A DNA stretch of 42,468 nt, from the NCBI GenBank assembly GCA_021782655.1, contig JAJXUT010000003.1, positions 1 through 42,468 on the forward strand. Direction: 5' to 3'. This document shows positions 1 through 42,468 of the stretch, one piece after another. A program made the position numbers and the translations under genes. The first letter of the stretch is position 1. Each line of letters begins with the position of its first letter. The notes under the pieces are model-generated. The model was not told the DNA's origin, did not search any database, and was given only the letters and a program-made list of their open reading frames with translations. The DNA comes from Deltaproteobacteria bacterium (GTDB lineage: Bacteria; Desulfobacterota; Desulfobulbia; Desulfobulbales; VMSU01).

Positions 1-2367
1 GTCGGCTAACAGGGCCAGGGCGTGCAGGCCGCCCGCCACGGTGATCGCCCGCACGTCGGCAAGCCCCGCGACCTGCTCGGGGGTGGCGTGGTTATTGGTG
101 GTGTTGTCGCCCAGTTGGCCGTAGCTGCCAAAGCCCCAGGCCCAGACCGTGCCGTCGCTGGCCAGGGCCAGGGAGCAGCCGCCGCCGGCGGAGAGGGCCT
201 GAATCTGGCCGAGCCCCGGCACCTGGGCTGGGCTCAAGACCTTGGCCGGGGCGTTGTTGCCCAAACCGAGCTGGCCAGCGGAGTTGTCGCCCCAGGCCCG
301 GACCGTGCCGTCAGCGAGCAAGGCCAAGGCGTGCAGCTTGCCGGCGGCCAGGGCCTGGACGTTGTTTAAGCCCGGCACCGCTTTCGGGATCAGATGGCTT
401 ACCGTGCTGCCGTCGCCCAGTTGACCCGAGGAGTTATCGCCCCAGGCCAGGACCGTGCCATCGTTCAACAGGGCCAGGGTGAAATTTGAGCCCGTGACCG
501 TGGCGGTGATCCGCTCGCCGCCCGTGGTGGCGGAAGAGCCCGTGACCACGGCCCGGTTGGAGACGGCGGAGCGGGTGCTTACTCCCACGGCGTTGGTGGC
601 GGTGACGGTGAAGGTATAGGCGGTGCCGCTGGCCAGGCCGCTGACCACGATCGGGCTACTGGTGCCGCTGGCGCTTTGGCCGCCGGGGCTGGCGGTCACG
701 GTGTAGATATAGCCGCTGCCCGCAAGCGGAGTGAAGAAGACCAAGACCGAGTCCGGGCCGGTGGCAGTGGCCGCACCCATGACCGGGGCAGCGGGCAGGT
801 TGAGCAGGCCCTGGCCGCTCAAGGGCAAGATGAGGGCGGCGGCCCCGGAGTCGGCGGGCTGGACGGTGAGGGTGGCGGAACGCGACCCCGCGGCCTGGGG
901 GCTGAAGGTGACGGCGAGATTGCAACTGGCGTGCCCAGGCAGGGTGGGGGCCAGACTGGGGCAGGTGCCGGCCCCGACCGTGAAGTCGGGGCCATTGGTA
1001 CCGCTCACCGAGACCCCGCTCACCGTGGCCGCCTGGTCGCCGTTGTTGGTGAGGGTTAAGGATAGGGAGCTTACCTGGCCGAGGTCGGTGCCGGAAAAGA
1101 CTAGGGATTGGGGGGAGGCCTGGAGGCTGCCAATTGTTACCTGCCCAGCGCCCGGCAAGGATACCGGAACCAGAGTTGCCGAATTAACCAGTGCGCCGTT
1201 GCCTAGTTCACCCTCCTTACCATTTCCCCATGCCATAACTGTGCCGTCGTTCAGTAAGGCAAAGCTGTCACTACCTCCAGCCGCGATAGCCTTAACGTTA
1301 CTCAGTCCGCTAACCACAGCCGGAGTTGTCCAATATAACATGGAGCTGCCGTTCCCCACTTGGCCAGCGTAGTTGAAACCCCAGGCCCTAACCGTGCCGT
1401 CGTTCAGCAAGGCCAAGCTATGGTCATGACCCAACGCAAAAGCTTGGACGTTACTCAGTCCGGCAACTACAACCGGAGTTGAACAATTTATAGTTATGCC
1501 GTTCCCCAGTTGGCCATAGTCATTATTACCCCAGGCCATCACCGTGCCGTCGTTTAGCAAGGCGAAGCGGTGGTAATCTCCCGACGCTAGCACCTTGACG
1601 TTACTCAGTCCGCGAACCGCAACTGGAGTTGAACGATCTGTGGTGCTGCCGTCCCCCAGTTGGCCAGCGTAGTTGTAACCCCAGGCCCTGACCGTGCCAT
1701 CGTTTAGCAAGGCAAAGCTGCTTACAAATCCCACTGCGATGGTTTTGACGTTACTCAGTCCGGCAATCACCACCGGAGTTGAACGATTTTTAGTGCTGCC
1801 GTCCCCCAGTTGACCAAAATCATTACTCCCCCAGGACATCACCGTGCCGTCGTTCAGCAAGGCCAAACTGTATCTATTCCCCAACACAATATCCTTGACG
1901 TTACTCAGTCCGGAAACCACCACCGGAGTTAAACGATTTATAGTGCTGCCGTCCCCCAGTTGGCCACAGTCATTGTCACCCCAAGCCATCACCGTGCCGT
2001 CGGTCAGCAAGGCCAAGCTGTGGCCATATCCGGCCACGATGGTCTTGACGTTACTCAGTCCGACAACCGCCACCGGAGTTGAACGATTTGTAGTGCTGCC
2101 GTCCCCCAGTTGGCCAAAGTAATTGTCACCCCAGGCCATCACCGTCCCGTCGCTCAGCAGAGCGTAGTCATTACTGGCCTCGGTCCACCACCCATACTCA
2201 TGAAGTACCGTCCACCCACCACCTTTCGCCGCAATCGCCGTCACCTGCGGCCCGCCGCCTGCCATCGCCGGCGGCCCGGACAGTACCAACGCAATCAGGC
2301 CCCACACCGCCAGCAGCCATCTCCCCATCCGGCCCTGGCCGGCCCTTATTCCAGGCTTGTTTCCCAT
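1..2367 (-). CDS. Secreted RCC1-repeat (beta-propeller) protein with central Ig-like/choice-of-anchor and fibronectin III-like domains; C-terminus beyond left window edge
   Basis: Manual minus-strand translation from ATG (2365-2367), one open frame to base 1: MGNKPGIRAGQGRMGRWLLAVWGLIALVLSGPPAMAGGGPQVT... (signal peptide) then repeated [LF]ALLxDGTVxAWGxNxxGQLGDGSTxxxxTPVxVxGLSNVKxIxxG units; AGGAGAG Shine-Dalgarno upstream. Missing from ORF track because it has no stop inside the window. Confidence 0.88.
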   Translation of the reverse strand, partial: MGNKPGIRAGQGRMGRWLLAVWGLIALVLSGPPAMAGGGPQVTAIAAKGGGWTVLHEYGWWTEASNDYALLSDGTVMAWGDNYFGQLGDGSTTNRSTPVAVVGLSNVKTIVAGYGHSLALLTDGTVMAWGDNDCGQLGDGSTINRLTPVVVSGLSNVKDIVLGNRYSLALLNDGTVMSWGSNDFGQLGDGSTKNRSTPVVIAGLSNVKTIAVGFVSSFALLNDGTVRAWGYNYAGQLGDGSTTDRSTPVAVRGLSNVKVLASGDYHRFALLNDGTVMAWGNNDYGQLGNGITINCSTPVVVAGLSNVQAFALGHDHSLALLNDGTVRAWGFNYAGQVGNGSSMLYWTTPAVVSGLSNVKAIAAGGSDSFALLNDGTVMAWGNGKEGELGNGALVNSATLVPVSLPGAGQVTIGSLQASPQSLVFSGTDLGQVSSLSLTLTNNGDQAATVSGVSVSGTNGPDFTVGAGTCPSLAPTLPGHASCNLAVTFSPQAAGSRSATLTVQPADSGAAALILPLSGQGLLNLPAAPVMGAATATGPDSVLVFFTPLAGSGYIYTVTASPGGQSASGTSSPIVVSGLASGTAYTFTVTATNAVGVSTRSAVSNRAVVTGSSATTGGERITATVTGSNFTLALLNDGTVLAWGDNSSGQLGDGSTVSHLIPKAVPGLNNVQALAAGKLHALALLADGTVRAWGDNSAGQLGLGNNAPAKVLSPAQVPGLGQIQALSAGGGCSLALASDGTVWAWGFGSYGQLGDNTTNNHATPEQVAGLADVRAITVAGGLHALALLAD
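1238..2160. repeat. Tandem ~150-bp coding repeats (RCC1 blades)
   Basis: The phrase accgtgccgtcgttcagcaaggc recurs at 1391, 1541, 1691, 1841, 1991 and 2141 (exact 150-bp period), plus a variant at 1238 (153 bp). Confidence 0.9.
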
Positions 2368-2808
2368 TTCCGCTCTCCTTAAATGAAGTCGTTTCGCGCT
2401 ATCTTTACAAATAAATTCCGGCTGTCAGGTCAGCGGCAATCATGGTTTTTCACCAGTCAAACATAGCCGCAACCGCCGCCCCTGCCAGGCCATCCCTAGG
2501 CCTTTACCTGACAAGTAGCGAAAAAATTTTATAACGCCAAACGAGCCAACAGACAAGCACATTTTCGAAGGCCTAGAAAAAGCCGGCAAGCCAGGCCCGG
2601 CTTAAGGCCTTAGGCCATTATTTACAAGGGATTGCCAGCCGGCCGCCCGGCCTCTGGGCCGGGACGATGGCCTCTTGCTAGCGCAGGACCTGGGGAGAGG
2701 GAGGGATGACGGGGGGAGGAACGGGAGAGTGGAGCCCAAGGGGCAGCCTTGGGCAGGCAAGACCGCCCGGCAAGGACGGAGAGACGGGGAGGTAGCCGAT
2801 GACTCAGC

Positions 2809-2946
2809 GTTGTCCGGTTAGGGAATTGCATCTTCCGCCCGAACATTAAAAATCCCCCTGGCCCCCCTTTTTCAAAGGGGGATTGAGGGGGATTTCCTGA
2901 ACGTTAGCACCACAAATTGCGTGATGCTATTCCTTAACCGGACAAC
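2809..2946. repeat. 138-bp MITE-like element with 24-bp terminal inverted repeats and nested internal hairpins
   Basis: Left GTTGTCCGGTTAGGGAATTGCATC (2809-2832); reverse complement of right end (2923-2946) GTTGTCCGGTTAAGGAATAGCATC, 22/24 identical. Inside: AAATCCCCCT...AGGGGGATTT and CCCCCTTT-TTC-AAAGGGGG inverted repeats. Confidence 0.75.
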
Positions 2947-3080
2947 ACGGGCAAGGGCTAAACAAAAGGGCCGACATCCAAAGCGCGGGATGTGGTTGGC
3001 GGTGAGGCCATACCTTATGGCAGGCCTGGAGCCAAACTGGCCCGCACCGCAGCAGATCGGCCTTTTTAGTACGCCATCAA
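2947..3080 (+). repeat. Dispersed palindromic intergenic element, copy A
   Basis: GGGCTAAACAAAAGGGCCGACATCCAAAGCGCGGG...GAGCCAAACTGGCCCGCACCGCAGCAGATCGGCCTTTTTAGTACGCCATCAA; aligns along its length with copies B and C. Confidence 0.82.
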
Positions 3081-4846
3081 CGCTTGCGCAGTCTAATCGA
3101 CTTGGGCGTCACCTCCACCAGTTCGTCGTCGTTGATGTAGGCGATGCAGTCCTCCAGCGACATGAGCACCGGCGGGGTGAGGATGACCGCCTCGTCGGAG
3201 CCCGAGGCCCGCATGTTGGTCAGCTTCTTGCCCTTGGCCGGGTTGACCACCATGTCGCTGGAACGGGCGTTCTCGCCGATGATCTGGCCGGCATAGACAT
3301 CGACGCCCGGCCCCAGGAACAGCCGCCCGCGCTCCTGGAGGTTGAACAGGGCGTAGGCCACGGTGACGCAGGTGGCCATGACCACCAAGACCCCGTTCTG
3401 GCGGTTGACGATCTCGCCGGCGTGCGGCCCGTACTCGGCGAAGACGTAGTTCATCACCCCCATGCCCTTGGTGTCGGTCATGAATTTGGAGCGGAATCCC
3501 AGGAGCCCCCGGGTGGGGATCAGGTAGATCAGCCGGGTAATGCCGTTTTCGCTCGCCATCTCCAGCATCTTGCCCTTGAGCTTGCCGAGCTTCTCGATCA
3601 CCGCCCCCTGGTACTGCTCATCCACGTCGATGGTCAGCTCCTCGTAGGGCTCCTGCATCACCCCGTCGATCTCCCGCATGATCACCTGGGGCCTAGTGAC
3701 CTGAAACTCGTAGCCCTCGCGCCGCATCTTCTCGATCAATATCGACAGGTGCAGCTCGCCGCGGCCCGCGACCCGGTAGCCCACCGCGTCGGCCAGGGGC
3801 TCGACGTGCAGGGCCACGTCGGCTAAGGTCTCCCGCCGCAGGCGCTCCTCGATGTGGCGGGAGGTGACGAATTTCCCCTCCTTGCCGGCAAAGGGCGAGT
3901 CGTTGGGGATAAAATTCATGGCCAGGGTCGGGGGGTCAATCTCGATCACCGGCAGGGGCATGGGGTTGTCGGGATCGGTGAAGGTCACCCCCACCGTCAC
4001 GTCTTCCAGGCCCGCCACCGCCACGATCTCGCCCACCGTCGCCTCGTCGGTGGCCACCTTCTCGTTGCCCTGAAAGCGGAAGATCTTGGAGATCCGAGCC
4101 GGGCTGATGGAGCCGTCCCGCCGCACCACCGCCACGTCCTTATTGAGGCGCAGGATGCCGTTTACCACCTTGCCGATGCCCAGGCGTCCGAGATACGGCG
4201 AGTAGTCGATGGTGTTGACCTGCATCTGCAGGGGCGAGGCCTCGCTGCCCGCAGGCGGCGGGACGTATTTGACGATCATCTCGGAGATGGGCGCCATGTC
4301 GGGGTTGGTGTCGGCTAAGTCATGCAGGGCGTAACCGGCCTTGGCCGAAGCGTAAACCACCGGGAAATCCAGGAGATGATCCGGGGCGTTGAGCTTGACG
4401 AACAGGTCGAATACCTGATTAACCGCCCAGTCACAGCGGGCCGCCGGCTTGTCGATCTTGTTGATCACCACGATGATCGGCATGGCGGCGGCCAGCGCCT
4501 TCTTGAGCACAAAGTAGGTCTGGGGCATGGGCCCCTCCTGGGCGTCAACCAGGAGCAAGGCCCCGTCGGCCATGCGCAGCACCCGCTCAACCTGGCCGCC
4601 GAAATCGGCGTGGCCCGGGGTGTCGATGATGTTGATGTGATAGCCGTCAAAGCTGTAGGAGCCGTTCTTGGAGGCAATGGTGATCCCCCGCTCCCGCTCC
4701 AGGTCCAGGGAGTCCATCAGCCGCTCGGTGACGGCCTGGTTGTCGCGGAACATGCCGCTCTGCTTGAAGAGTTGATCGACCAGGGTGGTCTTGCCATGAT
4801 CGACGTGGGCGATGATGGCGACGTTGCGGATCTTTTGCTGATTCAT
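3077..4846 (-). CDS. typA: Ribosome-associated translational GTPase TypA/BipA
   Basis: [31 protein letters not shown]...[36 protein letters not shown]...; start placed at MNQQK (4844-4846), not at the upstream ORF extension. Confidence 0.96.
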
Positions 4847-4867
4847 GGATAACGCCTTAGGTGAAAG

Positions 4868-5017
4868 GTGATGGCGTCGCAAAAAGGCCGAGCTACGGCG
4901 TTGCGGGGCGGCTTGGCTCGTCAGGCAAACCATATGCCTCACTCGCCAAACGCACCCCGCGCCTTGCATATCGGCCCTTTTACTTAGCCATCGGTTGCCT
5001 TTTTGCGAGATCATCAA
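4868..5017 (-). repeat. Dispersed palindromic intergenic element, copy B (inverted relative to A and C)
   Basis: Reverse complement: TTGATGATCTCGCAAAAAGGCAACCGATGGCTAAGTAAAAGGGCCGATATGCAAGGCGCGGGGTGCGTTTGGCGAGTGAGGC...GACGAGCCAAGCCGCCCCGCAACGCCGTAGCTCGGCCTTTTTGCGACGCCATCA. Confidence 0.85.
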
Positions 5018-5308
5018 AGGCGACAGGGGCCAAGAAAAAACGATAATTATAGACGGACGAGCCCAGGAAGGCAAGCGAAAACCGCCAATGGCCGTCAGCA
5101 GGCCAAATTACCTTTCCCCTCGCGGCAATACGTAAAGACCAGGCCATCCAGGCCCGCCCTTATTTCCGATTGACGAATCACTACTTTCCAGTTTAGATTA
5201 TGTAATTTTTTTACGAGGCTCAGGTTAGCCGGAACCCCGGCAGACCACCCTCGGGCGGCCTGCCATCTCAGGCCCAGCCTGGGCCAGAGCCCCTGGGGCG
5301 CCGACAGA

Positions 5309-6670
5309 TTGCTCTACCGACTATACACCCTCTTGGGCTGGCTGCTGGTCATGGCGGGCACGCCGTTTTTCGCGCCCTACCGCTGGCTGACCGGCAGACC
5401 CATAGCCGGACTGGGCCAGCGACTGGGGCTATTCCACCTCAAGCCCGGCCCCTGGGAGGGCGCCAGGCTGTGGTTCCACGCCGCCTCGGTGGGCGAGGTG
5501 CAGGCCGCCTTAAGCCTGGTCGCCGCCCTTAAAAAAACCGGCCTCCAGGCCGAAATTATCGTCACCAGCGTCACCGAGCAGGGGTTCCTGGCGGCCAAGA
5601 GAATTTTCGGCGAGAGCGCCACCTGCCTCTACGCCCCCCTCGACCTGCCCTGGGTGGTCAAACGGTTCCTCCGCCAGATCAAGCCCTCGGCCTATCTCTG
5701 CCTGGAAACCGAGCTGTGGCCGGTCATGCTGCGGCTGGCCAAGGCGCATGGCATCCCGGCCCTGCTGCTAAACGGCCGGCTCTCGGAGCGTTCCTTTAGG
5801 CGCTACGCCCGATTGTCCGGGCTAACGAAAAAGACCCTGGCCTGCTTCGACCGGGCCGCGGTCTGCCAGGAGAGCGACCGTCAGCGTTACCAGGCCCTGG
5901 GAATGGCGCCGGAGCGGCTTACGGTGTGCGGCAACGCCAAGTACGACCTGAGCCTGACCGACCTTTGCCGGCCGGAAGCGGCCCTGGCCGGGCTAGACGA
6001 TGAAGGGCTGCGGGAAACGGCGCCCAAGTTTTACCGAAATATGCTAGGTTTGGGCAATCAGCCGGTACTCCTGGCCGGCAGCACCCACGGCGGGGAGGAG
6101 GAGTCGGTGCTGGCCGCCTGGCAGGCACTGCGGGCCGACATCCCCGAGCTGATCCTGATCGTGGCCCCCCGGCACCTCGAACGCCTGGGGATGCTGACTG
6201 GCCAATGGCGGGCGAAGGGCCTGACGTTTCAGACCACGAGCCAGTTGCAGGCCGGGCAAGGGCGGAAGTCAGACCTCCTGCTCCTCGACCGCATGGGGGA
6301 ACTGGCTAGGCTCTACGCCGTGGCCACCTACGTATTCTGCGGCGGCAGCCTGACCCCCAAGGGCGGGCACAACCTCATGGAGCCGGCCCTGTGGGGCAAG
6401 CCGCCCCTCTTCGGCCCCCACATGCAGGATTTCGCCGACGCCCGCCTGCTCCTGGAGGGCCAGGGGGCGGGATTTACGGTGCGCGACGGGCAAGAACTGC
6501 ACGCCCGGATTCTTCACTTCCATCAACACCATGACCAGTACCACCAGGCCGCCCAAGGCGCCCTGGCAATAACCGCCGCCCAGCAGGGGGCCGCCAGCCG
6601 CCAAACGGAGCTGATCCGCCAGGCCCTTAACCTCCCCCGGCACAACCGCATTGTGGAAACCCAAAGATGA
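5309..6670 (+). CDS. waaA: 3-deoxy-D-manno-octulosonic acid (Kdo) transferase
   Basis: GT30-type sequence: [13 protein letters not shown]..., [87 protein letters not shown] start; exact start uncertain. Confidence 0.93.
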
Positions 6671-7779
6671 AGGCAATTATCGCGCTTGAAGATGGCAGGA
6701 CCTTTACCGGCAGATCGTTCACCGGGCCCGGCGAGGCGGTGGGCGAGATCGTCTTCAACACCGGCATGACCGGCTACCAAGAGATCCTGACCGACCCCTC
6801 CTACCGGGGCCAGATCGTCACCATGACCTACCCCCTGATCGGCAACTACGGGGTGAACGCCGCCGACATGGAGTCAGACGCCATCCACCCTGGCGCCTTC
6901 CTAGTCAAGGAATACAACCCGGTGCCCAGCAACTTCCGCTCCCAGGGCACCCTGGCCGACTTCCTGCGTCAGCACCGGGTGCTGGGGGTGGAGGGCCTCG
7001 ACACCCGGGCCGTCACCCGGCATATCCGCCAGAGCGGGGCACTGAAGGGCATCGTCTCTACCCTTGACCTCGACCCCGCCTCCCTGGTTCGGCGGGCCCA
7101 AGAGTGGCCCGGCCTGGTGGGCCACGACATGGTGAGCGACGTCACCTGCGCCGCCCCCTACGGCTGGGCCGACAACCGTCCGCTGCCCGGCACCGATTTT
7201 CAAACCGCCGCCCCTGGCAAATACCTGGTGGTAACCTTTGACTTCGGCCTCAAATATAACCAGCTCCGCCTGCTCACCGAACGGGGCTGCCGGGTGCAGG
7301 TGGTGCCGGCCCAAACCACGGCCCGCGAGGTGCTGGCCATGAACCCGGACGGCGTCTTCCTCTCCAACGGCCCCGGCGATCCGGCCGGGGTGCCGGGGGT
7401 GGTGGACACCATGCGCGAGCTGCTCGGCCGGCGCCCCATCTTCGGCATCTGCCTGGGGCATCAGATCCTGGGTCTAGCCTACGGCGGCAGCACCTACAAG
7501 CTTAAATTCGGCCACCGGGGCTCCAACCAGCCGGTCAAGAACCTGCTCACCGGAAAAGTGGAAATAACCGCCCAAAATCACGGATTCTGCGTCGATTTCG
7601 CCAGTCTTAATCCCGACGAGGTCGAGCTGACCCACATCAACCTAAACGACAACAGCGTCGAGGGGATGCGGCACCTAAAATACCCGGCCTTCTCCGTCCA
7701 GTACCACCCGGAGAACGCCCCCGGGCCCCACGACTCCCTTTATCTCTTCGACCGCTTCCTCGACATGATGCGGGGTTAA
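6667..7779 (+). CDS. carA: Carbamoyl-phosphate synthase small (glutaminase) subunit
   Basis: [40 protein letters not shown]..., [30 protein letters not shown] overlap with waaA stop. Confidence 0.97.
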
Positions 7780-7809
7780 TCCCCGCCTTAAAAAATCTTT
7801 AAAAGGCGG
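7771..7809 (+). promoter_or_regulatory. Overlapping hairpins in carA-carB spacer
   Basis: CGGGG-TTAAT-CCCCG (7771-7785, spans carA stop) and CCGCCTT-N13-AAGGCGG (7783-7809) share bases 7783-7785. Confidence 0.35.
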
Positions 7810-7837
7810 CCCCAGCCCGCCCCACCCACACCCCGCC

Positions 7838-11053
<3,216 letters not shown>

Positions 11054-11188
11054 GTGGCGGCCCGGAAAGCACGCTCCGTGCAAAAAGATTGCATCTCCCG
11101 ACTTTTCTAGGTTTAATTGTAAAAAACATGCTGCGGCGTCAAGCCGCCCACCAGATGGACGCCCCCACACCCCCAACCAAACGCGACC

Positions 11189-12994
<1,806 letters not shown>

Positions 12995-13007
12995 TCCTCC
13001 CCTCCCG

Positions 13008-13850
13008 GTGAAAATCACCTGCCGCGACCGCACCCTCGACCTGGCGAGCCGAACTCATATCATGGGGATACTAAACGTGACCCCAGATTCCTTCTCCGAC
13101 GGCGGACGGTTCCTAGCCGAAGAGGCGGCCCTGGCACAGGCCGAGACCATGATCCGCGGCGGCGCCGACCTGATCGACATCGGCGGCGAGTCCACCCGGC
13201 CCTACGCCGAGCCGGTGTCCCAGGCGGAGGAACTAAGCCGGGTCTTGCCGGCCATCCTGGCCATCCGCCGCCGTCACCTGATCCCCATCTCCATCGACAC
13301 CAACAAGGCGGAGGTCGCGAGGCAGGCCTTAGCGGCCGGCGCCGACATTATCAACGACATCAGCGCCCTGCGCTCAGACCCCGGCATGGTGGAAGTGGCG
13401 AGAGCCAGCCGTTGCCCGGTGATCATCATGCACATGCAGGGCACGCCTTCCGACATGCAGGTTAGCCCCTGCTACCAGGACGTGGTGCAAGAAAGCGTGG
13501 ACTTCTTCCGCGAACGTTTACAGACCCTTGGCCAGGCCGGAATCGACCCGGAGCGGATCATCATCGACCCCGGCATCGGCTTTGGCAAGACCCTGGCCCA
13601 CAACCTGGCCATCCTGCGCCACACCGCCGATTACCAGGCCCTGGGCCGCCCGCTGCTCGTCGGCCACTCCCGCAAGTCCTTTCTCAAGGCCCTGCTGGGG
13701 GCGGGGCCAAACGACCGCGACCGCCCCACGGCGGTGCTCTCCGCCCTGCTCGCCCAACGCCGGGTGGAGATTCTGCGGGTGCACGACGTGGCCGCCACCC
13801 AGGAGGCCCTGAGCCTGACCCAAGCCCTGGAGGGGAACCGTGCCCATTGA
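13008..13850 (+). CDS. folP: Dihydropteroate synthase
   Basis: HIMGILNVTPDSFSDGGRF, GADLIDIGGESTRP, IIIDPGIGFGKT; GTG start. Confidence 0.96.
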   Translation: MKITCRDRTLDLASRTHIMGILNVTPDSFSDGGRFLAEEAALAQAETMIRGGADLIDIGGESTRPYAEPVSQAEELSRVLPAILAIRRRHLIPISIDTNKAEVARQALAAGADIINDISALRSDPGMVEVARASRCPVIIMHMQGTPSDMQVSPCYQDVVQESVDFFRERLQTLGQAGIDPERIIIDPGIGFGKTLAHNLAILRHTADYQALGRPLLVGHSRKSFLKALLGAGPNDRDRPTAVLSALLAQRRVEILRVHDVAATQEALSLTQALEGNRAH

Positions 13851-13879
13851 AGACGCGGCCAGGCATCAGGATAGGGCTC

Positions 13880-13914
13880 TGTCCCCTGTCTCCTGCCCCC
13901 TGTCCCCTGCCCCC
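13880..13914 (+). repeat. Heptanucleotide tandem repeat (TGYCYCC)x5
   Basis: TGTCCCC TGTCTCC TGCCCCC TGTCCCC TGCCCCC, five contiguous 7-bp units. Confidence 0.85.
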
Positions 13915-13923
13915 TGAAAGCCC

Positions 13924-15882
13924 GTGCTCGCCAAGGAAAAAATCGACCGCTACCTGGCTTACAACCGCAGCCGGATCCGCAAGGCGGTGCTGTTCAACGA
14001 GGAGCGCGCGGCCCTGCTCCTCAAAATCGTGCCCCTGCTCCTGCACGTAAACCAGCCGGATTTGCCTGGTTTTGTAGCCGACCCCGTCTGTCCTGCCGGC
14101 ATCGTGCGCTTCGATCCCCGGCAGATGATCTCGCCGCGCACCCTGGCCCGCTTCTTCCCTAAGTCCTCAATCCTAACCAACCCCAAGGCCCTGCCCCCGC
14201 CGGAACGCTGCCTGATCCAATCCCTGATGACCATCGGCAGCGTCGGCAGCGTCGCCCAGACCGAAAAATCGGATTGCGATTACTGGCTGGGACTCAACAA
14301 CCATGACTTTCCAGGCAATCAACTTGATCTGTTCGGCGAAAAATGCCGGAAGATCGAGGATTGGGCCCTGGAACGCGGCACCGAGATCCATCTCTTCCCC
14401 ATGGACATCGGCCAGACCAAGGCCAACAGCTTCGAGTCGCAGGCCGATGACGAATCGGCGGGCTCGTCGTTAAAGCTGCTCCTAAAAGATGAACTGTTCC
14501 GCACCCACATCCTGGTGGCGGGCAAGATGCCGCTCTGGTGGCTCATCCCCCCGGGTCTGACCGATAGCGGCTACCACGACTTCGTCCGCAACCTGACGGC
14601 CCAGGAGCAGCTCAACCTGGAGAGCTTCATCGACCTGGGCTACATCTCCGACATGCCCAAGGCCGAGGTCTTCGGCGCCTGTCTGTGGCAGATGAACAAG
14701 GCCTTGGACAGCCCCTTCAAGTCGGTGCTCAAGTTCGCCTACCTGGAACTGTTGATGAACGACCGCCAGGGAATGAACCTCTTCTCCGACCACATCAAAC
14801 AACTGGTCACCTTCCCCGAGGGCCTGCCTCCCGAGCAACGGCTGGCCATCGACGACATCGACCCCTACCTGCTGATGGCCAAAGAGCTGGTCGCCTTCTA
14901 CCAACAGCAGCAGCCGGGCCAGGGGCGCGACGAATTCATCCGCGCCTGCCTGCTGATGAAGACCCTGGAGGACTTGAAACCCAGTCAGGAGGAGAGCGAG
15001 GAGACCGCCCACATCCAGGCGGCGGCGGAACTAATCGGACGCTGGGGACTCCTGCCCGCCGACGCCGACCACTACTTAAACTTCCGCGACTGGAGCCATC
15101 AGGACAGGGTGGCGGCGGGTGGCCTGGTGCACCGTTACCTGGGCGACACCTACAAGCGCCTAAGCGGCTGGCGCACGGCGGTGACAGGCGACGGCCAACT
15201 CACCATCACCGAACAGGATATCGCCATCCTGGGCCGCAAGCTCTCCTCGTTCTACGCCAAAAAACCAAACAAGATCGAATTCATCCAGAGCCTGTCCCGC
15301 CAGATGATGTCCCAGTCCGATCTGATCCTGCACGGCGACCGTCAGGAGGGCAGGGATCTCTTCTTCGCCTACCAGGGCGAAGACGAGGAGACAGTCAAGA
15401 ACGACCCCCGGCGGCTGATTATCAGGCACGACGACCACCTGATCCGGCTCATCGTCTGGCTGATGATCAACGGCATCCTGACCCCCAAGACCCGCCTGCA
15501 TCCCGTCCGTACCGGCCTGGACATCGACCTGGGGGCGATCAACGGCCTCATCAGGGCCACCTCCGCCGCCCTGCCGCTCCAAAGGTTATCCCACATCCCG
15601 GCCAGCCAGCTCCTGGAAAAAGAGGTCATCATCAGCGCCCTGGCAGTGGTCAACTTCAACAAGGGGCCGGTGCGGGGGGCCAAGGCCATCCGCTCCTCCA
15701 TCATCTCAGCCAACAACTACGGAGAATACTTTCTCCATGATTACGACACCTTGTCGCAGTATAAAAACGCCCTGCGCCTGCTCCTGACCCGCCACGGGGT
15801 TAGCCGCTGGACCAACACTCTAAGCCTCTTCATCCCTCCCCAGCCGGAGCAGCACGCCCTGCAAGCCCTGCTGGACGGATAG
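13924..15882 (+). CDS. Class I adenylate cyclase (CyaA-type catalytic domain)
   Basis: GSVGSVAQTEKSDCDYWLGLN matches the class I cyclase GSxxSxxQxxxSDxDxW signature; IHLFPMDIGQTKANSF, GKMPLWWLIPPG, ACLWQMNKALDSPFKSVLKFAYLELLM. GTG start. Confidence 0.88.
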   Translation: MLAKEKIDRYLAYNRSRIRKAVLFNEERAALLLKIVPLLLHVNQPDLPGFVADPVCPAGIVRFDPRQMISPRTLARFFPKSSILTNPKALPPPERCLIQSLMTIGSVGSVAQTEKSDCDYWLGLNNHDFPGNQLDLFGEKCRKIEDWALERGTEIHLFPMDIGQTKANSFESQADDESAGSSLKLLLKDELFRTHILVAGKMPLWWLIPPGLTDSGYHDFVRNLTAQEQLNLESFIDLGYISDMPKAEVFGACLWQMNKALDSPFKSVLKFAYLELLMNDRQGMNLFSDHIKQLVTFPEGLPPEQRLAIDDIDPYLLMAKELVAFYQQQQPGQGRDEFIRACLLMKTLEDLKPSQEESEETAHIQAAAELIGRWGLLPADADHYLNFRDWSHQDRVAAGGLVHRYLGDTYKRLSGWRTAVTGDGQLTITEQDIAILGRKLSSFYAKKPNKIEFIQSLSRQMMSQSDLILHGDRQEGRDLFFAYQGEDEETVKNDPRRLIIRHDDHLIRLIVWLMINGILTPKTRLHPVRTGLDIDLGAINGLIRATSAALPLQRLSHIPASQLLEKEVIISALAVVNFNKGPVRGAKAIRSSIISANNYGEYFLHDYDTLSQYKNALRLLLTRHGVSRWTNTLSLFIPPQPEQHALQALLDG

Positions 15883-15894
15883 CGGGAGACGGCC

Positions 15895-16236
15895 ATGCAC
15901 GAGATGGGACTGGCGATGCGGATCGTGGAGATCGCCCTGGCCGAGACGGAAAAGGCCAAGGCCTCGCGGCTGTGCGAGGTGGAGGTGGAGGTGGGGGAAG
16001 TGGCCGGGGTGATGCGGGAAGCCCTGGAGTTCTGCCTCCCGGCCGCGGCCCGCGGCACCCTGGCCGAGCAGGCGCTCTTCACCATCATCGCCGTCCCCGG
16101 TCAGGGCCACTGCCAAGCCTGCCAGCGGCAGGTGGCGATCAGCGCCTTTCCCGCCCAATGCCCTAAGTGTGGCAGCTTCGGGGTGGCCATCACCGCCGGC
16201 ACCGAGCTTAGACTGCGATCCATCAACGTCGAGTAA
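15895..16236 (+). CDS. hypA: Hydrogenase nickel incorporation protein HypA
   Basis: MHEMGLAMRIVEIAL, two CxxC pairs (CQAC, CPKC), ~113 aa. Confidence 0.94.
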   Translation: MHEMGLAMRIVEIALAETEKAKASRLCEVEVEVGEVAGVMREALEFCLPAAARGTLAEQALFTIIAVPGQGHCQACQRQVAISAFPAQCPKCGSFGVAITAGTELRLRSINVE

Positions 16237-16240
16237 ACGT

Positions 16241-16377
16241 GCTGATCTCGCCCATGCGTTTGGCGAGAGGGCCATACCCCTGGCATCCCGAACGATCCCA
16301 ACCGTCCCGCAATTCTGGCCAATCCCCGCTGGTGCTGGACGGGGCCGCAGTTGCTCGGTCTTTTGCGACACCAGCAA
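16241..16377 (+). repeat. Degenerate copy D of the dispersed palindromic element, in the hypA-hypB spacer
   Basis: TGCGTTTGGCGAGAGGGCCATACCCC...GGGGCCGCAGTTGCTCGGTCTTTTGCGACACCAGCAA compared with family ends ...GCCGCAGCAGATCGGCCTTTTTGCGACGCCATCAA. Confidence 0.6.
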
Positions 16378-16403
16378 ACGTCAACGACAAGGAGTAAAGA
16401 AGC

Positions 16404-17147
16404 ATGTGCGATTCCTGCCACTGCGGGGAGGCGGCGGAGGCGACCATCGCCATCCCCGGCCAGCCCCACGGCCACCAGCACCAGACCCGGAAGATCGTGG
16501 TGGAGCACGAGCTGCTGGCCCAAAACGACCACCAGGGGGAGGCCAACCGCCAGTTCTTTGCCGAACAAAAGATCCTGGCCCTAAACCTAGTCAGCTCACC
16601 GGGCTCCGGCAAGACCTCAATCCTGGAACGCACCCTGAAAACCCTGGGCCCGGAAATCGCCACCAGCGTCATCGAGGGCGACCAGCAGACCATGCGCGAC
16701 GCAGAACGCATCAGCGCCGCCGGGGCGCCGGTGGTGCAGGTGAACACCGGAGCCGGCTGCCACCTCGACGCCGAGATGATCCGCCGGGCCCTGGCCCGGC
16801 TGCCGCCCAAGCCCCACTCCCTACTGTTCATCGAAAACGTCGGCAACCTGGTCTGCCCAGCCCTCTTCGACCTGGGGGAACACGCCAAGGTGGCGATCAT
16901 CAGCGTCACCGAGGGCGAGGACAAGCCCCAGAAATACCCCCACATGTTCCGGGCCGCCTCGCTCTGCCTGCTCAACAAGATCGACCTCCTGCCCCACCTC
17001 GACTTCGACCTTGAGCTGTGCAAGACCCTGGCCCGTCAGGTCAACCCCCGGCTGACCTTCCTCGAGCTTTCGGCCAAGAGCGGCGAGGGCTTCGCGGCCT
17101 GGCTCCAATGGCTACGGGACACCTTTAATGCCAGCCACTGCCATTAA
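16404..17147 (+). CDS. hypB: Hydrogenase nickel incorporation GTPase HypB
   Basis: MCDSCHCG N-terminal Cys motif, His-rich stretch, SSPGSGKTSILERTL P-loop, ENVGNLVCPALFDLGE. Confidence 0.95.
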   Translation: MCDSCHCGEAAEATIAIPGQPHGHQHQTRKIVVEHELLAQNDHQGEANRQFFAEQKILALNLVSSPGSGKTSILERTLKTLGPEIATSVIEGDQQTMRDAERISAAGAPVVQVNTGAGCHLDAEMIRRALARLPPKPHSLLFIENVGNLVCPALFDLGEHAKVAIISVTEGEDKPQKYPHMFRAASLCLLNKIDLLPHLDFDLELCKTLARQVNPRLTFLELSAKSGEGFAAWLQWLRDTFNASHCH

Positions 17148-17159
17148 GGGCAGAGGGCC

Positions 17160-19484
17160 ATGCCCCGCCGCCTGATCACCGTCCAGGGCCTCGTCCAGGG
17201 GGTGGGGTTCCGGCCCTTCGTCTATCGCCTGGCCACGGCCCGCCGCCTCACCGGCCTGGTGGCCAACACCGGCGGCGGGGTACGGATCGAGGCCCAGGGG
17301 CCGGAGGAGTCCCTGGCCGGATTCGCCCGCGCCATCAAGGAGGAGGCCCCACCCCAATCCACCATCACCGGACTTAACCAAGCCGACCTGCCGCTTACGG
17401 AAGAAACCGCCTTCCGCATCGTCCCCTCCGACCCGGTCGGGCCCGCCGCCACCCTGGTCGCCCCCGACCTCCGCACCTGCGACGACTGCCTGGGGGAGCT
17501 GTTCGAGCCCAGCAACCGGCGCTACCGCTACCCGTTCATCAACTGCACCAACTGCGGCCCCCGCTTCACCATCATCACCGCCATCCCCTACGACCGGCAG
17601 GCGACCACCATGCGGCAATTCCGCATGTGCCCCGCCTGCCGCCGGGAGTACGAAGACCCGGCCAACCGACGCTTTCACGCCCAGCCCAACGCCTGCCCGG
17701 ACTGCGGGCCAAGGGTCTGGCTCTGCGGCCCGGACGGGGAGTCTCTGCCGGGGGAGGCATTCGCTGCCAGCGCCCGCCTCCTGGCCCAAGGCCGGATCCT
17801 GGCCGTCAAGGGGCTGGGCGGCTTTCATCTGGCGGCCGATCCGACAAACGGAGCGGCGGTGGCGGAACTGCGGCGCCGCAAGGGCCGGCCCCACAAGCCG
17901 CTGGCCCTGATGGTGGCCGATCTAAAGGCGGCCGAGGCCCTCTGCCATCTCTCCCCCGCCGCCCGCGACCTGCTCCTTTCGCCCCCGCGGCCCATCGTGC
18001 TCATCCCCAAAAGGGCCGACGCCCCAGTCAGCCCGGAGGTGGCCCCAGGGGTGAACGAACTGGGGCTGATGCTGCCCTACACCCCCCTCCACCACCTGCT
18101 TCTCGACGCCTTTGGCCGGCCCCTGGTGATGACCAGCGCCAACCTGAGCGACGAGCCCCTGTGCCGAGAAAACCAGGAGGCCCTGGCCCGCCTGGCGGGC
18201 ATCGCCGATTTCTTTCTGCTGCACGACCGCGAAATCGCCCACCTGGCCGACGATTCGGTGCTCATCCCCGGCCCCGAACGTCGTCCGCATCCGCTGCGCC
18301 GGGCCCGGGGCCTGGCGCCGGCGCCCATTCCCCTGGCGGAGTCTGGACCTAATGTGCTGGCGGTGGGCGGGGAGCTAAAAAACGCCGTCTGCTTGGCAAA
18401 AGACGACCTGGCCCTGGTCAGCCCCCACCTGGGGGATCTGAAAAATCTGGCTGCCCACCGTTTATTCGCCGAATCCATCCGCCACCTCCTAAACATCTTC
18501 GACGGCCGGCCGGAGCTGATCGTCTGCGACCTGCACCCGAATTACCTCTCCAGCCAATGGGCGCGGCAGAACACCGGCTGGCCGGTGCTGGCGGCGCAAC
18601 ACCACCACGCCCATCTGGTCTCCTGCCTGGCGGAAAACCGGCACCCCGGCCCGGCCATCGGGGTCATCCTGGACGGCACCGGCCTGGGCGAGGACGGCGG
18701 CATCTGGGGTGGCGAGGTGCTGATCGGCTCGGCTTACGGCTATACCCGCTACGCCCACCTGGAGCCCCTGCCCCTGCCCGGCGGCGAGCAGGCCATCCGT
18801 GAGCCCTGGCGGACGGCGGTGGGCTATCTCGTCCACGTCTTCGGCCCCAACCCGCCCCAGCTCGACTTCCTGGCCAGCCACGACTGGCGGCCGGTGGCAG
18901 AGATCGCCCAGCGGCCCCGGCTCTCGCCCGCCACCACCAGCGGCGGACGCCTATTCGACGCCGTGGCCGCCATGACCGGCGGGCGCCAGATCATCTCCTA
19001 CGAGGGCCAGGCAGCCATCGAGCTGATGGCCGCCGCCGGCCCCAGCCCCCTGGCCAACGATGACGACTACCAGCTTGACTTGAGCGGACTAGCCGCCACC
19101 CGGATCCTGCCAATCGGCCCCTTGATCCGCCAGGTGGTGGCCGACCTAAAGGCCGGGGCCAAGCTTCCCGCCATCAGCCGCCGCTTCCACGCCACCCTGA
19201 TTAAGATGCTGGCCCAGGCCGTCCGCCTGGCCTCGGCCCACTGCGGGCTCGCCACCGTCGCCCTCTCCGGCGGGGTGTTCGCCAACTCCCTGCTCCGGGA
19301 GGGCCTAAGCCGAGTTCTGGCCCGGGAAGGGTTCACGGTGCTCAACCACTCCCTGCTGCCCGCCGGAGACGGCGGACTCTCCCTCGGCCAGGCCATGATC
19401 GGCCGAGCGCATCTGTTAACCGCCAGGAAACAGGCAGCAAACCAACCTGGTTCAATCAACGCTGATGGCCTCGCCCAACGGTAG
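17160..19484 (+). CDS. hypF: Carbamoyltransferase HypF (hydrogenase maturation)
   Basis: Acylphosphatase N-terminus VQGLVQGVGFRPFVYRLA, CDDCLGELFEPSNRRYRYPFINCTNCGPRFTI zinc motif, HHHAH motif; last ~8 residues and stop fall in repeat copy C. Confidence 0.95.
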   Translation: MPRRLITVQGLVQGVGFRPFVYRLATARRLTGLVANTGGGVRIEAQGPEESLAGFARAIKEEAPPQSTITGLNQADLPLTEETAFRIVPSDPVGPAATLVAPDLRTCDDCLGELFEPSNRRYRYPFINCTNCGPRFTIITAIPYDRQATTMRQFRMCPACRREYEDPANRRFHAQPNACPDCGPRVWLCGPDGESLPGEAFAASARLLAQGRILAVKGLGGFHLAADPTNGAAVAELRRRKGRPHKPLALMVADLKAAEALCHLSPAARDLLLSPPRPIVLIPKRADAPVSPEVAPGVNELGLMLPYTPLHHLLLDAFGRPLVMTSANLSDEPLCRENQEALARLAGIADFFLLHDREIAHLADDSVLIPGPERRPHPLRRARGLAPAPIPLAESGPNVLAVGGELKNAVCLAKDDLALVSPHLGDLKNLAAHRLFAESIRHLLNIFDGRPELIVCDLHPNYLSSQWARQNTGWPVLAAQHHHAHLVSCLAENRHPGPAIGVILDGTGLGEDGGIWGGEVLIGSAYGYTRYAHLEPLPLPGGEQAIREPWRTAVGYLVHVFGPNPPQLDFLASHDWRPVAEIAQRPRLSPATTSGGRLFDAVAAMTGGRQIISYEGQAAIELMAAAGPSPLANDDDYQLDLSGLAATRILPIGPLIRQVVADLKAGAKLPAISRRFHATLIKMLAQAVRLASAHCGLATVALSGGVFANSLLREGLSRVLAREGFTVLNHSLLPAGDGGLSLGQAMIGRAHLLTARKQAANQPGSINADGLAQR

Positions 19485-19592
19485 CCGATGGCTAAGCAAA
19501 GGGGCCGACAGGCCAGGCGCGGGGCGCGCTTGACGGCCGAACGAGCCAAACCGCCCCGCGCCGCAGCAGATCGAATTTTTGCGACGCCATCA
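19463..19592 (+). repeat. Dispersed palindromic intergenic element, copy C
   Basis: TGATGGCCTCGCCCAACGGTAGCCGATGGCTAAGCAAAGGGGCCGACAGGCCAGGCGCGGGGCGCGC...GAACGAGCCAAACCGCCCCGCGCCGCAGCAGATCGAATTTTTGCGACGCCATCAA. Confidence 0.85.
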
Positions 19593-19688
19593 ACACTTGA
19601 CAGCATCTAGAAAGTAGCTTACCTAACCCAGACCTTTAGTCTCACGCCAGCCACTCCCTGTCGCGAACCGTCATCCGGGAGGAAAGAC

Positions 19689-20846
19689 ATGCCCCGCCCA
19701 CCGGTGAAAATCATAGCCCTGCTCCTGGCCAGTCTCCTGTTCGCCAACTGCTCGCGGCCTCCCGAGACCCAGGTCGCCAAGCGGCCCCCCCGGGCGGTGG
19801 AGGTCGAGGAGGCCCGGCCCGCGCCGCTCGTGGACGAGCTTCCCATCACCGGCACCCTCAGCCCCAAATTCGAGGCCGAGGTCAAGACCCAGATCCCTGG
19901 CTTGATCGAGGAGGTCTATGTCCGGGAGTGGGTCAAGGTGCATAAGGGCCAGCCGCTAGCCAAGATCAACGCCGCCGAGACCGCCGCCGCCGCCCAGCGG
20001 GCCAAGGCGACCTGGTCAGCGGCCCGGGCCGCCCTGGCCCAGGCCCAGGCCGAAGGCGAGCAGGCCGAACGGGAACGGCAACGCACCCAGGAACTGAAGG
20101 AGGCCGGGCTCGCCACCCGCAAGCAGGCCGACGACGCCACCAGCGCCGCCCTGGCGGCCACCGCCCGGACCGCCACCGCCCAGGATCAGGCCCAGGCGGC
20201 GGAGGAGGAGTGGCGGCAGGCCCAGGCCCGGCTGGCCAAGGCCCTGGTGCTCTCGCCCTTGGACGGGGTGGTGGCCCAGCGCCACGTCAACGTCGGCGAC
20301 CTGGCCAGCGACGCCTCCTCGGCCAAGCCGATCTTCGTCATCGTCGACAATCGCCTCCTAGACCTCACCGCCACCGTTCCCTCCTCGTCCCAGGCCCAGG
20401 TGGCCACCGGCCAGGAAATCGTCTTCCACACCGAGGCCCTGCCGGGCCAAACCTTCCACGGCCAGGTGGCCTACATCAACCCCAGGCTCGAACTCGCCGA
20501 CCGCTCCCTCCGGCTGGTGGCCCAGGTCAACAACGGCGACGGCCCCTTGAAGGGCGGGATGTTCGTGAGCGGGCAGCTGATCGTGGATCGGCGCCCCGCA
20601 GTGCTACAAGTGCCCCGCTCCGCCCTCGACAACTGGGAGATGGCCAAGGGCCGCGCCAGCCTGCTAGTGATCGAGGGCGGCCTCGCCCGCCGCCGGCAGG
20701 TGACCACCGGCCAGATGGCGGGCGACCAGGTCGAGATCCGCTCCGGGCTCGCGCCCGGCGAGCCTTACGTGCCCAGAGGCGGCTTCACCCTAAAGGACGG
20801 CGACCCGGTGCGGGTCGTCTCCCCCCTCCCGAACCAGAACCCGTGA
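19689..20846 (+). CDS. RND efflux periplasmic adaptor (HlyD/MFP family)
   Basis: N-terminal signal sequence, ELPITGTLSPKFEAEVKTQIPGLIEEVYVREWVKVHKGQPLAKI, coiled coil, ALVLSPLDGVVAQRHVNVGDLA. Confidence 0.92.
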   Translation: MPRPPVKIIALLLASLLFANCSRPPETQVAKRPPRAVEVEEARPAPLVDELPITGTLSPKFEAEVKTQIPGLIEEVYVREWVKVHKGQPLAKINAAETAAAAQRAKATWSAARAALAQAQAEGEQAERERQRTQELKEAGLATRKQADDATSAALAATARTATAQDQAQAAEEEWRQAQARLAKALVLSPLDGVVAQRHVNVGDLASDASSAKPIFVIVDNRLLDLTATVPSSSQAQVATGQEIVFHTEALPGQTFHGQVAYINPRLELADRSLRLVAQVNNGDGPLKGGMFVSGQLIVDRRPAVLQVPRSALDNWEMAKGRASLLVIEGGLARRRQVTTGQMAGDQVEIRSGLAPGEPYVPRGGFTLKDGDPVRVVSPLPNQNP

Positions 20847-23800
20847 TCCTCTCCGATCTCTCCATCCGCCGTCCGGTGCTGGCGGCGGTGATGATGCTGG
20901 CCCTGATGACCTTTGGCATCTTCTCCTACCGGCGGCTGTCGGTGGAGATGTTCCCCAACGTCGAGATCCCGGTGATCTCCATCATCACCAAGTACCCCGG
21001 CGCCTCCCCAGAGACGGTGGAACGCGAGGTGTCCAAGCCCATCGAGGAGGCGGTGAACCAGGTGGCGGGCATCAAGCACGTCCTCTCCTACTCCCGGGAG
21101 GGGGTATCAACAGTGGTGGCCCAGTTCCGGCTGGAGGAGAAGCTAAACGACGTGGCCCAGGAGGCGCGGGCCAAGATCAGCTCCATCCGCGGCCAGTTGC
21201 CGGATACGGTCAAGGAGCCAATCATCCAGAAGCTCGACTTCAACGCCATGCCGGTGGCCGCCCTGGCCGTCCAATCCCAGACGATGCCCGTCCGCGAACT
21301 GACCACCCTGGTGGACAAAAAAATCAGGAAGCGCTTCGAGAGCCTGGCCGGGGTGGGCAAGGTGGACATGGTGGGGGGCCGGAAACGGGAGGTGGAGGTG
21401 GCGGTCGATCCCGTGCGCCTGGAGGCCATCGGCCTGGGGGTGAACGACCTGGTGGGCGCCATCCAGGGCGAGAACGCCAACACCCCACTCGGACGCCTGA
21501 CCAAGGGGGCGAACGAATACCCCCTGCGCATCGAAGGCAAGCCCAAACGGGTCTCAGACTACGCCGGCATCACCGTGGCCGAGCGCGGCGGCCGGCCCGT
21601 TACCCTCTCGGCGGTGGCCTCGGTGCGGGACGGGGTCGAGGAGGAGCGGCGCCTGGCCCTGGTCAACGGCGAGAGGGCCATCGGGCTGGACATCTACAAG
21701 CAGTCCGGCGCCAACCAGGTGCAGGTGGTGGACACGGTGCGCCAGATGATGCGCCAGATAGAGGCAGAGCTGCCCAGCGGGGTCAAGATCTCCCTGGTGC
21801 GGGACGGCTCGATCATGACCCGCGAGTCGCTGGCCGATGTCCAGGAGACCCTGGTCATCGGCGGCATCCTGACCGTGGTCATCGTCTTCTGCTTCATCAA
21901 CTCCTGGCGCTCCACGGTCATCACCGGAGTCACCCTGCCGATCTCGGTGGTCTCCTCCTTCATCATTATGAACGTCCTGGGCATGACCCTAAACGTCATG
22001 ACCCTGATGGCCCTGTCGCTGGCCATCGGGATGCTGATCGACGACGCCATCGTGGTGCGGGAGAACATCGTCCGCCATCTGGAGCACGGCAAGGATCATC
22101 TGGAGGCGGCCCGCTTCGGCACCGCCGAGATCGGACTGGCGGTCTTCGCCACCACCATGTCGGTGATTGCGGTCTTCGTGCCGGTGGCCTACATGCGGGG
22201 CATCGTCGGGCGCTTCTTCTTCCCCTTCGGGGTGACGGTGTCCTTTGCGGTGCTGGTCTCGCTCCTGGTCTCCTTCACCCTGGATCCCATGCTCTCCTCC
22301 CGCTGGCATGACCCGGCGATCGGCGCCCGGGGCCGGCGCCGGGGCCTGGCCCGCGGGCTTGAGTCCTTCAACGACTGGTTCGACCACGCCGCCGACCGCT
22401 ACCGGGTGGCCATCGGCTGGGCCCTCGACCACCGCAAGACGGTGCTACTCTCGGCGCTGACGGCCTTTGTCGGCGGCATTTTCATCTTCGGCAGCCTGGA
22501 GTCCTCCTTCATGGCCACCGAGGACCGCGCCGAGTTTCAGGTCGCCTTCCAGACCAGCCCGGACAGCTCTATTACGGAGACCAAGCTCAAACTAAACCAG
22601 ATCCTTAAGGCCCTGGCCGGCATCCCGGAGATCGACCACACCTACGCCACCATCGGGGCCGGAGACAACGGCACGGTGCGCGACGGCCTGGTCTACGTCA
22701 AACTCACCGACAAAAGGTACCGCCACCGCAGCCAGTTGCAGATCCAGCGCCAGGTGCGGCAGCGGCTGGCGGGCATCGCCGGGATCACCATCTCCATCGA
22801 GGTGGTGGGCAGCATGGGCGGCGCCAAGCCCCTAAACGCCGACCTCAAGGGCGACGACCTGGGGCGCCTGAAACTCCTGGCCGGACAGCTCAAGGACAAG
22901 CTGCGCCAGGTGCCGGGGATCGTGGATGTCTCGGCCTCGCTGGAGCACGACACCCCCGAATACCGGCTGACGGTGGACCGGGAGCGGGCGGTGAGCGCCG
23001 GGGTGGACTCGCGGCTCATCACCAGCACCCTCTCTCGGCTGGTGGGCGGGGAGGCGATCAGCACCTTCGAGGACGAGGACGGGGACGCGGTGGACGTGCG
23101 GCTCAGACTGCCCGAAAACCGGCGTCAGAACCCCTACCAGGCGCAAGGACTCAAGCTCTCGGTGGCGGACGGCCAGGGGGGGACGAAGCTGGTGCCGCTG
23201 GCCGCCATCACCAGCCTGGCCTCGGACAGCACCCCCTCGGCCATCAACCGCCGCGATCTCTCCCGGCTGGTGACGGTGAGCGCCAACCTGGATGGCCTGC
23301 CCATCGGCACGGCGGTAAAAAGGGTCATGTCCGCAGCCCAGACCCTCAACCTGCCGCCCGGCTACTCGGTCAGCTTCTCGGGCGAGGCCGAGGACATGGC
23401 CGAGTCCTTCGGCTACATGGGCGAATCCCTGATCCTGGCGGTGATCTTCGTCTATCTCATCCTGGCGGCCCAGTTCGAGTCCTTCCTGGAGCCCCTGGCG
23501 ATCATGCTCTCCCTGCCGCTTTCCATCGTCGGTATGGCCGGGATGCTGAAAATCACCGGCGACACCATCAACATCATGAGCCTGATCGGGCTGATCATGC
23601 TCATGGGCCTAGTCACCAAGAACGCCATCCTGCTGGTGGACTACGCCAAGGTCTTGCAAAAACGCGACCGCCTGCCCCGGCGACAGGCGGTAATCGAGGC
23701 GGGCCGGGTGCGACTCAGGCCGATCGTCATGACCACCCTGGCCATGATCTTCGGGATGCTGCCCCTCTTCTTCGCCCTGGGCTCCGGGGCCGAGATGCGG

Positions 23801-23947
23801 GCCCCCATGGCCCGGGCGGTGGTGGGCGGGCTCCTGACCTCCTCGCTCCTCACCCTCCTGGTGGTGCCGGTAATGTACACCTGCATGGACGACCTGGGGG
23901 CTTGGCTGAGACGCGCCTGGCAGGGCACGGGGGGCAGCGGACGATGA
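20843..23947 (+). CDS. RND-type efflux transporter permease (AcrB/HAE family)
   Basis: MILSDLSIRRPVLAAVMMLALMTFGIFSYRRLSVEMFPNVEIPVISIITKYPGASPETVEREVSKPIEEAVN...; GTG start at 20843 overlapping the adaptor stop (GTGA). Confidence 0.94.
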   Translation: MILSDLSIRRPVLAAVMMLALMTFGIFSYRRLSVEMFPNVEIPVISIITKYPGASPETVEREVSKPIEEAVNQVAGIKHVLSYSREGVSTVVAQFRLEEKLNDVAQEARAKISSIRGQLPDTVKEPIIQKLDFNAMPVAALAVQSQTMPVRELTTLVDKKIRKRFESLAGVGKVDMVGGRKREVEVAVDPVRLEAIGLGVNDLVGAIQGENANTPLGRLTKGANEYPLRIEGKPKRVSDYAGITVAERGGRPVTLSAVASVRDGVEEERRLALVNGERAIGLDIYKQSGANQVQVVDTVRQMMRQIEAELPSGVKISLVRDGSIMTRESLADVQETLVIGGILTVVIVFCFINSWRSTVITGVTLPISVVSSFIIMNVLGMTLNVMTLMALSLAIGMLIDDAIVVRENIVRHLEHGKDHLEAARFGTAEIGLAVFATTMSVIAVFVPVAYMRGIVGRFFFPFGVTVSFAVLVSLLVSFTLDPMLSSRWHDPAIGARGRRRGLARGLESFNDWFDHAADRYRVAIGWALDHRKTVLLSALTAFVGGIFIFGSLESSFMATEDRAEFQVAFQTSPDSSITETKLKLNQILKALAGIPEIDHTYATIGAGDNGTVRDGLVYVKLTDKRYRHRSQLQIQRQVRQRLAGIAGITISIEVVGSMGGAKPLNADLKGDDLGRLKLLAGQLKDKLRQVPGIVDVSASLEHDTPEYRLTVDRERAVSAGVDSRLITSTLSRLVGGEAISTFEDEDGDAVDVRLRLPENRRQNPYQAQGLKLSVADGQGGTKLVPLAAITSLASDSTPSAINRRDLSRLVTVSANLDGLPIGTAVKRVMSAAQTLNLPPGYSVSFSGEAEDMAESFGYMGESLILAVIFVYLILAAQFESFLEPLAIMLSLPLSIVGMAGMLKITGDTINIMSLIGLIMLMGLVTKNAILLVDYAKVLQKRDRLPRRQAVIEAGRVRLRPIVMTTLAMIFGMLPLFFALGSGAEMRAPMARAVVGGLLTSSLLTLLVVPVMYTCMDDLGAWLRRAWQGTGGSGR

Positions 23948-25275
23948 ACGGCCAGACGGCAAGAGGCCTTTCGGCCCTACTGACCGGGCTTACGGCTTTG
24001 CTCCTCATCTGCGGGACGGCGGCCGATTCTCTGGCCGGGGGGCCGCTGCGGAGCTTGACCCTCCACGAGGCGCTCGAGCTCGCCGACCGTAACAACCACG
24101 ACCTGGCCAAGGCCAGGGAGTTTGGTCGCCAGGTGCAAGGCAAATACGTGGAGGAACGGGCTGCGGCCCTGCCCCATCTCTCCTTGAACGGCCAGTTGTC
24201 GCGCCAGGAGGACGACAGCCAGGCCCTGTTCTGGCCGCCCCTGTCCGGGGCCCAGGATAGCCGCTCGCTCTCCGTTGGCCTCTCCCAGGCCCTGTTCACC
24301 TGGGGTAAGCTGGGGGCCGCCATTCGGGCGGCCCAGAAGGGCTTCCTGACCGCCGACGACGAGTTGCGCCAGGCCCGGGCCGATACCCGGCAGGCGGTAA
24401 GCGTCACCTTCTACGACCTGCTGCTGGCCAAGGAGGAGGCGAATATCGCCCGCCGCAACCTAAACCTCAAGGAAACCCATCTCGATAAGGCCCGCAGGCG
24501 CCGCGACCTGGGGGTGGCCACCGACTACGATGTCCTGGCGGCGAAGGTGGCGGCGGAAAACGCCCGGCCCCAGACGATCCACGCCGAAAACCAGGTGGGC
24601 ATCGCCCGCGACCGGCTCAAGGTGCTGACCGGCAGCCAGGAGGAGATCGACGCCCAGGGGACGCTCGCCGCCGACGACGACTCCCAATCCCCCCTGCCTT
24701 CCTACGAGCAGGCCCTGGCCCGCGCCTTGAAAAGGCGGCCCGACCTTGACTCGCTCATCCACCGGCAGGAGGTCGCCGACGAGTTGATCAACATCGCCAA
24801 GGCCGAGGACAAACCCCGGCTCGACCTGAACGCCGACTACGGACGCCGGCAACTGGAGGTGGCAGGCTACCGAGGCAGCGGCCCGGCCTGGGACGCCGGG
24901 GTGACCCTCTCCTTCCCCTTCTTCGACGGGATGAAGGCCCGGGGCAAGGTGGCCCAGGCTAAGAGCGACCGCCGGAGCCTCGCCATCGACGAGGCCAAGC
25001 TGAAAGACGAGATCGGGCTGGAGATCAGAACCGCCCTGGCCCAGGCCAGGGAGACAAAAGAGATCGAGACCGCCCTCGCCGGCACCGCCAAGCAGGCCGG
25101 GCAACTGCTGGGAATGGCAGAAAAGGGGCAGGAACTGGGGGTGAAGACGAGGCTCGAGGTGGAGGACGCGGAGTTGAACCTGATGCAGGCACAGACCAAC
25201 CTGGCCCGGGCCCGGCGGGATCACTTGACGGCACTGGTGACCCTGAAGCGGGCAATGGGGACGCTGGACGAGTAG
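23944..25275 (+). CDS. TolC-family outer membrane efflux protein
   Basis: MNGQTARGLSALLTGLTALLLICGTAADSLAGGPLRSLTLHEALELADRNNHDL...; ATGA overlap with permease stop. Confidence 0.92.
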   Translation: MNGQTARGLSALLTGLTALLLICGTAADSLAGGPLRSLTLHEALELADRNNHDLAKAREFGRQVQGKYVEERAAALPHLSLNGQLSRQEDDSQALFWPPLSGAQDSRSLSVGLSQALFTWGKLGAAIRAAQKGFLTADDELRQARADTRQAVSVTFYDLLLAKEEANIARRNLNLKETHLDKARRRRDLGVATDYDVLAAKVAAENARPQTIHAENQVGIARDRLKVLTGSQEEIDAQGTLAADDDSQSPLPSYEQALARALKRRPDLDSLIHRQEVADELINIAKAEDKPRLDLNADYGRRQLEVAGYRGSGPAWDAGVTLSFPFFDGMKARGKVAQAKSDRRSLAIDEAKLKDEIGLEIRTALAQARETKEIETALAGTAKQAGQLLGMAEKGQELGVKTRLEVEDAELNLMQAQTNLARARRDHLTALVTLKRAMGTLDE

Positions 25276-25283
25276 AGGACGGC

Positions 25284-27017
25284 CTAGGGGTGGCCGGCGG
25301 GCAATCCCTCGACCCCGGCGGCGGGGCCAAGGTCCTTGCTTGCCTCGCCACCGGTGCCCAGGAAACGGCCGGCGGCAAAGAGACCCTCCTGCACCGTGCC
25401 GTCAGCGGCGGTGAACGTCCCGTGGCCGTCCGGCAAGCCATCCCGCCATTCACCGGCGTAAACCGCGCCCCCGGCGAAGGCCATGGCGCCCATGCCGTTC
25501 ATGGTGCCGTGCGCAAACTGGCCCTGGTAGTGACTGCCGTCCGCCAGGGTCAGTTCGCCCGGGCCGCTCTTTTCGCCGTCCCGCCAGTTGCCGCTGTAGG
25601 TCTGGCCGTCGGCGGTGATCAGGGTGCCCAAGCCGTTGATGTTGCCCCTCTCCCAGCCGCCCTCATAGCGGTCGCCGTTGGCGTAGGCCATGACCCCATG
25701 GCCCTGGAACTGGTTATCCAAGAACTCGCCCTCAAACCGGCTGCCGTCGGGATAGCTCACCGTGCCTGGCCCGTTCAACCGTCCCTTCTCCCAGTTCCCG
25801 GAATACATCTCGCCCCGGCGGTTGAACATCGCCCCCTGGCCGGTGAACTCGCCACGCACGAACTGACCGGCGTATTTGCGACCGTCGGCGGTGCTCAGGC
25901 CGCCCTCGCCGTCAAAGAACCCGTCCTGGAACTGACCGATATACTTAGCACCGTCGGGATAGACGAGGGTGCCGGCGCCGTTTTGCCGTCCGGCCCGCCA
26001 CTGGCCGCCATAGACCTCGCCGCCGTGGCCGGTGAAGGTGCCCTGGCCGCTGAAGGCGTCGTCCACGAAGTCGCCCTGATACCGGTCGCCGTTGGGAAAG
26101 ATCGCCACCCCGGGACCGTTTAGCCGCCCGTTGCGAAAGCGCCCCCGATAGACCCGACCGTCGCCACCGACCTTGACCCCCTCGCCGTTGGCCATGCCCG
26201 AGACAAAGACCCCGGACAGACGGTCGCCGCCCGCGCTAACCAGCTCCCCCTGACCGTTGGGCAGCCCGTTCTGGAACTGCCCGCGATAGCGGCTGCCGTC
26301 GCTAAAGGTGTAGTCCCCGTCGCCGTTGAAAAGGTCGTTGGCAAACCGCCCCCGGTAGCTCTCGCCGCCCGCGCCCCGCCAAACCCCCTGCCCACTCTTC
26401 TTCCCGGCCACAAACCCGCCCTGGTAATGCTCGCCGCTGGCGAGACGCAACTCGCCGTGGCCGTCGGCCAGGCCGTTATGGAAATTGGCCTTCAGCTGGC
26501 CGCCGTCAGCGTAGTCCCACTCCCCCTGGCCCTCCATTTTTCCCCGGACAAATTGGCCAATAAATGTGCCTTTAGCCTGATGCCACCCCCCGGATCCCTC
26601 GAACAGCCCGGCCTTAAATCCCCCCTGGTACACCTGGCCGTTGGGGGAGGAAAGCGTTCCCTGGCCAGCCATCAAGTCGTTCGCGAACTGGCCCTGGTAG
26701 CGGGAGCCGTCGGCGAAGGTCATGGTACCTAGCCCCTGTTTCCGGCCCTGGACGAACTGGCCGACATACCTACGGCCGTCGGGATAGGTGAGGGTGCCCT
26801 CCCCCTCCGGCAGCCCGCCCCGGAAGGAGCCGGAGTAGATCGAGCCATCGGCCAGCCGGCGGGCGCCGCTCATCGTCTGGCCTGGAGGCTGGCCGCAGGC
26901 AACAAGGGTTAGCAGGCAGAATAATTTCAGTAAAAATAGGGAGGAAAACTTGCGGGGCGTGAGGGCGGAACGCCTCTGAGACCAGGGCTGGCTCCGCGTC
27001 TGACTCACTTCCAGCAT
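25284..27017 (-). CDS. MORN-repeat lipoprotein
   Basis: LLKLFCLLTLVACGQPPG lipobox-like signal, then ~22 consecutive 23-aa units such as YxGxFxxGxxxGxGxxxxxDGxx. Convergent with the TolC gene. Confidence 0.9.
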   Translation of the reverse strand: MLEVSQTRSQPWSQRRSALTPRKFSSLFLLKLFCLLTLVACGQPPGQTMSGARRLADGSIYSGSFRGGLPEGEGTLTYPDGRRYVGQFVQGRKQGLGTMTFADGSRYQGQFANDLMAGQGTLSSPNGQVYQGGFKAGLFEGSGGWHQAKGTFIGQFVRGKMEGQGEWDYADGGQLKANFHNGLADGHGELRLASGEHYQGGFVAGKKSGQGVWRGAGGESYRGRFANDLFNGDGDYTFSDGSRYRGQFQNGLPNGQGELVSAGGDRLSGVFVSGMANGEGVKVGGDGRVYRGRFRNGRLNGPGVAIFPNGDRYQGDFVDDAFSGQGTFTGHGGEVYGGQWRAGRQNGAGTLVYPDGAKYIGQFQDGFFDGEGGLSTADGRKYAGQFVRGEFTGQGAMFNRRGEMYSGNWEKGRLNGPGTVSYPDGSRFEGEFLDNQFQGHGVMAYANGDRYEGGWERGNINGLGTLITADGQTYSGNWRDGEKSGPGELTLADGSHYQGQFAHGTMNGMGAMAFAGGAVYAGEWRDGLPDGHGTFTAADGTVQEGLFAAGRFLGTGGEASKDLGPAAGVEGLPAGHP

Positions 27018-27033
27018 GAGGGGTTCCGGCGCC

Positions 27034-28002
27034 TCAACCCAGGGCCAGGGGCGGAGAATTTTCCGGGGATTCGGGGGCCAGGGCAGGGGCGTTCCAGACC
27101 ACGCGGCCCCGGCCGGCGTGTTTCGCCTCGTAGAGGGCCAGATCGACCTGCTTGATGAAGCGGCTGATATTGTCCTGCCAGGACAGGCCGGGCAGACGGA
27201 TGAACTCGCCCAGCCCGCAGCTCAAGCTGGTGTCGCCAAACTGATACTCCATGAAGGTGGAGAGGATGCGCTCGTTGATCTTGATCGACTGCTCCATGGT
27301 GGTCTGGGTGATGAGCACCGCGAACTCGTCGCCGCCGTAGCGGAAGGCCCAATCCACCCCCCGGCGGGCGTAATTACGCAGGATATGGCCCAGGGCGCTG
27401 AGCAGGTTGTCCCCGGCCTGATGGCCGTAGGTGTCGTTGTAGCCCTTAAACCGGTCCACGTCGATAAAGGAGAGGAAAATTTTGTAATCCTGGCGGACGG
27501 CGCGGTGCACCTCATCCATGATCTTGGTGTCGAAGTAGCGCCGGTTGTAGAGGTTGGTCAGGCTGTCGCAGGTGGAACGCTTCTCCAGTTCCCGCACCAG
27601 GGCCTGCTCCCGGATCACCCGGCACAACCGGGCCAACAGCTCCGAGCCGTCGAAGGGCTTGGTCATGTAGTCGATGGCCCCGGCGTTGATCACGTCTATG
27701 TAGCTGTACTCCTCGCTCAGGCCGGTGACCACGATCACCCCGATCTCGGGATGGTGGGACTTGACATACTTAAGCAGCTCCATGCCGTCCATGACCGGCA
27801 TGTTGATGTCGGTGAGCACGATGGCAAAACGGTCGCTCTGGAGGCGGGCAATCGCCTGCTGGCCGTTTTCGGCGGTGGCCAGGGGGAAACCATAGGAGGC
27901 GATGATACTCTTCATCACCTCCAGGACGATGGGGTCGTCGTCCACGATCAGGATCTTGACCTCCGAATTCTTAGGCAGCGTGCACTCCCGGCAATCGCTC
28001 AT
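27034..28002 (-). CDS. Response regulator with GGDEF domain (REC-GGDEF diguanylate cyclase)
   Basis: KILIVDDDPIVLEVMKSIIASYGF...VLTDINMPVMDGMELLKYV; RGVDWAFRYGGDEFAVLI (RxxD five residues before an intact GGDEF). Confidence 0.93.
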   Translation of the reverse strand: MSDCRECTLPKNSEVKILIVDDDPIVLEVMKSIIASYGFPLATAENGQQAIARLQSDRFAIVLTDINMPVMDGMELLKYVKSHHPEIGVIVVTGLSEEYSYIDVINAGAIDYMTKPFDGSELLARLCRVIREQALVRELEKRSTCDSLTNLYNRRYFDTKIMDEVHRAVRQDYKIFLSFIDVDRFKGYNDTYGHQAGDNLLSALGHILRNYARRGVDWAFRYGGDEFAVLITQTTMEQSIKINERILSTFMEYQFGDTSLSCGLGEFIRLPGLSWQDNISRFIKQVDLALYEAKHAGRGRVVWNAPALAPESPENSPPLALG

Positions 28003-28490
28003 CGCCTTACCTCCTGACTCTCTTCCGCCTGTTGCCGCAGGGCCTCGTAGAGGACGATACCGGCGGTCATGGCGAGGTTCAGACTGCGGATGTTACGGTT
28101 GGCCATGGGAACAGTATAGCAGCTATCCCGGTGCCTGTTCAGAAAATCTTCGGGCAGTCCCTTGGTCTCCTTGCCGAAGAGCAAAAAATCGCCGGGCCGG
28201 AAACGGGCCTGGGTGTAAGGGCGGGAGGCCTTGGTGGTCAACAGGAACAGACGCTCGCGGGACTTAGCGGCCAGGAAATCGGCCAGACTGGGCCAGTGGA
28301 CGATTATCACCTGTCGCCAATAGTCGAGTCCAGCCCGCTTGAGGTAGCGGTCGGCAAGGCTGAAGCCCAGCGGATGCACCAGGTGCAGGGTAGTGTTGGT
28401 GGCGCCGCAGAGACGGGCGATACTGCCGGTGTTGGGGGGGATTTCCGGCTCCACCAGCACGATGTTAAACGAGGACTCGTCTGGCGGCAT
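27999..28490 (-). CDS. trmL: tRNA (cytidine(34)-2'-O)-methyltransferase (SPOUT family)
   Basis: FNIVLVEPEIPPNTGSIARLCGATNTTLHLVHPLGFSL...LLFGKETKGLPEDFL...NIRSLNLAMTAGIVLYEALRQ; start chosen at MPPDESS. Confidence 0.93.
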   Translation of the reverse strand: MPPDESSFNIVLVEPEIPPNTGSIARLCGATNTTLHLVHPLGFSLADRYLKRAGLDYWRQVIIVHWPSLADFLAAKSRERLFLLTTKASRPYTQARFRPGDFLLFGKETKGLPEDFLNRHRDSCYTVPMANRNIRSLNLAMTAGIVLYEALRQQAEESQEVRR

Positions 28491-28573
28491 TAGCGGGGAT
28501 AAGGGCGACAAGACCACGGATCCGGGCCCCGCGGAGAGTGCGGTGGCACCGGCCAGGCCTGGGATTGCCGGCC

Positions 28574-29968
28574 CTACAGGGTCGTGATTGAGTGTTCTTT
28601 GGTGAGGGTGAGATTGCTGACCTTAAGCACCTGGGTCTCGGGGGTGAATTCCTGCATGTCCGCCAGGGTGGCGAGGCCACGCACCTCTTGCCGGAAGCGG
28701 GCCAGATCGCGTCCAGCCAAAACGTCCTGGGTCTTGAAGGTGGTAGCGAAGGGATCCAGAAACACGGTGTGATGCTGAACCCGATAGTCGAGATGAGGCC
28801 CGGTCGCCTCCCCGGATTCACCCACGTAGCCGATGACCTCCTTCTTGGTGACCAGACTGCCCGGATGCAGCCCGGGCCGGAAGCGGGAGAGGTGGGCGTA
28901 GTAGGTCTTGTAGTCGCCGCTGTGGGCGATGATTACCTGATTGCCAAAACCCTTGTTGGGGCCGATCTCCACCACCCGGCCATCGGCGGCGGCCATGATC
29001 GGGGTGCCGATGGGGGCCGCCAGGTCCACCCCCAGGTGGGGCCTGATCTGGCCAGTAATCGGGTGACGGCGGTGGTAGGAAAACTTGGAGGTCAACTTGC
29101 CAACCGGTACCGGCGAGCGCAGAAACGAGGTGCCCACCCCCTCGCCGTTCTGGTCGTAATAGACGTCCTTGCCGCTGGCGGTGTGGAACAGATAGCCCTC
29201 CAGCACCTGGCCGTTCACCCGGCGGTACTGGGCGGCCTCGACCTTGCCGTAGCCCACCAGCACCCCGTTCTTGTAGTACTTGTCCACCACCAGGCTGAAG
29301 CGATCCCCGGGCTTGATCTCGGTGTTGAAATCGATCTTGGAGGCAAAGACATCGGCAAAGGCGTAAACCAGCCGCATATCCTCATTCTGGTCGGCAAAGG
29401 CGGCGAACAGGGAGCTCTTGATCTCGCCCGAGATCTTCACCTCCCGCCGCTCCAATTCGATGGGCGCCCGGCTCGCCTGGTAGCCGTTATCGGAGTTCTT
29501 GACGTTTAAGACGGTGAGCGGCCCGGACTGGTAGCTGAAATTCTCCAGCTCGCCGTTCCTGTCGAGCTGGAGGGTGTAGGTATCCTGGGGCTTGATCCGC
29601 TTGAAATCGAGCTGGCTCTTCAAGGCGGCGATGATCGCCAGCCGCATCTCGGTGGAGACACTCTGCCGGCGCAGGGAGACGTCGATCGACTCGCCCCGGC
29701 GGATGGTGCCGGAGATGAGGGGCGCCGAGGCTTCGCCGCCCTGGGCGTCGCCGGACTTGGCGTCCTGCTCAACAGGGATAAAATCGCGGCCCGCCTGGGG
29801 TTGCTCCGGGGAGGATTGATGCAGAAGGATGTCGGTGCGGTCGAGCAGGGCCTGCAACAGCGGCAGCCGCTCCTGACCCGCCCGGTAGAGATGCCCAATC
29901 AGGGCGCTTACAAGAAAGATGAAGGTGACGACAAAAATGCTAAACCGGAGGTGCTTGAATAACCGCAT
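28574..29968 (-). CDS. M23-family metallopeptidase with N-terminal TM anchor
   Basis: MRLFKHLRFSIFVVTFIFLVSALIGHLYRAG...; HPITGQIRPHLGVDLAAPIGTPIMAAADGRV, KTYYAHLSRF, TGPHLDYRVQ. Start moved to MRLFK. Confidence 0.9.
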   Translation of the reverse strand: MRLFKHLRFSIFVVTFIFLVSALIGHLYRAGQERLPLLQALLDRTDILLHQSSPEQPQAGRDFIPVEQDAKSGDAQGGEASAPLISGTIRRGESIDVSLRRQSVSTEMRLAIIAALKSQLDFKRIKPQDTYTLQLDRNGELENFSYQSGPLTVLNVKNSDNGYQASRAPIELERREVKISGEIKSSLFAAFADQNEDMRLVYAFADVFASKIDFNTEIKPGDRFSLVVDKYYKNGVLVGYGKVEAAQYRRVNGQVLEGYLFHTASGKDVYYDQNGEGVGTSFLRSPVPVGKLTSKFSYHRRHPITGQIRPHLGVDLAAPIGTPIMAAADGRVVEIGPNKGFGNQVIIAHSGDYKTYYAHLSRFRPGLHPGSLVTKKEVIGYVGESGEATGPHLDYRVQHHTVFLDPFATTFKTQDVLAGRDLARFRQEVRGLATLADMQEFTPETQVLKVSNLTLTKEHSITTL

Positions 29969-30222
29969 GCTGTCTCCACGCCTGTCTGCCTGGCGCCAGG
30001 GGCCAAGTTTCAGGTGGCTGGGTCGTAAAAGACCTTTTGCCCGAGAATGTCCGGGCGTAGAAGTTGGCCGCCCCCCGCATGTCGGGTTTCCCAGGCGAGA
30101 GTAACACGGCCAGTTGTCGAACCGCCCCGGCCAGGCCAGAGACGATTCCTTCCTCACTAACAGAATCCGCCGGGGAATACAAGCGGGTTTTTTTCATCCG
30201 GGCCGACGCGGTGAGGACAAAT

Positions 30223-30251
30223 TTGACTTTTTCCCGTCAATCCTCTAGACT
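30223..30251 (+). promoter_or_regulatory. Candidate sigma70-type promoter upstream of small membrane protein
   Basis: TTGACT (30223-30228) - 17 bp - TAGACT (30246-30251). Confidence 0.45.
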
Positions 30252-30312
30252 TTTGATTTATTCGCCAAACCCAAACCATACCCAAACGAAAGCCCCCTCC
30301 CGACCGGCGACA

Positions 30313-30513
30313 ATGAACGTCAACCTACTCTTCATCGGCCTGATCTTCGGTTCCCTGGGCATGGGCTATATCGCCTATGGCCGCAAGCAGTCTCACCTGC
30401 CGGCCATCCTGGCCGGGGTCGGGCTCTGCGCCTTTCCCTACTTCGTCAACAGCGTCTGGATGTCGATCGTTATCGGCCTAGCCCTGACCATTCTACCCTT
30501 CCTGCTCAGGTAG
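30313..30513 (+). CDS. Small hydrophobic membrane protein (66 aa)
   Basis: MNVNLLFIGLIFGSLGMGYIAYGRKQSHLPAILAGVGLCAFPYFVNSVWMSIVIGLALTILPFLLR; start at 30313 within a longer ORF. Confidence 0.7.
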   Translation: MNVNLLFIGLIFGSLGMGYIAYGRKQSHLPAILAGVGLCAFPYFVNSVWMSIVIGLALTILPFLLR

Positions 30514-30566
30514 TGATCCAACCAAACTAAATCCCCCTAACCCTCCTGGCCCGCTCAGAAAATAGC

Positions 30567-30595
30567 TTGACAATCTGCGAAATTAGGGGTGAAAT
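30567..30595 (+). promoter_or_regulatory. Candidate sigma70-type promoter upstream of the diguanylate cyclase
   Basis: Consensus TTGACA (30567-30572) - 17 bp - TGAAAT (30590-30595). Confidence 0.45.
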
Positions 30596-30651
30596 TTTAA
30601 ACAGATGTCGTGGCCCCGGACGCCGTTACTCCTCCTCCCAGGAGCGCCAAC

Positions 30652-32610
30652 ATGGATCAACCAGAAACCGACCCGGCCAGCGCCCACCACCAGTCCTCCT
30701 TTTCCCTGTTGGGCGCCTTCAAGTGCCCGACCGGCTCACCTCTGGGCCGCTTCCTGCAACGCTGCCTGGACACCAGCATCACCGGCAAGCTGATCGGCAT
30801 CCTGGTCGTCTCCCTGCTCGGCTTCGCCCTCTTGATCGCCTTCAACCGCAGCACCCTCCACAGCATCGACGAGCAAAATCACGTCATTAAAGACATCGCC
30901 ATCCCCCGCTACAAGATCAGCCAGTACATCCTGCGCTCCATCAACGGCTTTAAGATCTCGCTCATCCAACTCCTGGATAAGCCGGAATTAAAGGAGGGCG
31001 ACCCCCAGCTCCTGGCCAACGAGCAGCGGCTAAGCGACATGGACTCGATGCTCAACGCCCTGCAGCACGGCGGCCCGGTCCAGGACATGGCCAAGGTGGC
31101 CAAGCGCACCCTGGACACCTTCACCGTCCAGGCCACCGACGACCCCAAGGCCACCGCCATGTTCGCCGCCCTGAAGGGCAAGGAGTCGGCCCTGGCCAAG
31201 GCCTATCAGTCTCTGACCCAATGTCTGCTCACCACCACCTGCGCCGACGACGACAAGGACGACCTGATCGCAAATCTCAACGACTCGCTGGACGACCTCT
31301 ACGCCCAGGTGGTGAATCTAGCGGCGGACAGCAGCCAGCAGCAAGCCCAACAGTCACGGGAGCTGGTGCAAACCATCGCCACCTCCAACCAGCGTTCGCT
31401 GCTGATCGGCCTGGTCATCGCCATGGTGCTGACCATCGCCACCCTGCTCTACATCCTCATCATCGCCACGCCCCTGCGCAGCATCCTGGAAAAAATCACC
31501 TTCATCGCCCAGGGCGAGGGCGACCGGGCCCAGCGCATCGAGGTGAAGAGCAACGACGAGGTGGGCCAGCTCGCCCAACAGTTGAACACCATGGTGGACA
31601 ACATCTTCAGCTTAAATACCTTCAAGTCCATCATCGAGGAGGAGGAATCCACCACCGAGGTCAACCTGCGCCTGGCCAAACTGCTGCGCGACCGTTTCCG
31701 GCTGAACCACCTCTACGTTTACGAGATAACCGGCTCCAAGAACAACATGTCGGTGGCCTACGCCTCGGACATGTCGCACGTGTGCAGTGCCGAGATCTTC
31801 GACGACTCGAACTTCTGCCGGGCCAAGCGCACCGGGCACCCCATCTCCTCGATCGAGTTCCCGGAGATCTGCAAGGTCTTTCCCCACAAGGACCTCTTTG
31901 AACACCACTGCATCCCGATGATCGCCAACGGCAAGGTGGTGGGGGTGGTGCAGTTCCTGGAGGACGTTAAGCGCACCCCGGAGGAGCAGCGGGAGTTCGA
32001 CGCCCAAGTCAAGCGGGCCGGGCGCTACATCGCCGAGGCGACACCGGTGATCGAGGCCAAGCGCTTCGCCTCGGCCCTGCACGAGACCACCATGCGCGAC
32101 CCGATGACCGACCTCTACAACCGGCGCTTCTTGGAGACCTACTCCAACACCCTGGTGGCCAGCACCATCCGCCGGGAGACCAAGATCGGCATCCTGATGT
32201 GCGACATGGACTTCTTCAAGGTGGTGAACGACACCTACGGCCACGAGACCGGCGACGTGGTGCTGGTAAAGACGGCCGAGGTGCTCAAGAGCTGCGTCCG
32301 GGCCTCGGACATGGTGATCCGCTACGGCGGCGAGGAGTTCATCGTCCTGCTCATCGACGTGAAGAGCGACAAAGACATCCTGCCGCTGGCCGAGAAGATC
32401 CGGGCCACCATGGAGATGACGGTCATCAACATCCCCACCGGCACCCTGAAGAAGACGATCAGCGTCGGGGCCAGCGTCTTCCCCCAGGACACCGACGGCT
32501 TCTGGGAGGCGATCAAATTCGCCGACGTCGCCCTCTACCGGGCCAAGGAGGAGGGCCGCAACCGGGTGGTCCGCTTCACTCAAGACATGTGGGGCCAGGA
32601 AAAATACTGA
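30652..32610 (+). CDS. Membrane-bound diguanylate cyclase (sensor-HAMP-GAF-like-GGEEF)
   Basis: Two TM segments, HAMP-like ATPLRSILEKITFIAQGEGDRAQRIEVKSNDEVGQLAQQLN, Cys-rich GAF-like region, RASDMVIRYGGEEFIVLL. ATG preceded by AGGAG. Confidence 0.9.
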   Translation: MDQPETDPASAHHQSSFSLLGAFKCPTGSPLGRFLQRCLDTSITGKLIGILVVSLLGFALLIAFNRSTLHSIDEQNHVIKDIAIPRYKISQYILRSINGFKISLIQLLDKPELKEGDPQLLANEQRLSDMDSMLNALQHGGPVQDMAKVAKRTLDTFTVQATDDPKATAMFAALKGKESALAKAYQSLTQCLLTTTCADDDKDDLIANLNDSLDDLYAQVVNLAADSSQQQAQQSRELVQTIATSNQRSLLIGLVIAMVLTIATLLYILIIATPLRSILEKITFIAQGEGDRAQRIEVKSNDEVGQLAQQLNTMVDNIFSLNTFKSIIEEEESTTEVNLRLAKLLRDRFRLNHLYVYEITGSKNNMSVAYASDMSHVCSAEIFDDSNFCRAKRTGHPISSIEFPEICKVFPHKDLFEHHCIPMIANGKVVGVVQFLEDVKRTPEEQREFDAQVKRAGRYIAEATPVIEAKRFASALHETTMRDPMTDLYNRRFLETYSNTLVASTIRRETKIGILMCDMDFFKVVNDTYGHETGDVVLVKTAEVLKSCVRASDMVIRYGGEEFIVLLIDVKSDKDILPLAEKIRATMEMTVINIPTGTLKKTISVGASVFPQDTDGFWEAIKFADVALYRAKEEGRNRVVRFTQDMWGQEKY

Positions 32611-32707
32611 CGGCCCGAAAAGTGCCACTTGAACCTCGCCCTTCGCCCCCCGGAACCCTGATTTTTTTCGTGGCGCAAACGCGCCGGGAGAATTATACTG
32701 CCCGGCC

Positions 32708-34357
32708 ATGAAACCAGCCCAACACTCCTCCAACACCAAATACATCTTCATCACCGGCGGCGTCCTCTCCTCCCTGGGCAAGGGCCTGGCGGCAGCGTCC
32801 ATCGGCGCCTTGCTCGAAAGCCGAGGGCTCAAGATCACCTTCCAGAAGCTCGATCCCTACATCAACGTCGATCCCGGCACCATGAACCCCTTCCAGCACG
32901 GCGAGGTCTACGTCACCGACGACGGGGCGGAGACCGACCTCGATCTCGGCCACTACGAGCGCTTCTCGTCGGCGGTGCTGGGCCAGGGCAACAACTACAC
33001 CTCGGGCCGTATCTACCACTCGGTGATCACCAAGGAACGGCGAGGCGAATACCAGGGCGGCACCGTCCAGGTCATCCCCCACATCACCGACGAGATCAAG
33101 GCCGCCATCCTGCAACTGGACGGCTCAGTGGACGTGGCCATCGTCGAGATCGGCGGCACCATCGGCGACATCGAGGGCCAGCCCTTCCTGGAGGCCATCC
33201 GCCAGTTCCGCATCGATCATGGCCGGGAAAACGCCCTGTTCATCCACGTCACCTGGGTGCCGTACATCAAGACCGCCGGCGAGGTCAAGACCAAGCCCAC
33301 CCAGCATAGCGTCAAGGAACTCCGGGCCATCGGCATCCAGCCCGACATCCTTCTCTGCCGCACCGAGACCCAGCTTTCCAAGGAGATCAAGGCCAAGATC
33401 GCCCTGTTCTGCAACGTGGACGCGGGCGACGTCATCACCGCCCAGGACGTGGACAGCATCTACGAGGTGCCGCTCTGCTTCCACCGCGAGGGCCTCGACG
33501 AGAAGATCCTCAAACACTTAAACATCTGGACCGGGGCGCCGCGGCTGGCAAACTGGGAACGGTTGATCGAGAAGATCAAGAATCCGGGCCGGCAGGTGCA
33601 CATCGGCATCATCGGCAAGTACGTCGATCTCACCGAGTCCTACAAGAGCCTGCACGAGGCCCTGGTGCACGGAGGGGTGGCCAACGACGCCCGGGTCAAC
33701 CTGCGCTACGTCAGCGCCGAAGACCTGGAGCAGCAGGAGCCCGAGGCCCTCTTGGGCGGCTTGGACGGCATCCTGGTGCCGGGCGGGTTCGGCAAACGGG
33801 GGGTGGAGGGCAAGATCCGGGCCATCACCTACGCCCGCACCCGCAAGGTGCCTTTCTTCGGTATCTGCCTGGGGATGCAGCTCGCAGTCATCGAGTTCGC
33901 CCGCCAGCTCGCCGGGATGGACGACGCCACCAGCCACGAGTTCACCAACGAGACCAGCCACCCGGTGATCTACCTGATGAAGGAGTGGTACGACTACCGC
34001 ACCGAGACGGTGCAGGTGCGCGACGAACGCTCCGACATGGGCGGTACCCTGCGCCTGGGGGCCTACCCCTGCCAGCTCAAGCAGGGCACCTTCGCCAGGG
34101 CGGCCTACGGAACGGAGGCCATCAGCGAACGTCATCGCCACCGCTACGAGTTCAACAACGAGTTCCGGGCGCAACTGGAGGAAAACGGCCTGATCGTCAG
34201 CGGCACCTCGCCCGACGACCACCTGGTGGAGATCGTCGAGATCGGCGGCCATCCCTGGTTTCTGGGCTGCCAGTTCCACCCCGAGTTCAAGTCCTCGCCC
34301 ATGCATCCCCACCCCCTGTTCACCGCCTTCATCAAGGCGGCCCTGGGCCACCGCTAG
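32708..34357 (+). CDS. pyrG: CTP synthase
   Basis: [77 protein letters not shown]-terminal glutaminase [15 protein letters not shown]. Confidence 0.98.
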
Positions 34358-34360
34358 GCC

Positions 34361-35185
34361 ATGCCCGCCGCCGAGGTCATCATCAACGACACCGTCAAGG
34401 TCGGCCCTGGCCGGCCTTTTTTGTTGATCGCCGGGCCCTGCGTCCTGGAATCAGAGTCCATGGCAATTGCGGTGGCTAAGACCGTGGCCGGCATCTGCGC
34501 CCGGCTGGGGGTCGCCTACGTCTTCAAGGCCTCCTTCGACAAGGCCAACCGCACCTCGCTGGCCGCCTTCCGGGGGCCGGGGCTAAGCGAGGGCATGAGA
34601 ATCCTCTCGAAAATCAAGGCAATGGGCATTCCGGTGGTCTCGGACGTGCACGAGGCCGGACAAGTGGCGTTGGTGCAAGACACCCTGGATCTGATCCAGA
34701 TCCCGGCCTTCCTCTGCCGTCAGACCGATCTCCTGGTGGCGGCGGCTAAGAGCGGCAAGGCCATCGCCCTGAAGAAGGGCCAATTTCTGTCGCCCTGGGA
34801 CATGGAGTACGCGGTGAGAAAGGTCAAGGACTCGGGTAACGACAAGCTCCTGCTCCTGGAACGGGGCTCGAGTTTCGGCTACAATAACCTGGTGGTGGAT
34901 ATGCGCGCCCTGCCGGTGATGCGATCCTTAGGCTGCCCGGTGATCTACGACGCCACCCACAGCGTTCAGTTGCCAGGCGGGGCGGGCGGGGCATCCGGCG
35001 GCCAGCGCCAGTTCATCCCCCCGCTGGCCAGGGCGGCCACCGCCTGCGGCATCGACGGGCTATTCATGGAGGTGCACCCCCACCCCGACCAGGCCCTGTG
35101 CGACGGCCCCAACTCCCTGCCCCTCGAGCAGGTCGAGCCTCTGCTCAACCAGCTGCTCGCCATCCACGCCCTGGTGCAGACATGA
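34361..35185 (+). CDS. kdsA: 2-dehydro-3-deoxyphosphooctonate aldolase (Kdo8P synthase)
   Basis: FLLIAGPCVLESESMAIAVAKTVAGI, FKASFDKANRTSLAAFRGPGL, YDATHSVQLPGG. Confidence 0.97.
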   Translation: MPAAEVIINDTVKVGPGRPFLLIAGPCVLESESMAIAVAKTVAGICARLGVAYVFKASFDKANRTSLAAFRGPGLSEGMRILSKIKAMGIPVVSDVHEAGQVALVQDTLDLIQIPAFLCRQTDLLVAAAKSGKAIALKKGQFLSPWDMEYAVRKVKDSGNDKLLLLERGSSFGYNNLVVDMRALPVMRSLGCPVIYDATHSVQLPGGAGGASGGQRQFIPPLARAATACGIDGLFMEVHPHPDQALCDGPNSLPLEQVEPLLNQLLAIHALVQT

Positions 35186-35832
35186 ACGACGCCTGCCCGC
35201 CGGGAGACCCGGCCCGACCCTACCCCGGCGACTGCGAGCTCACCGAATTTCTGCGCGCCCGGGCCGCGGCCCGGCACGGCGGCAAAAACGGGCCTTTGAG
35301 CCGCCAGGCCTGCCTCAACCGGGCAAGAGAGATCAAGCTGTTGCTGCTCGACGTGGACGGGGTGCTGACCAACGGCTCCATCACCTACACCCAGACCGGG
35401 GACGAGATCAAGAGTTTCCACTGCCGGGACGGCTTCGGCCTGAGACTCCTGCAAAAGACCGGAGTCGAGGTGGGGCTGATCACCGCCCGTCAGTCGGAGG
35501 CGGTGCGCCGCCGGGCCTACGACCTAGGGTTAAGCCATGTCTTTCAAGGCGTCCGCAACAAAATGGAGGTGGTGTCCTCCCTGCTCGCCGAGCTGAAGAT
35601 CGAGCTGACCGAGGTGGCCTACATGGGCGACGACTGGCTCGATCTGCCGGTGCTCGAACGGGTGGGGCTGGCGGCGGTGGTGGCCGACGCCATGCCCGAA
35701 CTCATCCCCCTGGCGCATTTCGTGGCCAAGAATCCCGGCGGCCAGGGGGCGGTACGCGAGCTGTGCGACCTAATCGTCGAGGCCAAGGGCCGCCGCCAGG
35801 AGCTCATGGCCGAATACCTGGCCCGGCAATGA
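35182..35832 (+). CDS. kdsC: 3-deoxy-D-manno-octulosonate 8-phosphate phosphatase (KdsC-type HAD)
   Basis: IKLLLLDVDGVLTNGSITYTQTGDEIKSFHCRDGFGLRLL...AYMGDDWLDLPVLERVGLAAVVADA; ATGA overlap with kdsA; ~50-aa N-terminal extension or later start. Confidence 0.92.
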   Translation: MNDACPPGDPARPYPGDCELTEFLRARAAARHGGKNGPLSRQACLNRAREIKLLLLDVDGVLTNGSITYTQTGDEIKSFHCRDGFGLRLLQKTGVEVGLITARQSEAVRRRAYDLGLSHVFQGVRNKMEVVSSLLAELKIELTEVAYMGDDWLDLPVLERVGLAAVVADAMPELIPLAHFVAKNPGGQGAVRELCDLIVEAKGRRQELMAEYLARQ

Positions 35833-36380
35833 ACTTAAACCGCCTCGCCTGGAAATTACCCCTGTTTTTCATAGCCACCATCCCGCTCTGGCAGGCGGGG
35901 TTGGGCCGCTTCCTGCGGCTGGGCCCCGGCCCGCTAACCGTGGTTAGGCAGCAAGGCTCGAGCTTCGAGATCGCGGGGCTGACCTTCGCCCAGAGTCAAG
36001 ACGGCAAGGCCGAAGTCACCGTCCGGGCGCGGGGCCTGTCTGGCGGCCAGGATGGCGACTACACCCTGAACGAGGCCCAGGCCGACCGACTGGGCCCCCA
36101 TCCGCTCCACTTAAGCGGCGGCCAGGCGGTCTACGATCCCCGAACCGGCATCCTGACGGTCACGGACGCGGTGACCATCGACACCCAGGACCTAAAGATC
36201 AACACCGAGGCGCTGCGCTACCTGTTGCGTTTCGACACCATCAAGAGCGCGGCCCCGGTGGCGATAACCGGCCAGGGAATGCGGCTCACCGGCACCAGCT
36301 TTCGTTACAACACCCAAACCGGCTACCTGAGGGTGGGGGCGCGGGTCAAATTTCTCTACACCCCGCTGCCCACCACTTAA
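35829..36380 (+). CDS. lptC: LPS export periplasmic protein LptC
   Basis: Short 184-codon gene with N-terminal TM segment, position after kdsC, LptC-like beta-jellyroll pattern; ATGA overlap with kdsC. Confidence 0.75.
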   Translation: MNLNRLAWKLPLFFIATIPLWQAGLGRFLRLGPGPLTVVRQQGSSFEIAGLTFAQSQDGKAEVTVRARGLSGGQDGDYTLNEAQADRLGPHPLHLSGGQAVYDPRTGILTVTDAVTIDTQDLKINTEALRYLLRFDTIKSAAPVAITGQGMRLTGTSFRYNTQTGYLRVGARVKFLYTPLPTT

Positions 36381-36386
36381 CAAACC

Positions 36387-36707
36387 ATGCCTATCATCCC
36401 GCCCTCGCCCCTGCAACGCAACCAACGGCTGCTGGCCGTGATCGGCGTCTTTCTGGCGGCGATATTCCTCCTGGTGTACCTGGTGCCCTACGGCGGCCGC
36501 CAGTATCTCGCCCTGCGCGGCCAGCTAACCCACACCCAGGCCGAAATCGCGCAGCTAAAAAACCAGAACCAGGAGTTGAAGGACGAGGTCGAGCACCTAA
36601 GGAACGACCCCAGCTACATCGAGAAAATCGCCCGCCAAAAGCTGGGGATGCTGAAGAAAAACGAGGTCGTCTTCGAGGCGCCGGAGAAGAAAAAACGCCA
36701 ACCATGA
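36387..36707 (+). CDS. FtsB/DivIC-like septum formation initiator
   Basis: TM helix followed by coiled coil LTHTQAEIAQLKNQNQELKDEVEHLRNDPSYIEKIARQKLGMLKKNEVVF. Confidence 0.88.
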   Translation: MPIIPPSPLQRNQRLLAVIGVFLAAIFLLVYLVPYGGRQYLALRGQLTHTQAEIAQLKNQNQELKDEVEHLRNDPSYIEKIARQKLGMLKKNEVVFEAPEKKKRQP

Positions 36708-37672
36708 GGAGGGGGATCGGCATCATCGGCACCGGCAAACACGGCAGCCGCTATGCCGAGCACCTCGTCCGCGACCTGGCGGATCGCGCCGAGCTGACCG
36801 CCGTCTGCCGGCGCTCACCAGCCATCGGCAAGGAACAGGCCGACCGCTGGCAGGCCGCCTACCACCAAGACTGGCGACAGCTCGTCGCCGACCCGCGAGT
36901 GGAGGCGGTGATCAGCGTCACCACCCCCAACCTGAACCCAGAGATCGCCGCCTGCTGCCTCAATCACCAAAAACCCCTGCTCATCGAAAAACCGCTGGCC
37001 GTAAGCATGGCCGCCGCCCAGACCATGGTGGCGGGTTTTCAGGACGCCGGCCTGCCGCTGACCGTAGCCCATACCCTGCGCTACAACCAGGTCATCCTCG
37101 GTCTGCGACGGGCATTCCCCCGGATCGGCGAGCTACGTTGCCTATCCGCCACCCATCAGCTTGAACCGTCCACCCTCGACTGGCTGACCCGCCCGGAACT
37201 GGCGGGCGGCGGGGTCATCTTCCACACTGCGGTGCACGTCTTCGACGCCCTGCGCTTCATCACCGGCCAGGAGATCATTCGCATCCAGGCCACGGCCCGG
37301 CGGGTTCATAACCCCAACCTGGAGGACCTGCTCACCGCCCAATTCGAGTTAAGCGGCGGGGCGCTGGGCACGCTGCTGGCGGGCAAGGTGGGGGCGGCCC
37401 GGGCGGGCCGTTACGAGTTCATGGGGGAGGCGGGGCAGTTGCAAGGCGACCAGGTGCATGGTCAACTGGAATTGGTGCAAGGGGCTGAGGTCACCACCCT
37501 TAAGCGCGGACAGCCAGGGCCGACCATCCTTCCCCTGCTCCGGGACTGGCTGGGTTATCTGGCGGGCCTGGGGGAGAACCCCCTCCCAGGCCAGGAGGGC
37601 TGGGCAGCGGTCAGGGTCTGCGCGGCCTGCGACCAGGCGGCGAGAGAGGGGGGCTGGGTCGCCTGCCTATGA
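36704..37672 (+). CDS. Gfo/Idh/MocA-family oxidoreductase
   Basis: GIIGTGKHGSRYAEHL Rossmann motif, EKPLAVSMAAAQTMV, HTAVHVFDALRFITG. Confidence 0.9.
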   Translation: MRRGIGIIGTGKHGSRYAEHLVRDLADRAELTAVCRRSPAIGKEQADRWQAAYHQDWRQLVADPRVEAVISVTTPNLNPEIAACCLNHQKPLLIEKPLAVSMAAAQTMVAGFQDAGLPLTVAHTLRYNQVILGLRRAFPRIGELRCLSATHQLEPSTLDWLTRPELAGGGVIFHTAVHVFDALRFITGQEIIRIQATARRVHNPNLEDLLTAQFELSGGALGTLLAGKVGAARAGRYEFMGEAGQLQGDQVHGQLELVQGAEVTTLKRGQPGPTILPLLRDWLGYLAGLGENPLPGQEGWAAVRVCAACDQAAREGGWVACL

Positions 37673-39790
37673 GACGGAGGCGATGTCGTGGATCGTCCAG
37701 GCCCCGAAGAAGGACTCCACCTCCTTAACCGACACCGGGCGGCTGACGAAATAGCCCTGCACGAAGTCGCAGCTTAGGCGGGAGAGGTAGTTTAAGTGGT
37801 CGCTGGTCTCCACCCCCTCGGCCACCACCTCCAGATTCAGGTTGTGGGCCAGGGTGACGATGGCCCGGACGATCATGGCATCGTCCTCGCTGTTGGTCAG
37901 GTCGCTGACAAAGGAGCGATCGACCTTGAGCACGTCGACCGGGAAGCGCTTTAGGTAGTTAAGCGAGGAGTAACCAGTGCCGAAGTCGTCTATGGACAGC
38001 CGGCAGCCCAACTGGCTGAGCTTATCCATCCGCTCGATGCTGCCATCGACGTTGTCCATCAGCATCGACTCGGTGATCTCAAGCTCGATAAGCTCCGGAT
38101 TGACCCCGGTGTCGGCCAGGGCCCGGGCCACCGTGTCCAGCAACCAGGCGTCCTTGAACTGCCCGGCGGAGAGGTTGACCGCCACCCGGACCGGCTGGCC
38201 CGCCTCCTCCCAGAGCTTGCACTGCCGGCAGGCGGCCCGCAAGACCCACTCCCCGATGGGCACGATCAGCCCGGTGTCCTCGGCTAGCGGAATGAACTTC
38301 ATGGGCGAGATCACCCCGAACTCGGGATGCTGCCAGCGGATCAGGGCCTCCACCCCGGTGACCTTGCCAGTAGCCAAGGTCACCTGCGGCTGATAGAGAA
38401 GGGCGAACTCCTCCCGCTCCACCGCCCTTCTGAGGCTGGTCTCCAGGGCGAAGCGGGCAAAGGCCTTGGTGTTCAGCTCGGCGGTGTAGAACTGGTAGCT
38501 GTTACGTTCCAGTTCCTTGGCCGAGGACAGGGCCGAATCGGCGCACTTCATCAGCTCGTCCACCGTGTCGCCGTCGTGGGGAAAGGCCGAAAGCCCCACC
38601 CGGCAGCTCAGGAAGATCTCGCGCTGGTCGATGACCACCGCCTGGATCAAGGACTCGATGATCCTCCGGGCGACGATGGCGGCGTCGGCCATGTCCCTAA
38701 GCCCCTCCAAGATGATCCCGAACTCGTCGGCCCCGAAGCGGGCGGTGATCTCGTTTTCGGTTACGCAGCCAGTGAGATCCGAGCGGCGAAGCGAGTCCTG
38801 CACCCGCTTGGAAACCAGGTTCAGCACCCGGTCACCCACCTCGCGGCCAAAGGTGGTTTGGATGTTGCGGAAGCTGTCGATATCCAGGAAGAGCACCGCC
38901 AGCGACAGGCCGTTGCGCCGGCAGTTGTTCATCGCCTTGGCCAGGTGTTCCTTGAACAGAAAACGGTTGGGCAGGCCGGTCAACCGGTCGTAATAGACCA
39001 GAAACTTGATCTTCTGCTCGGTGATCTTGGCCTGGGTGATGTCCTGGCAGGTGAAGAGGATCTTGAGCGGCACCCCGTCACCTCCCAAGAGCACCTTACC
39101 GTCCTGGCGGAAGGTCAGCTCGATGCCGTCGCTGCTCACCAGCCGGTGCTCAAAGGCGATGTTGGACTTGCGCTCCAGACCCTCCAGGATGGCCTCGGCC
39201 ACCGCCGGGCGGTCGTCGGGGAAGATGAGGTTTAAGAAGTCGTCGTATGATCCGGGGGCGTTTTCGTGGGTTATCCCCACCAGGCGGCTCATCTCCTCGC
39301 CCCAGGCCAGGCTGTTGTCGGTCAGCCGCCACTCCCAGTTGGTGAGGTGGGCCACCTCCCGGGCCGCGGCCAGCATGACCTCCCGGACGCTCAAGTCGGA
39401 AATCGCCTGGTTGGCCCGGATGATATAGCGGATCTTATAGCTTAAAAGCAGGGGGTTGATGGGCTTGACCACGAAGTCGGTGGCCCCGCAGTTGAAGGCG
39501 TGGTTGATGGACTCGTAGTCGTCCTGGCCGGTGATCATAATGATCGGCACCCGCTCTCCGCCCGGCATCTGGCGGATGCGGGCGCAGACCTCAAAGCCGT
39601 CCATGTCCGGCATGATGACGTCGAGCAGGATGGCGTCCGGCATCAGGGTCTGGAAATCGTTCAAGGCGTCCAGACCGCTGGGCGACTCGGCGGTGAAAAA
39701 CCCCGCCTTGGACATCCCCATGCTCAGCACCTGCCGCAGGATCTTGTCGTCGTCAACAATTTGCACCAGATAGGAATGGTCATCGGACAT
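37667..39790 (-). CDS. Response regulator with PAS, degenerate GGDEF and EAL domains
   Basis: MSDDHSYLVQIVDDDKILRQVLSMG (REC), PAS region, ARFGADEFGIIL (GGDEF changed to GADEF), GVEALIRWQHPEFG, LEITESMLM, DDFGTGYSSLNYLKRFPVDVLKVDRSFV (EAL motifs). Confidence 0.93.
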   Translation of the reverse strand: MSDDHSYLVQIVDDDKILRQVLSMGMSKAGFFTAESPSGLDALNDFQTLMPDAILLDVIMPDMDGFEVCARIRQMPGGERVPIIMITGQDDYESINHAFNCGATDFVVKPINPLLLSYKIRYIIRANQAISDLSVREVMLAAAREVAHLTNWEWRLTDNSLAWGEEMSRLVGITHENAPGSYDDFLNLIFPDDRPAVAEAILEGLERKSNIAFEHRLVSSDGIELTFRQDGKVLLGGDGVPLKILFTCQDITQAKITEQKIKFLVYYDRLTGLPNRFLFKEHLAKAMNNCRRNGLSLAVLFLDIDSFRNIQTTFGREVGDRVLNLVSKRVQDSLRRSDLTGCVTENEITARFGADEFGIILEGLRDMADAAIVARRIIESLIQAVVIDQREIFLSCRVGLSAFPHDGDTVDELMKCADSALSSAKELERNSYQFYTAELNTKAFARFALETSLRRAVEREEFALLYQPQVTLATGKVTGVEALIRWQHPEFGVISPMKFIPLAEDTGLIVPIGEWVLRAACRQCKLWEEAGQPVRVAVNLSAGQFKDAWLLDTVARALADTGVNPELIELEITESMLMDNVDGSIERMDKLSQLGCRLSIDDFGTGYSSLNYLKRFPVDVLKVDRSFVSDLTNSEDDAMIVRAIVTLAHNLNLEVVAEGVETSDHLNYLSRLSCDFVQGYFVSRPVSVKEVESFFGAWTIHDIASVS

Positions 39791-40044
39791 AGCGTTTGAT
39801 CCTTGAGGGAGGGAAGAAGGACGCAAGCAAAACCAGGAAAAGGCCACACCGCGCCTTGGCCTATCTTACGCGGCAAGACGGGCCAATGGCAAGCACTAAA
39901 AAAATCTCTGGCCATCCGCAATTCATTCCTATAAACTTTTCCTTGAGTTGGGATAAGGCCCCCTGGCCTGGCACCCTTTCCCCGCCACCCACCAAGGAGA
40001 AACCTTCCCCGCCCGCCCTCACAAGTCAAACAAGAGACGCCACG

Positions 40045-41787
40045 ATGACAACCCGCCCCTTAACACCCCTGCTGGCCACGCTCCTCGCCGCCCTCCTGCT
40101 TTTACCCGCCGCCATCAGCCAGGCCGAGGGCAAGGGCAAGCTGGTCTTCCCTCCCGACAAGAGCATCGTCAACCAACTGGAGTTGCGGCTGGTGGGGGTC
40201 AGCCCCGAGGCGGGGGCCACGGTCGGCATCAAGGTCAAGGCCGCCGGAGGTGGACAGGAGGCCAGCGCCCAGGTAATCAACGGCGCCTTCAGCCAGACGG
40301 TGAAACTATCGCCAGGGGCAAACACCATCACCGTCTCCGGGGGCGGGGTGGAGACCAGCCGGACGGTCTTTCTGTACACCAAAGAAACGCCCCCGCCCGC
40401 CAACCAGGGCCTTTCGCCCTTCTACCTGCATCCCCCCCAGGGCGACATCACCGCCCAGTGCGACAAGTGCCACCAGCTCGACCCCAAGGCCCCCGACTAC
40501 ACCAACTTCACCCAGAAGGGCCCCTGCATCTCTAAGGGCTGCCACGACAACTTCGGCGACAAGAAGTACAAACACGGCCCCTTCGCCAAGGGCCTGTGCC
40601 TTGACTGCCACAACCCCCACGGCTCGCCCAACAAGGACATGACCAAGAAGGCCCGCGCCGCCCTCTGCTTCACCTGCCACAGCGACGACGCCGGCATGGC
40701 CAGCTCCGACAAGGTGGTGCACTTCCCGGTCAAGCAGGGCGACTGCCTCCTCTGCCACGAACAGCACCAGTCGGACCAACCCTTCCACCTCAAGGGCAAG
40801 TCGGTGGTCGAGCTGTGCGGCCGTTGCCACGAAAAGACCCTGATCAAGTTCACCTACATGCACGCCCCCTTCAAGGAGGGGGACTGCATCGCCTGCCACT
40901 CGCCCCACGTCTCGAAGTTCAAGCGGCTGTTGAACGAGCAGGGCTCGGCCCTGTGCCTGAACTGCCACAAGGAACGCGAAGAGGAGTTCAAGCGCCTCTA
41001 CGTGCACGAGCCGGTGAAGAAGGACTGCACAATCTGCCACGACGCCCACGGCTCCGAGGCCCCGGATCACCTGCGCACCCCGCTGGACAAGAGCGGCCGG
41101 TATATCAAATACGCCCAGCCGGTCAAGGAGCTGTGCCTCTCCTGCCACCGCAAGCTGAACCCGGACATCGCCAACGAGATCGAACACGCCAAGGTACAGC
41201 ACAAGCCGGTGGCGGAGGGCAAGTGCACCATCTGCCACACCCCCCATTCCACCAACTTCAAGAAGCAGCTCCGCACCTCTCTTGAGGACGCCTGCTTCGG
41301 TTGCCACAAAAAGCTCGCCCAGCAGATCAAGAGCAGCAAGTACCTGCACGGCCCGGTGCGCACCGACGACTGCGCCCAGTGCCACCTGGTGCACGGCTCG
41401 GAACTGCCCAAGCTCCTGCGGGCCAACTTCAGCCTAAACTACACCGAGGACTTCTCGCTCCAGAAGTACGCCCTGTGCTTCAACTGCCACAACAGCAAGG
41501 TGATCACCGACCCCAACAGCCTGGAGACCGGCTTCCGCAACGGCAATGAAAACCTGCACTACAAGCACGTCAACCGCAAGGATGGCCGCACCTGCATGAC
41601 CTGCCACGACATCCACGCCTCCAACCAGCCCAAGCATATCCGCACCACCATCCCCATGGGCAAGAACTACACCATAAACTTACAGTACACCAAGACCGCC
41701 ACCGGCGGCGGTTGCGTGGTGGGCTGTCATAACCCCAGAAATTACGACCGTGAACATCCGGTCAACTATCAACAACCGGCCAATTGA
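40045..41787 (+). CDS. Secreted multihaem c-type cytochrome with N-terminal Ig-like domain and doubled-CXXCH repeats
   Basis: Signal peptide MTTRPLTPLLATLLAALLLLPAAISQAEG; 14 CxxCH motifs plus CISKGCH (CX4CH) and CVVGCH (CX3CH). Confidence 0.92.
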   Translation: MTTRPLTPLLATLLAALLLLPAAISQAEGKGKLVFPPDKSIVNQLELRLVGVSPEAGATVGIKVKAAGGGQEASAQVINGAFSQTVKLSPGANTITVSGGGVETSRTVFLYTKETPPPANQGLSPFYLHPPQGDITAQCDKCHQLDPKAPDYTNFTQKGPCISKGCHDNFGDKKYKHGPFAKGLCLDCHNPHGSPNKDMTKKARAALCFTCHSDDAGMASSDKVVHFPVKQGDCLLCHEQHQSDQPFHLKGKSVVELCGRCHEKTLIKFTYMHAPFKEGDCIACHSPHVSKFKRLLNEQGSALCLNCHKEREEEFKRLYVHEPVKKDCTICHDAHGSEAPDHLRTPLDKSGRYIKYAQPVKELCLSCHRKLNPDIANEIEHAKVQHKPVAEGKCTICHTPHSTNFKKQLRTSLEDACFGCHKKLAQQIKSSKYLHGPVRTDDCAQCHLVHGSELPKLLRANFSLNYTEDFSLQKYALCFNCHNSKVITDPNSLETGFRNGNENLHYKHVNRKDGRTCMTCHDIHASNQPKHIRTTIPMGKNYTINLQYTKTATGGGCVVGCHNPRNYDREHPVNYQQPAN

Positions 41788-41814
41788 CCTTAAAGCTTAG
41801 GACAAGGAAAATCC

Positions 41815-42468
41815 ATGAACCGCCCCGACTCCAAAAAACGTCTAGCCCTTACCCTGTCAGTCATTCTCACCGGCCTGGCCCTGTCTTTCTCGATGTTCAA
41901 TCCCGCCGCCAGCCGCGCCGCCGGGCCGCCACCAGCCGGGGCTAGCCTGCCACCGCTGCCCGCCGACAACGGTGGCCAGGAGGCGGCCTCGCTGCGCAAC
42001 TTCAAGTTCGGCGACAAGCTGCCGCCCTTCACCTTGAAGACCATCGACGGCCAGGGGCCCAAGACCTTCACCCCGGGGGCAGACGGCAAACCATCGCTGA
42101 TCATCTTTTTCTCGGTGCGGCCAGAGTTCAGGGAGAAACGCTCCCTGGCCCTGCTCTCGGCCATGGCGGCGATGGCCGACCAGTACAAGAACAAGGTGGA
42201 GATCGTGGGGGTCTTCAGCGACAGCCAGGGCGGCCAGGTCGTCCGGGACTACGTCAAGCCCTTTGGCAACAAGCTGGTGGTCTATGACGACCCGGCCCTG
42301 GAGGTCAACAACCAGTACGGCGCCTTCATGATGCCGCTGGCCATCATGTGCACCAAGACCGGCACCCTGCACGAGGTCATCCCCTACACCTACAACATCC
42401 GGGAGCTAATCGACGGCAACTTCAAGCTCCTCTTGGGTGAGTTTACCAAAGAACAGCTCCAGGCGGCC
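41815..42468 (+). CDS. Exported thioredoxin-fold (redoxin/TlpA-like) protein, C-terminus beyond right window edge
   Basis: Manual translation: MNRPDSKKRLALTLSVILTGLALSFSMFNPAASRAAG...FKFGDKLPPFTLKTIDGQGPKTFTPGADGKPSLIIFFSVRPEFREKRSLALLSAMAAMADQYKNKVEIVGVFSDS...; AAGGA upstream. Absent from ORF track because open at the window edge. Confidence 0.82.
   Translation, partial: MNRPDSKKRLALTLSVILTGLALSFSMFNPAASRAAGPPPAGASLPPLPADNGGQEAASLRNFKFGDKLPPFTLKTIDGQGPKTFTPGADGKPSLIIFFSVRPEFREKRSLALLSAMAAMADQYKNKVEIVGVFSDSQGGQVVRDYVKPFGNKLVVYDDPALEVNNQYGAFMMPLAIMCTKTGTLHEVIPYTYNIRELIDGNFKLLLGEFTKEQLQAA

Follow-up and report, generated by a model that had tools for sequence, protein, structure and literature searches.

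A multihaem cytochrome gene in the DNA analysed here may bear on how electrons pass from the periplasm onto nanowires of the OmcS/OmcE type. This DNA, referred to as the window, is a stretch of 42,468 nucleotides (contig C138:1-42468) from the metagenome-assembled genome (2.4 Mb, 140 contigs) of a sulfur-cycling bacterium. The encoded protein joins an Ig-like domain to eight doubled haem units, the first and last of which contain variant haem motifs. The reading preferred here, at a probability of about 0.6, is that the protein is an exported electron wire of sixteen haems with an Ig-like docking domain, which would act as a relay between periplasmic cytochromes and a path through the outer membrane to OmcS-type nanowires outside the cell.

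The gene, its product and known cytochrome families

The reading frame of the cytochrome gene is open already from 39796. The natural start is the ATG at 40045, MTTRPLTPLLATLLAALLLLPAAISQA, which gives the product a Sec-type signal peptide (Table 1). Translation of the ORF yields sixteen haem motifs, of which fourteen are CXXCH, the second is CX4CH and the last is CX3CH. The preliminary description of this DNA had listed the same sixteen motifs, and its coordinates match the translation exactly. The Ig domain that it had named is likewise borne out by modelling, as AlphaFold2 predicts an eight-strand beta domain at residues 32-110 (pLDDT ~86-95) that Foldseek aligns with Ig-type folds, with the Pfam match of this region to PF09136 being sub-threshold (E 0.0018).

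Table 1. Features of the cytochrome locus, with positions in the window and the basis of each assignment
Feature	Position	Strand	Basis
Ig-like domain plus predicted 16-haem c-type cytochrome, 580 aa, exported	40045..41787	+	Translation; PF09699 x7, E 5.8e-75; 25 full-length relatives in 52-sequence alignment
Sec-type signal peptide, residues 1-28, lipobox cysteine absent	40045..40128	+	Sequence; helix 7-27 in AlphaFold2 model
Ig-like beta domain, residues ~30-112	40132..40380	+	AlphaFold2 strands; Foldseek Ig-type matches; sub-threshold PF09136
Second haem site, CX4CH (CISKGCH), residues 161-167	40525..40545	+	C161, C166 and H167 invariant in 17 and 52 aligned relatives; spacing differs in some orthologues
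Haem sites 3-15, thirteen canonical CXXCH, residues 185-521	40597..41607	+	All invariant as haem sites in 17-orthologue alignment (one is CX3CH in L049)
C-terminal beta cap bearing the last haem site, residues 535-568	41647..41748	+	AlphaFold2 strands, pLDDT ~90-96
Sixteenth haem site, CX3CH (CVVGCH), residues 557-562	41713..41730	+	C557, G560, C561 and H562 invariant in 17 and 52 relatives; 20/20 unseen orthologues
Redoxin-fold/TPR operon partner (start only), without redox CXXC	41815..42468	+	Enters scaffold gap at window end, continues to contig ~42757
Divergent receiver-PAS-GGDEF-EAL regulator gene	37670..39790	-	Found next to the cytochrome gene in four further genomes of the family

The mean pLDDT of the AlphaFold2 model was 70 with 17 sequences and 89.1 with 52 sequences. 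In the 52-sequence model, the poorly modelled part lies mainly in the stretch that separates haem 1 from haem 2, around residues 131-160, and the CX3CH motif sits in a four-strand C-terminal cap (strands 535-538, 542-550, 554-559 and 565-568). For the haem domain of this better model, Foldseek returned no match to any solved structure, as the only matches were to Ig-type domains. An MtrA fold had been matched from the poorer model alone and was not repeated with the better one, and the fold of the haem chain is therefore left unassigned.

By family, the protein is a variant of the doubled-CXXCH electron-transfer cytochromes, with matches over seven stretches and scores of 247.2 bits against PF09699 (cut-off 20.6) and 229 bits against TIGR01905 (cut-off 25.2). 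Membership in other families was rejected. Scores fall below the cut-offs of the MtrA/DmsE decahaem family (TIGR03508, 162.1 vs 192.2 bits, with 16 motifs rather than 10), the GSU2203 decahaem family (NF041028, 122.5 vs 325 bits) and the OmcA/MtrC family (TIGR03507, 35.3 vs 209.3 bits, the lipobox being absent). Among the NCBIfam matches at E up to 1, HmcA (NF045713) is unlisted, and the nanowire subunits OmcE and OmcS are matched only locally (E 0.00025 and 0.0069, respectively). Profile searches of Pfam, NCBIfam and the PDB returned no characterised family with the same architecture. Among solved structures, the profile search ranks MtrA from the Mtr complex first (6r2q_A, E 8.9e-32, a match covering part of the chain). 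MtrA resembles the window protein in its repeated doubled-CXXCH units and its low residue-to-haem ratio. Doubled-CXXCH chains with such a ratio, including MtrA, form stacked haem wires, and the density of the haem domain here, at 28 amino acids per haem, is that of wire-like MtrA relatives. MtrA differs in that its haems number 10, all of them canonical, and in lacking the Ig domain and the end-cap motifs.

Gene neighbourhoods and the proposed route of the electrons

In the source genome, the cytochrome gene is followed by a redoxin/TPR gene, a gene for an Ig-type decahaem cytochrome (contig 42921-44075) and a further redoxin/TPR gene, and this module recurs in the family. The window ends at 42468 against a run of N (from 42469), which is a scaffold gap inside the first redoxin/TPR gene. 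The pair formed by the 16-haem and redoxin/TPR genes is tandemly duplicated in two genomes (L047:296-6048 and L048:3937-9659). The downstream partner combines an AhpC/TSA-fold domain with TPRs. A redox-site CXXC is absent from all 56 redoxin/TPR homologues, a few of which are fragments, and from nine more in the blind set of orthologues described below, and the partner therefore cannot act as ResA does. Since CcsA and ResB genes often accompany redoxin/TPR genes in relatives, one guess is that the partner binds or holds the apo-cytochrome or its assembly. The literature search found nothing on a redoxin/TPR partner of multihaem cytochromes. On the other side of the cytochrome gene, the receiver-PAS-GGDEF-EAL gene also stands beside the operon in G001, G005, G006 and G007, suggesting that the two are under shared control.

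At seventeen loci in other families of the order (seven from the first set of orthologues and ten from the blind set), the cytochrome gene is directly preceded by an OmcS-like gene and directly followed by a beta-barrel-like gene. The sole strong PDB match of the OmcS-like neighbour is the OmcS filament (6ef8, E 4.6e-21). The downstream product has no Pfam or NCBIfam match; its length of ~700 residues, its composition and the presence of Phe at or near the end of most complete copies suggest that it would form a beta-barrel. In the OmcS-like proteins (L056:11027-12058, L051:8100-9224, L013:4230-5345 and others), five CXXCH motifs are accompanied by an invariant C-x5-C-H (e.g., CAGTxGCH) at the third haem position, where two relatives (L145 and L141) have CXXCH. 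This CX5CH may be a haem-binding motif that has not been recorded.

The preliminary description had proposed an extracytoplasmic electron conduit, a role to which the OmcS-like and beta-barrel-like neighbours in relatives lend support. The alternative that survives best, though it is unlikely, is that the protein is a carrier or capacitor which, like HmcA, would work between periplasmic cytochromes and inner-membrane complexes without ever touching the outer membrane. A signal peptide without a lipobox is consistent with this alternative, as is the operon of the window family, in which 16-haem, redoxin/TPR, 10-haem and redoxin/TPR genes follow one another and porin and nanowire genes are absent. 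HmcA of Desulfovibrio is itself periplasmic with 16 haems, as the window protein would be in this alternative. In the source genome, no porin or nanowire gene lies within 12 kb around the gene; an OmcS-like gene is located on contig C113, and any nanowire link in this genome would therefore operate in trans. However, in the other families of the order it is the clade of Ig-bearing 16-haem proteins (Ig16) that is flanked by OmcS-like and beta-barrel-like genes, which argues against a purely periplasmic role. Also against this alternative, HmcA chains are only weak, local matches to the family profile (E 1.4e-6 and worse), and the protein has no NCBIfam match to HmcA at E up to 1.

Clusters of comparable composition have been described in other systems. 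In the Uet pathway, a doubled-CXXCH cytochrome, the undecahaem UetJ, is clustered with tetrahaem, porin, PPIase and NHL genes (PMC10734462); UetJ differs in having 11-12 motifs, the comparison being by description only (PMC10734462). Similarly, in the Desulfobacterota, the OetABI conduit and the Seep-SRB 16-haem/26-haem operon unite multihaem cytochromes of large size with genes for porins, PPIases, beta-propellers and OmcS-like proteins (PMC10553843, PMC5539420). Set against the Seep-SRB 16-haem protein, again by description only, the window protein counts 14 by CXXCH. OmcG/OmcH and OmcX were also weighed as candidate relatives. In the proposed wire, electrons would be taken from periplasmic cytochromes, with the Ig-type decahaem cytochrome as the operon partner, and would flow outward so that OmcS-type filaments are charged via an outer-membrane barrel.

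Conservation of the variant motifs and the number of haems

Genus, family and order all contain full-length orthologues, as do some of the phylum's other families. Within the order (taken as Desulfobulbales), they were found in 41 of 194 genomes and 21 of 62 genera. A contig-level protein search returned one true orthologue and one distant match, and a plasmid search returned no close relative and one match at 30%. Apparent stops inside some orthologues were considered as recoding and rejected, as these are a terminal stop or a frame edge, and open ORFs with all 16 motifs are present there.

In a first alignment of 17 orthologues (36-61% identity), the Cys and His residues of both variant motifs, together with G560, are invariant (Table 1). 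The second site of one of these orthologues, L055, reads CTTG-CH, and one internal motif of another, L049, is CX3CH. Across 52 aligned proteins, neither variant site shows any change in its two Cys or its His. A blind set of 20 further orthologues was gathered only after the conservation in the first 17 was known. In this set, the last motif is CX3CH in every protein, and the second site is CX4CH in 14, CX3CH in five and CXXCH in one, with a total of 16 motifs in 19 proteins and 15 in the other. Because the variant motifs are invariant haem sites in 17 orthologues and recur in 20 more, they are not the product of chance. The preliminary description would have fallen had its terminal motifs not been conserved in orthologues; their conservation in the sets of 17, 52 and 20 relatives leaves it unrefuted, with an adjustment at one end. 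At the level of sequence, the C-terminal CX3CH is a hard constraint and is strictly kept, whereas the N-terminal site is constrained to be a haem motif but tolerates different spacings, and CX4CH is not fixed there.

The supply of ligands provides a second line of evidence. Sixteen bis-His haems require 16 additional histidines, and 17 non-motif His are invariant in the Ig16 clade, so the conserved histidines would suffice. Two of the histidines, H129 and H192, occur in every one of the 25 Ig16 proteins, all with haem 1, and in none of 27 Ig-less relatives, from which haem 1 is absent. The Ig-less relatives mostly have a His four positions on, in the column of residue 196 (20 of 27), giving ~15 ligands for 15 haems. 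Ligands thus come and go with haem 1, given that H129 and H192 track its presence, and this covariation, which is independent of the variant motifs themselves, fits predicted haems at both variant sites. Because every haem has a candidate ligand, a catalytic five-coordinate haem would be disfavoured. In addition, the source genome encodes a ResB/CcsA haem-attachment system.

Both variant spacings have precedents. In MmcA of Methanosarcina acetivorans, mass spectrometry found haem c on both CX3CH and CX4CH (+615.17 Da; PMC11024163), and homologues of ImcH have CX3CH (PMC6295460); given these examples, the CX3CH motif is less exotic than the preliminary description, which called it rare, had supposed. 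Like the window protein, MmcA has one CX3CH and one CX4CH among the CXXCH motifs of a single multihaem cytochrome, all of them haem-bearing (PMC11024163). MmcA differs in being archaeal, in having 7 haems and in its link to Rnf (PMC11024163); the likeness considered here is that of the motifs.

It is highly improbable that the protein holds only 14 haems, with the CX4CH and CX3CH stretches being degenerate, haemless remnants. Such an account could draw on the few biochemical records of CX3CH, the variable N-terminal spacing and the poor modelling of residues ~131-160. However, it is at odds with the invariance of Cys, Cys and His at both sites over 52 proteins, the recurrence of CX3CH in 20 of 20 unseen orthologues, the retention of a haem motif through every change of spacing at the second site, a count of conserved His that fits 16, and the example of MmcA (PMC11024163). 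The number of candidate haems in the preliminary description was also 16, and motif conservation and histidine supply point the same way: judged from these sequences, a row of sixteen haems in the exported protein is very probable.

A family of end-capped cytochromes

A family profile of the C-terminal block (the last 115 residues) was searched in 297 genomes of the phylum, of which 45 encode homologues. In the source genome search, the window protein itself scores E 3.4e-52 against this profile, with the C-x-x-G-C-H ending present, and two more end-capped members, with 15 and 9 motifs, are encoded on contig C122. Among 89 non-redundant members, 88 end in CX3CH, a count that is partly built into the search because the profile contains the motif. 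The association with CX4CH is not built in, and this motif is present in 64 of the 89, being the first motif in 40 and the second, behind the extra haem 1, in 24; one further member has an internal CX4CH. By comparison, a set of 97 other multihaem proteins encoded at these loci includes 12 with any variant motif, with two ending in CX3CH and five starting with CX4CH. The members have totals of 7, 9, 10, 11, 12, 13, 15, 16, 25 or 27 haem motifs, a few of the shorter ones being fragments, and one 26-motif protein has neither end motif. In a tree built without the Ig and haem-1 columns, a branch supported at 100/99 separates all 25 Ig16 proteins from the rest, which makes Ig-domain fusion and the acquisition of haem 1 look like a single event.

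Fixed terminal haem sites combined with a variable number of units are as expected if the ends dock fixed partners. In the proposed wire, the N-terminal Ig-like domain would dock a partner, the conserved end haems would meet fixed partners as the points of electron entry and exit, and the number of middle units would set the reach of the wire, with all 16 haems presumably bound in vivo and conducting. The chance is slimmer still than that of a 14-haem protein that the end-capped proteins are themselves filament subunits, polymerised head-to-tail via their two end haems, as the distinct conserved motifs at just two ends and the nanowire genes nearby might suggest, since in OmcS and OmcE filaments each subunit supplies a His to its successor, whereas one chain here has His enough for all 16 haems and its match to OmcS is local and no more than a trace (E 0.0069).

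Support for the nanowire-feeding wire also comes from a shorter relative. At both L109 and L110, the gene for an end-capped 10-haem cytochrome lies among genes for ResB, CcsA, an Ig-type octahaem cytochrome, an NHL-like protein and a close OmcE homologue (7tfs, E 5.4e-37), and this nanowire cluster (L109) was counted in favour of the wire reading. The 10-haem cytochrome shares the C-terminal CX3CH block with the window protein, but has 10 motifs and lacks the N-terminal CX4CH and the fused Ig domain. Gene order and motif counts in L109 and L110 match those of the Geobacter omcE region (PMC2700814, PMC10989804), and by synteny and haem count the cytochrome is probably of the Gmet_2899/GSU0615 type. 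In that case Gmet_2899, which is listed with 9 haems, would be a 10-haem protein. End-capped cytochromes adjoin nanowire genes in two forms, in OmcS-like clusters in Desulfobulbales and in an OmcE cluster elsewhere in the phylum, and the family offers a concrete candidate for the transfer of electrons from the periplasm onto the nanowires.

A broader proposal, possible but doubtful, is that of a modular haem wire, in which the CX3CH beta-cap haem and the CX4CH haem would be fixed connectors for different partners and evolution would alter only the units between them (7 to 27 haems). A single connector design would then be shared by a number of nanowire and conduit systems throughout the phylum. 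Within the openly accessible literature searched, no report was found of the end-capped architecture or of the Ig16 clade; the single motif types are known. Counting solely by CXXCH misses one or two haems in each protein of the end-capped family, and the CX3CH ending provides a sequence signature for finding such components.

On contig C122 of the source genome, three multihaem genes stand in a row (L012:7253-10739), encoding the end-capped 15-motif protein, a multihaem lipoprotein-like protein and the end-capped 9-motif protein. The end-capped cytochromes L106:254-2278, L120:2849-4804 and L098:674-2908 have 25, 25 and 27 haem motifs, respectively, and in each of them the first motif is CX4CH and the last is CX3CH.
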